DNA from: Pseudomonas viridiflava
GTDB lineage: Bacteria > Pseudomonadota > Gammaproteobacteria > Pseudomonadales > Pseudomonadaceae
Reading direction: 5' to 3'
NCBI GenBank assembly: GCA_900596015.1
Contig: UVIF01000012.1
Coordinates: 186,001 to 250,000 of the forward strand
Length of the DNA stretch: 64,000 nt
The position numbers and the translations under genes are program-made. The notes under the pieces are model-generated. The model saw only the letters and a list, made by a program, of their open reading frames with translations, searched no databases and was not told the origin of the DNA. Positions 1 to 64,000 of the stretch are shown here, one piece after another (position 1 is the stretch's first letter; each line of letters starts with the position of its first letter).

Positions 1-1251
1 GGTGCGTTCGCCGGTGCGATCCTTTCCCACGACTTCGTCGAGGCGGCACTGATGCGTCGCGCCGGCTGGGGCGTATGGATTGCCTATGACCTGCCGGGCA
101 GCTATGAAGAACTGCCGCCCAACCTGCTCGACGAGCTCAAGCGCGATCGCCGCTGGTGCCACGGCAACCTGATGAACTTCCGCCTGTTCCTGGTCAAGGG
201 CATGCACCCGGTTCACCGGGCGGTATTCCTGACCGGCGTGATGTCGTACCTGTCGGCACCGTTGTGGTTCTTCTTCCTGGTGCTGTCCACCGCGCTGCTG
301 GCGGTGAACACGCTGATGGAGCCGACCTACTTCCTGGCGCCGCGTCAGCTGTACCCGCTATGGCCGCAATGGCATCCGGACAAGGCGGTGGCGCTGTTCT
401 CCACCACCATCGTGCTGCTGTTCCTGCCCAAGCTGCTGAGCATCATCCTGATTTGGGCCAAGGGCGCGAAAGAATACGGCGGCCGTTTCAAGGTCACCTT
501 GTCGATGCTGCTGGAAATGCTGTTCTCGATGCTGCTGGCGCCAGTGCGCATGCTGTTCCACACCCGCTTCGTGCTTGCCGCATTTCTGGGTTGGGCCGCG
601 ACCTGGAACTCGCCGCAGCGTGACGACGACTCCACGCCGTGGAGCGAGGCGATCAAGCGTCATGGCTCGCAGACGCTGCTGGGCGCGGCCTGGGCTGCCC
701 TGGTGATCTGGCTGAACCCCAGCTTCCTGTGGTGGCTGACTCCGATCGTGGGTTCGCTGATGCTGTCGATCCCGGTATCGGTGATTTCCAGCCGGACCAA
801 TCTGGGCATGCAGGCACGCGATGAGAAGCTGTTCCTGATTCCCGAGGAGTACGACACGCCGCAGGAGCTGCTGTCCACCGATCGCTACACCCAGGCAAAC
901 CGTGATAACGCGCTCAAGGATGGGTTCGTGCGCGCCGTTGTCGATCCGCGCCAGAATGCCTTGGCCTACGGCCTGGGCACGGCGCGGCACGGCAAGGCTG
1001 CGCCGATCGAAAGCATGCGCGCGCAGTGGGTGCATCAGGCACTGGAGGGTGGCCCGCAGAAGCTCGACAACAGCACGCGCATGTCGCTGCTCAGTGATCC
1101 GGTAGCGATCTCGCGTCTGCACGAGCATGTCTGGGCCGATCAGAACGTCGCGTGGCTGGAAGCGTGGCGTCAGTCCAAGCAGGCGGAACGGCAGTCGCCG
1201 GCTGTGCCAACGCTGGACACCGCTTCGGCGGCAGGCTTGCAGAACGCCTGA
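1..1251 (+). CDS. opgH: Glucans biosynthesis glucosyltransferase H, C-terminal part (5' end outside window)
   Basis: Only the last 416 codons are present; the reading frame is open from base 1. OpgH (MdoH) is the inner-membrane glycosyltransferase that polymerises the glucose backbone of osmoregulated periplasmic glucans, with OpgG. Visible are the [16 protein letters not shown] stretch, the RRWCHGN motif typical of processive family 2 transferases (the QxxRW-like RDRRWCHGN region), and several membrane segments (about residues 75-110, 130-165, 205-255) followed by a cytoplasmic tail. Family identity is clear from these segments. Its final codons (GGCGGCAGGCTTGCAG onward, to the TGA) are the first copy of a tandem repeat that continues downstream, so the extreme C-terminus may have been shaped by the repeat. 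opgG would be expected upstream, outside the window. Confidence 0.95.
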
Positions 1252-1590
1252 CCGCGTTGGCCTCATTCGCGGGCAGAGCCCGCTCCCACAAGTAGCAAAA
1301 GCACTCCTGTGGGAGCGGGCTCTCCGGCGGCAGGCTTGCAGAACGCCTGACCGCGTTGGCCTCATTCGCGGGCTCTCCGGCGGCAGGCTTGCAGCACGCC
1401 TAATCGTGTTGGCCTCATTCGCGGGCATAGCTCGCTCCCACAAGTAGCAAAAGCACTCCTGTGGGAGCGGGCTCTCCGGCGGCAGGCTTGCAGAACGCCT
1501 GACCGTGTTGGCCTCATTCGCGGGCAGAGCCCGCTCCCACAAGTAGCAAAAGCACTCCTGTGGGAGCGGGCTCTGCCCGCGAATGCTGCA
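1226..1590. repeat. Tandem repeat of opgH 3' end plus type I REP palindrome
   Basis: Four head-to-tail copies begin at 1226, 1325, 1378 and 1477. Three are about 99 bp; the second is 53 bp and lacks the palindrome. Each copy starts with the opgH terminal codons and stop (CGGCGGCAGGCTTGCAG...) and goes on into a REP pair: AGAGCCCGCTCCCACA, a 17-nt spacer, then its exact inverse TGTGGGAGCGGGCTCT. The third copy has several point differences, so it is older or has diverged. The array fills most of the 489-base gap between opgH and the next gene. It probably also acts as the transcription end of opgH. Confidence 0.9.
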
Positions 1591-1651
1591 CCTCGATATT
1601 CCTGCCATGCCCCCCAACAGTGCCACCTGGCACTCATTTCATCGCCAAACT

Positions 1652-1679
1652 TTGTTCAACCCCCCGTTTGAGTTAGGAT
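1652..1679 (+). promoter_or_regulatory. Weak sigma-70-like promoter candidate before the ABC transporter operon
   Basis: TTGTTC (1652-1657) and TAGGAT (1674-1679) are separated by 16 bp, about 60 bases before the ATG at 1741. A short hairpin (GCACC, then GGTGC, 1681-1697) lies just downstream. The match to consensus is only partial, so this is a guess. Confidence 0.3.
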
Positions 1680-1740
1680 CGCACCCCGAAATGGTGCGCC
1701 CAGGCTTGGTCGTGCCCGAAGTTGGCTAGGGGAATTGGTG

Positions 1741-2538
1741 ATGAACAAGTATCTGTCGCGGCTGCTGCTCGGCGTCATGGCCATGGCGGTCGTGGGCTCG
1801 GCGCAAGCGGGCGCTATCGACGAAGCGGTCAAGCGCGGCACTTTGCGCGTGGGCATGGACCCGACCTACATGCCGTTCGAAATGACCAACAAGCGTGGCG
1901 AAATCATCGGTTTCGAAGTCGACCTGCTCAAGGCCATGGCCAAGTCCATGGGCGTCAAGCTGGAGCTGGTATCGACCAGCCTGGATGGCATCATTCCAGC
2001 GCTGATGACCGACAAGTTCGACATGATCGGCAGCGGCCTGACCCTGACCCAGGAGCGCAACCTGCGTATCAACTTCAGCGATCCGTTCATCGTCGTCGGC
2101 CAGACCCTGCTGATCCGCAAGGAATTGGCCGACAAGGTCAAGACCTACAAGGACCTGAACTCGCCGGACTACCGCATCACCTCCAAGGTCGGCACGACCG
2201 GCGAGTTCGTGGCGCGCAAGTTGATCGCCAAGGCGCAGTACCACGGCTACGACAACGAGCCTGAAGCGGTACTCGACGTGGTCAACGGCAAGGCTGACGC
2301 GTTCATCTACGATTCGCCCTACAACGTAGTGGCGGTGGACAAGGTCGGCAACGGCAAGCTGGTCTACCTCGACGAGCCTTTTACCTACGAGCCTCTGGCG
2401 TTCGGCCTGAAGAAGGGCGACTACGACAGCCTCAACTTCATCAACAACTTCCTGCGCCAGGCCCGTGAAGACGGCAGCTACGACCGTATCCACAAGAAGT
2501 GGTTCGTGAGCAAGAACTGGCTCGACGAAATGCAATGA
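1741..2538 (+). CDS. Periplasmic substrate-binding protein of a polar amino-acid ABC transporter
   Basis: 265 residues, the usual length for family 3 solute-binding proteins (SBP_bac_3). Residues 1-23 form a signal peptide ending SAQA, so the mature protein starts at GAIDEAV. The mature part has the family's RVGMDPTYMPFE opening, GFEVDLLKAMA, the GLTLTQERN hinge region and the C-terminal KKWF. It would capture an amino acid or related small solute in the periplasm for the permease and ATPase encoded next. ATG at 1741 is chosen because AGGGGAA (1728-1734) sits 6 bases before it; the frame also has a TTG at 1735 that is too close to this site. The substrate cannot be read from the sequence. Confidence 0.9.
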   Translation: MNKYLSRLLLGVMAMAVVGSAQAGAIDEAVKRGTLRVGMDPTYMPFEMTNKRGEIIGFEVDLLKAMAKSMGVKLELVSTSLDGIIPALMTDKFDMIGSGLTLTQERNLRINFSDPFIVVGQTLLIRKELADKVKTYKDLNSPDYRITSKVGTTGEFVARKLIAKAQYHGYDNEPEAVLDVVNGKADAFIYDSPYNVVAVDKVGNGKLVYLDEPFTYEPLAFGLKKGDYDSLNFINNFLRQAREDGSYDRIHKKWFVSKNWLDEMQ

Positions 2539-2613
2539 CTGCGCCTCTGACCAGACTCTCTCCGATGCGCGGGCCTGCCCCGCGCGGCGGTCTTCTAGCG
2601 GATTGAACCCCCT

Positions 2614-3576
2614 GTGATCAAACACCACAAAGCTCAATGGCCCTGGCACGGGCTCACCGCGCTGGTGCTCATCGGCCTGGCTTTCAGCTTGTACGCTGCC
2701 ACCTCGCGCATTTCCTATGAGTGGCACTGGAATCGCGTGCCGCAGTACTTCGTCTATCAGGCCGAGCAGCCGCAGCGCGCCGAAGGTTATGGCAGTGTCG
2801 AGCGGATCGCTCAGCAGGGTGGGCAGGCGCGGGTCACCTTGCGCGACGAAGACGGTGGCGAACAGGTCTTGCTGGTGGACAGCGGCAGTGTCGTGCTCGA
2901 AGAGGGCGATGACGTCTCCGAAGGCGACCAGATCGGCGTGGCGCGCCACTGGACTGCCGGACCGATTGCCTGGGGGCTGTGGACCACGCTGTGGCTGTCG
3001 CTGGTGTCCGGCGTGGCCGGCCTGCTGCTGGGCCTGGTGACCGGGCTGTGCCGGCTGTCGAGCAACCCCACCTTGCGCCATCTGTCGACGGTGTATGTCG
3101 AGCTGGTGCGGGGTACGCCGCTGCTGGTGCAGATTTTCATCTTCTATTTCTTCATCGGTACCGTGCTCAATCTGTCGCGCGAGTTCGCCGGGGTGGCGGC
3201 GCTGGCGCTGTTCACCGGTGCCTACGTGGCCGAGATCGTGCGCTCGGGCGTGCAGTCCATCGCCAAGGGGCAAGGTGAGGCCGCCCGCTCGCTTGGCCTG
3301 GATGCCGGACAGTCGATGCGTCACGTTATCCTGCCGCAGGCTTTCAAGCGCGTTCTGCCACCCCTGGCCGGGCAGTTCATCAGCCTGGTCAAGGACACGT
3401 CGCTGGTGTCGGTGATCGCCATTACCGAGCTGACCAAGAGCGGTCGCGAAGCCATCACCACGTCGTTCTCGACCTTCGAGATCTGGTTCTGCGTGGCGGC
3501 CCTGTACCTGGTCATCAATCTGCCGCTGTCGTATTTCGCCAGCCGGCTCGAGCGGAGGCTTGCGCAAAGTGATTGA
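2614..3576 (+). CDS. Amino-acid ABC transporter permease with an extra extracytoplasmic domain
   Basis: 320 residues, GTG start. Membrane segment about 12-30, then an unusually long hydrophilic stretch of roughly 80 residues (about 31-112) before the canonical His/Glu/Gln/Arg/opine-type permease core, which begins near [14 protein letters not shown]. The core has the polar amino-acid permease sequence [13 protein letters not shown] and the EAA loop [14 protein letters not shown] that docks the ATPase. The extra stretch is rich in short beta-like segments and ends [16 protein letters not shown], reminiscent of a barrel-sandwich (lipoyl-like) turn; this is my inference. One permease gene for the transporter implies a homodimer. 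It overlaps the ATPase gene by 8 bases. Confidence 0.9.
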
Positions 3577-4303
3577 AGTACGCGACCTGTTGAAGGTGTT
3601 CAATACCCGTGGCCAGGTGGTGCGCGCGGTCGATCAGGTGAGCACGCAGGTGGCCAGGGGCGAGGTACTGGTGGTACTGGGCCCTTCGGGCTCGGGCAAG
3701 TCCACCTTCCTGCGTTGCCTCAATGGCCTGGAGGCGTTCGATGAAGGCTCGGTGAGTATCGATGGCCTGCGCCTCGACGATCCCAAGACCAACATCAATG
3801 CCTATCGGCGCGAAGTCGGCATGGTGTTCCAGCACTTCAACCTGTTTCCGCACATGACCGTGCTGGAAAACCTGTGCCTGGCGCAGAAAGTGGTGCGCAA
3901 GCGCGGCAAGGCCGAGCGCGAGGCCAAGGCACGTGCGTTGCTGGCCAAGGTAGGCATCGGCGAGAAAGCCGATGCGTTTCCTTCACGGCTGTCCGGTGGC
4001 CAGCAGCAGCGCGTGGCCATTGCCCGGGCGCTGTGCATGGACCCCAAGGTGATGCTGTTCGACGAACCGACTTCGGCACTCGACCCGGAGATGGTCGGTG
4101 AGGTGCTGGAGGTGATGAAGACCCTGGCCGAAGAAGGCATGACCATGGTGTGCGTCACTCATGAAATGGGCTTCGCCCGTGAAGTGGCGGACCGTGTGCT
4201 GTTCTTCGACCACGGCCGTTTGCTGGAAGACGCGCCCCCTGCAGAGTTCTTCGACGCACCGAAGGACCCGAGGGCACAGGCGTTTTTGCGGCAGGTGTTG
4301 TAG
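3569..4303 (+). CDS. Amino-acid ABC transporter ATP-binding protein
   Basis: 244 residues. Walker [10 protein letters not shown] near residue 34, Q-loop VFQHFNLF, signature [14 protein letters not shown], Walker [14 protein letters not shown] and switch histidine in CVTHEMGFA are all intact, matching the GlnQ/ArtP/HisP group. It powers the transporter formed with the two genes upstream. The start is set at GTG 3569, 10 bases after GGAGG (3554-3558); a TTG at 3560 in the same frame is only one base from that site. The protein would begin [11 protein letters not shown], which fits relatives. The last 14 bases, including the TAG, recur twice in the repeat array that follows. Confidence 0.93.
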
Positions 4304-4562
4304 CCCCAGGTTCCTGCGCCGATCCGCAGACCGCTTTCGCGGGCAGAGCCCCGCTCCCACAGGAGTACGGCAGGTGTTGTAGTTGTGCTGCCTGTCTGGC
4401 TGTGGGACCGCTTTCGCGGGCAGAGACCCGCTCCCACAGGAGTACGGCAGGTGTTGTAGTTGTGCTGCCTGTCTGGCTGTGGGACCTCTTCGCGGGCAGA
4501 GACCCGCTCCTACAAGATCGCTGCAGGCTCCTGTGGGAGCGGGTCTCTGCCCGCGAAGAGGC
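4290..4562. repeat. Type I REP array carrying copies of the ABC ATPase gene's 3' end
   Basis: The terminal GGCAGGTGTTGTAG of the ATPase gene (4290-4303) is repeated exactly at 4369-4382 and 4446-4459, inside tandem units of 79 and 77 bp that each contain a REP core (TTCGCGGGCAGAG...CCGCTCCCACAGG). The array ends with an inverted REP (about 4534-4562, TGTGGGAGCGGGTCTCTGC), so the final pair (4486-4562) can fold into a long hairpin between the two convergent genes and may end transcription from both sides. No gene lies in this gap. Confidence 0.88.
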
Positions 4563-4585
4563 CCTCAGGCTCAACCCAGCCAGGG

Positions 4586-6502
4586 TCAGACCTTGAATTG
4601 ACCCACCAGCCCCTGCAGATGTGTCCCCAGCCGCGCCAGCTCGATGCTTGACGCCGCCGTTTCCTCGCTGGCCGCCGATGTCTGCTCGGAAACGTCGCGC
4701 ACGTTGAGCACGCTGCGGTTGATCTCTTCGGCCACTACACTCTGTTGCTCCGCCGCGGCGGCGATCTGCTGGTTCATCGCCTGGATCGTCGACACGGTAC
4801 GGGTAATGTCGCTCAACGACTCACCGGCACGTCGAGCCAGTTGCACACTGCTGTCGGTCATCGCGCGGCTACTGTCCAGTGCGCTGGAAACTTGATGGGT
4901 ACCCGTTTGCAGCGAAGCGATCAGCGACTGGATCTCTTCGGTCGATTGCTGGGTGCGCTGGGCCAGGCTGCGCACTTCATCGGCCACCACGGCAAATCCA
5001 CGACCCGCCTCGCCGGCACGGGCTGCCTCGATTGCCGCGTTCAGAGCCAACAGGTTGGTCTGCTGCGCCACCGACTTGATCACGTCGAGCACGCCGCCGA
5101 TCTTGCTGCTTTCCTGCTTCAAGTGATTCATGGCTTCGCTGGAGTGCAGCACCTCGGCGGCCAGCCGCTCGATCTGGCCCACGGCCTGGCTCACCACCCG
5201 ATCTCCTTCACGCGCCTGCTGATCGGCAGCCACTGCAGCTTCCGAGGCTTCCTCGGCGTTGCGCGCCACTTCCTGCACCGTCGCCGCCATTTCATTCATG
5301 GCCGTGGCCACCTGATCGGTTTCGACTTTCTGCGCGTTGACGCCAGCGCTGGTCTGCTCGGTGACCGCAGAAAGCTCCTCGGCGGCACTGGCCAGCTGCG
5401 TGACACCCTCGCTGATGCCACCTACCAGTTCGCGCAGGTTCAGGGTCATGCGCTGCAGGGCCAGTTGAACCTGGCCAAGTTCGTCACGTCGGGTGATGGC
5501 AGGCGACTGCCGCAGGTCTCCGGAAGCAACGCGTTCGACGCTCGCCAGAGTCTGCCGCAACGGGCCGACGATCTGTGCGGTGATCACCCATGCCGCGGCG
5601 ATACCGAGCAATGTGGCCAAGGCCGCTGCAATGGCCAGCCACGCTTTGGCCTGGGCCGTGTCGGCATCGCGCCTGGCCGTCTGCGAGTCGCCCAGTCGGT
5701 CGCTGAGCCCGAGCAAGGTGGTGCCCAATGCCGTCATCTTGTCGATGCTCTGCATAGTGGCCTGCTGGTTTTCGCTGAATTGCGCCACCGCCGCGCGATA
5801 GGCACGCAGGGACTCGCCGGCCTGTTGCAGCCGACCGGTGAACTCGCCGGAGACACTGGCCCCCGCAGCGGCAACCGAAGCGATCGCCTGGTCGATGGCC
5901 GCCAGCGCTGGTTGGCGTGCTTCGTCCTTGGCGCTATAGGTGTAGCCACGCACTTGAAAGCGCGCCTGCTGGATCAGCCGGCTGGTTTCCACCAGGGTGC
6001 TGTAGGCCGTCAGCTCGCCCTGGCTCAGCAGCGCTGCCTGGGCCTGATTGACTTCGGCCACGGCGCGGTCGGCGGTGCTGCCCAATTGGCTGCGGGCTGC
6101 CTCGCGACCCTGGATCGACGCCAGCGATGCGGCGAATTCCCGGCGATAGGCCTGGGTGGCGGCTATTTCCTGCTCGACGAGCGCGATGTCTTCGGCCTGC
6201 ACCAGAGTGTGCTGGGCGGCCGCAAGATCGGTATCGAGCTGGTCGAGAAGACGGGTGACATTGTCGGCACCGGAACTGCCTTTCTGCAGTTCGAACGACT
6301 GAGCGGCGATGCGCAGGTCACGCATGCGGTCGTCGAGTATGGAAATGCTGGTGATCTTGTCGGCGCGCTCGATCAGGCGGGTCAGGCCAGACCAGCCCGT
6401 GGCGGCAATCAAAAGAGTAAGCAGTAGCACCACACCGAAACCAATCCCCAGTTTCAGGTTGACGCTCAGATTGCCCAGGTAGCGGGCAAAGGTGTTGGAC
6501 AT
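4586..6502 (-). CDS. Methyl-accepting chemotaxis protein with a large helical periplasmic sensor
   Basis: 638 residues. TM1 about residues 17-36, a periplasmic domain of about 245 residues, TM2 about 284-306, a HAMP domain, and a long cytoplasmic coiled coil with the strictly conserved tip (QQTNLLALNAAIEAARAGE, then GRGFAVVADEVR) that contacts CheA and CheW. Paired Gln/Glu sites on the flanking helices are candidates for methylation by CheR and CheB. The periplasmic part is predicted all-helical and of helical bimodular (HBM) size. Its position next to rsmE and tatC matches, from memory, P. aeruginosa PA5072 (McpK, an alpha-ketoglutarate sensor). That match is by synteny only, so the ligand is not certain. 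Confidence 0.92.
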   Translation of the reverse strand: MSNTFARYLGNLSVNLKLGIGFGVVLLLTLLIAATGWSGLTRLIERADKITSISILDDRMRDLRIAAQSFELQKGSSGADNVTRLLDQLDTDLAAAQHTLVQAEDIALVEQEIAATQAYRREFAASLASIQGREAARSQLGSTADRAVAEVNQAQAALLSQGELTAYSTLVETSRLIQQARFQVRGYTYSAKDEARQPALAAIDQAIASVAAAGASVSGEFTGRLQQAGESLRAYRAAVAQFSENQQATMQSIDKMTALGTTLLGLSDRLGDSQTARRDADTAQAKAWLAIAAALATLLGIAAAWVITAQIVGPLRQTLASVERVASGDLRQSPAITRRDELGQVQLALQRMTLNLRELVGGISEGVTQLASAAEELSAVTEQTSAGVNAQKVETDQVATAMNEMAATVQEVARNAEEASEAAVAADQQAREGDRVVSQAVGQIERLAAEVLHSSEAMNHLKQESSKIGGVLDVIKSVAQQTNLLALNAAIEAARAGEAGRGFAVVADEVRSLAQRTQQSTEEIQSLIASLQTGTHQVSSALDSSRAMTDSSVQLARRAGESLSDITRTVSTIQAMNQQIAAAAEQQSVVAEEINRSVLNVRDVSEQTSAASEETAASSIELARLGTHLQGLVGQFKV

Positions 6503-6631
6503 GATGAAGCTCCCTGACAGGCCGACAGCGTGATTGTCGGCAGTTCAGGGGCATCGGCGGGTGCTGCCGAAACTCGATAGTGGCTAAGTGATGTAACCCA
6601 CCGGGAATCGTCAAGCCTGGACGACGGTGAG

Positions 6632-7339
6632 TCAGAACAGCCGCGCCAGCAGCACCGCCACGGCAGTTTCAACCCGCAGGATACGCTCGCCCAGCTGCAC
6701 GGGCTGCAAACCTGCGAGGCCCAGCAGGTCGACCTCGTAGGGAATCCAGCCACCTTCCGGGCCGATCGCCAGGGTCACTGGCTGCTCCGGATGACGCGGG
6801 CAGGGCGGGTAGTCGCCCGGATGCCCGACCAAGCCCAGGGTGCCGGCGCTCAGAGCAGGCAGGCGATCCTCGACGAAGGGCTTGAAGCGCTTCTCGATCA
6901 GCACTTCCGGGAGCTGAGTATCACGTGCCTGTTCCAGGCCCAGGATGAGCTGCTCGCGAATGGCGGACGGCTCGAGAAAAGGGGTTTGCCAGAAACTCTT
7001 CTCGACCCGATAGCTGTTCACCAAAACTACCTTGGCCACGCCCATGGTGGCAATGGTCTGGAACACCCGGCGAAGCATTTTCGGGCGCGGCAGCGCGAGG
7101 ATCAGGGTCAGCGGCAGTTTGGCCGGCGGGGGTTGGTCGAGCACCACGGTGAGTTCGGCCTCGTGATCTTCCAGCCTTGTGACCTGGGCAAGCCCCATCA
7201 AGCCATCGACCTTGCCTACCCGCAGGCTGTCGCCCAGTTCGACCCGGTGCACGGCCTGCATGTGGGTAAAACGCCGATCACGCAGCACCACCTTGTCCGG
7301 CGCGATGAAATCGGCCGTTTCGAGCAGCAACAGGTTCAT
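6632..7339 (-). CDS. rsmE: 16S rRNA (uracil-1498-N3)-methyltransferase
   Basis: 235 residues. The N-terminal part ([12 protein letters not shown]...[11 protein letters not shown]) is the PUA-like RNA-binding domain and the C-terminal part is a SPOUT methyltransferase with the trefoil-knot SAM loop LAIGPEGGW near residue 190 and [15 protein letters not shown] at the end. It methylates U1498 in the decoding region of the small ribosomal subunit. Its ATG overlaps the tatC stop in an ATGA, so translation is likely coupled and it is the last gene of the ubiE-to-rsmE run. Confidence 0.93.
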
Positions 7340-8124
7340 GCCTGGGTCGCGGGCGGCTGGCCGTTGCTGTCATCGTCTTCGGCGGGTTCGTCACCGCGCT
7401 TGCGGATCAGGGCACCGAACAGGATGCCGATCTCGAACAGCAACCACATCGGCACGGCCAACAGAGTCTGCGAGAAGATATCCGGCGGGGTCAGAATCAT
7501 GCCAACCACGAAGCAGCCGATGATCACGTACGGGCGGATCTTGCGCAGGTACTTGACGTCGACGACGCCGATCCACACCAGCAGTACCACGGCCACCGGA
7601 ATCTCGAACGCCACCCCGAAGGCGAAGAACAGCGTCATGACGAAATCGAGGTAACTGGCGATGTCGGTGGCCATGGTCACGCCCACGGGCGTGGCACTGG
7701 CGAAGAACTTGAAGACCAGCGGGAACACCAGAAAGTAGGCAAAGGCCATCCCGGCATAGAACAGGAAGATGCTCGACACCAGCAGCGGTATGGCAATGCG
7801 TTTCTCGTGCTTGTACAGGCCCGGCGCGATGAAGCCCCAGACCTGATGCAGGATGATCGGCACGGCCAGGAACAGCGAGACCATCATGGTCAGCTTGAAT
7901 GGCGTGAGAAACGGCGAGGCCACGTCGGTGGCGATCATCGTTGCGCCTTCAGGCAGGTACTCGCGCAGCGGCGCCGACACCAGGGTGTAGATCTGTTGGG
8001 CAAACGAAAACAGCCCGGCGAAGACCAGGAATATCACGGCAACGCAACGCAGCAGGCGCGTGCGCAATTCGGTCAGGTGCGAAACCAGCGGCATGGGCTG
8101 GTCGTTTTCCGGAATTTCGCTCAT
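7336..8124 (-). CDS. tatC: Sec-independent protein translocase TatC
   Basis: 262 residues with six membrane helices, the normal TatC size. The cytoplasmic N-terminus carries the signal-peptide-binding [12 protein letters not shown] segment with its conserved glutamate. TatC is the receptor for twin-arginine signal peptides in the inner membrane and works with TatA and TatB encoded immediately upstream. The ATG overlaps the end of tatB by 4 bases and the stop overlaps rsmE by 4 bases. Confidence 0.97.
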
Positions 8125-8597
8125 GGGGCCCGCGGTGGCTGTGTAGGTTCATTGGAGGATACGGGTATGGCAACAGCCTGAGCGCCGCTCGTGTCACGAT
8201 CAACCACCGCCGGTGTTGGCGCTGCAGTGGCCACGGTAACAGGCGACACATCAGCGCTGACCGCATCGCGATCAAGCACCGGCTGCGCCTGGGCGCCAGG
8301 TGGAATCGGATCGGCCAGCGGTGCGGGTGGCTCGCTCGGACGCGCAGCGCGCTGCGGATCGAGGATCTTGCGCGCCTGCTCTTCGAGCGAAAGCACGTGC
8401 TCGTTGTGCAGTTGACGACGGATTTCGTCGGCGCCTATCTCGCGTTCCACTTCGGTCTTGATCGCGTTGAAGCTGCGTTTCAGGCGCCCGATCCACAGCC
8501 CTGCGGTGCGCGCGGCACCGGGCAGTCGCTCAGGGCCCAGCACCAACAGGGCGATGAGGCCCACGAGCATGAGTTCGCTGAAGCTGATACCGAACAT
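8121..8597 (-). CDS. tatB: Sec-independent protein translocase TatB
   Basis: 158 residues. One N-terminal membrane helix ([20 protein letters not shown]) followed by the family's [18 protein letters not shown] amphipathic helix, then a long charged helical stretch and a variable Pro/Ala-rich tail. TatB pairs with TatC in the substrate-recognition complex. Starts three bases after the tatA stop and overlaps tatC. Confidence 0.96.
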
Positions 8598-8600
8598 TGA

Positions 8601-8861
8601 TCAGTCTTTCCTGATGGGTTCTTCGACTTTCTGATGCTGGCCGTCGAGGGTATGCGGCGGAGTCAGCGGCGAGCTGGCCTGCGGGTGCACCGGCTGTGTC
8701 GGCTGCTCGGCCGCCGGTTTGTCGTCGTCGTTCATGGCCTTGCGAAAGCCCTTGATCGATTCACCGACGTCGGTGCCCAGGTTCTTGAGTTTCTTGGTGC
8801 CGAAGACCAGTACCACGACAATCAGGATGACGATCCAGTGTTTCCAATCAAACAGACCCAT
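8601..8861 (-). CDS. tatA: Sec-independent protein translocase TatA
   Basis: 86 residues. N-terminal membrane helix ([12 protein letters not shown]) directly followed by the [20 protein letters not shown] hinge and amphipathic helix that define TatA, then a short acidic, Pro/Gln-rich tail. TatA oligomers form the protein-conducting part of the Tat system. It lies 25 bases after hisE and begins the tatABC trio. Confidence 0.97.
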
Positions 8862-8886
8862 GATTCAACTCCTCCAAAAAGACATT

Positions 8887-9222
8887 TCAGGCTGACGGCA
8901 GGCGGGCGGCTTTCTCATCGTGACCGGACAGGCCGAATCGGCGATCCAGCTCATCGAGTACAGCCTGTGGGTGTTGGCCCAGTTGTGCAAGCATGACCAG
9001 GCTATGGAACCACAGATCGGCGGTTTCGTAGATGACATCGCTGCAGTCGCCGCTGTGGGCGGCATCCTTGGCGGCAATGATGGTCTCGATCGATTCTTCG
9101 CCGAGCTTTTCCAGAATCTTGTTCAATCCCTTGGCGTACAGGCTGGCGACATACGAGCTGTCGGCGCTGGCGCCCTTGCGTTCTTCGAGCACCGCAGCGA
9201 CGCGGTCCAGAGTGTCATTCAT
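8887..9222 (-). CDS. hisE: Phosphoribosyl-ATP pyrophosphatase
   Basis: 111 residues from ATG 9222; an in-frame ATG at 9228 would add two residues, but relatives begin at the M-N/S-DTL position. Carries out the second step of histidine synthesis, PR-ATP to PR-AMP. The all-alpha NTP pyrophosphohydrolase fold is recognised by [13 protein letters not shown] and the E-x-x-D metal site [13 protein letters not shown]. It overlaps the end of hisI by 8 bases. In Pseudomonas hisI and hisE are separate genes, unlike the fused enterobacterial HisIE. Confidence 0.95.
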
Positions 9223-9616
9223 GGCCATGGCCTGCGGAATAGATGGCAGCGGGATCTTTCAGGACGGGGTCGACGACGGTCCATTGGCCGTTCTCGAAGA
9301 CCCGATAGAAGCAGCTTTGGCGGCCAGTGTGACAGGCGATGTCACCGAGTTGCTCGACGCTGAGCACGACCACGTCGGCATCGCAGTCCAGGCGCAGCTC
9401 GTGCAGTTTCTGCACGTGGCCGGATTCCTCGCCCTTGCGCCACAGCTTGCCACGCGACCGGGACCAGTAGATGGCCCGGTTTTCGGCAGCGGTCAATGCC
9501 AGTGCCTCGCGGTTCATCCAGGCCATCATGAGGATGCGCCCGGTGTGGTGATCCTGGGCAATCGCCGGCACCAGGCCGTCGCGGTCCCATTTGATCTCGT
9601 CCAGCCAGTCTTTCAT
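9215..9616 (-). CDS. hisI: Phosphoribosyl-AMP cyclohydrolase
   Basis: 133 residues. Third step of histidine synthesis, opening the purine ring of PR-AMP. Key residues are visible: [13 protein letters not shown], then [15 protein letters not shown] with the metal-binding aspartates, and the zinc/cysteine motif [10 protein letters not shown]. The start at 9616 gives [10 protein letters not shown], the usual beginning in this genus; an upstream ATG at 9631 would add five residues. Confidence 0.94.
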
Positions 9617-9668
9617 GTGCAACTCCGACAACAGAGAGGGCTAGTGTGCCAGCCGATGGCGCGACTGG

Positions 9669-11276
9669 CTATCGGCGCACGACCAGGTACAAGCCCGATG
9701 CCAGCATCAACCAGGCTGGCCATGCCTGGACGCTGTCCAGGGCTATGCCGGAGACGGCGGTGACCGTTCCACCCACCAGCAAGGCGCCGCCGAGCAGCCG
9801 CAGGGCCCAGCGATCGTGGCGTTGCTCCCAGGGCGGCGGTGGATCCTTGCGATGGGGCTGAGACATTCGTTCGAGCAGATCGCGGGTCATGTTGGCCAGG
9901 TGAGGCAATTGTTCGACCTGCGATTGAACATTCTGAAACAAAGATTTCGGGCTGACCCGTTGGCGCATCCAGCGTTCGAGGAACGGCTGGGCGGTGCTCC
10001 ACAGGTCGAGGTCCGGGTACAGCTGGCGACCCAGGCCTTCGATGTTGAGCAAGGTCTTCTGCAGCAGGACCAGCTGTGGCTGCACTTCCATGTTGAAGCG
10101 TCGCGCGGTCTGGAACAGGCGCATCAGCACCTGGCCGAAGGAGATGTCCTTGAGTGGCTTCTCGAAGATCGGCTCGCAGACGGTGCGGATCGCCGCTTCG
10201 AATTCGTTGAGCTTGGTCTCGGCCGGTACCCAGCCCGAATCGATGTGCAGTTGCGCCACGCGGCGGTAGTCACGCTTGAAGAAGGCAAACAGGTTGCGCG
10301 CCAGGTAATCCTGATCTTCAGGGGTCAGGCTACCGACGATCCCGCAGTCGATGGCGATATAGCGCGGGCTCCACGGTGCCACGGTGCTGACGAAAATATT
10401 GCCGGGGTGCATGTCGGCATGGAAGAAACTGTCGCGAAACACCTGGGTGAAGAAGATCTCGACGCCGCGCTCGGCCAGCAGCTTCATGTCGGTGCGCTGG
10501 TCGGCCAGGGCGGCCATGTCGGTGACCTGCACGCCGTAGATGCGCTCCATCACCAAGACCTTCGGCCGGCACCAGTCCCAGTAGACCTGGGGCACGTAGA
10601 GCAGGTCGGAGTCTTCGAAATTGCGCCGCAGCTGGCTGGAGTTGGCCGCTTCTCGCAACAGGTCGAGCTCGTCGTAGATGGTGCGTTCGTAGTCGGCGAC
10701 CACATCCACCGGATGCAGCAGGCGCGCGTCGGCGGACAGCCGCTCGGCCTGGCGGGCGAGCAGGAACAGCCAGGCCAGATCCTGGCTGATCACCGACTTG
10801 AGCCCCGGGCGAACGACCTTGACTACAACTTCTTCGCCGGTCTTGAGCCGCGCAGCGTGGACCTGTGCCACCGAGGCCGACGCCAGTGGCTCGACATCGA
10901 AGCGACTGAACACATCGGTGATTTTCGCACCCAGTTGCTGCTCGATGAGGGCCATGGCCTGCTTGGGGTCGAACGGCGGCACCCGGTCCTGCAGCAGCAT
11001 CAGCTCATCGGCGATGTCCTCGGGCAGCAGGTCGCGGCGGGTGGACAGGATCTGCCCGAACTTGATGAAGATCGGCCCCAGGTCCTGCAAGGCCAGGCGC
11101 AGGCGCGCGCCACGGTTGAGTTCCTGGCGGCTGCGCGGCAGCCAGCGCCATGGCATGGCGAAACGGGTGATTTTCAGCCACCACGGCAGTGGCAGGGCGA
11201 ACATCAGGTCATCGAGGCGGTAACGAATGATGACGCGCTGGATGCGCAACAGACGGCGGACGGCAAGCAGCTTCAT
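9669..11276 (-). CDS. ubiB: Ubiquinone biosynthesis regulatory kinase-like ATPase UbiB
   Basis: 535 residues. Atypical protein-kinase-like fold of the ABC1/COQ8 family: the invariant KxGQ stretch ([16 protein letters not shown], about residue 70), nucleotide-site lysine in [11 protein letters not shown], catalytic-loop-like HADMHPGN and the metal aspartate in IAIDCGIVG. The C-terminus has two membrane helices. Required for early ubiquinone synthesis as an ATPase that aids the Ubi complex. Its ATG overlaps ubiJ by 4 bases, as in the standard ubiE-ubiJ-ubiB operon. Confidence 0.96.
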
Positions 11277-11896
11277 GCGTTATCGCTGGAATTGTGGGAT
11301 CGGGCGAGGCGCTCAATACGCGCCTCGAGGCGTTCGACGTCGACTTTCAAAGCATCCAGCTCACTGAAACGGGCCTGGGCTTCCTGCTCGCCCACCAATG
11401 TACGCGCTTCCTCGGCCAGGTATTCGCCCAGGTTCTGCGTCGCCGTGGCCAGGCTCTGACGGGTCCAGCCCGTGCGGCTGCGCAAATGCCCGGCCAACAA
11501 GGCGGTGGGCACCGGACCCAGCCAGCGTGAGACTTCGTATTCCCAGTCCAGTTCAAGGTCCTGGAGCACCTTGACCAGGTCCAGCAGCGCGGCGCTGTCG
11601 CCGTCCAGATCGACCTGCGGGCTGTGCAGCACCGCGGTCTTGTCCTTGCGCAGTGCCAGTTGCACCAGGCTGGCAGCCGGCGCGCGCAACGTGCAGTCGG
11701 GCGGCGTGGCCCACTGCTGGGCCAGCATCAGGCCATTGGCACTGGGCAGCATGTACAAGGTAAACGAAGGCTGGCGGCCCTGGATGGCAATCACCTTGCC
11801 ATGCAGGTGTGCCAGACGCGGCAACGCGGTGGCGTCCAGGCGCAGCACACGGTTCAGACCATGTTCGACACTGGCGATCAGGCCGCCGAGCAGCAT
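11273..11896 (-). CDS. ubiJ: Ubiquinone biosynthesis accessory protein UbiJ (SCP2 domain)
   Basis: 207 residues from ATG 11896. The N-terminal half is an SCP2-type lipid-binding domain ([23 protein letters not shown]), the middle has [18 protein letters not shown], and the C-terminus is a coiled coil ([19 protein letters not shown]). UbiJ is a structural lipid-binding part of the soluble Ubi complex. A longer open frame runs upstream through ubiE, but the ATG that overlaps the ubiE stop (TGATG) gives the family length. Confidence 0.92.
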
Positions 11897-12666
11897 CAGG
11901 GCTTGATCCCGCGGTGCAGGGCAACGATGCCACTGGTCATGTTGTGGTACGTGACGCGGTCGAAACCGGCCTGCACCATCATGGCCTTGAGGGTTTCCTG
12001 ATCGGGATGCATGCGGATCGATTCGGCCAGGTAACGGTAGCTCTCCGAGTCGTTGGTGATCAGCTTGCCGGCCAGTGGCATGAACGCGAAGGAATAGGCG
12101 TCGTAGACCTTGGACATCAGCTTGTTGGTAGGCTTGGAAAACTCCAGCACCAGCAAGCGTCCACCTGGCTTGAGCACGCGCAGCATGGAAGCGATGGCCG
12201 CTTCCTTGTGGGTGACGTTGCGCAGGCCGAAGGCGATGGTCACGCAATCGAAGTGATTGTCGGGGAACGGCAGCTTTTCCGCATCGGCCTGGACGAATTC
12301 GATGTTGCCGGCCACGCCGCGGTCGAGCAGCCGGTCGCGACCGACCTTGAGCATCGAGGCATTGATGTCGGCGAGCACCACCTGGCCGGTAGGCCCTACC
12401 AGATCGGAGAACTTGCGTGCCAGATCGCCCGTGCCGCCGGCGATGTCGAGCACGCGGTTGCCCACGCGCACGCCCGAGAGCTCGATGGTGAAGCGCTTCC
12501 ACAGCCGATGCATGCCGCCGGACAGCACGTCGTTCATCAAGTCGTACTTGGCCGCTACCGAGTGGAACACCTCGGCGACCTTTTCGGCCTTCTGGCTTTC
12601 CGGTACGTGCTTGTAGCCGAAGTGAGTGGTGGGTTCGGCATCGCCGCCTTTGCGCTGATCATTCAT
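11896..12666 (-). CDS. ubiE: Ubiquinone/menaquinone C-methyltransferase UbiE
   Basis: 256 residues. SAM-dependent class I methyltransferase with motif [13 protein letters not shown], the [20 protein letters not shown]-terminal signature and the GLRNVTHK motif of the UbiE family. It adds the C2 methyl group to the ubiquinone ring. The start at MNDQRKGG is preferred over an ATG 45 bases upstream because it matches the family length. It heads the ubiE-ubiJ-ubiB-hisI-hisE-tatABC-rsmE run. Confidence 0.96.
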
Positions 12667-12795
12667 ATCGCTGTCACCAGGAAAAATTACGCACCATTCT
12701 AAGCCGCACAAGGGCGCTTTGTCTTGGCACGATGGATTGCCGGGGCAACCGGGTTAAACTGTGCGCCATTGAACCCTTACTTGTTGGAATCTCCG

Positions 12796-13074
12796 ATGAC
12801 CCAGATCAACGTCGAACGCAAACACAATCTGGGCCGCGACGCGGCGCGGCAGAAAGCTGAAGTGGTGGTACAGAAGCTGATCGACCGCTATGACGTGCAG
12901 GCTACCTGGCAAGGCGACACGGTGGCGGTCAAGCGCAGCGGTGCACAGGGCACCGTGCAGATCGACGACGAAGCGATTCGAATCGATCTCAAGCTGGGCA
13001 TGATGCTGGCGATGATGAGCGGCACCATCCAGAGCGAGATCGAAAAGGCCCTGGACAAGGCCCTGGCGGCCTAG
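12796..13074 (+). CDS. Polyhydroxyalkanoic acid system family protein
   Basis: 92 residues; starts MTQINVERKHNLG with the conserved ARQKAEVVVQKLIDRYDVQATWQGDTVAVKRSG and ends with a helical EIEKALDKALAA. The family is named for its usual place beside the PHA synthesis genes; its biochemical role is unknown. It is divergent from ubiE, the standard arrangement. The usual neighbours on the other side (phaC1-phaZ-phaC2-phaD, phaF, phaI) are absent. Its TAG stop lies inside CTAG, which is also the stop of the opposing DUF971 gene. Confidence 0.85.
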   Translation: MTQINVERKHNLGRDAARQKAEVVVQKLIDRYDVQATWQGDTVAVKRSGAQGTVQIDDEAIRIDLKLGMMLAMMSGTIQSEIEKALDKALAA

Positions 13075-13448
13075 AGCATCAACCTCACCACGGATTCGGC
13101 GGGGTCGCGGGATTTGCCGGCGGCACGCAACTGTTCCAGGTAGTCGGTCCAGAGCTGCTCCTGGCGCAGCGCCAACTGGTACAGGTAGTCCCAGGTGAAC
13201 AGGCCGCTGTCATGGCCGTCGTCGAAAGTCAGCTTCAGAGCGTACTGGCCAGCCGCTTCCACCTTGGTCAGGCCGACCCCCAGTTTACCCACCTGCAGAA
13301 TCGGCTTGCCGTGGCCTTGGACCTCGGCGGACGGCGAGTGCACGCGCAGGAACTCGGCGGGCAGGTGGAACACCTCGTCGGGGCCATACTTCAGGCTCAA
13401 GGTCTTGGAGGCCTTGTGCAGATTGATGGCGCTGGGGATTCTGGTCAT
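13071..13448 (-). CDS. DUF971 (gamma-butyrobetaine hydroxylase-like N-terminal) domain protein
   Basis: 125 residues. The single domain resembles the small N-terminal domain of gamma-butyrobetaine hydroxylases: LPAEFLRVHSPSAEVQGHG then KLTFDDGHDSGLFTWDYLYQL. The stand-alone form lacks the oxygenase part, and its function is unknown. The start at MTRIPSAINLHK is used; the longer open frame upstream runs into a REP element. It follows hslU, its normal neighbour, and converges on the PHA-system gene with a 4-base overlap of the two stops. Confidence 0.85.
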   Translation of the reverse strand: MTRIPSAINLHKASKTLSLKYGPDEVFHLPAEFLRVHSPSAEVQGHGKPILQVGKLGVGLTKVEAAGQYALKLTFDDGHDSGLFTWDYLYQLALRQEQLWTDYLEQLRAAGKSRDPAESVVRLML

Positions 13449-13473
13449 GGTGGGTCTCGAAGTCTTGCGGTGT

Positions 13474-13558
13474 CCGTTTCGCAGCCACGCACCGCTCCCA
13501 CACATGCCTGGATCCAGAAAAGCGATCGACTGTGGGAGCGGTCAGCAACCGCGAACGG
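13474..13558. repeat. Type II REP pair between hslU and the DUF971 gene
   Basis: Two inverted elements: CGCAGCCACGCACCGCTCCC at about 13480 and its near-inverse GGGAGCGGTCAGCAACCGCG at 13534-13553, about 35 bases apart. They can form a long hairpin downstream of hslU and just before the DUF971 start. Confidence 0.75.
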
Positions 13559-13582
13559 CGTGCCGCGGCATGACAGGCCGTC

Positions 13583-14920
13583 TTACAGGATGTAACGCGA
13601 CAGGTCTTCGTTCTGCGCCAGCTCACCCAGATGGCTGTTCACGTACTCGGCATCGATCTGGATCGGTGCCTCGCTGTGCGCAGCAGCCATGTCACCGGCG
13701 CTGAACGAGACTTCCTCCAGCAACCGCTCGAGCAGGGTGTGCAGGCGGCGCGCACCGATGTTCTCGGTTTTCTCGTTGACCTGCCAGGCGATCTCGGCCA
13801 GGCGCTTGATGCCTTCGGGCACGAACTCGATGTTCAAGCCTTCGGTCTTCAGCAACTCGCGATACTGCTCGGTCAGCGATGCATGTGGCTCGCTGAGGAT
13901 GCGCTCGAAGTCCTGCGGGCTCAACGCCTTGAGTTCAACGCGGATCGGCAGACGACCCTGCAATTCGGGAACCAGATCGCTCGGCTTGCTCAGGTGGAAC
14001 GCACCCGAGGCAATGAACAGGATATGGTCGGTCTTGACCATGCCCAGCTTGGTGTTGACCGTGCAGCCTTCGATCAGCGGCAGCAGGTCGCGCTGTACGC
14101 CTTCGCGAGACACATCGGCACCGCCGACATTGCCGCGCTTGGCGACCTTGTCGATCTCGTCGATGAAGACGATACCGTGCTGCTCGACCGCCTCGAGCGC
14201 CTTGGCCTTGAGCTCTTCTTCGTTGACCAGGCGACCAGCCTCTTCGTCGCGGACCATTTTCAGCGCGTCCTTGACCTTGAGCTTGCGGCTCTTCTTCTTG
14301 CCCTTGCCCATGTTGGCGAACAGGCTCTGCAGCTGGTTGGTCATTTCTTCCATGCCGGGCGGTGCAGAGATGTCCACGCCACCCATCTGCTCGGCCACCT
14401 CGATCTCGACTTCCTTGTCGTCCAGCTGGCCTTCGCGCAGGCGCTTGCGGAACAGCTGACGGGTATTGGAATCGTTGCTCACCGGCTCTTCGTTGAAGCC
14501 TGCACGGGCGGCGGGCAACAGCGCATCGAGAATGCGCTCTTCGGCCGCATCCTCGGCGCGGTGGCGAACCTTGACCATTTCCTGCTCACGCAGCAGCTTG
14601 ATGGCTGCATCGGCCAGGTCGCGGATGATCGACTCGACATCGCGGCCGACATAGCCGACCTCGGTGAACTTGGTCGCTTCGACCTTGATGAACGGCGCGT
14701 TGGCGAGCTTGGCCAGACGCCGCGCGATTTCGGTCTTGCCGACGCCGGTAGGGCCGATCATCAGAATGTTCTTGGGCGTCACTTCGACGCGCAGTTCTTC
14801 GGGCAGCTGCATGCGCCGCCAGCGGTTGCGCAGGGCAATGGCGACAGCGCGCTTGGCATCGTCCTGGCCGATGATGTGGCGATTGAGTTCGTGGACGATT
14901 TCGCGGGGGGTCATGGACAT
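13583..14920 (-). CDS. hslU: ATP-dependent protease ATPase subunit HslU
   Basis: 445 residues. AAA+ unfoldase of the HslVU (ClpYQ) protease: Walker [10 protein letters not shown], the pore-loop GYVGRD, Walker [12 protein letters not shown], sensor arginines in the C-terminal domain and the C-terminal hydrophobic tail (LSRYIL) that inserts into HslV. The acidic I-domain spans roughly residues 110-240. Paired with hslV 87 bases upstream in the same direction. Confidence 0.98.
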
Positions 14921-15007
14921 GGTGTGTTCCGGACTCGGAGGTTCAGGCAGGGAAGCGGTGAAGGCTTGCGACGCATTGCGTGCAGGCCTCGCCCCACAAC
15001 CGTCTGA

Positions 15008-15538
15008 TCACTCGGCGAGATCCTGCTCCTCGATGGTCATGTTGTGATTGGTGAACACGCAGATGTCGCCAGCGATGCCCAGGGCGGTCTCGACGATTTC
15101 CCGTGCGCCCAGCTCGGTCTTCTTCAGCAGCGCACTGGCTGCGGCCTGCGCGAACGCGCCGCCGGAGCCCATGGCGATCAGGCCGTCTTCGGGCTCGACC
15201 ACGTCACCGTTGCCGGTGATGATCAAGGAAGCGTCCTTGTTGGCCACCGCCAGCATCGCCTCGAGACGGCTGAGCGAGCGGTCGGTGCGCCATTCCTTGG
15301 CCAGTTCCACGGCGGCACGGACCAGATGGCCCTGATGTTTCTCGAGCTGGCCTTCGAAACGCTCAAAGAGGGTGAAGGCGTCGGCGGTGGCACCGGCAAA
15401 GCCGGCGATGACCTGGCCGTGGTACAGGCGACGGACTTTCTTGGCGTTGCCTTTCATCACGGTATTGCCGAGAGAAACCTGGCCGTCGCCGCCCATGACG
15501 ACTTTGCCATGACGGCGGACTGAAACGATGGTGGTCAA
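15008..15538 (-). CDS. hslV: ATP-dependent protease peptidase subunit HslV
   Basis: 176 residues starting at TTG 15538, eight bases after a GGAGA site. The second codon gives the catalytic N-terminal threonine exposed after removal of Met: (M)[19 protein letters not shown]. Typical proteasome-like motifs follow: [22 protein letters not shown] and GNGDVVEP. No ATG in the frame gives the active-site threonine at position one, which decides the TTG start. Forms the proteolytic core that HslU feeds. Confidence 0.96.
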
Positions 15539-15668
15539 GGGGAGAGTCTCCACGCAGCGGGGCGAAAATGCCCTGATGGAAACGAATATGGGGGTGGGTG
15601 AGGGGATTTCAACCTTTGTCGGTTGTGTGGGGTGGTGGGACAGCTTGCGGGGTATCAGTAGATTGGCG

Positions 15669-15770
15669 GCGAGCCCTTCGCGGGCAGAGCCCGCTCCCAC
15701 AGGCCCCGCGCCTGAAGGGCTTGTGGGAGCGGGGCGGGCGGCGAGCCCTCTGCCCGCGAAGGCGCGCCGC
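15669..15770. repeat. Type I REP pair with a composite insert
   Basis: A REP core at 15675-15703 (TTCGCGGGCAGAGCCCGC) is followed by an inverted copy at 15721-15762 in which the GGGAGCGGG arm is interrupted by GCGGGCGGCGAG. The same interrupted form is found at 52277-52315. Lies between hslV and the SPOR gene. Confidence 0.8.
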
Positions 15771-15782
15771 CGATGTACAGAC

Positions 15783-16472
15783 TTACTGCCGGATCTGCCT
15801 TTGCTGCAACAGCAGGTTACTAAAACCACTGCCGGCCAGCTGTTTCTGCGCCACGGTCAGCTGCTCGCGATTGCTGAACGGACCCACCAGTACCCGATAC
15901 CAGGTGTCTTCCTTGACTGTTCCGGACTCCACGTTCACCGACTGCCCCAGCAGGATGATCTGCGCCCGCACGCGGTCGGCATCCGCCTGCTTGCGGAACG
16001 AACCGGCCTGCAGGTAGAACTGCGTGGTTGCGGCAGGCTTGATCACCGGCGGCGCCGGTGGTGGGGTCGCGCCACTGAGCGCGGCCTGAGCCCGGGCAGT
16101 ATCGATCTTGGCTGCCTCGGCCGGGGTGACCGGCGCCTGGGCCGGAATCGGTGGGGTCTTCTCGGGCACCGCTTCGGGTGGCACGATTACCTCGGATTCC
16201 GGCAGCAGTGTATAGAAGTCGTACTTGGGCTTGACCGGTGCCTGCGGGCTGGGCGGCGTCTTGTTCGCTTCTGCGATCTTTTCTGCCTTCGCCTGCTCGG
16301 CCTTGACGCGCTTGACGTCGCTGTTGCCCGGCTCGAGCTTCATCAGGAACACCACGAAGGCGCCTACGCTCAAGCCGATGGCCAGCCACAGCCAGCCTGG
16401 TATGGGCTTCTTGGCAGGTGCGGAATTGCGGCTGGCGCCACGTTTGGGTGCGGGTTTTTTCTTGGCAGCCAA
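15783..16472 (-). CDS. SPOR domain-containing membrane protein (FtsN-like)
   Basis: 229 residues. A basic cytoplasmic start (KKKPAPKRG), one membrane helix about residues 27-45, a Pro/Ala/Glu-rich periplasmic linker, and a C-terminal SPOR domain ([22 protein letters not shown] to the end) that would bind denuded septal peptidoglycan. The architecture is that of FtsN, but the sequence is short and divergent. It lies directly downstream of argS (gap of 1 base), as in other pseudomonads. A cell-division role is an inference from domain order. Confidence 0.85.
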
Positions 16473-16473
16473 C

Positions 16474-18210
16474 TTACATACGCTCCAGTGTTTCCAGGCC
16501 CAACAGAGCCAATCCTTGCTTGAGGGTGCGACCGGTCAGCGCCGCCAGGCGCAGGCGGCTGTGTTGCTGAGCAGGGTGTTCGGCCGCCAGAATCGGGCAG
16601 TTCTCGTAGAAGCTGGAGAACAGCCCGGCCACATCGTACAGGTAAGTGCACAGCACATGGGGCGTGCCTTTCTCGCCGACGTTGTTCAGCACTTCGGTGA
16701 ACTGCGCCAGCTTGGCAGCCAGCTCCTTCTCGTGCTCGGCTTCCAGCACGATCTGCCCTTCGACGTCCGCGAAGTTCTTGCCCAGCTTGCGGAACACACC
16801 GGCCACGCGGGTATAGGCGTAGAGCAGGTAGGGCGCGGTGTTGCCTTCGAAATTGAGCATCAGGTCGAAGTTGAAGCTGTAGTCGCTGGTGCGGTGCTTG
16901 GACAGGTCGGCATATTTCACCGCCCCGATGCCCACGGCTCGGGCGATCACGCGCAGGTCGGCCTCGGCGGTTTCGGGGTTCTTTTCCTTGACCAGGGTGT
17001 AGGCGCGTTGCTCGGCTTCATCGAGCAGGTCGACCAGTTTCACGGTGCCACCGTCACGGGTCTTGAACGGACGTCCGTCGGCACCGTTCATGGTGCCGAA
17101 ACCCATGTGCTCCGGCTGCATGCCATTGGTGATGAAGCCGGCACGGCGCGCGACCTCGAACACCTGCTGAAAGTGCAGGGCCTGGCGCTGGTCGACGAAG
17201 TACAGCGCGCGGTCGGCCTTGAGCACGTTGCTGCGATAGCGCACCGCTGCCAGGTCGGTGGTGGCGTACAGGTAACCGCCGCCGGCCTTCTGCACGATCA
17301 CCGGCAGGGGTGTGCCTTCGGCCGTCTTGAACTCCTCAAGGAAGACGCACTGCGCGCCGTTGCTTTCAACCAGCAGGCCCTTGGCGCGCAGGTCCGCGAC
17401 CACGTTGGCGAGGTCGTCGTTGTAGGCGCTTTCGCCCATCACGTCGGCCGGCGTCAGCTTGACGTTCAGGCGCTCGTAGGTGCTTTGGCAGTGCGACAGG
17501 GAAATTTCGTTGAAACGCTTCCACAAGGCCAGGCATTCGGCATCGCCAGCCTGCAGTTTCACCACGAGGCCGCGGGCACGCTCGGCGAACTCTTCGGATT
17601 CATCGAAGCGCTGCTTGGCCGCGCGGTAGAAATTCTCGAGGTCGGACAGCTCGTCGCTGGTGGCGGGCTTTTCCTGGAGATAGGCCAGCAACATGCCGAA
17701 CTGCGTGCCCCAGTCGCCGACATGGTTCTGGCGGATCACGGTGTCGCCAAGAAACTCCAGCACATTGGCCACGCCGTCACCAATGATGGTGGAGCGCAAG
17801 TGGCCTACGTGCATTTCCTTGGCCAGGTTGGGTGCAGACAGATCGACCACCACGCGCTGCGCGGGGCCGGCCTTGCGCACGCCGATGCGGGCATCGGCCA
17901 GGGCGGCGTCCAGGCGCGCGGCGAGGGCCGCACTGTTCTGGAAGAAATTGAGGAAGCCGGGGCCGGCGATTTCCACCTTGCTCACCTGCTCGTCGGCCGG
18001 CAGTGCGGCAATCAGCTTTTCTGCCAGGTCGCGCGGCTTCATGCCGGCAGGCTTGGCCAGCATCATGGCGATGTTGCTGGCGAAATCGCCGTTCTTCTTG
18101 TCGCGCGAGTTTTCCACCTGGATTGCCGGCGTCAGACCTTCTGGCAGCACACCTTCGGCGACAAGGTGGGTCAGGGCTTGTTGAATCAGCTGGCGAATGG
18201 TGTCTTTCAT
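16474..18210 (-). CDS. argS: Arginyl-tRNA synthetase
   Basis: 578 residues, the usual class Ia ArgRS length. The HIGH-type motif is HVGHLRST, the degenerate second motif lies near [11 protein letters not shown], and the N-terminal Add-1 domain ([13 protein letters not shown]) is present. The C-terminal anticodon-binding domain ends [10 protein letters not shown]. It charges tRNA-Arg. The start at MKDTIRQ is chosen over an ATG 42 bases upstream by family length. A good promoter lies 60-90 bases upstream. Confidence 0.97.
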
Positions 18211-18269
18211 GGGGTTCTCGGTCGACCGCAGGTACGGCGGTGCTGGATGCACGGCTGGAAAAACTGGGC

Positions 18270-18298
18270 ATTATCCGGTTGTTGGCCGGGGTTGCCAA
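18270..18298 (-). promoter_or_regulatory. Sigma-70 promoter for argS
   Basis: On the minus strand TTGGCA (-35, plus-strand 18293-18298) and GATAAT (-10, 18270-18275) are spaced exactly 17 bp. It faces argS and should start transcription about 55 bases before the ATG, downstream of the priA end. Confidence 0.6.
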
Positions 18299-18391
18299 CC
18301 CGCAAATCCCCCCTGCAAACCATCACTCCTGCAGCGGCGGCGTCAGCCGCGTCGGCGGACGCCGCCGATCCCCGCCCCTGGTGCGCCCATC

Positions 18392-20611
18392 TCAGTACAA
18401 ATCCACCGGGTCCACATCCAGCGACCAACGCACCTGTCGCCCGCTCGGCAGTTGCTCCAGTTGCAGCATCCAGGCATTGAGCAGGCGGTGCAGCGGCGCA
18501 CGCAGCGTTGCCTGTACCAGCAACTGTGCGCGATAGCGTCCGGCGCGCCGTTCCATGGGCGCCGGGACCGGCCCCAGCAGCTCCAGGCCGCCCAGGGCCA
18601 GTTGCGCCACCAGCACTTCGGCTGCCGCGCAGGCCTCATCCAGAAAGGCTTCGGCCTGGCCAGGCTTGTGCGCTTCGGCACGCAGCAGCGCCAGGTGGGC
18701 GAAGGGCGGCAGGCCTGCACCGCGTCGCTCTGCCAGGGCCTGCTCGGCGAAAGCGAAGTAGCCCTGCTCGGTCAGTTGCACCAGCAGCGGGTGGTCGGCC
18801 AGGTGGGTCTGAATGATCACCTTGCCCGGTTCCTCCGCGCGACCGGCGCGGCCTGCCACCTGGACGATCAACTGTGCCATGCGCTCGCTGGCGCGGAAGT
18901 CGCCGGAGAACAGCCCGCCGTCGGCATCCAGAATCGACACCAGGGTGACCCGCGGAAAGTGGTGCCCCTTGGCAAGCATCTGGGTGCCGACCAGGATGCA
19001 CGGATGGCCTTTCTGGATGGTCGCGAACAGCTGGTTCATCGCGTCCTTGCGCGAGGTGCTGTCGCGGTCGACGCGCAGCACCGGGTAATCGGGAAAGAGG
19101 ATCGCCAGGCGTTCCTCGGCGCGCTCGGTGCCGGCGCCGACGGGACGCAGGTCCACCGTGCCGCACTTGGGGCACTGGCGCGGCACGCGTTCGACATGCC
19201 CGCAGTGATGGCAGCGCAACTCGCCCGAGCGTTGGTGAACCGTGGTACGGGCATCGCAGCGCGGACACTCCGACAGCCAGCCGCAGTCGTGGCACAGCAG
19301 GGTGGGCGCGAAGCCGCGGCGATTGAGAAACACCAGCACCTGTTGGCCATTGGCCAGGGTCTGGCCGATGGCCTGCTGCATCGGTCCGCTGATGCCGCTG
19401 TCCAGCGGCCGGCTCTTTACATCCAGGCGCATGAACTTGGGTTGCTGGGCGCCACCGGCGCGATGGTCGATGCGCAACAGGCCGTAGCGGCCGGTATGGG
19501 CATTGTGCAGGCTCTCCAGGGAAGGCGTGGCCGAACCCAGGACGATGGGAACGTTCTCCTGGCTGGCGCGCACCAGCGCCAGATCGCGGGCGTGGTAACG
19601 CAGGCCTTCCTGCTGTTTATAGGAGCCGTCGTGTTCTTCGTCGATGATGATCAGCCCAGGGTTCTTCATGGGTGTGAACAGCGCCGAGCGAGTGCCGATG
19701 ATGATGTCAGCCTCGCCATCGCGTGCCGCCAGCCAGGCGTCCAGGCGGTCGCGGTCGTTGATCGCCGAGTGCACCAGCGCAATGCGTGCGTTGAAGCGTT
19801 GCTCGAAGCGCGCCAGGGTCTGCGGGCCCAGGTTGATCTCGGGGATCAACACCAACGCCTGTTTGCCGGCTTCCAGGCATTCGTGAATCAGTTGCAGGTA
19901 CACCTCGGTCTTGCCGCTGCCGGTCACGCCCGCCAGAAGAAACGCATGGAAGCCGCCGAGGCTGGCGCGGATCGCCTCGAACGCGGCGCGTTGCTCTTCG
20001 TTGAGCGGCAGTTCCGGTTGCGCCAGCCAGTGTTCGGCCCGCGGGCCGGGGCCGTGGCGGCGTACCTCCACGCTGACCAGTTGCTTGGCCAGCAGCAGGT
20101 CGAGGCTGTCCTTGTTCAGTTGCAGCTTGCTGAGTAGTTGATGAGCCACGCCATGAGGGTGCTGGGCCAGGGTCTTGAGGGCATCGCGCTGCTTGGGTGC
20201 GCGGGCGATGCGCGGGTCGTCCAGGCGGGCATCGGCGGCGGCGTGCCAGAAGCGCTCCTGGCGCGCTTCGGCGGGTTCGCCCTGGCGCAGCAGGACCGGC
20301 AACGCCCAGCTGAGGGTGTCGCCCAGGCCGTGCTGGTAGTACTGCGAAGTCCACAGGCACAGTTTGAACAGCGCAGGTGGCAGCGGGCTGACCGCATCGA
20401 GCAGGGCAATGGCGGGCTTGAGCTTGTCGGCCGGTACGTCGCTGTGGCTGACCACTTCGATCAGGATGCCGATCATTTCCCGCCGCCCGAACGGTACCCG
20501 CAAGCGCATGCCGGGCATGAACACGGTGTGCGCAGTATTGGCGGGCGCCTTGTAGTCGAACAGGCGTCGCAGCGGCGAGGGCAGGGCGAGGCGCAGAATG
20601 ACGTCGGGCAC
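18392..20611 (-). CDS. priA: Primosomal protein N', replication restart helicase PriA
   Basis: 739 residues from GTG 20611, which gives MPDVILRLALPSPLRRLFDY, the family start; the frame is open further upstream but runs into a REP. Domains in order: N-terminal DNA-binding domain, helicase core with Walker A GVTGSGKTEVY and IIDEEHDGSYKQ, a zinc-binding insertion with eight cysteines (LCHDCGWLSECPRCD, RCHHCGHVERVPRQCPKCG), helicase motifs V and VI (QVAGRAGRAE) and the C-terminal domain. It reloads the replisome at stalled forks. Preceded by GAGAA about 9 bases before the start. Confidence 0.97.
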   Translation of the reverse strand: MPDVILRLALPSPLRRLFDYKAPANTAHTVFMPGMRLRVPFGRREMIGILIEVVSHSDVPADKLKPAIALLDAVSPLPPALFKLCLWTSQYYQHGLGDTLSWALPVLLRQGEPAEARQERFWHAAADARLDDPRIARAPKQRDALKTLAQHPHGVAHQLLSKLQLNKDSLDLLLAKQLVSVEVRRHGPGPRAEHWLAQPELPLNEEQRAAFEAIRASLGGFHAFLLAGVTGSGKTEVYLQLIHECLEAGKQALVLIPEINLGPQTLARFEQRFNARIALVHSAINDRDRLDAWLAARDGEADIIIGTRSALFTPMKNPGLIIIDEEHDGSYKQQEGLRYHARDLALVRASQENVPIVLGSATPSLESLHNAHTGRYGLLRIDHRAGGAQQPKFMRLDVKSRPLDSGISGPMQQAIGQTLANGQQVLVFLNRRGFAPTLLCHDCGWLSECPRCDARTTVHQRSGELRCHHCGHVERVPRQCPKCGTVDLRPVGAGTERAEERLAILFPDYPVLRVDRDSTSRKDAMNQLFATIQKGHPCILVGTQMLAKGHHFPRVTLVSILDADGGLFSGDFRASERMAQLIVQVAGRAGRAEEPGKVIIQTHLADHPLLVQLTEQGYFAFAEQALAERRGAGLPPFAHLALLRAEAHKPGQAEAFLDEACAAAEVLVAQLALGGLELLGPVPAPMERRAGRYRAQLLVQATLRAPLHRLLNAWMLQLEQLPSGRQVRWSLDVDPVDLY

Positions 20612-20645
20612 GCGGGCGTTCTCTTGGGTGAAAGCAACTGCAGTC

Positions 20646-20732
20646 GTAGGAGCGGTCATTGGCCGCGAAGGCTGCGCCGCGGTATTACCGAAATAACGCG
20701 GTGCGCCATTCGCGGCCGAAGACCGCTCCTAC
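20646..20732. repeat. Type II REP pair (BIME) between priA and rpmE
   Basis: GTAGGAGCGGTCATTGGCCG (from 20646) faces CGGCCGAAGACCGCTCCTAC (ending 20732), with an inner inverted repeat around CCGCGGTATTACC. It is a long imperfect hairpin between divergent genes. Confidence 0.85.
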
Positions 20733-20817
20733 GTGATTTACGGGTCGCGGCTGGTTGCCGCTCGCACGGGGTTCGAGGTGCGCAGCCTAGCAGACGACGG
20801 TCGGTGCGAGCGACACC

Positions 20818-20845
20818 TTGCGTGTTTGCAATGTTCTGTTAATAT
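20818..20845 (+). promoter_or_regulatory. Candidate promoter for rpmE
   Basis: TTGCGT (20818-20823) and TAATAT (20840-20845) spaced 16 bp, about 70 bases before the rpmE ATG, in an AT-richer stretch. Good match in position and -10, moderate in -35. Confidence 0.45.
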
Positions 20846-20914
20846 ACGCGGCCTAATTACGTGCGGTACTCGACAATGGTGTTGGGTGGCGGCACGCAGC
20901 CTGAGGAAGTCATC

Positions 20915-21133
20915 ATGAAAGCCGATATCCATCCAGTATACGAAGCCATCGACGCTACCTGCAGCTGCGGTAACGTCATCAAGACCCGTTCGACTCTGGC
21001 CAAGCCACTGAGCCTCGACGTCTGCTCCGAATGCCACCCGTTCTACACTGGCAAGCAGAAGACCCTGGACGTTGGCGGTCGTGTTGACCGTTTCAAGCAG
21101 CGTTTCGGCGGTTTCGGCGCCAAGAAAGCTTGA
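20915..21133 (+). CDS. rpmE: 50S ribosomal protein L31 (zinc-binding form)
   Basis: 72 residues from ATG 20915 ([16 protein letters not shown]), with GAGGAAG 6-12 bases before it. Has the four zinc ligands of the C+ type L31: CSCG near the N-terminus and [10 protein letters not shown] later. The C+ form is the zinc-replete paralogue; a zinc-independent L31 would be elsewhere. The stop overlaps the potential TTG start of the nuclease gene and a strong terminator follows within 50 bases. Confidence 0.97.
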
Positions 21134-21939
21134 TTGGTTTGCTCTCGCTGTTGAAGAAGGCGCCCCTTGCGGGCGCCTTTTTTGTGGGCGCTTTCTGGCT
21201 CGGCTCCGCTCAGGCCGAGGCCTTCTGCCCGGCTCCGAGCGGGCTGGGCACCGCCCAGGTCCGCCAGGTCATCGACGGCGATACCCTGCGCCTGCAGGAT
21301 GGCCGCAGCGTTCGCCTGATCGGTATCAATGCGCCGGAGATCGGTCGCCAGGGGCGCGGCGACGAGCCCTACGCCGTCGCCGCGCGGCGCCGGTTGCAGG
21401 CGCTGGTCGATGACAGCGACGGCCTGGTCGGCCTGCAGTTGGGCCGCGAGAGCCAGGATCGCTACCAGCGCACCCTGGCCCACGTCTATGGCCGCGGTGG
21501 GTTGAACTTCGAGGCGCAGTTGCTGGCCGAGGGGCTGGCCCTGCAGGTCGCGGTGGCGCCCAATGTCGAGCAGGTTGCCTGCCAGCAGCAGGCTGAACGT
21601 GCGGCCCGAAAGGCTGGGCTCGGGCTGTGGCGTCAATCGCCGGCCATCGCCGCCGCGCAGGTGGAGCGTGCCGGTTTCGCCCTGCTCGGCGGGCGGGTCA
21701 GCAAGGTCGAACGCAACCGCGCCGGGGCCTGGATCGAACTGGACGACTCGGTGGTCCTGCACGTCGCACCCAAGGTGTTCGCGCTGTTTCCCGAAGGCTG
21801 GCTCGATGCCCTCGAAGGTCGCCGGGTCGAGGCCCGCGGCTGGGTGCTGGACCGCAGTCGGCGCGGCAACCTGGCCGCCGGGCAGCTGCGCTGGATGTTG
21901 CCGGTGAGCGCCCCGCAGATGGTGCAGACACAGCCGTAA
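21130..21939 (+). CDS. Secreted thermonuclease family (SNase-like) protein
   Basis: Up to 269 residues if it starts at TTG 21130. The N-terminus ([26 protein letters not shown]) is a good signal peptide, so the long start is favoured, but its codons coincide with the rpmE terminator. The alternative GTG at 21184 would leave only half a signal. The domain has the staphylococcal-nuclease core: [20 protein letters not shown] with the catalytic arginine and glutamate, and [11 protein letters not shown] with the second arginine. Expected to be a periplasmic Ca-dependent nuclease. A C-terminal extension of about 100 residues of OB-like character follows the nuclease core; its function is unknown. 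Confidence 0.85.
21157..21183 (+). terminator. Rho-independent terminator of rpmE
   Basis: AAGGCGCCC (21157-21165), loop CTTGC, GGGCGCCTT (21171-21179), continuing into a run of six T's to 21183. The hairpin is inside the 5' coding part of the nuclease gene. Confidence 0.85.
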
Positions 21940-22118
21940 ACCTGCCACAGACGGCCGTGCATGGGCCGTCTCGCAGGCCTCCGACGGCCCTGTCGGTACC
22001 CGCCGAAAGTCGTAGGCCAGGGGCCTTGACGCATGTGACCGGGTAGTCTTGTCGGGTGTAGGCATCTTGCGTATCCTCGCGGGTCTCGTCAGACCAACGT
22101 AAAAGCGGAACGCCCCCA

Positions 22119-23387
22119 ATGTCAGATTTGAAAACTGCCGCTCTCGAGTACCATGCCCATCCACGCCCAGGCAAACTGAGCGTCGAACTCACCAAGCCCA
22201 CTGCAACCGCCCGCGACCTGTCGCTGGCCTACAGCCCCGGTGTAGCCGAGCCCGTTCGCGAAATCGGTCGCGATCCCGAGCTGGCCTACAAGTACACCGG
22301 CAAGGGTAACCTGGTAGCGGTCATCTCCGACGGCACCGCCATCCTGGGCCTGGGCAACCTCGGCCCGCTGGCTTCCAAGCCGGTCATGGAAGGCAAGGGC
22401 GTTCTGTTCAAGCGTTTCGCCGGCATCGACGTCTTCGACATCGAAGTCGACTCGGAAAGCCCGCAAGCCTTCATCGACACCGTCAAGCGTATCTCGATCA
22501 CCTTCGGTGGCATCAACCTGGAAGACATCAAGGCGCCCGAGTGCTTTGAAATCGAACGCGCGCTGATCGAGCAGTGCGACATTCCAGTGTTCCACGATGA
22601 CCAGCACGGTACTGCGATCGTCACCGCGGCCGGCATGATCAACGCCCTGGAAATCGCCGGCAAGACTCTGGAAGACGCCAAGATCGTCTGCCTGGGCGCT
22701 GGCGCCGCCGCTATCTCGTGCATGAAACTGCTGGTCAGCATGGGCGCTCGCATCGAAAACATCTTCATGATCGACCGCACCGGCGTGATCCATGCTGGCC
22801 GTGACGACCTGAACCAGTACAAGGCGGTTTTCGCCCACACCACCGAGAAGCGCACCCTGGCCGATGCCCTGCAGGGCGCCGACGTGTTCGTCGGTCTGTC
22901 GGGTCCCAACCTGCTGAGCGCCGAAGGCCTGAAGTCGATGGCCGCCAATCCGATCGTGTTCGCCTGCTCCAACCCCGATCCGGAAATCTCCCCGGAACTG
23001 GCGCACGCCACCCGCGACGACGTGATCATGGCCACCGGTCGTTCCGACTACCCGAACCAGGTCAACAACGTGTTGGGCTTCCCGTTCATCTTCCGTGGTG
23101 CCCTGGACGTTCGCGCCAAGCGCATCAACGAAGAAATGAAAATCGCCGCTGCCAACGCCTTGCGTGAACTGGCCAAGCTGCCGGTGCCTCAGGAAGTCTG
23201 CGACGCCTATGGCGGTATCTCGCTGGAATTCGGTCGCGAGTACATCATTCCCAAGCCGATGGACCCACGCCTGATCACCCTGATCTCCGACGCCGTGGCC
23301 AAGGCTGCGATCGAGACTGGTGTGGCCACCCTGCCGTACCCCAAGCATTACCCGCTGCAGAGCGTGGATGACGTGTTCAACGGCTAA
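22119..23387 (+). CDS. maeB: NADP-dependent malic enzyme, short form
   Basis: 422 residues. Converts malate to pyruvate with NADPH formation. Malic-enzyme N-terminal domain (SLAYSPGVAEPVREI, GTAILGLGNLGPLASKPVMEGK, DDQHGTAIVTAAG) and NAD-binding domain (IVCLGAGAAAISCMKLL). It lacks the C-terminal phosphotransacetylase-like half of the enterobacterial MaeB (about 750 residues), which is normal in Pseudomonas. The 180-base upstream gap shows no clear promoter by eye. Ends just before a bidirectional terminator. Confidence 0.95.
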   Translation: MSDLKTAALEYHAHPRPGKLSVELTKPTATARDLSLAYSPGVAEPVREIGRDPELAYKYTGKGNLVAVISDGTAILGLGNLGPLASKPVMEGKGVLFKRFAGIDVFDIEVDSESPQAFIDTVKRISITFGGINLEDIKAPECFEIERALIEQCDIPVFHDDQHGTAIVTAAGMINALEIAGKTLEDAKIVCLGAGAAAISCMKLLVSMGARIENIFMIDRTGVIHAGRDDLNQYKAVFAHTTEKRTLADALQGADVFVGLSGPNLLSAEGLKSMAANPIVFACSNPDPEISPELAHATRDDVIMATGRSDYPNQVNNVLGFPFIFRGALDVRAKRINEEMKIAAANALRELAKLPVPQEVCDAYGGISLEFGREYIIPKPMDPRLITLISDAVAKAAIETGVATLPYPKHYPLQSVDDVFNG

Positions 23388-23405
23388 GCCTTTGGAAGCA
23401 CCATG

Positions 23406-23440
23406 AAAAAGCCCCGGCTCGCGAGAGTCGGGGCTTTTTT
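23406..23440. terminator. Bidirectional terminator between maeB and mrcA
   Basis: A-run, GCCCCG (23411-23416), short loop with inner CTC/GAG pairs, CGGGGC (23429-23434) and a T-run. The A- and T-runs flank the stem, so it can serve maeB on the plus strand and the mrcA message on the minus strand. Confidence 0.9.
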
Positions 23441-23445
23441 TGTGA

Positions 23446-23616
23446 TCCGAGTGACGCCTTCGCGGCCAGTGACCGCTCCTACGGGTGTGCATGATCTGGC
23501 GCCTTCGCGGCCACTGACCGCTCCTATGGGTGTGCACGATCTGGCGCCTTCGCGGTCACTGGCCGCTCCTACAGATGTCCACAAACCGTGTAGGAGCGGC
23601 CAGTGGCCGCGAAGGG
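23446..23616. repeat. Three 45-bp tandem type II REP units plus an inverted copy
   Basis: GCCTTCGCGG begins units at 23456, 23501 and 23546, each 45 bp and carrying a GACCGCTCCTA-type core with a short linker (GGTGTGCA-GATCTGG). An inverted copy (GTAGGAGCGGCCAGTGGCCG) at about 23590-23609 closes the array. It lies between the terminator and the mrcA stop. Confidence 0.88.
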
Positions 23617-23633
23617 CTCGACGCGGTCTGGGA

Positions 23634-26081
23634 TCAGAACAGATCGATCGGCGCCGACTCGTCCGCCGGGAGCGGGCTGCCCGGTGCGCTGCCGCCACCG
23701 AACTCGCTGTTGGAGGGCGGTGTGTCTTCGCTCTTGAACAGCTCGAAGTAGGCGCCAGGCGTGCCCGGTGCGGCAGCGCGGCCGCTGATCGGGTCTACCC
23801 GCAGACTCAGGATGCCTTCGGGCTCGGGCTGCACGTGAGCCGGCTTGTCCTTGAGCGCGGCAGCCATGTAGGTCATCCAGATCGGCAGCGAAACCGTGCC
23901 GCCGAACTCATGCCGGCCCAGGGTTTCAGGCTGGTCGAAGCCTGACCAGACAGTAGTCATGTAGTCGGCGTTGTAGCCCGAGAACCAAGCGTCCTTCGAG
24001 TCGTTGGTAGTGCCCGTCTTGCCGGCCAGGTCGGTACGACCCAGGGCCATGGCGCGGCGTCCGGTGCCCTTCTTGATGACGTCCTCGAGCATGCTGGTGA
24101 GGATGAACGCGGTGCGCCCGTCGATGATCCGCTCGGCAATCACCGGTGCCGGGGCGGCGCCCGGCGTCAAGGTGGCGTCCACCGCGATGGGCGCCGATAC
24201 CGTGGTCGTGCCAGCCGGTGCCGCCTGGGGTGTGGCAGCGGCAATTTCATCGGCCGGTACCGTCGGCGGATTGGCGCGGAACAGGGTCTCGCCGTTGCGG
24301 CTGTCGATACGCTCGATCAGGTAGGGCGAAACCTTGTAGCCGCCGTTGGCGAATACGCTCCAGCCGGTGGCGATTTCCATGGGTGTCAGGGTGGCAGTGC
24401 CCAGTGCCAGCGACAGGTTGCGGGGCAGGTCCTGTTTGTTGAAGCCGAACTTGCTGATGTAGTCGATGGTGCTGTCTACGCCCATGCTCTGCAGCACGCG
24501 GATCGATACCAGGTTGCGCGACTTGTACAGCGCTTCACGCAGCCGGATCGGGCCCAGAAAGGTATTGGTGTCGTTCTTGGGTCGCCAGACCTTGTCCACC
24601 GACTCGTCGACGAACACGATGGGGGCGTCGTTGACCAGGCTGGCGGGCGTGTAGCCCTTGTCCAGCGCCGCGCTGTAGATGAACGGCTTGAAGCTCGAGC
24701 CCGGCTGGCGCTTGGCCTGCATCGCGCGATTGTAGTTGCTCTGCTCGAACGAGAAACCACCGACCAGGGCGCGAATGGCGCCGGTGCGTGGGTCCAGTGA
24801 CACCAGTGCGCTCTGCACCGTCGGCACCTGGCTGAACTTCAAGGTGTCATCGTCTTGACGCTGCACGCGGATCAGGTCGCCGACCTGTGCCACGTCCGAC
24901 GGCTGCACAGGCGTACGCCCGACGCTGTTGGTGTTCATGAAGGGGCGGGCCCATTTCATGCTGTCCCAGGCAATCGGCTCCTGCTTGTCGTCGCGGGTAA
25001 GTACGACGATGCCCGTCTTGTCGACCTTGGTGACGATGGCAGGCTCCAGACCGTTCAGCGGACGCTGGCGAGTCAGTTCCTGAGCCCACTCGCGCGGCGT
25101 CTTGCCCGGCAGGCGGGCTTCCGGACCACGATAGCCATGGCGTTGGTCATAGGCGATCAGCCCGGAGCTGATGGCGTGGTTGGCGTCTTCCTGCAGATTG
25201 CTCGGCACCGTGGTAGTGACGTTGAAGCCCTGTGTATAGGCTTCGCTGCCGTAGCGCCCGACCATTTCGGCGCGGGCCATTTCGGCGATCCACGGCGCGC
25301 TGACTTCCGGCGTGGGCACGTGATAGCTGGCGTTGAGTGGTTCGCCGATGGCGGCGTTGTAGCTGGCTTCGTCGATTTTGCCCAGGCGGAACATGCGTCC
25401 CAGGATCCAGTCGCGACGTTCTTTGCTGCGTACCGGGTTGGCCAGCGGGTTGAAGCGCGACGGCGCCTTGGGCAGGCCGGCGATCATCGCCATCTGCGCC
25501 AGGCTGACGTCGCGGATCGACTTGCCGTAGTACACCTGTGCGGCGGCTTCGATGCCGTAGGCGCGGTTGCCCAGGTAGATCTTGTTCACATACAGCTCGA
25601 GAATCTCATCCTTGGTAAGTTGGCGCTCGATTTGCAAGGCAAGAAGGATTTCAGTGATTTTGCGTGAAAAACTGCGTTCGGACGTCAAGAAATAGTTCTT
25701 GGCAACCTGCATGGTGATGGTACTGCCACCGGTCTGGATATGACCGCTGCGCACCAGCTGCGAGGCGGCGCGCATGAGGCTGCTGGGGTCGACGCCGTAA
25801 TGGTTTTCGAAATTGTCGTCTTCGGCCGACAACAAGGCTTGGATGAAATGTGGCGGAATCTCGGCGAACTTGATCGGCGAGCGGCGCATCTCGCCGAACT
25901 CGGCGATCAGTTTTCCGTCGCTGCTGAAGACCCGCAGGGGGATCTGCAGCTCGACGCTGCGCAGGGCGTCGACAGACGGCAAGCTGGGACTAAGATACAG
26001 AAATGCCCCGCTGAGCACGAGCAACAGCCCGCAGACGACGGCGAGGAAAGACCACCAGAAAAACTTCAGCAGGCGTATCAA
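23634..26081 (-). CDS. mrcA: Penicillin-binding protein 1A (glycosyltransferase/transpeptidase)
   Basis: 815 residues. Short cytoplasmic N-terminus, one membrane helix (about 8-30), glycosyltransferase domain with the catalytic EDDNFENHYGVD and the TITMQVAKN motif, an OB-like middle domain, then the transpeptidase domain with active-site QPGSSFKPFIY (SxxK), SRN (SxN) and KTGTTND (KTG). Builds and cross-links peptidoglycan; called ponA in Pseudomonas. Divergent from pilM, the standard arrangement. The Pro/Ala-rich tail is variable and ends near a REP array. Confidence 0.97.
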   Translation of the reverse strand: MIRLLKFFWWSFLAVVCGLLLVLSGAFLYLSPSLPSVDALRSVELQIPLRVFSSDGKLIAEFGEMRRSPIKFAEIPPHFIQALLSAEDDNFENHYGVDPSSLMRAASQLVRSGHIQTGGSTITMQVAKNYFLTSERSFSRKITEILLALQIERQLTKDEILELYVNKIYLGNRAYGIEAAAQVYYGKSIRDVSLAQMAMIAGLPKAPSRFNPLANPVRSKERRDWILGRMFRLGKIDEASYNAAIGEPLNASYHVPTPEVSAPWIAEMARAEMVGRYGSEAYTQGFNVTTTVPSNLQEDANHAISSGLIAYDQRHGYRGPEARLPGKTPREWAQELTRQRPLNGLEPAIVTKVDKTGIVVLTRDDKQEPIAWDSMKWARPFMNTNSVGRTPVQPSDVAQVGDLIRVQRQDDDTLKFSQVPTVQSALVSLDPRTGAIRALVGGFSFEQSNYNRAMQAKRQPGSSFKPFIYSAALDKGYTPASLVNDAPIVFVDESVDKVWRPKNDTNTFLGPIRLREALYKSRNLVSIRVLQSMGVDSTIDYISKFGFNKQDLPRNLSLALGTATLTPMEIATGWSVFANGGYKVSPYLIERIDSRNGETLFRANPPTVPADEIAAATPQAAPAGTTTVSAPIAVDATLTPGAAPAPVIAERIIDGRTAFILTSMLEDVIKKGTGRRAMALGRTDLAGKTGTTNDSKDAWFSGYNADYMTTVWSGFDQPETLGRHEFGGTVSLPIWMTYMAAALKDKPAHVQPEPEGILSLRVDPISGRAAAPGTPGAYFELFKSEDTPPSNSEFGGGSAPGSPLPADESAPIDLF

Positions 26082-26149
26082 GGCTTTTGGATTTCCAGAT
26101 AAAAGAATGGGTTAAGCGCAGCACGCAGTACGTGGAAAAAACGCTGGGC

Positions 26150-26155
26150 ATTATA
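26150..26155 (-). promoter_or_regulatory. Perfect -10 hexamer upstream of mrcA
   Basis: TATAAT on the minus strand about 70 bases before the mrcA ATG. No convincing -35 is seen at 16-18 bp; ATGACG lies at 19 bp spacing. Promoter assignment is tentative. Confidence 0.4.
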
Positions 26156-26234
26156 AGCATTTTTCGACCCGGAGCGTCATTTGCGCTTCTGTCAAGACTG
26201 CTATTAAATGCCTCGTACGACAAAGGGTCCGTAA

Positions 26235-27326
<1,092 letters not shown>

Positions 27327-27896
27327 ATGGCAAGGATCAACCTGCTGCCGTGGCGCGAGCAGCTGCGAGAAGAGCGCAAGCGACAATTCCTGATTGCCAT
27401 GGCCGGCGTGCTGGTCGGCGCCATCGCGGTCATTTTTCTGGCGGACCGATTCATCGGCAATGCCATCGACACCCAGACGGCGCGCAATGCCCACCTGCAG
27501 TCCGAGATCGTCCTGCTCGATCAGCGCATCAAGTCGATCAGTGAGCTCAAGGCACGGCGCAAGCAATTGCTCGAACGCATGAAAACCATCCAGGACCTGC
27601 AGGGCAACCGGCCGATCATCGGGCGCATCTTCGACCAGATGGCGCGCACGCTGCCCGACGGCGTGTACTTCACCGACGTGAAAATGACCGACAAGAGCAT
27701 TGCCATTGCCGGCGCCGCCGAGACCAACAACCGCGTGTCCGACCTGCTGCGCAACCTCGACGCTTCGCCCTGGCTGGAAGCGCCTGCCCTCAACGAGGTC
27801 AAGGCCAACACCAGCGCCGACGTCAACGGTGCCAACAGTTTCCAGCTGACCGTGCGCCAGACCGCTCCGGTCCAGGCTGAAGGGGACGACAAATGA
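27327..27896 (+). CDS. pilN: Type IV pilus assembly protein PilN
   Basis: 189 residues. The extreme N-terminus ARINLLPWRE is the conserved PilM-binding motif, followed by a membrane helix about residues 22-42, a periplasmic coiled coil and a ferredoxin-like fold. With PilO it links PilM in the cytoplasm to PilP and the secretin. Overlaps pilO by 4 bases. Confidence 0.95.
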   Translation: MARINLLPWREQLREERKRQFLIAMAGVLVGAIAVIFLADRFIGNAIDTQTARNAHLQSEIVLLDQRIKSISELKARRKQLLERMKTIQDLQGNRPIIGRIFDQMARTLPDGVYFTDVKMTDKSIAIAGAAETNNRVSDLLRNLDASPWLEAPALNEVKANTSADVNGANSFQLTVRQTAPVQAEGDDK

Positions 27897-28552
27897 ACCC
27901 TTCGAGCTGGATGGACAGCCTGCGCAAGGTCGAACTCAGCGAGCTGGACCTCAACAACATCGGTTCGTGGCCCACTGCGGTCAAGGTGATTGCCGGCGTG
28001 TTGCTGATGGCGCTCATCCTGGGCCTTGGTTACAACTTCCATATCTCGGACCTCGAAGCGCAGTTGCAGCAGCAGGCCGATCAGGAAGCGACGCTCAAGG
28101 AGCAGTTCTCCACCAAGGCCTTTCAGGCGGCGAACCTGGAGACCTACACCGAACAGATGCAGGAAATGGAAACGTCGTTCGGCGCCATGCTGCGCCAGTT
28201 ACCCAGCGACACCGAAGTGCCGGGCCTGCTCGAGGACATCACGCGCACCGGTCTGGGTTCGGGGTTGGAGTTCGAAGAAATAAAATTGTTGCCTGAGGTG
28301 ACCCAGCAGTTTTATATCGAGCTGCCGATACAGATCAGCGTGACCGGCACCTACCACGACCTGGCCACCTTCGTCAGTGGCGTGGCCAGCCTGCCGCGGA
28401 TCGTTACCCTGCACGACTTCGAAGTGAAGCCCGTGGACCCGAAGGCCACCAACAGCCAGCTGCGCATGAGTATCCTGGCCAAGACCTACCGCTACAATGA
28501 TCAAGGCCTGCCTGGCGCGGACGCAGTAGCGACACAGGGGCAAGCGAAATGA
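27893..28552 (+). CDS. pilO: Type IV pilus assembly protein PilO
   Basis: 219 residues. Membrane helix about residues 28-48 (AVKVIAGVLLMALILGLGY), a coiled coil (DLEAQLQQQADQEATLKEQF) and a ferredoxin-like periplasmic domain with LPSDTEVPGLLEDITRTGLGSG. Forms heterodimers with PilN. Overlaps pilP by 4 bases, so the operon is tightly coupled. Confidence 0.95.
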   Translation: MNPSSWMDSLRKVELSELDLNNIGSWPTAVKVIAGVLLMALILGLGYNFHISDLEAQLQQQADQEATLKEQFSTKAFQAANLETYTEQMQEMETSFGAMLRQLPSDTEVPGLLEDITRTGLGSGLEFEEIKLLPEVTQQFYIELPIQISVTGTYHDLATFVSGVASLPRIVTLHDFEVKPVDPKATNSQLRMSILAKTYRYNDQGLPGADAVATQGQAK

Positions 28553-29076
28553 AAGCAGTATTCGTTGCAGGCCTGGCCGTGTGCATGCTGGTACTGGCCG
28601 GTTGCGGTGGCAGCGGCGATTTCGCCGACCTCGACGCATTCATGGCCGAGGTCAAGGCACGGCCCAAGGGCAAGATCGAACCGATACCGCGCTTTGCGCC
28701 CTATCAGGCGTTCAGCTACGAGGCCGCGTCGTTGCGCAGCCCGTTCCAGCCACCGATCAAGATCGAACTGGTGAACAGGCAGAAGGGCTCCCGGCTCATC
28801 AAGCCCGATACCACGCGGGTCAAGCAATTCCTGGAGGGTTTCAACATCGAGGATTTCGAAATGGTCGGCACCCTGGGCAACGCCGGTGGGCGCTTTGCCC
28901 TGATGCGCGGCGCCGGTGGCGTGCACCGCCTGAAGGTAGGCGATTACCTGGGTCGCAACGACGGGCGGATCATCGCCATCAGCGATGCCCAGGTCGATGT
29001 CGTTGAAATCGTTCCCGATGGGGATGGTGGTTGGTTGGAGCGGCCTCGCACCATCCCGCTCAAAGAGCGCTCGTAA
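28549..29076 (+). CDS. pilP: Type IV pilus assembly lipoprotein PilP
   Basis: 175 residues. Lipoprotein signal with lipobox LAGC (Cys 19), a disordered segment with LRSPFQPP, then the beta-sandwich homology-region domain (EDFEMVGTLGNAGGRFALMR, VHRLKVGDYLGRNDGRI). Inner-membrane-anchored link between the PilN-PilO dimer and the PilQ secretin. A 36-base gap leads to pilQ. Confidence 0.95.
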   Translation: MKAVFVAGLAVCMLVLAGCGGSGDFADLDAFMAEVKARPKGKIEPIPRFAPYQAFSYEAASLRSPFQPPIKIELVNRQKGSRLIKPDTTRVKQFLEGFNIEDFEMVGTLGNAGGRFALMRGAGGVHRLKVGDYLGRNDGRIIAISDAQVDVVEIVPDGDGGWLERPRTIPLKERS

Positions 29077-29112
29077 AGGGCTTGGGTCAAGCATGTCTAG
29101 TGGAACTCGAAA

Positions 29113-31215
29113 ATGAACAGGATTCTCTCAGCCTTCGGTATTTCGCTAGGGATAGCGATGCTTTCACCGATCGTCATGGCCGCGAACTTGAAGACGCTCG
29201 ACGTTGCTTCCCTGCCCGGTGATCGCGTCGAGCTCAAGCTTTCGTTCGACGGCCCGGTCACGGCGCCACGCGGCTATACCACCGAGCAACCGGCCCGGAT
29301 CGCCCTCGACCTGCCTGGCGTGACCAGTCAGCTGGGCGCCCGCAGCCGCGATCTGGGCGTGGGCAATGCCCGCAGCGTGGTGGTGGTCGAGGCCACCGAC
29401 CGCACGCGGATCATCGTCAACCTGACCAAGTTGGCGCCCTACAGCACCCGGGTGCAGGGCAACGACCTGTTCGTGTTGGTGGGCGAGGGTGCCGCGGCCC
29501 TGCAGGGCACGGCGATACCGGCCCCGACAGCGGCCCGGCCCGCCCCGCGACCCGCAGCTGCGTCTGCTCCTGCGCGTGCGGCGGTGCCCGCTGGCCGAGC
29601 CATTCGCAATGTTGATTTCCAGCGCGGCGAACTGGGCGAAGGCAATGTGATCATTGACCTCAGCGACCCGACCATCAGCCCCGATATCCAGGAGCAGGGC
29701 GGCAAGATCCTGCTCAATTTCGCCAAGACCCAACTGCCCGATCCGCTGCGCGTGCGCCTGGACGTGAAGGATTTCGCGACCCCGGTGCAGTTCGTCAACT
29801 CATCGGTCAGCGCCACTGGCGCCACCGTGACCATCGAGCCCAGCGGCAGCTTCGACTACTCCTCGTACCAGACCGAAAACCGCCTGACCATCAGTGTGCG
29901 ACCGCTGACCAACGAGGACGTGGCGCGGCGCAATGTCGAGCGCAATGTCTATACCGGCGAGAAACTCTCGCTGAATTTCCAGGACATCGACGTGCGTTCG
30001 GTGCTGCAGCTGATCGCCGATTTCACCAACCTCAACCTGGTGGCCAGTGACACGGTGCAGGGTGGCATCACCCTGCGCCTGCAGAACGTTCCCTGGGATC
30101 AGGCGCTGGACCTGGTGCTCAAGACCAAGGGCCTGGACAAGCGCAAGGTCGGCAACGTGCTGCTGGTGGCCCCGGCCGACGAGATTGCCGCCCGCGAGCG
30201 CCAGGAGCTGGAGTCGCAGCGGCAGATCCAGGAGCTGGCGCCCCTGCGCCGCGAGCTGATGCAGGTCAACTATGCCAAGGCTGCCGACATCGCCAAGCTG
30301 TTCCAGTCGGTGACCCGTGGCGAGAACGTCGAGACCGAGCGCGGCTCGATCACCGTCGACGAACGCACCAACAACATCATTGCCTACCAGACCCAGGATC
30401 GCCTCGACGAACTGCGTCGCATCGTCACCCAGCTGGACATTCCGGTGCGTCAGGTGATGATCGAGGCGCGCATCGTCGAAGCCAACGTCGGCTACAACAA
30501 GGCGCTGGGCGTGCGCTGGGGCGGTTCGACCAACCTGAGGGGCAAGAACAACTGGACGGCCTATGGCCTGGACAACAATGGTGACGAAGCCGGCAATACC
30601 GGTGCCGACGTCGGCAGCAACACGCCCTTCATCGACCTGGGGGCCGCCGATGCGACCTCCGGCATCGGCCTGGGCTTCGTGACCAACAACGTTCTGCTGG
30701 ACCTCGAACTCAGCGCCATGGAAAGCACCGGCAATGGCGAAATCGTTTCCCAGCCCAAGGTGGTGACCTCGGACAAGGAGACCGCGAAGATCCTCAAGGG
30801 CACCGAGGTGCCGTACCAGGAGGCCAGCTCCAGTGGCGCTACCACGGTATCGTTCAAGGAGGCTTCGCTGTCGCTCGAGGTGACGCCGCAGATCACGCCG
30901 GACAGCCGCATCATCATGGAAGTGAAGGTCACCAAGGATGAGCCCGACTACCTGAACGCGGTGCTGGGCGTGCCGCCGATCAGCAAGAACGAGGTCAACG
31001 CCAAGGTGCTGGTGAACGACGGCGAGACCATCGTCATCGGCGGGGTTTTCTCCAACACGCAAAGTAAAACCGTGGACAAGGTGCCCTTTTTGGGCGACGT
31101 GCCGTATGTTGGGCGCCTTTTCCGTCGGGATGTCGTGTCGGAAGCCAAATCCGAGCTGCTGGTATTCTTGACACCGCGTATCATGAATAACCAGGCGATT
31201 GCTGTGAGTCGTTGA
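29113..31215 (+). CDS. pilQ: Type IV pilus outer-membrane secretin PilQ
   Basis: 700 residues. Signal peptide to about residue 24 (PIVMAA), two AMIN domains for peptidoglycan binding separated by a Pro/Ala-rich linker, N0 (STN) and N1 domains ([20 protein letters not shown]), and the secretin channel with [16 protein letters not shown] and the [14 protein letters not shown] to LFVFLTPRI-type end. Forms the pilus pore in the outer membrane. Four bases separate it from aroK. Confidence 0.97.
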
Positions 31216-31219
31216 TTCT

Positions 31220-31738
31220 GTGCGAAATTTGATACTTGTTGGGCCAATGGGTGCAGGCAAGAGCACCATTGGCCGTTTGCTGGCCAAAGAGCTTCGGTTG
31301 CCGTTCAAGGATTCCGACAAGGAAATCGAGACCCGTACCGGGGCGAATATCCCGTGGATCTTCGATCAGGAAGGCGAGGCCGGCTTTCGCGACCGCGAGC
31401 AGGCCATGCTGGCCGAACTGTGCGAATTCGATGGGCTGGTCCTGGCCACCGGCGGTGGCGCGGTCATGCGTGATGAAAACCGTCAGGCGCTGCACGCCGG
31501 CGGGCGCGTGGTCTACCTGCATGCTTCGGTCGAGCAGCAAGTCGGTCGCACAGCCCGTGATCGCAATCGGCCGCTATTGCGCACCGCCAATCCGGAGGCC
31601 ACGCTGCGGGCCTTGCTGGCAATCCGCGATCCGCTCTACCGCGAAATCGCCGACCTGGTAGTGCAGACCGATGAGCGCCCACCGCGCATGGTGGTCCTTG
31701 ATATTCTCGAACGGCTGCAACGCCTGCCGCCGCGCTGA
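31220..31738 (+). CDS. aroK: Shikimate kinase
   Basis: 172 residues, GTG start. P-loop [12 protein letters not shown] near residue 8, shikimate-binding DSDKEIETR and RDREQAML, and [15 protein letters not shown]. Phosphorylates shikimate in aromatic amino-acid synthesis. Shares the transcript with pilQ and with aroB, the enzyme two steps upstream in the chain, as in other gamma-proteobacteria. Confidence 0.96.
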
Positions 31739-31839
31739 ACGCGGTGGGTGCGCGTGCGCGGCCATCCGCTACCAGCGCAGAACGCCGTTACATGGAATTC
31801 GATTCACAGCTCAGATTCATAGAACAATAGTGGGGACAC

Positions 31840-32943
31840 ATGCAGACACTCAAGGTTGACCTCGGCGAGCGCAGCTATCCGATCTATATCGGCGAAGGGC
31901 TGCTCGACCAGGCCCGGCTGCTGGCCCCGCACATTGCCGGGCGAAAGGTGGCAGTCATCTCCAATGCGACGGTGGCGCCGCTCTACCTGGACCGCCTGAC
32001 CCAGACCCTGGGGGCCTATTCGGTGGTGCCCGTGGTGCTTCCGGACGGCGAAGCGTTCAAGAACTGGGAAACCTTGCAGACCATTTTCGATGCCATGCTC
32101 ACCGCACGGCTGGATCGGCGCGTTACTGTGATCGCCCTGGGCGGTGGCGTCATCGGCGACATGGCGGGGTTCGCTGCTGCCTGCTACCAGCGCGGTGTCG
32201 ATTTCATCCAGGTGCCGACCACGCTGCTGTCCCAGGTCGACTCGTCGGTGGGCGGCAAGACCGGCATCAATCATCCGCTGGGCAAGAACATGGTCGGCGC
32301 GTTCTATCAGCCGCAGGCGGTCGTGATCGACACGGCCACCCTGGCTACCTTGCCGCCGCGCGAGCTGTCGGCGGGGCTGGCGGAGGTAATCAAGTACGGA
32401 TTCATCTGCGACGAGCCGTTCCTGGGCTGGCTGGAAGATAACGTCGATGCCCTCAGGGCCGTCGACCAGGCTGCCCTGACCGTGGCCATTGCCCGTTCCT
32501 GCGAGGCCAAGGCGCGGGTGGTCGGCGCGGACGAACGTGAGTCCGGTGTGCGTGCCACGCTCAACCTGGGGCATACTTTCGGTCACGCCATCGAGACCCA
32601 TATGGGGTATGGTGTGTGGCTTCACGGTGAGGCCGTGGGGGCCGGTACGGTGATGGCGCTGGAGATGTCCATGCGTCTGGGCTGGATTACCCAGGCCGAG
32701 CGTGATCGCGGCATTCGTCTGCTGCAGCGCGCCGGCCTGCCGGTGGTACCACCGGCGGAAATGACGCCGGCCGATTTCCTCGAGCACATGGCAATCGACA
32801 AGAAAGTGCTGGATGGCAGTCTGCGCCTGGTGCTGCTGCGCAGCATGGGCGAAGCGGTGATCACCGCCGACTACCCGCACGATGTGCTTCAGGCGACCCT
32901 GGAAGCGGATTACCGCGCCATCGTCGCCGGGCTGGAAGCCTAG
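31840..32943 (+). CDS. aroB: 3-dehydroquinate synthase
   Basis: 367 residues. Converts DAHP to dehydroquinate using NAD and a divalent metal. NAD-binding PDGEAFKNW and [16 protein letters not shown], substrate lysines in [17 protein letters not shown], and the metal ligands E (AEVIKYG), H (NLGHTFGHA) and H (WLHGEAVG) are intact. One hundred bases separate it from aroK with no evident terminator. Confidence 0.97.
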
Positions 32944-33013
32944 TGGAGCCTGTTCCAGCAGGACGTGTTTCCAGCAACCCATCAACGATCCACCTTTGTT
33001 CTACGAGAGTTCG

Positions 33014-34588
33014 ATGACAAGTCTGCATGCCGATGAGGCCTTTCTCGGCCACTACCAATTGGATCATGACCCCTTCGCCGCAAGGGTGCCTGGCTTCAAA
33101 TTCTTCCCGGCCCAGCGCAAGCCGGTGCTGGGTCAATTGCACCATCTGGCGCGCTATAGCCAGCTGTTGCTGGTGGTCACCGGCCCCCATGGCAGTGGCA
33201 AGACCCTGCTGCGCCAGGCCCTGGTCGCCAGTACCAACAAGCAGTCGGTGCAAAGCATCGTGGTGTCGGCGCGCGGGGCCGGCGATGCCGCCAGCGTGCT
33301 GACCCAGGTCGCCCAGTCGCTCAACCTCAATACTCTGGAAGTGCCGGCCCTGCTGGCGCAGATCGTCCAGCTGGGGCTGACCGGGCAGGAAGTCTATCTG
33401 CTGGTGGACGACGCGGAACAACTCGACGAATCCGCACTCGAAGCCCTGCTGGCGTTGGCGGCGGGCACCGCGGACGGGCGCCCACATGTGTTCCTGTTCG
33501 GCGAGCCTTCATTGATCGCGGGCCTGGAGCAGTTCAGCGCCGGGCAGGAATTGTTCCACGTGATCGAGCTGCAACCGTACAGCCTCGAGGAAACCCGCGA
33601 ATACCTGGCACTGCGTCTGGAGGGTGCCGGTAAGGGAATCCAGTTGCTCACCAATGATCAGATCGCCGACATTCACGAGAACTCGGATGGTTGGCCTGGA
33701 GCCATCAATCAGGTTGCTCGTGACGCGCTGATCGAGGCCATGATCGCTAGCCGCTCGTCGGTGAAGCGTCCTGCTATGGGGTTTAAGATGCCTAAGAAAC
33801 ACGTATTGGCGATTTCCGCCGTTGTCGTCGTCGCTGTGGCCGCCGCCTGGCTGATACCCAGCCGCGACGGCAAGGCACCGACCACGACAGAACAGGCCCA
33901 GTTGCCGATGGGGCAGGGGCAGCCAAGTGCCGCTCAATCCAACAACGGCAATCCCTCGGTCGAATTCAATGGCAGCTCCCAGTCGTTGCCGATGAATGGG
34001 CAGCAGCCGGTCATGCGCGGCCCGCTGGCCGAGTCCACCGGCATGGGCGACGGAGAAGAGACGGGTGATGCGGTGAACACTTCGCCACAGCCGCCTACCG
34101 TGACCACCATTGCGCCGCCGGCCGGTGTGCCTGCAGGTTCGCCTGCCACAGTTGCGCCAACCCCTGCGCCTGCGCGTCCGAGCGCTCCGGCAGCAACCAC
34201 CAAGCCTGCGCCGACCACGGCCGTCAAACCTGCGCCTGCGCCCACCGTGGCGGCCAAGCCAGCCCCGGCGGCCCCTGCAGCGGCCGGCAAGCCTGCCGCC
34301 GGTGGCAGTTGGTATGCCGGGCAGTCGCCAAGCAACTATGTCGTGCAGATTCTGGGGACCAGCAACGAAGGCGCTGCGCAGGCCTACGTCAAGGAGCAGG
34401 GCGGCGAGTTCCGCTACTTCAAGAAAACCCTGCAAGGCAAACCGCTCTACGTGATCACCTACGGCAGCTTCGCCAGCCGCGATGCCGCCGTTGCCGCCAT
34501 CAAGAACTTGCCAGCCAAGGTCCAGGCTGGTAAACCTTGGCCACGCACTGTCGCCAGCGTCCAACAGGACCTCGCGACAGCTCGCTGA
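33014..34588 (+). CDS. DamX-like protein: AAA ATPase domain plus SPOR domain
   Basis: 524 residues from ATG 33014, after discarding a 44-codon upstream extension that overlaps aroB. N-terminal ExeA-like AAA domain with Walker A TGPHGSGKTLLRQ and Walker B VYLLVDDAEQL, one membrane helix at about residues 260-278, a long Pro/Ala/Lys-rich disordered segment, and a C-terminal SPOR domain (NYVVQILGTSNEGAAQAYVKEQGG). Expected to sit in the inner membrane with SPOR at the septum. Sits between aroB and gltB as in other pseudomonads; enterobacterial damX has the same place after aroB. Confidence 0.88.
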   Translation: MTSLHADEAFLGHYQLDHDPFAARVPGFKFFPAQRKPVLGQLHHLARYSQLLLVVTGPHGSGKTLLRQALVASTNKQSVQSIVVSARGAGDAASVLTQVAQSLNLNTLEVPALLAQIVQLGLTGQEVYLLVDDAEQLDESALEALLALAAGTADGRPHVFLFGEPSLIAGLEQFSAGQELFHVIELQPYSLEETREYLALRLEGAGKGIQLLTNDQIADIHENSDGWPGAINQVARDALIEAMIASRSSVKRPAMGFKMPKKHVLAISAVVVVAVAAAWLIPSRDGKAPTTTEQAQLPMGQGQPSAAQSNNGNPSVEFNGSSQSLPMNGQQPVMRGPLAESTGMGDGEETGDAVNTSPQPPTVTTIAPPAGVPAGSPATVAPTPAPARPSAPAATTKPAPTTAVKPAPAPTVAAKPAPAAPAAAGKPAAGGSWYAGQSPSNYVVQILGTSNEGAAQAYVKEQGGEFRYFKKTLQGKPLYVITYGSFASRDAAVAAIKNLPAKVQAGKPWPRTVASVQQDLATAR

Positions 34589-34643
34589 TTGTCGGGCGGC
34601 ACCCTATCCCCGCCGCCCCACCCTCTGGCGTCATCTGAATCCC

Positions 34644-34672
34644 AAGCCTGCCCCGCACTGCGGGGCAGGCTT
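34644..34672. terminator. Perfect 13-bp hairpin after the damX-like gene
   Basis: AAGCCTGCCCCGC (34644-34656), loop ACT, GCGGGGCAGGCTT (34660-34672). No T-run follows, so a rho-independent function is likely but not certain. The rest of the 394-base gap up to gltB holds the gltB promoter and leader. Confidence 0.6.
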
Positions 34673-34844
34673 CGCCGTCCCTGTCCCCTGGTTTGCTCTG
34701 AAAGGCTCAAGCTCGGGCCTTGCAGACATGCGGGCTTGCACTGTCAGGCTGCGGGATTCAGAATCCAGCTCAAGTCGCTATCACAATAGCCTGCTGGAAA
34801 CGTTCACATTTGCGACAAATGAGTTATTGATTTCGTCGCTGAAT

Positions 34845-34873
34845 TTGTGACCACCCGTAGCGCTGTGTACAAT
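34845..34873 (+). promoter_or_regulatory. Sigma-70 promoter for gltBD
   Basis: TTGTGA (34845-34850) and TACAAT (34868-34873) with a 17-bp spacer, in an AT-rich stretch. Predicts a 5' leader of about 100 bases before the gltB ATG. No clear operator was recognised. Confidence 0.7.
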
Positions 34874-34945
34874 GACCTCCCTTTTGCCCCCGCAAAGCCG
34901 GCGAACGTTCGGCGCGTGTGGTAACTAGTTGAATCGAAAAGAAAT

Positions 34946-34963
34946 TGCCTCGAACAAGAGGCA
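34946..34963 (+). promoter_or_regulatory. Hairpin in the gltB leader
   Basis: TGCCTC, loop GAACAA, GAGGCA, ending 19 bases before the ATG and just ahead of the GGTGAG ribosome site. Could affect translation start or RNA stability. Confidence 0.45.
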
Positions 34964-34982
34964 GCCTGGTGAGAATGTGTCT

Positions 34983-40883
<5,901 letters not shown>

Positions 40884-40905
40884 GTCAGGCTGGGCGGTGG
40901 TGACC

Positions 40906-41047
40906 TGTAGGAGCGGTCATCGGCCGCGAAAAGCGCACCGCGGGGGGTTCAGCCATGCCGCGGCGCACCCTTCGCGGCCGATGACCGCTCCTACGGTGGA
41001 ACTGCGGTGGCATGAGCGAGATGTAGGAGCGGTCCGTGGCCGCGAAC
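40906..41047. repeat. Triple type II REP between gltD and ltaE
   Basis: Three cores: TGTAGGAGCGGTCATCGGCC at 40906, the inverse ending about 40994 (CGGCCGATGACCGCTCCTAC), and TGTAGGAGCGGTCCGTGGCC at 41022. The first two are perfect inverses over 20 bases. The array sits at the point where the gene order changes from the usual one. Confidence 0.88.
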
Positions 41048-41062
41048 GGGACGACCCGGTGC

Positions 41063-42103
41063 TCAGGCGGCCATTACGGCCTGAATGTCGCGGGCCAGCT
41101 CGCGCACGCGGGCTTCCTCGGTGTCCCATGAGCACATGAAGCGAGCGCCGCCGCTGCCGATGAAGGTGTAGAAGCGCCAGCCCTTGGCGCGCAGGGCTTC
41201 CAGGGCCGGTTCCGGCATCTGCAGAAACACCCCGTTGGCCTCTACTGGAAACATCAACTCCACCCCCGGTATACCCTCGACCAGCGCCTTGAGCAGTTGC
41301 GCACAATGGTTGGCGTGCCCCGCATGCTTGAGCCAGGCATCGTTCTCCAGCAACCCCACCCAAGGCGCCGACAGGAAACGCATCTTCGACGCCAGCTGCC
41401 CCGCCTGCTTGCAGCGATAGTCGAAATCTTCGGCCAGCCGGTGGTTGAAGAACAGGATCGCCTCGCCCACGGCCATGCCGTTCTTGGTGCCGCCGAAGCA
41501 CAACACATCCACGCCCGCTTTCCAGGTCAGCTCGGCCGGTGTGCAGCCCAGAAATGCACAGGCATTGGCAAAGCGCGCGCCGTCCATGTGCAGGTTCAGG
41601 TTCAGTTCCTTGCAGGTGGCGCTGATGGCCTTGAGTTCTTCGGGGCGGTACACACTGCCCACTTCGGTGGCCTGGGTCAGGGTGACCACGCGCGGCTTGG
41701 GGTAGTGAATGTCCTGACGCTTGAGCGCGACTTCGCGGATGGCCTGCGGCGTCAGCTTGCCCATTTCCGTGCGCGCGGTGAGCAGTTTGGAGCCGTTGGA
41801 AAAGAACTCGGGGGCACCGCATTCATCGGTTTCGACGTGGGCGGTTTCCGAACAGATGACGCTGTGGTAGCTCTGGCACAGTGACGACAGGGCCAGGGAG
41901 TTGGCCGCGGTACCGTTGAAGGCGAAAAACACTTCACAGTCGGTTTCGAACAGGCGGCGGAATTCATCGGCGGCGCGTGCGGTCCATTGATCGTCGCCAT
42001 AGGCGCGCTGATGGCCCTGGTTGGCCTGCTCCATGGCCGCCCAGGCCTCGGAGCAGATGCCCGAATAATTGTCGCTGGCGAACTGTTGGGTTTGGTCGTT
42101 CAT
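41063..42103 (-). CDS. ltaE: Low-specificity L-threonine aldolase
   Basis: 346 residues. Cleaves L-threonine and L-allo-threonine to glycine and acetaldehyde using PLP. The PLP lysine is in CFGGTKNGMAVGEA, with LHMDGARFANAC as the conserved PLP-site aspartate region. The start at MNDQTQQFASDNYSG is used; a GTG/ATG 42 bases upstream has no support. Neighbourhood with glyA and sox genes fits glycine metabolism. Confidence 0.95.
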   Translation of the reverse strand: MNDQTQQFASDNYSGICSEAWAAMEQANQGHQRAYGDDQWTARAADEFRRLFETDCEVFFAFNGTAANSLALSSLCQSYHSVICSETAHVETDECGAPEFFSNGSKLLTARTEMGKLTPQAIREVALKRQDIHYPKPRVVTLTQATEVGSVYRPEELKAISATCKELNLNLHMDGARFANACAFLGCTPAELTWKAGVDVLCFGGTKNGMAVGEAILFFNHRLAEDFDYRCKQAGQLASKMRFLSAPWVGLLENDAWLKHAGHANHCAQLLKALVEGIPGVELMFPVEANGVFLQMPEPALEALRAKGWRFYTFIGSGGARFMCSWDTEEARVRELARDIQAVMAA

Positions 42104-42171
42104 GGGCGGGTCCTTGGTGTTAGGTATGCGGGCACTGTAAACCAACTGTGAAAGATGTGTCGTCTAGGCGG

Positions 42172-42279
42172 GCCTCTTCGCGGCCACTGGCCGCTCCTAC
42201 GGGAAACGTGTCGTCCATGCGGACAGCTCCTGCGCTGTGTGAGGCTCGCGTGGGAGCGGTCTGTGGCCGCTACGAGGCC
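42172..42279. repeat. Type II REP pair between ltaE and the TraX gene
   Basis: CTTCGCGGCCACTGGCCGCT (42175-) and an inverted, more diverged copy TGGGAGCGGTCTGTGGCCGC (42251-42270). Lies between two divergent genes. Confidence 0.8.
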
Positions 42280-42314
42280 GGTATGACAACCCAAAAACTG
42301 GAGCTTTTTCTCGG

Positions 42315-43025
42315 ATGACCCGAAATCATGCACTGGATCTGCTCAAATGGCTGGCCATGCTGTGCATGGTCCTCGACCACCTGCGCTATGTCGGCTGGTC
42401 GCTGGACTTTCTCTACGTGCCGGGCCGTCTGGCTTTCCCTTGGTTCTGCCTGGCGATTGCCGCCAACTTGACCCGCCGCCCGGAGGCTCCCCTGGGCGGA
42501 CGCTACCTGGCATGGTTGCTGAGCTTCGCCGCCTTGTCGGAAATCCCCTACCGCCTGTTCGTCTACCCTGCCGACACTCTCAACGTGCTGCCCACCCTGG
42601 CCCTGGGCTTAATCGTCGCCAAGGCCTGGCAGCAACGTCGACAACCCGCCATGGCCGCACTTGGCTGCGCGGTGGTCGCCGTGGCGGCGTTTTTCGACCA
42701 CCAGTTGATGTTCGGCCTGGCGGGCGTGCTGCTGCCATTGGGGTTTGTCCTGGCCTGGCAGCGCCCGCTGTACTGGGCGTTGCCCCTGGGCGTGCTGTGC
42801 CTGGGCGCCAACGCCTGGGCCAACCTGTTCGAATCCGCGCGGCACTTCTACTGGCCGGCAATCGGCGGCATCGTTGCCTGTCTGCTGGCACCAGGGCTGG
42901 GCCTGCTGGTGCTGCGCGTCGGGATACGCCAGGCAGTTGTCCCCATGCGCCGTTGGGCCTACGCCATCTACCCCCTGCATTTCCTCGGCCTGTTGGGCCT
43001 GCGCCTGCTGTTGCGCGCACTCTGA
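42315..43025 (+). CDS. TraX family membrane protein
   Basis: 236 residues, nearly all hydrophobic with about seven or eight membrane helices. The N-terminus MTRNHALDLLKWLAMLCMVLDHL matches the TraX family (acyltransferase-3-like; F-plasmid TraX N-acetylates pilin). The chromosomal members have no fixed function; a membrane acyl transfer is the likely chemistry. It sits between ltaE and glyA and is not part of the usual sox cluster as I recall it. No pilin gene is close. Confidence 0.8.
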   Translation: MTRNHALDLLKWLAMLCMVLDHLRYVGWSLDFLYVPGRLAFPWFCLAIAANLTRRPEAPLGGRYLAWLLSFAALSEIPYRLFVYPADTLNVLPTLALGLIVAKAWQQRRQPAMAALGCAVVAVAAFFDHQLMFGLAGVLLPLGFVLAWQRPLYWALPLGVLCLGANAWANLFESARHFYWPAIGGIVACLLAPGLGLLVLRVGIRQAVVPMRRWAYAIYPLHFLGLLGLRLLLRAL

Positions 43026-43186
43026 CGCTGGCCTGATCGCGCCATGTCGTAAACGAACCTCTGCAAGGCGCGCGCAGGCATTTGGTCGGATCGCGCCGGC
43101 CCTACCATCGCAATCAAAGGGGGTAGCCGTTGCCGGTCGCCTTCGTCCAACACGCCAGGCGCCACGCCGCCGCTGGGGAGACCGCG

Positions 43187-44440
<1,254 letters not shown>

Positions 44441-44456
44441 GAGTGGAGTGAACACC

Positions 44457-45707
44457 ATGCAACGTTATTCTGGCTTCGGCCTTTTCAAGCACTCGCTCAG
44501 CCACCATGAAAACTGGCAGCGCATGTGGCGCACGCCGACCCCGAAGAAAGTCTACGACGTGGTCATCGTCGGCGGCGGCGGGCACGGTCTTGCCACGGCC
44601 TACTATCTGGCCAAGGTCCACGGCATCACCAATGTGGCCGTGGTCGAGAAGGGCTGGCTGGGCGGTGGCAACACCGCGCGCAACACCACCATCGTGCGCT
44701 CCAACTACCTGTGGGATGAATCGGCGCACTTGTACGAGCACGCCATGAAACTGTGGGAAGGCCTGTCCCAGGACATCAACTACAACGTGATGTTCTCCCA
44801 GCGCGGCGTGTACAACCTGTGCCACACCCTGCAGGACATGCGCGACTCCGAACGCCGCGTCAGCGCCAACCGCCTGAACGGCGTGGACGGCGAGCTGTTG
44901 AACAACAAGCAGGTGGCCGACGAGATCCCCTACCTCGACTGCACCAAGAACACCCGTTACCCGATCATCGGCGCCACCGTCCAGCGCCGTGGCGGCGTCG
45001 CCCGCCACGACGCCGTGGCCTGGGGCTATGCCCGTGCCGCCGATGCCCTGGGCGTGGACCTGATCCAGCAGACCGAAGTGACCGGCTTTCGCAAGGAAAA
45101 CGGTGTGTGCATCGGTGTCGAAACCAACAAGGGTTTCATCGGCGCCAAGCGCGTCGGTGTGGTCACTGCCGGCAACTCGGGGCACATGGCCAAGTTGGCC
45201 GGCTTCCGTTTGCCAGTCGAATCCCATCCGCTGCAGGCACTGGTGTCCGAGCCGATCAAACCCATCATCGACAGCGTGATCATGTCCAACGCCGTCCACG
45301 GTTACATCAGCCAGTCGGACAAGGGCGATCTGGTGATCGGTGCCGGTATCGACAGCTGGGTCGGCTACGGCCAGCGCGGTTCGTACCCGATCATCGAGCA
45401 CACCCTGCAGGCCATCGTCGAGATGTTCCCGGTGCTCTCGCGGGTGCGCATGAACCGCCAGTGGGGCGGCATCGTCGACACCACCCCGGACGCCTGCCCG
45501 ATCATCTCCAAGACCCCGGTGCCGAACATGTTCTTCAACTGCGGCTGGGGCACCGGTGGCTTCAAGGCCACGCCGGGCTCGGGCCATGTGTTCGCGGCCA
45601 GCCTGGCCACGGGCGAGATGCACCCGCTGGCCAAGCCGTTTTCCATCGAGCGCTTCCACAACGGCGCGTTGATCGACGAACACGGCGCCGCCGCCGTCGC
45701 CCACTGA
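44457..45707 (+). CDS. soxB: Sarcosine oxidase beta subunit
   Basis: 416 residues. FAD-binding Rossmann motif [16 protein letters not shown], and the region [14 protein letters not shown] containing the histidine that in the corynebacterial enzyme carries covalent FMN. Catalytic subunit of heterotetrameric sarcosine oxidase. ATG 44457 is chosen because GGAGTG (44444-44449) is 7 bases before it; a GTG at 44448 overlaps that site. Confidence 0.96.
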
Positions 45708-45721
45708 CAGGAGAAACCACC

Positions 45722-46048
45722 ATGCTCAACATCTTCTGTCCACACTGCGGCGAGCTTCGCAGCGAAGAAGAATTCCACTGCTCGGGTCAGGCGCACATTG
45801 CCCGCCCGCTCGATCCAGGCGCGTGCACCGACGCGCAATGGGGCGAGTACATGTTCTTTCGCAACAACCCGCGCGGTCTGCAGCACGAGCTGTGGATCCA
45901 TGCCGCCGGTTGCCGCCAGTATTTCAATGCGACCCGTAACACAGTGACCTACGAGATCCTGGAAACCTACCGCATCGGCAGCAAGCCGCAGTTCGTCGAA
46001 AAGACCCTTGATGAGGCGCCGCAGATCGCCTCGGGAGACAAGCCATGA
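45722..46048 (+). CDS. soxD: Sarcosine oxidase delta subunit
   Basis: 108 residues. Small zinc-binding subunit: CPHCGE near the start and later cysteines in FHCSG and HAAGCRQYFNATRNT. The open reading frame is longer upstream, but the ATG after a GGAGAAACC site and the family length support this start. Overlaps soxA by 4 bases. Confidence 0.93.
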   Translation: MLNIFCPHCGELRSEEEFHCSGQAHIARPLDPGACTDAQWGEYMFFRNNPRGLQHELWIHAAGCRQYFNATRNTVTYEILETYRIGSKPQFVEKTLDEAPQIASGDKP

Positions 46049-49000
46049 GCCAGGTCAATCGCCTCTCCACCGGCGGACGTCTGGAGCGCAGCAAGAAGCT
46101 GACCTTCACCTTCAATGGCACGACCTACATCGGCTATGAAGGCGACACCCTGGCCTCGGCCCTGCTGGCCAATGGCGTCGACGTGATCGGTCGCAGCTTC
46201 AAGTATTCGCGTCCGCGCGGCATTGTCGCAGCGGGTGCCGAGGAACCCAACGCGGTGCTGCAGATCGGCGCCACCGAAGCCACCCAGATTCCCAACGTGC
46301 GGGCCACTCAGCAGGCGCTGTACCAAGGGCTGGTCGCCACCAGTACCAACGGCTGGCCCAACGTCAACACCGACATGATGGGTATCCTCGGCAAGGTCGG
46401 CGGCAAGCTGATGCCGCCGGGGTTCTACTACAAGACCTTCATGTACCCGCAGTCCTTCTGGATGACCTACGAGAAGTACATCCGCAAGGCTGCCGGCCTG
46501 GGTCGCTCGCCGACCGAGGTGGACCCGGATTCCTACGACTACATGAGCCGCACCTGCGACGTGCTGGTGGTCGGCGCCGGTCCTGCCGGCCTGGCTGCCG
46601 CTCTGGCCGCCGCGCGCAGTGGTGCCCGGGTGATCCTGGCCGACGAGCAGGAAGAGTTCGGCGGCTCGCTGCTCGACACCCGTGAAAGCCTCGATGGCAA
46701 GCCGGCCGGCGAATGGGTTGCCGCGGTGATCCGCGAGCTGGCAGGCATGCCTGACGTGGTGCTGTTGCCGCGCGCCACCGTCAACGGCTACCACGACCAT
46801 AATTTCCTGACCATTCACCAGCGCCTGACCGACCACCTCGGCGACCGTGCGCCGATGGGCCAGGTCCGCCAGCGCATGCACCGGGTTCGCGCCGGGCGCG
46901 TGGTGCTGGCAACCGGCACCCACGAGCGGCCGCTGGTGTACGGCAACAACGACGTGCCGGGCAATATGCTGGCCGGTGCGATCTCCACCTACGTGCGCCG
47001 CTACGGCGTGGCGCCGGGCAAGAAGCTAGTGCTGTCGACCAACAACGACCACGCCTACCGCGTGGCCCTGGACTGGCACGACGCCGGCCTCAAGGTGGTT
47101 GCCGTGGCCGATGCCCGCCACAATCCGCGCGGCGCGCTGGTCGAGGAAGCACGCGCCAAGGGTATTCGCATTCTGACTGCAAGCGCGGTGATCGAAGCTC
47201 GTGGCAGCAAGCATGTCACCGCTGCCCGGGTCGCTGCCATCGACGTCAAGGCGCACAGGGTAGTCAGCCCCGGCGAATGGCTCGATTGCGACCTGATCGG
47301 CAGCTCGGGCGGTTACAGCCCAGTGGTGCATCTGGCCTCGCACCTGGGTGGCAAACCCGTCTGGCGTGAAGACATTCTCGGTTTCGTGCCGGGCGAAGCG
47401 CCGCAGAAACGCGTGTGCGTGGGCGGCGTGAACGGCGTGTATGCCTTGGCCGACGCCATGGCCGACGGTTTCGAAGGCGGTGCCCGGGCAGCGTCCGAGA
47501 CCGGTTTCGGCATCGTCGAAGGCACCCTGCCCAAGGTCTTGAACCGTGCAGAGGAACCGACCCTGGCGTTGTTCCAGGTCCCTCACGACAAGGACACGGC
47601 GCGTGCGCCGAAGCAATTCGTCGACCTGCAGAACGACGTCACCGCGGCCGCCATCGAACTGGCCACCCGTGAGGGCTTCGAGTCGGTGGAGCACGTCAAG
47701 CGCTACACCGCGCTGGGCTTCGGCACCGATCAGGGCAAGCTGGGCAACGTCAACGGCCTGGCCATCGCCGCCCGTTCGCTGAACGTCACCATTCCGGAAA
47801 TGGGCACCACCATGTTCCGCCCCAACTACACGCCGATCACCTTCGGTGCAGTAGCTGGCCGCCATTGTGGTCACCTGTTCGAGCCGGTGCGTTTCACCGC
47901 GCTGCATGCCTGGCATGTGAAGAACGGTGCCGAGTTCGAAGACGTCGGCCAATGGAAGCGCCCCTGGTACTTCCCCAAGCGTGGCGAAGACATCCATTCC
48001 GCCGTCGCCCGCGAATGCAAGGCGGTGCGCGACAGCGTCGGTCTGCTGGACGCCTCGACCCTGGGCAAGATCGACATCCAGGGCCCGGACGCGCGCGAAT
48101 TCCTCAACCGCATCTACACCAACGCCTGGACCAAGCTGGACGTGGGCAAGGCGCGCTACGGCCTGATGTGCAAGGAAGACGGCATGGTCTTCGACGACGG
48201 CGTCACCGCCTGTCTGGCCGACAACCACTTCCTGATGACCACCACCACCGGCGGTGCCGCGCGGGTCCTGCAATGGCTGGAAATCTACCAGCAGACCGAG
48301 TGGCCAGACCTGAAGGTGTACTTCACTTCGGTTACCGACCATTGGGCGACCCTGACGCTGTCCGGCCCCAACAGCCGCAAGCTGCTCGGTGAAGTGACCG
48401 ACATCGACCTGGACAAGGACGCTTTCGGCTTCATGACCTGGAAGGAAGGCCAGGTGGGGGGTGTGCCAGCACGGGTGTTCCGCATCTCGTTCACCGGCGA
48501 GCTGTCATACGAGGTCAACATCCAGGCCGACTACGCCATGGGCGTGCTGGAAAAGATCATCGAGGCCGGCAAGCAGTACAACCTGACACCGTACGGTACC
48601 GAAACCATGCACGTGCTGCGTGCCGAGAAGGGCTTCATCATCGTCGGCCAGGACACTGACGGGTCGATGACCCCCGACGACTTGAACATGGGCTGGTGTG
48701 TCGGGCGGACCAAGCCCTTCTCGTGGATCGGCTGGCGCGGCATGAACCGCGAAGACACCGTACGCCACGAGCGCAAGCAACTGGTCGGCCTCAAGCCGAT
48801 TGATCCGAACAAGTGGCTGCCCGAGGGTGCCCAGTTGGTGTTCGACCCCAAGCAGGCGATCCCCATGAGCATGGTCGGCCACGTGACGTCGAGCTATGCC
48901 AGCAACTCGCTGGGTTACTCGTTCGCCATGGGTGTGGTCAAGGGCGGTCTCAAGCGCATGGGCGAGCGGGTGTTCTCGCCGCAGGCCGATGGCAGCGTGA

Positions 49001-49062
49001 TCGAAGCCGAAATCGTTTCTTCGGTGTTTTTCGATCCGAAGGGCGAGCGGCAGAACATCTAG
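46045..49062 (+). CDS. soxA: Sarcosine oxidase alpha subunit
   Basis: 1005 residues, the normal size. N-terminal 2Fe-2S-like domain (LTFTFNGTTYIGYEGDTLASALL) lacking the usual cluster cysteines, NAD-binding domain (VLVVGAGPAGLAAALAAARSG), and a C-terminal GcvT-like folate-binding domain (CKAVRDSVGLLDASTLGKIDI, LTLSGPNSRKLLGE, SFTGELSYEVNIQ) that takes the methyl group onto THF. Oxidises sarcosine to glycine with the beta, gamma and delta subunits. Confidence 0.97.
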   Translation: MSQVNRLSTGGRLERSKKLTFTFNGTTYIGYEGDTLASALLANGVDVIGRSFKYSRPRGIVAAGAEEPNAVLQIGATEATQIPNVRATQQALYQGLVATSTNGWPNVNTDMMGILGKVGGKLMPPGFYYKTFMYPQSFWMTYEKYIRKAAGLGRSPTEVDPDSYDYMSRTCDVLVVGAGPAGLAAALAAARSGARVILADEQEEFGGSLLDTRESLDGKPAGEWVAAVIRELAGMPDVVLLPRATVNGYHDHNFLTIHQRLTDHLGDRAPMGQVRQRMHRVRAGRVVLATGTHERPLVYGNNDVPGNMLAGAISTYVRRYGVAPGKKLVLSTNNDHAYRVALDWHDAGLKVVAVADARHNPRGALVEEARAKGIRILTASAVIEARGSKHVTAARVAAIDVKAHRVVSPGEWLDCDLIGSSGGYSPVVHLASHLGGKPVWREDILGFVPGEAPQKRVCVGGVNGVYALADAMADGFEGGARAASETGFGIVEGTLPKVLNRAEEPTLALFQVPHDKDTARAPKQFVDLQNDVTAAAIELATREGFESVEHVKRYTALGFGTDQGKLGNVNGLAIAARSLNVTIPEMGTTMFRPNYTPITFGAVAGRHCGHLFEPVRFTALHAWHVKNGAEFEDVGQWKRPWYFPKRGEDIHSAVARECKAVRDSVGLLDASTLGKIDIQGPDAREFLNRIYTNAWTKLDVGKARYGLMCKEDGMVFDDGVTACLADNHFLMTTTTGGAARVLQWLEIYQQTEWPDLKVYFTSVTDHWATLTLSGPNSRKLLGEVTDIDLDKDAFGFMTWKEGQVGGVPARVFRISFTGELSYEVNIQADYAMGVLEKIIEAGKQYNLTPYGTETMHVLRAEKGFIIVGQDTDGSMTPDDLNMGWCVGRTKPFSWIGWRGMNREDTVRHERKQLVGLKPIDPNKWLPEGAQLVFDPKQAIPMSMVGHVTSSYASNSLGYSFAMGVVKGGLKRMGERVFSPQADGSVIEAEIVSSVFFDPKGERQNI

Positions 49063-49073
49063 CACAAGGCGCC

Positions 49074-49164
49074 CGTAGGAGCGGCCAGTGGCCGCGAAAG
49101 GCACGCCGCGGTGTGCCAGGCCTACCGCAGCAAGCCCTTCGCGGCCGATGACCGCTCCTACGGG
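49074..49164. repeat. Type II REP pair inside the sox operon
   Basis: GTAGGAGCGGCCAGTGGCCG (49075-) and the inverted CGGCCGATGACCGCTCCTAC (to about 49162). It separates soxA from soxG by 155 bases within a gene set that is normally continuous. Confidence 0.85.
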
Positions 49165-49217
49165 AGCTCACCACCTTCTTACAGGCTTGAACAGCATTCA
49201 CTGACAGGTGCAGCAAA

Positions 49218-49850
49218 ATGACCACAGTCAACGTATACCAGCAACGCCCTGCGTCGGGCGCCAAGGCCGAAGACCCGCTTCACCATGCCGATTTCGCCAG
49301 CTTGGTGGGCAAGGGTCGCCAGGGCGCCGGTGTGACCTTGCGCGAGAAAAAGCTGCTGGGTCACTTGACCCTGCGCGGCGACGGCCATGACGCGACCTTT
49401 GCCGGCGCGGTGCACAAGGCAACCGGCCTGGAACTGCCGGGCGCTTTGAGCCTGGTCAGCAGCGGCGACACCTCCCTGCAGTGGCTCGGCCCCGACGAGT
49501 GGCTATTGATTGTCCCTAGTGGCGAGGAACTGGCGGCCGAGCAACGGCTGCGCGAAGCACTGGCCGGGCTGCATGTGGCGGTGGTCAACGTCAGCGGCGG
49601 CCAGTCGCTGATCGAGCTCAGCGGGCCGAACGTGCGCGACGTGCTGATGAAGTCCACGAGCTACGATGTGCACCCGAACAATTTTCCGGTAGGCAAGGCG
49701 GTAGGTACGGTGTTCGCCAAGTCTCAGCTGGTGATCCGCCGCACCGACGAGGACACCTGGGAGCTGTTGATCCGCCGCAGCTTCGCCGATTACTGGTGGC
49801 TGTGGCTGCAGGATGCCTCGGCCGAGTATGGGCTGAGCATTCAGGCCTGA
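49218..49850 (+). CDS. soxG: Sarcosine oxidase gamma subunit
   Basis: 210 residues. GcvT-like fold with WLGPDEWLLIVP and NVSGGQSLIELSGPNVRDVLMKST. Completes the heterotetramer encoded by soxBDA. The ribosome site before ATG 49218 is weak (CAGGTG), and a REP palindrome lies just upstream, so it may be expressed less than soxBDA. Confidence 0.93.
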   Translation: MTTVNVYQQRPASGAKAEDPLHHADFASLVGKGRQGAGVTLREKKLLGHLTLRGDGHDATFAGAVHKATGLELPGALSLVSSGDTSLQWLGPDEWLLIVPSGEELAAEQRLREALAGLHVAVVNVSGGQSLIELSGPNVRDVLMKSTSYDVHPNNFPVGKAVGTVFAKSQLVIRRTDEDTWELLIRRSFADYWWLWLQDASAEYGLSIQA

Positions 49851-49871
49851 CAGTGCAGGGATTGCACAGCC

Positions 49872-49962
49872 CTGTGGGAGCGGTCATCGGCCGCGAACCA
49901 GGCGCCGCGGTGCATCAGACACACCACCGTGCGCCGTTCGCGGCCGATGACCGCTCCTACAG
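49872..49962. repeat. Type II REP pair between soxG and purU
   Basis: GGGAGCGGTCATCGGCCGCG (49876-49895) and the inverted CGGCCGATGACCGCTCCTAC (to about 49960). Confidence 0.85.
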
Positions 49963-49994
49963 TTGTTTCGACCTCGACACCAAAGGACTACCCC

Positions 49995-50852
49995 ATGAGC
50001 CGTGCCCCCGATACCTGGATTCTCACCGCCGATTGCCCCAGCGTATTGGGCACGGTGGACGCGGTCACGCGCTACCTGTTCGAGCAGGGCTGCTATGTCA
50101 CCGAGCACCACTCGTTCGACGACCGGCTGTCGTCGCGCTTCTTCATCAGAGTCGAATTTCGTCAGCCCGACGGCTTCGATGAAGTTGCTTTCCGCGCAGG
50201 CCTGGCCGAGCGCGGTGCCAGCTTCGGCATGATCTTCGAGTTGACCGCACCGCAGTATCGTCCCAAGGTGGTGATCATGGTCTCCAAGGCGGACCACTGC
50301 CTCAACGATCTGCTCTACCGCCAGCGCATCGGCCAGTTGCCCATGGACGTGGTCGCGGTGATCTCCAACCATCCGGACCTCGAGCCGCTGGCGCGCTGGC
50401 ACGACATTCCCTACTACCATTTCCCGCTCGACCCCAAGGACAAGCCCTCCCAGGAGCGCAAGGTGTTGCAGGTGATCGAGCAGGCCGGCGCCGAACTGGT
50501 GATCCTCGCCCGCTACATGCAGGTGTTGTCGCCTGAGCTGTGTCGGCGTCTGGACGGTTGGGCGATCAATATCCATCACTCGTTGCTGCCCGGTTTCAAG
50601 GGCGCCAAACCCTATCACCAGGCCTACAACAAAGGCGTCAAGCTGGTCGGGGCCACCGCGCACTACATTAACAACGACCTGGACGAAGGCCCGATCATCA
50701 CCCAAGGTGTAGAAGTGGTCGATCACAGTCACTACCCCGAGGACCTCATCGCCAAGGGCCGCGACATCGAATGCCTGACCCTGGCCCGCGCCATCGGCTA
50801 CCACATCGAGCGCCGCGTGTTCCTCAACGCCAACCGCACGGTGGTGTTGTAG
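49995..50852 (+). CDS. purU: Formyltetrahydrofolate deformylase
   Basis: 285 residues from ATG 49995; the 22-codon upstream extension runs through a REP. N-terminal ACT domain (WILTADCPSVLGTVDAVTRYL) and formyltransferase-like hydrolase domain (NIHHSLLPGFKGAKPYHQAY with the catalytic His/Asn set, then DEGPIITQ). Hydrolyses 10-formyl-THF to THF and formate, balancing the one-carbon pool during sarcosine or glycine-betaine use. Its TAG stop is formed by the first bases of a type III repeat. Confidence 0.95.
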   Translation: MSRAPDTWILTADCPSVLGTVDAVTRYLFEQGCYVTEHHSFDDRLSSRFFIRVEFRQPDGFDEVAFRAGLAERGASFGMIFELTAPQYRPKVVIMVSKADHCLNDLLYRQRIGQLPMDVVAVISNHPDLEPLARWHDIPYYHFPLDPKDKPSQERKVLQVIEQAGAELVILARYMQVLSPELCRRLDGWAINIHHSLLPGFKGAKPYHQAYNKGVKLVGATAHYINNDLDEGPIITQGVEVVDHSHYPEDLIAKGRDIECLTLARAIGYHIERRVFLNANRTVVL

Positions 50853-50976
50853 CAGCGGCGCAAGCCGCGTCCGGCCCTGATGTGAGGTGTCAGATGTACC
50901 GCGCCGTCATTGACGCGGCTTGCGCCGCTGCTACAGACGACCGCGCATCCCTGTAGCAGCGGCGCAAGCCGCGTCA
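50848..50976. repeat. Three type III palindromic repeats after purU
   Basis: TGTAGCAGCGGCGCAAGCCG occurs at 50848 and 50952 and in inverse orientation (CGGCTTGCGCCGCTGCTACA, ending 50935). Each is itself a palindrome around GCGGC-GCAA-GCCGC. This family is not seen elsewhere in the window. The first copy supplies the stop codon of purU. The remaining 75 bases before fdhA show only the ribosome site. Confidence 0.9.
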
Positions 50977-51052
50977 GGGCAGCACACGAATCAACGCATG
51001 ACCGCAGCACGCAAAACCCAAGCTCAAAAACAACAAACAGCGAGGTGAAAGC

Positions 51053-52252
51053 ATGTCTGGTAATCGTGGAGTGGTGTATCTGGGCTCCGGCAAAGTCGAA
51101 GTGCAGAATATCGATTTCCCCAAATTGCAGGACCCCAGGGGTAAACGCATCGAGCATGGCGTGATCCTGCGCGTGGTCTCGACCAACATCTGCGGCTCCG
51201 ACCAGCACATGGTCCGTGGCCGTACCACCGCTCAGGTCGGCCTGGTGCTGGGCCATGAGATCACCGGCGAGGTCATCGAAGCCGGCCGCGACGTAGAGCA
51301 CTTGAAAGTCGGCGATCTGGTTTCGGTGCCGTTCAACGTCGCCTGCGGGCGCTGCCGTTCCTGCAAGGAGCAGAACACCGGCGTCTGCCTGACCGTCAAC
51401 CCGGCACGCCCCGGCGGCGCCTATGGTTACGTCGACATGGGTGACTGGGTCGGCGGCCAGGCCGAGTTCGTGCTGGTGCCGTATGCCGATTTCAACCTGC
51501 TCAAACTGCCGGATCGCGATGCGGCCATGGAGAAGATCCGCGACCTGACGTGCCTGTCCGACATTCTGCCGACCGGCTATCACGGTGCCGTGACCGCAGG
51601 CGTTGGCCCCGGCAGCACGGTATACGTGGCCGGTGCAGGCCCGGTCGGGCTCGCCGCCGCTGCTTCCGCGCGGCTGCTGGGTGCTGCGGTGGTGATCATC
51701 GGTGACGTCAATCCGGTACGTCTGGCGCATGCCAAGGCCCAGGGCTTCGAGATTGCCGATCTGTCCCAGGACACGCCGTTGCACGAGCAGATCGCCGCCT
51801 TGCTCGGCGAGCCGGAAGTGGATTGCGCAGTCGATGCGGTAGGCTTCGAAGCACGCGGTCACGGTCACAGCGGGGCCAAGGCAGAAGCACCGGCCACCGT
51901 GCTCAACTCATTGATGGGCGTGGTGCGTGTGGCGGGCAAGATCGGCATCCCCGGCCTGTACGTCACCGAAGATCCGGGCGCGGTGGACGCTGCGGCGAAG
52001 ATGGGCAGCCTGAGCATTCGCTTCGGACTGGGCTGGGCCAAGTCGCACAGCTTCCACACCGGCCAGACGCCAGTGATGAAATACAACCGGCAGCTGATGC
52101 AGGCCATCATGTGGGACCGCATCAAGATCGCCGACATCGTCGGCGTGGAAGTCATCTCGCTGGACGAGGCCCCACGCGGCTACGGCGAATTCGACGCGGG
52201 CGTACCGAAGAAATTCGTCATCGACCCGCACAAACTGTTCAGCGCCGCCTGA
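51053..52252 (+). CDS. fdhA: Glutathione-independent formaldehyde dehydrogenase
   Basis: 399 residues, zinc alcohol-dehydrogenase family. Catalytic zinc site with NICGSDQHM and GHEITGEV, structural zinc cysteines CGRCRSCKEQNTGVC, and NAD-binding VYVAGAGPVGLAAAASA. The length and the DLTCLSDILPTGYHGA loop match the Pseudomonas enzyme that oxidises formaldehyde and dismutates it with tightly bound NAD. Downstream of purU it removes formaldehyde from demethylation. Strong ribosome site GAGGTG 6 bases before the ATG. Confidence 0.96.
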   Translation: MSGNRGVVYLGSGKVEVQNIDFPKLQDPRGKRIEHGVILRVVSTNICGSDQHMVRGRTTAQVGLVLGHEITGEVIEAGRDVEHLKVGDLVSVPFNVACGRCRSCKEQNTGVCLTVNPARPGGAYGYVDMGDWVGGQAEFVLVPYADFNLLKLPDRDAAMEKIRDLTCLSDILPTGYHGAVTAGVGPGSTVYVAGAGPVGLAAAASARLLGAAVVIIGDVNPVRLAHAKAQGFEIADLSQDTPLHEQIAALLGEPEVDCAVDAVGFEARGHGHSGAKAEAPATVLNSLMGVVRVAGKIGIPGLYVTEDPGAVDAAAKMGSLSIRFGLGWAKSHSFHTGQTPVMKYNRQLMQAIMWDRIKIADIVGVEVISLDEAPRGYGEFDAGVPKKFVIDPHKLFSAA

Positions 52253-52258
52253 CTAGAA

Positions 52259-52381
52259 CCGCTCCCACAACCTCCCTGTGGGAGCGGGGCGGGCGACGAG
52301 CCCTCTGCCCGCGAAAAGTACACTGCGCAGTACCTGAATCACCGCAGCGCGCCCTTCGCGGCCACAGACCGCTCCTACGTG
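52259..52381. repeat. Type I composite REP and a lone type II REP after fdhA
   Basis: CCGCTCCCACA (52259-) with the inverted interrupted copy 52277-52315, same form as at 15721-15762, then a type II core (CTTCGCGGCCACAGACCGCT, from 52354). The following hundred bases up to the DUF2780 gene show no other recognised element. Confidence 0.82.
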
Positions 52382-52483
52382 GCTTCATCCTCGCCATTAC
52401 ACAATTTTCACCCCCAAGGAACATAATGGACCGAACTGCCGTTTGACGACGGTCCGTCTATCTGTCCCCGAGGTTGCTGCACA

Positions 52484-53056
52484 ATGAACATCACTCGCGC
52501 CATGGCCCTGGCTTCCCTGATGGCCGTTGCCACCAGTCCCGCCTTCGCTTTCAACCTGAACGACGCGGTCAATGCCGCCTCCACCCTGCAGAACGGCAAG
52601 CAAGGCAACAACGCCGCCGTCGCCGCAGCCCCGGAAGCCGCGGGCCTGCTGAACACCTTGGGTTCGACCCTGAACATCACTCCGACCCAAGCCATTGGCG
52701 GCACCGGTGCCATGCTGGGCCTGGCCAAGAATCAACTCAGTACCGCCGATTATTCGCAACTGAGCAAATCCGTCCCCGGCATCGACAAACTGTCGGGCAA
52801 CAACGCCTTGGGCGGCTTGGGTGGTCTGAGCGGCCTGCTCGGCAAGTCCGACCAGAAAAACATCAGCGCGCTGAACAACGCCCTTGGCGACGTGAAAACC
52901 ACCAGCGACATGAACAACGCCTTCAGCGCGCTGGGCATGAACAGCGGCATGGTCGGTCAGTTCGCGCCGGTCATTCTTCAGTACCTGGGCCAGCAAGGTG
53001 TCGGCGGCCCGTTGCTGCAAAGCCTGGGCAGCATCTGGGGCGCCACCGGCAGCTGA
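52484..53056 (+). CDS. DUF2780 domain-containing secreted protein
   Basis: 190 residues. Signal peptide to about residue 22 (TSPAFA), then a low-complexity Asn/Ala/Gly/Leu-rich protein with short helices, e.g. GLLNTLGSTLNITPTQAIGGTGAML and QYLGQQGVGGPLLQSLGSIWG, the VcgC/VcgE-like DUF2780 pattern. Function unknown; expected to be periplasmic. Convergent with the acyltransferase gene, with only 6 bases between stops. Confidence 0.75.
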   Translation: MNITRAMALASLMAVATSPAFAFNLNDAVNAASTLQNGKQGNNAAVAAAPEAAGLLNTLGSTLNITPTQAIGGTGAMLGLAKNQLSTADYSQLSKSVPGIDKLSGNNALGGLGGLSGLLGKSDQKNISALNNALGDVKTTSDMNNAFSALGMNSGMVGQFAPVILQYLGQQGVGGPLLQSLGSIWGATGS

Positions 53057-53062
53057 TCAACG

Positions 53063-53947
53063 TCACGATTCGGTGCGCAACGTGCCGATCAGTTGGTCTT
53101 TCTCGGTCCATAGCTGGTTGACCCAGTTCTGGACCTTGAGCCGAAATACCGCATCGTTTTCATAATCGCCATCGATCAGGCCCGGATCGATGCTGCGCGA
53201 CTTGATATCCACGATCACCTTGCGCACATCCCCGCAGAGCAGGTTCCAGAAGCCTGGCATAGGCCCATCCGGATACACCACCGTGACGTCCAGCAAGCGA
53301 TCCAGTTGCGGCCCCATCGCGGCCAGTACGAAAGCCACGCCGCCGGCCTTGGGCTTGAGCAGATAGCGAAAGGGCGAGGCCTGCTGCTCGCGCTTGGCCT
53401 GGGTGAAGCGAGTCCCTTCCAGATAGTTGACGATGGTCACCGGCTGACGCTTGTACAGCTCGCACGCCGCCTTGGTGATTTCCAGATCCTGGCCCTTGAG
53501 GTGCGGATGCTTGTCCAGAAACGCCTTGCTGTAACGCTTCATGAACGGATAGTCCAGCGCCCACCAGGCCAGCCCCAGGAACGGTACCCAGATCAGCTCC
53601 CTCTTCAGAAAGAACTTGAAGAACGGCGCGCGCCCATTGAGTGCCTGGATCAGCGCGGCAATGTCGATCCACGACTGGTGATTGCTTACCACCAGATAGG
53701 ACGTGCTCTTGCGCAGGTCGCGCGCCCCGCGAATGTCCCACTCGGTACGGGTGCAAACCTTGAAGATCAGCTTGTCGATCTCCGACCAGGTCTCGGCAAT
53801 CCACATGACCGCCGCCGAGGCACGGTCGCGCCAACGCCCGCGCATGGCCAGCTTGAACAAGGCGAGCACCAGCAGGGGGCCGATCAACACCAATGTATTG
53901 AGTAGCAGAAGGGCGGTCGCGAGACAGCCGGTGAGAAGGCGGCGCAT
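53063..53947 (-). CDS. PlsC-type acyltransferase (YihG-like)
   Basis: 294 residues. Membrane helix near the N-terminus (residues 8-32) and the 1-acylglycerol-3-phosphate acyltransferase signature: NHQSWID (HxxxxD catalytic) about residue 95 and YLEGTR, with KREQQASPFRYLLKPKAGG. It would acylate a lysophospholipid at the inner membrane. Similar to E. coli YihG/YieP-type acyltransferases; the essential PlsC is likely elsewhere. The exact acyl acceptor cannot be read. Confidence 0.85.
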   Translation of the reverse strand: MRRLLTGCLATALLLLNTLVLIGPLLVLALFKLAMRGRWRDRASAAVMWIAETWSEIDKLIFKVCTRTEWDIRGARDLRKSTSYLVVSNHQSWIDIAALIQALNGRAPFFKFFLKRELIWVPFLGLAWWALDYPFMKRYSKAFLDKHPHLKGQDLEITKAACELYKRQPVTIVNYLEGTRFTQAKREQQASPFRYLLKPKAGGVAFVLAAMGPQLDRLLDVTVVYPDGPMPGFWNLLCGDVRKVIVDIKSRSIDPGLIDGDYENDAVFRLKVQNWVNQLWTEKDQLIGTLRTES

Positions 53948-54090
53948 AGGGCTACTCTGGCTTCATGAAGCAGGCAATGATAAGCACAAGCGCGGCTGTA
54001 ACCAATTCTGCCCGAGCGTTTCGTCAACAAATGTTTCACTTTTATCTGGGTATGCTGCGCGCATTGCACACAGCCCCGAAGGAATCCCAG

Positions 54091-54594
54091 GTGAAGAACG
54101 TACTCGCCCTGTTGTCCATACTGGCCCTGCCCGCGCTGGCAGCAGAGCCGACCCTGTATGGGCGCTATGAATACATCAAGCTGCCCGAGATCGGCGGGCA
54201 GACGCTCAAGGCCAAGATGGACACCGGCGCACTGACAGCGTCGCTGTCGGCCAAGGACATCCAGACGTTCACCCGCGACGGCGACGACTGGGTACGCTTC
54301 CGCCTGGCCACCAAGGATGCCGACAACAAGGTTTACGAGCACAAGATCTCGCGCATGAGCAAGATCAAGAACCGCGCCGAGGAAGACGACGACGGTGAAG
54401 GTACCGAGGTCTCGCAACGCCCCGTGGTCGACCTGGAACTGTGCCTGGGTGACGTCAAGCGCACCATCGAAGTCAACCTGGTAGACCGCAGCAGCTTCAA
54501 CTACCCCCTGCTGATCGGCGCCAAGGGCCTGCGTGAATTCAAGGCCGCGGTAAACCCCGCTCGCCGCTTCGTTGCCGACAAGCCCGACTGCTGA
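54091..54594 (+). CDS. Secreted RimK-type aspartic/zinc protease-like protein
   Basis: 167 residues from GTG 54091, 7 bases after AAGGA, giving a signal peptide (VKNVLALLSILALPALA). The longer upstream frame lacks this signal at its start. The domain is PF05618 (formerly ATP-dependent zinc protease), a retropepsin-like fold with the active-site triad KMDTGALTASLSA and the second-half PLLIGAKGLREF. In Pseudomonas such proteins are periplasmic; no substrate is known. Divergent from the acyltransferase gene with 140 bases between. Confidence 0.8.
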   Translation: MKNVLALLSILALPALAAEPTLYGRYEYIKLPEIGGQTLKAKMDTGALTASLSAKDIQTFTRDGDDWVRFRLATKDADNKVYEHKISRMSKIKNRAEEDDDGEGTEVSQRPVVDLELCLGDVKRTIEVNLVDRSSFNYPLLIGAKGLREFKAAVNPARRFVADKPDC

Positions 54595-54682
54595 TTCTGC
54601 GCGTGGCAGGCCGACGTGCAGTCGTCCCGATAGGCGTGCCTACAAAGCAAGCAACAATCTCCCGTTTTCCATGCTCCAATGC

Positions 54683-54706
54683 GGGTATATATTATGATGT
54701 ATACCC
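54683..54706 (+). promoter_or_regulatory. Palindromic operator and promoter of vapBC
   Basis: GGGTATA (54683-54689), ten bases, TATACCC (54700-54706), with a TATGAT -10-like hexamer inside (54693-54698). Location 16 bases before the vapB ATG fits an autoregulatory operator bound by VapB/VapBC. Confidence 0.6.
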
Positions 54707-54721
54707 GAACTGGAGATGGAC

Positions 54722-54985
54722 ATGTCACAGACAGCAAAAGTCTTCGTGAACGGCCGAAGCCAAGCCGTGCGCTTGCCTGCCGCCTTCCGATTCGATACCG
54801 ATGAAGTCTTCATACGGCGCGATCTCGAGACCGGCGATGTGATTTTGTCCAGAAAGCCCGACTCATGGGATGAGTTTCTGGCACTTGTCGCGCAAGGGGG
54901 CGTTCCAGACGACTTCCTGAGTGCCGACGATCGCACGCAGATGGCTCGCGGAAACCGCGATCCACTCGACGGTATTCCCGAATGA
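54722..54985 (+). CDS. vapB: Antitoxin VapB (AbrB/SpoVT-type)
   Basis: 87 residues. N-terminal swapped-hairpin DNA-binding domain ([31 protein letters not shown]) typical of VapB, and an acidic C-terminus expected to block the toxin. ATG 54722 is chosen: GGAG (54712-54715) is 6 bases before it and too close to the ATG at 54716. Stop overlaps vapC by 4 bases (ATGA), as is normal for this toxin-antitoxin class. Confidence 0.88.
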
Positions 54986-55386
54986 AGCAACTGATGCTGG
55001 ACACCAATACCGTGAGTCACCTGCTCAAGGGGCATCCGGGTGTCATCAAGAACCTGAGCGCTATGCCCATGACATCGGTGTGCATCTCCTCCATCACCGA
55101 GGCAGAATTGCTTTATGGCCTGGCCAAGCGGCCGTCTGCGCAGCGGTTGGCGGGGATTGTCACCGCGTTCCTTAAAACCATCGATATTCTTCCTTGGGGC
55201 AGCCAGGCAGCCCAGGCCTATGGTTCGAGCCGAGCCACGGGCGAGAGTCGTGGGCACTGTCTGGGCGCATTGGACGGCCTTATCGCCGCCCATAGCCTTT
55301 CGCTCGGGATGACACTGGTCACCAGTGACAAGGCGTTTCGCTTGGTCGAGGGGCTTGAGGTACAGGACTGGTGCGAGGTTGCGTAA
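54982..55386 (+). CDS. vapC: Toxin VapC, PIN-domain ribonuclease
   Basis: 134 residues. PIN-domain acidic residues are all present: Asp 7 in [10 protein letters not shown], Glu in TEAELLYG, Asp in [11 protein letters not shown] and Asp in VTSDKAF. VapC toxins cut RNA, most often initiator tRNA or rRNA loops. Translation is coupled to vapB by an ATGA overlap. Locus is not part of the usual core order, suggesting acquisition. Confidence 0.9.
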
Positions 55387-55399
55387 GCACTCCCCCGTG

Positions 55400-56023
55400 T
55401 CAGGCCGACGGCATAGTCGAGCGTAGCGACTCGCGCTGACTCACCTCGGCAAACCACCCGGCCAACCCCGGATAACGCTGCCGCCACTCTGACTCCGGCA
55501 TGCGAAAATCCACATACCCCAGCGCACAGGCCACGCCGATTGCCGCGATATCGAACGCTGCGCTCAACTCCGCGACCGCCGTGGCTTCCAGATATGCCAG
55601 TCCCCGTTCGATCTTCTCGGCCTGGTTATCCAGCCATAACGGCCAGTGCAGCTCAGGCGGCCGCAGGGCTTTCTCGTAGCGAATCAGCACGGCCGCGTCG
55701 AGCATCGCATCCGCCAGTGACGCCACCGTCAACCGCCGCCAGCGCGACGCTCCTTCCCGAGGGATCAGTGGGTTGCCCACATGCTGGTGATCCAGATACT
55801 CCAGGATCACCCGGCTGTCATGCAGCGTAGTGCCGTCTTCGAGCACCAACGCCGGAATCTTCCCGGCCGGGTTGTCCTGGTTCACTGACGCATCCGGGCT
55901 GACAGGGCTCAACGCCACCGTCTTCAGAGCGACCCGCTCCAACTGACCGGTCTCATGCAGCAGCACCATGACCTTGCGAGCAAAGGGGGAGGCGGGATTG
56001 TGATAGAGCGTCATGGCGGGCAT
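55400..56023 (-). CDS. Glutathione S-transferase family protein
   Basis: 207 residues. Thioredoxin-like N-terminal domain (MTLYHNPASPFARKVMVLLHETG, NPAGKIPALVLEDGTTLHDSRVILEYLDH) with the conserved cis-proline region, then an all-alpha C-terminal domain. ATG 56023 (MPAMTLYHNP) is used because AGGAGA lies 7 bases before it. The substrate is unknown. It converges on vapC with 13 bases between. Confidence 0.85.
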   Translation of the reverse strand: MPAMTLYHNPASPFARKVMVLLHETGQLERVALKTVALSPVSPDASVNQDNPAGKIPALVLEDGTTLHDSRVILEYLDHQHVGNPLIPREGASRWRRLTVASLADAMLDAAVLIRYEKALRPPELHWPLWLDNQAEKIERGLAYLEATAVAELSAAFDIAAIGVACALGYVDFRMPESEWRQRYPGLAGWFAEVSQRESLRSTMPSA

Positions 56024-56174
56024 GAGGTGTTCTCCTTGGATAAGGAATCACCCTGTATCAGCGTGGAGACGGGGTCAAGCCGTCCCAACGCGATTGTGAC
56101 ACTAAGCTCTCGGACCTGGATTGTCTTGGCCAGGGATGCAGGCGCGTAGCTCGAGTTACGCACAGGGCTGACGC

Positions 56175-57400
56175 TCAGCGTTCTGCCATTTCCGCTATGC
56201 CGTTGAGCAGACCTGCCTGCCTTCTCAACAGATGCCATGGCCCATCGGCAACGATCCTGCCCTGCTGGATAACCAGTACCCGATCAAAACGCGCCAACGC
56301 TTCGATATCGTGAGTGACGCAGATCAACCCTTTTCCTTTGAGTGCATCCATCAAGGTGTCCCACGTTGCCATGGCCAGCTCTTGATCGAGCGAAGCGGTT
56401 GGCTCGTCGAAGAGATTGAAGCGTCCAGGCCTGTTGAGCAGCCGAAGCAGGCTGAGTCGCTTGGCCTGTCCGCCGGAGAGGTTGGACGCGGTATCGTTGA
56501 GATTCAACTGGCTGAGAAGTGCCTCCAATGACAACTTCCGCGCTTGCTCCAGCACTTCAGGTCCGGCGGCATGGCCATACATCACGCCCGATTCCAGATC
56601 GCCCGGCAGGAATACCGGACTTTGCGGGCAGTAGCGCAACGCGCACAGCTGTGAGGCGCCGCAGATCCGCTCAACGCAGATACCGTTGAGAAAAAGATGT
56701 TGTCGATACGCACTGTCCATACCCGCCAGCAACTCGAGCAGTGTTGACTTGCCTGCCCCACTGGGGCCCGTGATGGCCACGCTCTCATCGGACTTGAATC
56801 GCAGGGAAGCGTCGAGCGTCAAATGTCGGCCTGACACCTCGCATGCTGCCAGTTCCAAAGAGGAGATAAGGGGTGTCCCAGGCCCCAGTGAGCGGTCCGG
56901 TCCATCGAATCGCGGAAGGCTGAGGGTCTGCTGCAGTTTGACTTTGTCAGCCACGAATTGATGGGCCGAACGATAGGCTTCGGCGATGCCCGATATGTTG
57001 GTGAGAAATCCACCTGCAATCGAGCACAGGGCAACCAACTCGCCGATGGTCAATGTCGGGTTCGTCATCCCCTGGTTTCGAACGCCCCACACCAGAAGTC
57101 CACACGTGGAAAGCCCGATGAAGAGCATTTTCGCGGACCCCAGCGCCGCCGCCGAACTTGAATGATTCTATGGCACACATATAAATAGATGCATGACGCC
57201 GTCAACAGCGCTGCTAAGAGTTGGGCGCCGCCAAAGTGCACAAACAGAATGCTGACGACGAGGATCTCGATGATCGGGGCAGCCCAACGGTGATAAAGAA
57301 ATTCAATATCTGTTCACGAGCTGCATGCACAGTCATGCCCGAGCAAACCAGCGAGGGGAGTGCGAGGTGGATAGAGATATCACTATGTTTGGTTCGATAC
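56175..57400 (-). pseudogene. Decayed ABC exporter half-transporter (ATM1/MsbA type)
   Basis: The 3' part (56175-57128, 317 codons) is still open. It holds the last membrane helices (MLFIGLSTCGLLVWG, TIGELVALCSIAGG) and a nucleotide-binding domain with Walker A TGPSGAGKST, signature NLSGGQAKRLSLLR, FDEPTASLD and VTHDIEAL. Upstream, another frame encodes a fitting earlier membrane stretch (IEFLYHRWAAPIIEILVVSIL...LLTASCIYLYVCHR, about 57150-57313), bounded by TGA at 57314-57316. Joining them needs a frame change and loses about 50 residues of the expected membrane domain, so the gene carries at least one frameshift and an internal deletion. Its N-terminus is missing. Lower GC than the neighbours supports foreign origin. 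Confidence 0.7.
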
Positions 57401-57611
57401 AACGTTTGCGCACAGTACTGCGCCCTGAAAAATTGTAGGATATTTAACAGTGGGCTATCAGAGTAATTAGCTGCACAGTAGGGCGCAATCTTCAATTTTT
57501 TGATGTAGAACGGTTTGATGTGTGGTTTTTGGAAACTCCGGTTGCTCGGATGATGAAGTTAAACAAAACATTGCCGCCTAGTTAAACAGGAGTAACTTAC
57601 TTCCTCCCAGC
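57401..57611. other. AT-rich gene-free remnant
   Basis: About 210 bases with more A and T than the flanks and no convincing gene. It follows the broken exporter gene and probably is the rest of the same decayed insertion. Confidence 0.5.
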
Positions 57612-57794
57612 TCAGCCCTTCCTGACCAACCCCCATACCCCCAGCACCGCAGGAATCCCCAACCCCACCCACGCCAGGGCATCCCATCCGCCATCCCCGA
57701 GCAGGGCGGCGAACAATCCGGCGGCGCCGAGCACGCCGACCAACAACGGAATGCGGAACACCGGCCAGAACGTCGACTTCTTCCGTTTGGTCAC
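57612..57794 (-). CDS. Small two-helix membrane protein, coupled to the PepSY gene
   Basis: 60 residues, GTG start that overlaps the PepSY stop (GTGA). A basic start (TKRKKSTFW) is followed by two hydrophobic helices (PLLVGVLGAAGLFAALLG and LAWVGLGIPAVLGVWGL) and a basic end (VRKG). Longer open frames exist in this stretch but do not begin with a coupled start. Similar short proteins after PepSY genes exist in pseudomonads, as I recall. Function unknown, possibly a partner of the PepSY protein. Confidence 0.65.
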   Translation of the reverse strand: MTKRKKSTFWPVFRIPLLVGVLGAAGLFAALLGDGGWDALAWVGLGIPAVLGVWGLVRKG

Positions 57795-58915
57795 GCCGCG
57801 GCCTCCACGCCCGCGGCCTTGGCGGCGCGGCGGCGGACCCACCACAGGTACACGCCACTGCCCAGCACGATGATGGTCAATACATCCAGCGCCGCCCACA
57901 GGATCTGCATCGGCATGCCGCCGTAATCGCCGAAGTGCAGCGGCTGCGACAGGCCCATGGCGTCCATGTACCAAGGCCGTTCGACCACGGCAGTGACGTC
58001 CAGCGTGGTGGCGTCGATCAGCACCGGCGTCAGCAGGTGCGAGGTCAGGTGGGTACCGCCCTTCATGAACACCGCGTAATGGTGTTCGCTGGAAAAGCGC
58101 GTCCCGGGAAAGGCGATGAAGTCGGGTGTCATGCCTGGCGCAGCGCCATGGGCGATGTCCAACAGGCGGGTGGCGGGCGCCAGTTGTTTGAGCGGTGGCG
58201 CGTCGCGGTAGGGTTCGATCAGGGCGCTGAGGGTTTCTGCCCGCCAGGCACCGATCAGCAGGTCGGCGCAGGCGCTGATCACTCCCGTCACGCCCACCAC
58301 CAGCGCCCAGGTCAAGGTGACCACGCCGATCAGGTTGTGCAGGTCGAGCCAGCGGGTGCGGGTGGATTTCTGAGTGCGCACGGTGCCAAACGTGAGTTTG
58401 CGCATGAACGGCGCATACAGCACGACTCCGGAAACGATCGCCAGCACGAACAGCAGACCCATGAACGCCAGCAACAGCTTGCCGGGCAGGCCGGCATACA
58501 TGTCCACATGCAGGCGCAGCATGACCATCATGAAGCCGCCATTGGCCGAGGGCGTTTCCACGGCGTCGCCGGTACGCGCGTCGAGCATGAAGGTGTGCGA
58601 CGAATTGGGCTCGGTGTCGGCGGTGGCAGCGGTAATCGCCAGCACGCCATGGGGCTCGTCCTCGTCCCAGCCGAAGTACTGCACCACCTCACCCGCACGA
58701 TGGGCTTGGGCGGCTTCCACCAGCTGTTGCAGATCCAGTTGCGGGGTGTTGGCAGGCATTTCGCGGAACTGTGGCGCATCGCCCAGCAGGTGTTCGATCT
58801 CGTGATGGAACACCAGGGGCAGGCCAGTGATGGCCAGCATCAGCAGGAACAGGGTGCAGATCAGACTGGTCCAGGTGTGGATAAAGGACCAGCGGCGGAT
58901 GGTGGTGCTTTTCAT
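57791..58915 (-). CDS. PepSY-associated transmembrane helix protein (PiuB-like)
   Basis: 374 residues from ATG 58915 (MKSTTIRRWSFIHTWTSLICTLFLLMLAITGLPL). Four membrane helices with PepSY-like periplasmic segments, and conserved histidines near helix ends (SFIHTW, PLVFHHEIEHLL, LRLHVDMYAGLPGKLLL, WLDLHNLIGVV). The family sits with siderophore receptors and may reduce ferric siderophores, but no iron gene or clear Fur box is visible here. A hairpin (ACCCAG, then CTGGGT, 58937-58966) lies before the start. Confidence 0.82.
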   Translation of the reverse strand: MKSTTIRRWSFIHTWTSLICTLFLLMLAITGLPLVFHHEIEHLLGDAPQFREMPANTPQLDLQQLVEAAQAHRAGEVVQYFGWDEDEPHGVLAITAATADTEPNSSHTFMLDARTGDAVETPSANGGFMMVMLRLHVDMYAGLPGKLLLAFMGLLFVLAIVSGVVLYAPFMRKLTFGTVRTQKSTRTRWLDLHNLIGVVTLTWALVVGVTGVISACADLLIGAWRAETLSALIEPYRDAPPLKQLAPATRLLDIAHGAAPGMTPDFIAFPGTRFSSEHHYAVFMKGGTHLTSHLLTPVLIDATTLDVTAVVERPWYMDAMGLSQPLHFGDYGGMPMQILWAALDVLTIIVLGSGVYLWWVRRRAAKAAGVEAAA

Positions 58916-59058
58916 TTCAGGGCCTGCAAAAAGAACCCAGCCGTCCACATTGGGATGACTGGGTCACGGAGCGTCAAGTGCCGGGACGTTATCACCTGTT
59001 GTCGACACTGGCGACCGCTGTCGGGTAGCGATCGGGTGCATACACGCCTTTGCGCTGG

Positions 59059-59766
59059 TCAGAACACCTGGTTCTGCTGCCTGCGCCGCCACTGGCTCAC
59101 TTTCTCGGCCAAGGCACAGGGGCTGTCCAGACCTTGGCGGCGCGCACGGCTGAACAGCAGCATGGCCAACTCTGCGGTGACCAGCGCATCGGCACTGGCG
59201 TGATGGCGCTCGCCGACCTGCAGGCCGAAATGCGTGGTCCAGTCGTCCAGTCCAGCTGCGCGCAGCAGTACATCGGGGCAGAGCATCGGCGCCAGCTCGG
59301 CGACATCGATGAAAGGGTGTTGCAACGTGTAACCCAAACTGTCCTTGAGTGCGCGGCCCAGCATGTGCTCGTCGAACGGTGCATGGAACGCCAGCAGCGG
59401 GCTGTCGCCGACGAAGGTCATGAAATCGAGCAGGGCGTCTGCGGGCACCTGGCCGGCGGCGATCGCTTCCGGCCCCAGGCCGTGGATCAGCACACTGGCG
59501 CCCAGGCGAGGTTGCTCACGCAGCAACGTGCGCTCGAACTGCTGGGAGAAGTCCACCGCGCCGTCCTCGATGACCACCGCGCCGATCGACAGCACCTGAT
59601 CCTTGTTCAGGTTCAAGCCACTGGTTTCCAGGTCCAGCACCACCCAGCGCTGTTCCCGCAGGCTGCAGCCAGCCAGAGACTGCGGGCCTGGCAACCCTTG
59701 CAGGCGCTGCTGCAGCTCGGCCGCCAGCGGCATCGGGCGTGGCCGCCGCCACGGGAACAGGTTCAC
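59059..59766 (-). CDS. DnaQ-type 3'-5' exonuclease
   Basis: 235 residues. Exonuclease motif I WVVLDLETSGLNLNKDQVLSIG (DxE), motif II in LLAFHAPFDEHML, and motif III with the catalytic histidine-aspartate in GERHHASADALVTA. It is shorter and different from the replicative epsilon subunit. Its ATG overlaps the end of the CBS/DUF294 gene by 4 bases (ATGA), which points to joint function or shared translation. Confidence 0.87.
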   Translation of the reverse strand: MNLFPWRRPRPMPLAAELQQRLQGLPGPQSLAGCSLREQRWVVLDLETSGLNLNKDQVLSIGAVVIEDGAVDFSQQFERTLLREQPRLGASVLIHGLGPEAIAAGQVPADALLDFMTFVGDSPLLAFHAPFDEHMLGRALKDSLGYTLQHPFIDVAELAPMLCPDVLLRAAGLDDWTTHFGLQVGERHHASADALVTAELAMLLFSRARRQGLDSPCALAEKVSQWRRRQQNQVF

Positions 59767-61700
59767 AGTTGATACCTCAGGCTCAGGCTGGCCTGCAGAC
59801 GCTGGGCCTGGCGCAGCGACTCGCGCAGGATGCGTCGGTCCAGGTGATTGAGCTCGGCGGGGTCGATGCGATTGGAGTAAGGCAAGTGCTGCCGGGCCTG
59901 GGCCTGATGCTGCTGCATGCGCGTCTGCTGGATGAAATGGTACGCCTCTTCATAGGCGGCGCCATCCTGCGCGTCGATGACCTCCTTGGCTACCAGTTGG
60001 CGCAGGCGCTCCAGGGTATTGCCGGTGTCGATGCCGTTGGCCAGGGCCAACAGGCGCGCGCCATCGACGAAGGGCGTCAGGCCTTGCACCTTGAGGTCCA
60101 GGGTGGCCGCCTTGTCACTGCCCTGGCGGGTCAGCACGAAGTCGCGAAAGCGCCCGACCGGAGGCCGCTGGCGCAAGGCGTTCTGCGCCAGCATGCGTTG
60201 GAACAGGCTGTTGTCCGCCACCTGCTCCAGCACGCTGCGGCGCAGCTGCGTACAGGCCGAATCATCGCCCCAGACCGTGCGCAGGTCGAAGTAGATGCTC
60301 GAGTTGAGCAGGTTCTCCGGGCTCGCTTCGCGAATGAAACCGGCGAAGCGCCGTGCCCATTCCAGGCGCGACAGACATAGCTCGGGGTTGCTCGCCATGA
60401 CGTTGCCCGAGCACAGGCTGAAGCCGCATTGCGCCAGGGCCAGGTTGATCTGGTGCGCCAGTGGCAGCAGCTTGCCGCGGATTTCGGCAGCGTGGGCGGC
60501 GTCACGGGCTTCGAAAACGATGCCGTTGTCCTGATCGGTGTGCAGGGTCTGCTCGCGGCGGCCCTCGCTGCCGAAACACAGCCAGCTGAAAGGCACGCCC
60601 GGATCGCCGCGCTCTTCCAGCGCCAGTTCGATCACCCGGCAGACGGTGTGATCGTTGAGCAGGGTGATGAGCTGGGTGATCTGCGTCGACGATGCGCCAT
60701 GGGCCAGCATGCGCTCGACCAGGGCGCTGATCTCCCCGCGCAAGGCAATCAATTGTTCCAGGCGCGAGGCATGGCGAATGGTGCGTGCCAGGTGCACCAG
60801 ATCCACCCGCTGCAGGGAAAACAGGTCGCGCTCGGACACCACGCCGCACAGGCGCTGGTCTTTCACCAGACAGACATGGGCGATGTGCCGTTCGGTCATG
60901 GCCACGGCAGCATCGAAGGCGCTGGCTTCAGGGCTGAGATGGAAGGGCCGCGGGATCATGTAGCGCTCGATGCCCGCACCGAAATCGGTGGCCGCGTCGG
61001 CCACGGCCTGGCGCAGGTCGCGCAGGGTGAAAATGCCCTGGGGGGCCTTCATGTCATCGACGATGACGATGCTGCCCACTTGCTGCTCGTGCATCAGCCG
61101 CACGGCGTCGCGCAGCGGCAGAGAGCCTGAGCAGGTCACCGGATGGCGCATGGCAAGGTCACCCAGTCGGGTGTTCAGCGAATACTGGGTGCCCAGGGTT
61201 TCCACGGCCTGGCGCTGCACTTGCTGGTTGACCTGATCGAGCAGGCTGCTCACCCCGCGCAGGGCGAAGTCGCGGAACACCGTGGACAGTGCGAACAGCT
61301 TGATGAAGGCCGGCTTGTTCAGTTGCAGGCAGAAGGTGTCTTCGGCCGCCAGATGCTCGGTGCGCGTGGCGCGCTCGCCGAGCAGGGCGGCCAGCGGGAA
61401 GCACTCGCCGGCAGTGATCTCGAACGTGGTTTCGGTACCGCGACGCGCACTGTGCGGCCGCTCGCCCACCACCTGCCCCTGCTTGACGATGTAGAAATGC
61501 TCGACAGCACCGTCGGCCGGTTTGATGATGCTTTCACCGCCGGCATAGAAGCGCAGCTGGCACTGCTCGACCAGGTACGCCAGGTGGGCGTTTTCCATCT
61601 GGTTGAACGGTGGGAAGCGTTGCAGGAACTGCACGGTGCCGTGAATGTTCTGCAGCACCGCGGTCTTGCCCGCCTGGGTGAAGGCGTCGGTTTTGCTCAT
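59763..61700 (-). CDS. cNMP-binding/CBS/DUF294 putative nucleotidyltransferase
   Basis: 645 residues. Order: cyclic-nucleotide-binding-like domain (about 25-130, EHFYIVKQGQVVGE), two CBS domains (about 160-295, DAVRLMHEQQVGSIVIVD and CGVVSERDLFSLQR), DUF294 nucleotidyltransferase domain with FGSEGRREQTLHTDQDNG (the GS..R....DQD catalytic form), and the C-terminal substrate-binding-like domain DUF294_C. It resembles GlnD/GlnB-like uridylyltransferase folds. Likely to sense a nucleotide and modify a partner, but no partner is known. ATG 61700 or 61706; 61700 chosen by comparison with relatives. Confidence 0.85.
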   Translation of the reverse strand: MSKTDAFTQAGKTAVLQNIHGTVQFLQRFPPFNQMENAHLAYLVEQCQLRFYAGGESIIKPADGAVEHFYIVKQGQVVGERPHSARRGTETTFEITAGECFPLAALLGERATRTEHLAAEDTFCLQLNKPAFIKLFALSTVFRDFALRGVSSLLDQVNQQVQRQAVETLGTQYSLNTRLGDLAMRHPVTCSGSLPLRDAVRLMHEQQVGSIVIVDDMKAPQGIFTLRDLRQAVADAATDFGAGIERYMIPRPFHLSPEASAFDAAVAMTERHIAHVCLVKDQRLCGVVSERDLFSLQRVDLVHLARTIRHASRLEQLIALRGEISALVERMLAHGASSTQITQLITLLNDHTVCRVIELALEERGDPGVPFSWLCFGSEGRREQTLHTDQDNGIVFEARDAAHAAEIRGKLLPLAHQINLALAQCGFSLCSGNVMASNPELCLSRLEWARRFAGFIREASPENLLNSSIYFDLRTVWGDDSACTQLRRSVLEQVADNSLFQRMLAQNALRQRPPVGRFRDFVLTRQGSDKAATLDLKVQGLTPFVDGARLLALANGIDTGNTLERLRQLVAKEVIDAQDGAAYEEAYHFIQQTRMQQHQAQARQHLPYSNRIDPAELNHLDRRILRESLRQAQRLQASLSLRYQL

Positions 61701-61868
61701 GGCCATTACCGCTCGATAGGTCGAATCGGAAGTTGTTGTTATGGGAGATTTGTCTTTATCGTTAGGCCATGGTCGACTGCATGGGCGAAGGTGCCCATTG
61801 GACGTAAGTCTAAAAGGCGGGAGCGAGCGCAATGGCCCGATGGATGAGTTCTGGATGACGGGAAGCGT

Positions 61869-62315
61869 ATGTCCGATCACGAATTGTTGTTGAGCGATGC
61901 CGAGCGTGAAGCGCTCAGCGAACTGGGCCAGGTGCAGGCGCTGCCGCCACAGCTGGCGCTGGTGGTGGATGATGACGACGACACGCGGGACGTACTCGCG
62001 CAGATTCTGGCGCTGCATGGCATCGAGTGCCTGCAGGCCGACAGCGCCATGGGCGCGATGCTGCAACTGCGTGCCAACCGAGGCATCGGGTTGTTGATCA
62101 CCGACCTGCGCATGGGTCCCGAGTCGGGCCTGGACCTTATCCGTGAAGTGCGCGAGTCGGAGCGCGCGGCGCTGCCGATCATCATCATTTCGGGCGATGC
62201 CAGCGTGAAGGATGCGATTACTGCCATGCACCTGAGCGTGGTCGATTTTCTCCTCAAACCGATCGATCTGGACCTGCTGGTGAACCTGGCGCGCGAAGAG
62301 CTTGGCCTAAGCTGA
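61869..62315 (+). CDS. Receiver-only response regulator
   Basis: 148 residues. An N-terminal extension of about 28 residues, then a CheY-like receiver (ALVVDDDDDTRDVL, phospho-acceptor Asp in LLITDLRMGPESG, Thr/Ser in IIISGDAS, Lys in FLLKPIDLD). No output domain, so it must act through another protein. No histidine kinase is adjacent. Divergent from the CBS/DUF294 gene with 168 bases between. Confidence 0.85.
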   Translation: MSDHELLLSDAEREALSELGQVQALPPQLALVVDDDDDTRDVLAQILALHGIECLQADSAMGAMLQLRANRGIGLLITDLRMGPESGLDLIREVRESERAALPIIIISGDASVKDAITAMHLSVVDFLLKPIDLDLLVNLAREELGLS

Positions 62316-62327
62316 CGCCTGCTCAGG

Positions 62328-62475
62328 TTATCCAAGGTTATCCTGCGCCTGCCTGTGGATAACCTGTGGTGACCCCTCTGCAGGCCGCGTCCTGCAAGGC
62401 CTGCAGATAATCGGTCAAAAAACAGCCAGTTTTCTGAATGTTGTGCACAATCCACGGGGACCAGCCTGTGGATAA
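62328..62475. other. Cluster of DnaA-box-like sites between convergent genes
   Basis: TGTGGATAA (reverse of the consensus TTATCCACA) at 62354-62362 and 62467-62475, plus TTATCCAAG (62328-62336) and TTATCCTGC (62338-62346). GGTTATCC and GGATAACC repeats form a hairpin (62336-62364). A perfect 10-bp palindrome TTGTGCACAA lies at 62441-62450. The 223-base gap has no gene and lies between the response-regulator gene and rarD. Confidence 0.6.
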
Positions 62476-62538
62476 CCTTGGCGTAGATCGCTGTACACCT
62501 TGCCAGGCGAGGCCTGCAGGCGGTAGATCGTTTTTTGA

Positions 62539-63426
62539 TCAGTGACGTTGGCGCCGGTTCCACCAGATATCCACACTGTAGATAACCAGCCCCGCCCAGA
62601 TGAAAATGAACGTGACCAATGTCGCTGGCGCCAGATGCTCCCCGAATACCTGAACGGCCAACAGCAGCACCAGCGTGGGTGCGATGTACTGCAAAAATCC
62701 CAGTGTGGTGTAAGGCAGGTGGCGCGCGGCGGCATTGAAACACAACAGCGGCACCAGTGTGATCGGCCCTGCAGCCATCAACCAGAGCGCATCGCTGGTG
62801 GTCCAGAACGCTGGCTGGATACTGACGGCATCGCCGTGCCAAAGCAGCCAGCCCGCGGCCAGCGGTACCAGCAACCAGGTTTCGATGACCAGCCCCGGCA
62901 GCGCCGCTACCGGTGCCCGCTTGCGGATCAGTCCGTAGAACCCGAACGTCAGGGCCAGCGCCAATGAGACCCAAGGCAGGCTGCCCACCTGCCAGACCTG
63001 CTGCGCTACCCCGGTTGCCGCCAGCGCCACGGCAAGCCATTGCAGCGGACGCAGCCGTTCACGCAGGATCAGCAAGCCCAGCACGACGTTGAGCAGCGGG
63101 TTGATGTAGTAGCCCAGGCTGGCCTCGAGCAGTCGACCGTTGTTCACCGCCCACACATAGACCAGCCAGTTGGCGGCGATCAGGCAACCGCTGCCCACCA
63201 GGATCGCCAGGCGCACGGGGTTGTCGCGCAATTCGCGCAGCCAGCCGGGGTGTTTCCACACCAGCAGCAGCAACGAGCCGAGCAGCGCCGACCACAGCAC
63301 CCGCTGGGCGATGATCTCCACGGCCGGGTAGTGCGCAAGGGTCTTGAAGTAGAGAGGGATGAACCCCCAACAGATGTAGGCGCTCAGGCCCAGGATGTAC
63401 CCCCGACGGGGATTGGCGACTTGCAT
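62539..63426 (-). CDS. rarD: RarD, EamA-family permease
   Basis: 295 residues from ATG 63426 (GGGAGC a few bases before it; an ATG 18 bases upstream is less well placed). About ten membrane helices in two EamA halves, starting GYILGLSAYICWGFIPLYFKTL, with the RarD-specific HYPAVEIIAQRVLWS and NWLVYVWAVNNGRLLEASLGYYINPLLNV stretches. RarD is named for a chloramphenicol phenotype; its transported substrate is unknown. Confidence 0.92.
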   Translation of the reverse strand: MQVANPRRGYILGLSAYICWGFIPLYFKTLAHYPAVEIIAQRVLWSALLGSLLLLVWKHPGWLRELRDNPVRLAILVGSGCLIAANWLVYVWAVNNGRLLEASLGYYINPLLNVVLGLLILRERLRPLQWLAVALAATGVAQQVWQVGSLPWVSLALALTFGFYGLIRKRAPVAALPGLVIETWLLVPLAAGWLLWHGDAVSIQPAFWTTSDALWLMAAGPITLVPLLCFNAAARHLPYTTLGFLQYIAPTLVLLLAVQVFGEHLAPATLVTFIFIWAGLVIYSVDIWWNRRQRH

Positions 63427-63499
63427 GGAGCTCCCTGCTGGCACGGTTTCGATATCGAATCGCGGGTCGGTAACTGTTACACATCAAAGCATTGGAAAC

Positions 63500-63535
63500 A
63501 AAAAAGGCGAACGCTGCTTTCACGCACAGCGCTCG
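63500..63535 (-). terminator. Terminator after srkA
   Basis: On the minus strand CGAGCGCTG pairs with CAGCGTTCG around a ten-base loop, followed by CC and a run of six T's (plus strand A's 63500-63505). It begins within two bases of the srkA stop. Confidence 0.85.
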
Positions 63536-63536
63536 G

Positions 63537-64000
63537 CTAGAACAGCTTCAGCGGTTCTTCGTTGAGTGCTGCCAGCTGTTCGCGCAACGCCAGCACCTGG
63601 TCACCCCAATACCGCTCGGTGCCGAACCAGGGAAAGCTGCGCGGAAAGGCCGGGTCTTCCCAGCGCCGGGCCAGCCAGGCGCTGTAGTGCATCAGGCGCA
63701 GCGCTCGCAGAGGTTCGATCAGCGCCAGCTCGCGCGGATCGAAGTCGTGGAATTCGCGGTAGCCGTCCATCAGCTCGGACAACTGGCCAAGGCATTCCTG
63801 GCGGTCGCCGGCGAGCATCATCCACAGATCCTGAACCGCCGGGCCCATGCGGCAATCGTCAAGGTCGACGATATGAAACACTTCGTCGCGGCACATCATG
63901 TTGCCGGGGTGGCAGTCGCCGTGCATGCGGATGTTCTGGTGCGGTGTGGCCTTGTACACCTCTTCCACGCGCTTGAGCAGGTCTCGGGCGACCGACTCGT
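63537..64000 (-). CDS. srkA: Stress response kinase A, C-terminal part (5' end outside window)
   Basis: About 154 codons are visible, open to the window edge. The kinase-like catalytic region is clear: HGDCHPGNM (HxDxHxxN loop) and FHIVDLDDCRMGPAVQDLWM (metal-binding aspartate), then a family C-terminus. SrkA (YihE/RdoA) is an aminoglycoside-phosphotransferase-like serine/threonine kinase that counters stress-induced death. It ends at a strong terminator. Confidence 0.92.
   Translation of the reverse strand, partial: ESVARDLLKRVEEVYKATPHQNIRMHGDCHPGNMMCRDEVFHIVDLDDCRMGPAVQDLWMMLAGDRQECLGQLSELMDGYREFHDFDPRELALIEPLRALRLMHYSAWLARRWEDPAFPRSFPWFGTERYWGDQVLALREQLAALNEEPLKLF

Follow-up and report, generated by a model that had tools for sequence, protein, structure and literature searches.

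Loss of the class II PHA cluster beside a retained 'PHA system' gene in Pseudomonas viridiflava, and a probable PHA-independent role for that gene

Medium-chain polyhydroxyalkanoate (PHA) storage is commonly regarded as typical of Pseudomonas, and one of the genes ordinarily found at the edge of the PHA synthesis (pha) cluster, here called gran, carries the family name PHA_gran_rgn after PHA granules. In the window considered here, a stretch of 64,000 nucleotides from a strain of Pseudomonas viridiflava, gran abuts a DUF971 gene directly and nothing of the cluster lies between them. The locus thus raises two questions: what became of the pha genes, and why a gene named after PHA granules should outlast them.

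The gran frame (12,796..13,074, forward strand; 92 aa) is intact and ends in a TAG stop at 13,072-13,074, and the DUF971 or GBBH-like_N gene (13,071..13,448, reverse strand; 125 aa), likewise intact, ends in a TAG stop at 13,073-13,071, read as CTA on the forward strand. The two genes converge and have the four bases CTAG (13,071..13,074) in common, with no sequence between their stops. These coordinates bear out the sequence-only reading, which had reported both a 4-base overlap supplying TAG stops on the two strands and a clean absence of the pha cluster. Profile searches place the gran product above both model cut-offs of its family (PF09650, 104.7 bits vs 26.6; TIGR02610, 136.4 vs 40.25) and the DUF971 product above that of PF06155 (88.7 bits), the latter protein matching none of the NCBIfam models, and the C-terminal residues of both proteins resemble those of PhaC-positive relatives. 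On the gran side the junction is followed by ubiE (11,896..12,711, reverse strand), which is divergent from gran and whose frame, listed from a TTG codon, probably starts further in; on the other side, a gene at 13,583..14,920 (reverse strand), which from its translation we take to be hslU, lies upstream of DUF971 and is read in the same direction.

The class II mcl-PHA locus of Pseudomonas, phaC1ZC2D-phaFI, whose make-up in P. putida KT2440 is described in part of PMC11103573, fills the DUF971-gran interval in PhaC-positive relatives. Among the loci compared, DUF971, phaC1, phaZ, phaC2 and phaD run in one direction and are followed by phaF, phaI and gran in the other, an order that matches the earlier expectation of a pha cluster between DUF971 and gran in a comparison drawn from genus relatives other than PAO1 and KT2440. 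In five close PhaC-positive relatives (L072, L094, L050, L062 and L081), the DUF971 and gran stops are 7.5-9.0 kb apart. In this strain, by contrast, none of the six class II genes was detected. Its genome (G000) comprises 4,513,310 bases (4.51 Mb) in 24 contigs and is rated 100% complete; across it there were no matches to PhaC (PhaC_N, PF07167) or to the PF05597 phasins (phaF/phaI), the best PhaZ match (TIGR02240) reached 54.5 bits, far under the cut-off of 250.6, and PhaD returned only weak TetR matches (best 33.9 bits, query residues 4-67) in a search run without PhaD-positive control genomes. Because PhaC, phasin, PhaZ and PhaD are absent or weak in the whole genome, the cluster appears to have been lost rather than moved. 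The sequence-only reading had left loss and relocation as alternatives and had proposed a genome-wide search for phaC, phaZ, phaF and phaI; that search found none of them, and it favors loss.

Absence of the PHA synthase recurs in the genus. Our sample of 398 Pseudomonas genomes, one per species and including this strain, was divided by profile search into 365 with PhaC and 33 without (20 of these listed as such, 13 inferred by absence from the 365 positive rows), and PhaC is present in 353 of the 385 genomes with completeness of at least 90% and contamination of at most 5%. One of the 33 PhaC-less genomes, G124, is rated 86% complete. On a maximum-likelihood tree of UbiE (140 rows, 31 of them PhaC-less), PhaC must change state at least nine times; of 1000 bootstrap trees the first 300 were counted, and 299 of them need nine changes and one needs eight. 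The tree is that of a single gene, and because its rows were picked partly for lacking PhaC, the count describes events in the sample rather than a rate. The tree suggests that PhaC was lost separately about nine times in the genus. Losses seem likelier than gains, because the gene order is shared and PhaC occurs in early-branching rows. This strain and Pseudomonas baltica form one clade (SH-aLRT 100), itself nested in a clade of nine rows (SH-aLRT 97) whose remaining seven are PhaC-positive.

The spacing between the gran and DUF971 stops differs among the PhaC-less lineages: -4 bases in this strain and P. baltica, 12 in G188, 15 in G020, G429 and G391, 91 in G440, 95 in G068, 189 in both G226 and G228, and 857-1049 at ten loci where a phasin persists. 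Several individual loci deserve separate mention. At L034 (G026) DUF971 is inverted, so that it shares the strand of gran and is found some 145 bases beyond the gran stop, a rearrangement having accompanied the loss. The 189-base gap of L167 and L169 (G228 and G226) contains an inverted repeat, seen by eye, which resembles Pseudomonas REP elements. Five genomes (G003, G358, G388, G135 and G186; loci L037/L136, L137, L140, L153 and L154) have a single PhaC match, with phaZ and phaC adjoining gran; the stretch examined gave no phaC2-specific match and none to phaD, phaF or phaI, an arrangement that may reflect partial loss or replacement. Lastly, L061 (9501-19144), from Pseudomonas karstica, has phaF and phaI at a distance of about 8.4 kb from DUF971, and the stretch examined gave no phaC1, phaZ, phaC2 or phaD match.

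How secure, then, is the reading of the junction as the trace of a lost cluster? Relocation of the pha genes within the genome or onto a plasmid has some precedent in the PhaC-less genome G001, where a phasin (contig C1) lies apart from gran (contig C4), but it is scarcely credible for G000, which has neither PhaC nor a phasin, a PhaZ match far below cut-off, and PhaD matches that are only weak TetR ones. The division of the genome into 24 contigs leaves room for an artefact of assembly; yet the join is internal to a 439 kb contig, both reading frames finish intact at it, and P. baltica MBT-2 (G043; L031/L043) has the same 4-base overlap with base changes of its own, TTAA replacing CTAG and both stops being TAA, in a region about 96-97% identical to ours. 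Since that assembly was made separately, a misassembly appears unlikely, and taking these points together we regard the chance of an artefact as close to negligible. The comparison of this junction in related species, which had also been proposed, thus recovers the overlap and not the CTAG itself, which is not conserved because P. baltica has TTAA in its place. That same substitution bears on whether the overlap was itself selected, e.g. as a regulatory palindrome or a common end signal. The genes do converge, and a simple scan found no terminator-like site between them, but TTAA in P. baltica and stop spacings of 12, 15, 91, 95 or 189 bases in other PhaC-less lineages make selection of the overlap very unlikely, and the idea of CTAG as a special palindrome was ruled out by this substitution and by the other spacings in the other losses.

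A simpler origin for the palindrome lies to hand. In 78 named PhaC-positive loci, DUF971 ends in CTC-TAG in 46, CTC-TAA in 24, CTC-TGA in 4, and CTT followed by TAA or TGA in 4, and because CTC-TAG is so frequent, the palindrome is probably older than the deletion and was already present on the DUF971 side. Of the PhaC-positive relatives sampled, the closest (dw_358) has CTT-TAA at this point and MWU16-30317 has CTC-TGA, so that the ancestral CTC-TAG depends on other relatives. The gran stop is TGA in 57 of the 60 PhaC-positive named loci with gran in the stretch, and TAA in the other three. As in other overlapping stops of convergent genes, the four shared bases have the form YTAR; what differs is that the overlap here marks the place from which the pha cluster was lost. 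Such a deletion recurs and is nothing out of the ordinary, and the palindrome likely has a simple origin. Microhomology at the join was also considered and dropped, the shared bases being limited to about two (CT), which chance would allow; a longer imperfect match with L050, GCGGsCT, was noticed by eye.

The second question concerns gran, which is present in 394 of the 398 genus genomes: 362 of the 365 PhaC-positive and 32 of the 33 PhaC-less. Retention of the PHA-system gene without its partners, remarked upon earlier for this locus, is therefore the rule for PhaC-less genomes of the genus. Persistence merely through recency of the loss might be read from our strain and P. baltica, whose gran genes differ by 2 bases, a difference so small that this pair alone says little on retention; however, in more distant PhaC-less pairs, where dS reaches about 1.1, the gran protein persists and dN/dS does not exceed 0.36, and with 32 of 33 PhaC-less genomes retaining the gene we consider recency improbable as the explanation. 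Across 15 pairs of PhaC-less genomes, partly non-independent and possibly spanning time before the loss, dN/dS of gran was 0-0.36. Such near-constant retention without PhaC suggests that gran probably has another job. G023 is the sole PhaC-less genome without gran, and it has no PF05597 phasin either.

Our preferred account, to which we assign a probability of roughly 0.9, is that the cluster was lost in an ancestor shared with P. baltica, that the loss left a join at which the two genes share their stops, and that gran was kept for a PHA-independent role. The common ancestor of the two strains would have lost the class II cluster (phaC1-Z-C2-D and phaFI), the last deletion placing the final sense codon of gran, GCC, in frame against the stop of a DUF971 gene that ancestrally may have ended CTC-TAG. 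The own stop of gran, ancestrally probably TGA, would have been removed and a TAG taken from the join, as CTAG supplies a TAG stop in either direction of reading. Neither gene would have lost its usual C-terminal residues, an outcome expected if deletions that reach further into gran or DUF971 are purged. The cluster may have gone in a single deletion or in several steps, courses that are indistinguishable in this clade because no intermediate stage is known there; other lineages have partial states. Thereafter gran would have been kept for its PHA-independent role, probably one in common with phasins.

The phasins follow a looser pattern. An intact PhaF-like frame of 246-322 codons is found in 20 of the 33 PhaC-less genus genomes, with Ala/Lys/Pro-rich tails (weakest in L207 and L217) reminiscent of the histone-H1-like tail of the phasin PhaF, whose KPAA tail is described in PMC9239181 as thought to bind DNA. 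A second phasin is intact in G437 and broken or partial in G425, G236 and G138. PhaF is missing from our strain, one of 13 PhaC-less genomes without a phasin, 12 of which retain gran. Beyond the genus, 44 other genomes of the order were sampled, the weak PhaC_N matches of G086 and G102 not being scored as PhaC. In this sample gran is associated with phasins, which occur in 9 of the 11 gran-positive genomes vs 10 of the 33 others (p 0.0045), and not clearly with PhaC, which occurs in 4 of 11 vs 6 of 33 (p 0.24), or 4 of 11 vs 8 of 33 (p 0.46) when G086 and G102 are counted. In a class sample of 312 genomes, where 17 of 78 PhaC_N matches (including that of G650) were weak and not scored, gran is present in 17 genomes besides G000, and strong PhaC in 6 of these 17 vs 55 of the 294 gran-negative genomes (p 0.11). 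A weak link between gran and PhaC is possible, since the odds lean that way in both the order and class samples. In seven of the 11 gran-positive class genomes without strong PhaC, a PF05597 phasin lies no more than 1.5 kb from gran, in a scan that left out the gran neighbor at L197 (G583), and none of the six class loci with gran and PhaC gave a PhaF/PhaI match beside gran. In two of those seven, L194 and L195 (G684 and G696, both PhaC-less), the phasin beside gran weakly matches the histone-H1-like family HC2, below cut-off.

The AlphaFold (AF2) model of gran, a confident one (pLDDT 90.4), consists of a strand, a helix, four strands and a helix, and appears to resemble PA4090 (2jpi), the best Foldseek match (E 5.2e-4; TM 0.58/0.56), as well as small helix-grip (START/SRPBCC) and Pcc1-like proteins. 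The 50 VIA-align rows listed, Z 8.2-11.1, are spread over many families, and because so many score alike the fold search assigns no function; the best match of the gran sequence to solved structures, at E 0.95, was unusable. Unlike what the name of its family implies, gran is retained here without a PHA synthase, and the genomic distribution suggests that the 'PHA system' label is probably a misnomer and that the gene probably works outside PHA storage. Our best guess is that gran serves as a PHA-independent partner of phasins, and we argue that it may also work alone, because 12 PhaC-less genomes have gran and no phasin. More tentatively, and at somewhat less than even odds, gran and the PF05597 phasins, some with histone-like tails, may constitute a PHA-free module acting on the nucleoid, another inclusion or membrane lipid, to which the synthase is a dispensable add-on. 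If so, gran would be a small helix-grip-like member of that module, retained almost throughout the genus as a near-core gene under a name that misleads.

In the titles and abstract openings of the open-licence literature, there is no report of pha cluster loss across Pseudomonas, nor of a tested function for PF09650, and none of that literature was found under the locus tag PA5062. PF09650 is listed among four phasin-related families with mostly uncharacterized members (PMC4117528, in part), and the passages of PMC5658603 consulted do not treat phasins without a synthase. An Antarctic strain with a complete class II set, in which PHA was undetected in the test used, is described in part of PMC13101481, from which it follows that the genes do not guarantee the phenotype. 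The PhaC-less genomes can be viewed as natural knock-outs that reveal 'PHA' proteins with other work, gran being nearly always retained in them and a PhaF-like phasin often, and they render the PF09650 annotation testable and caution against inferring PHA production where only phasin or gran genes are seen. The result of value is that gran, whose name refers to PHA granules, has outlasted PHA in almost all genus genomes where this can be checked.

Two further observations concern the surroundings of gran. The gene adjoins ubiE in 38 of 39 listed genus loci, some from the same genome, and a ubiquinone link was entertained for this reason and dropped: among 18 class loci, ubiE was found in the stretch for only one, the window's own. 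The exception within the genus, L179, is centered on a second, diverged gran (G150:C21:71310-71585) that is 31% identical to the gran of the window and sits between gran and the PhaF-like phasin of its genome. Another second gran (G431:C19:71691-71966) is 29% identical to that of the window, and both of these genomes lack PhaC.
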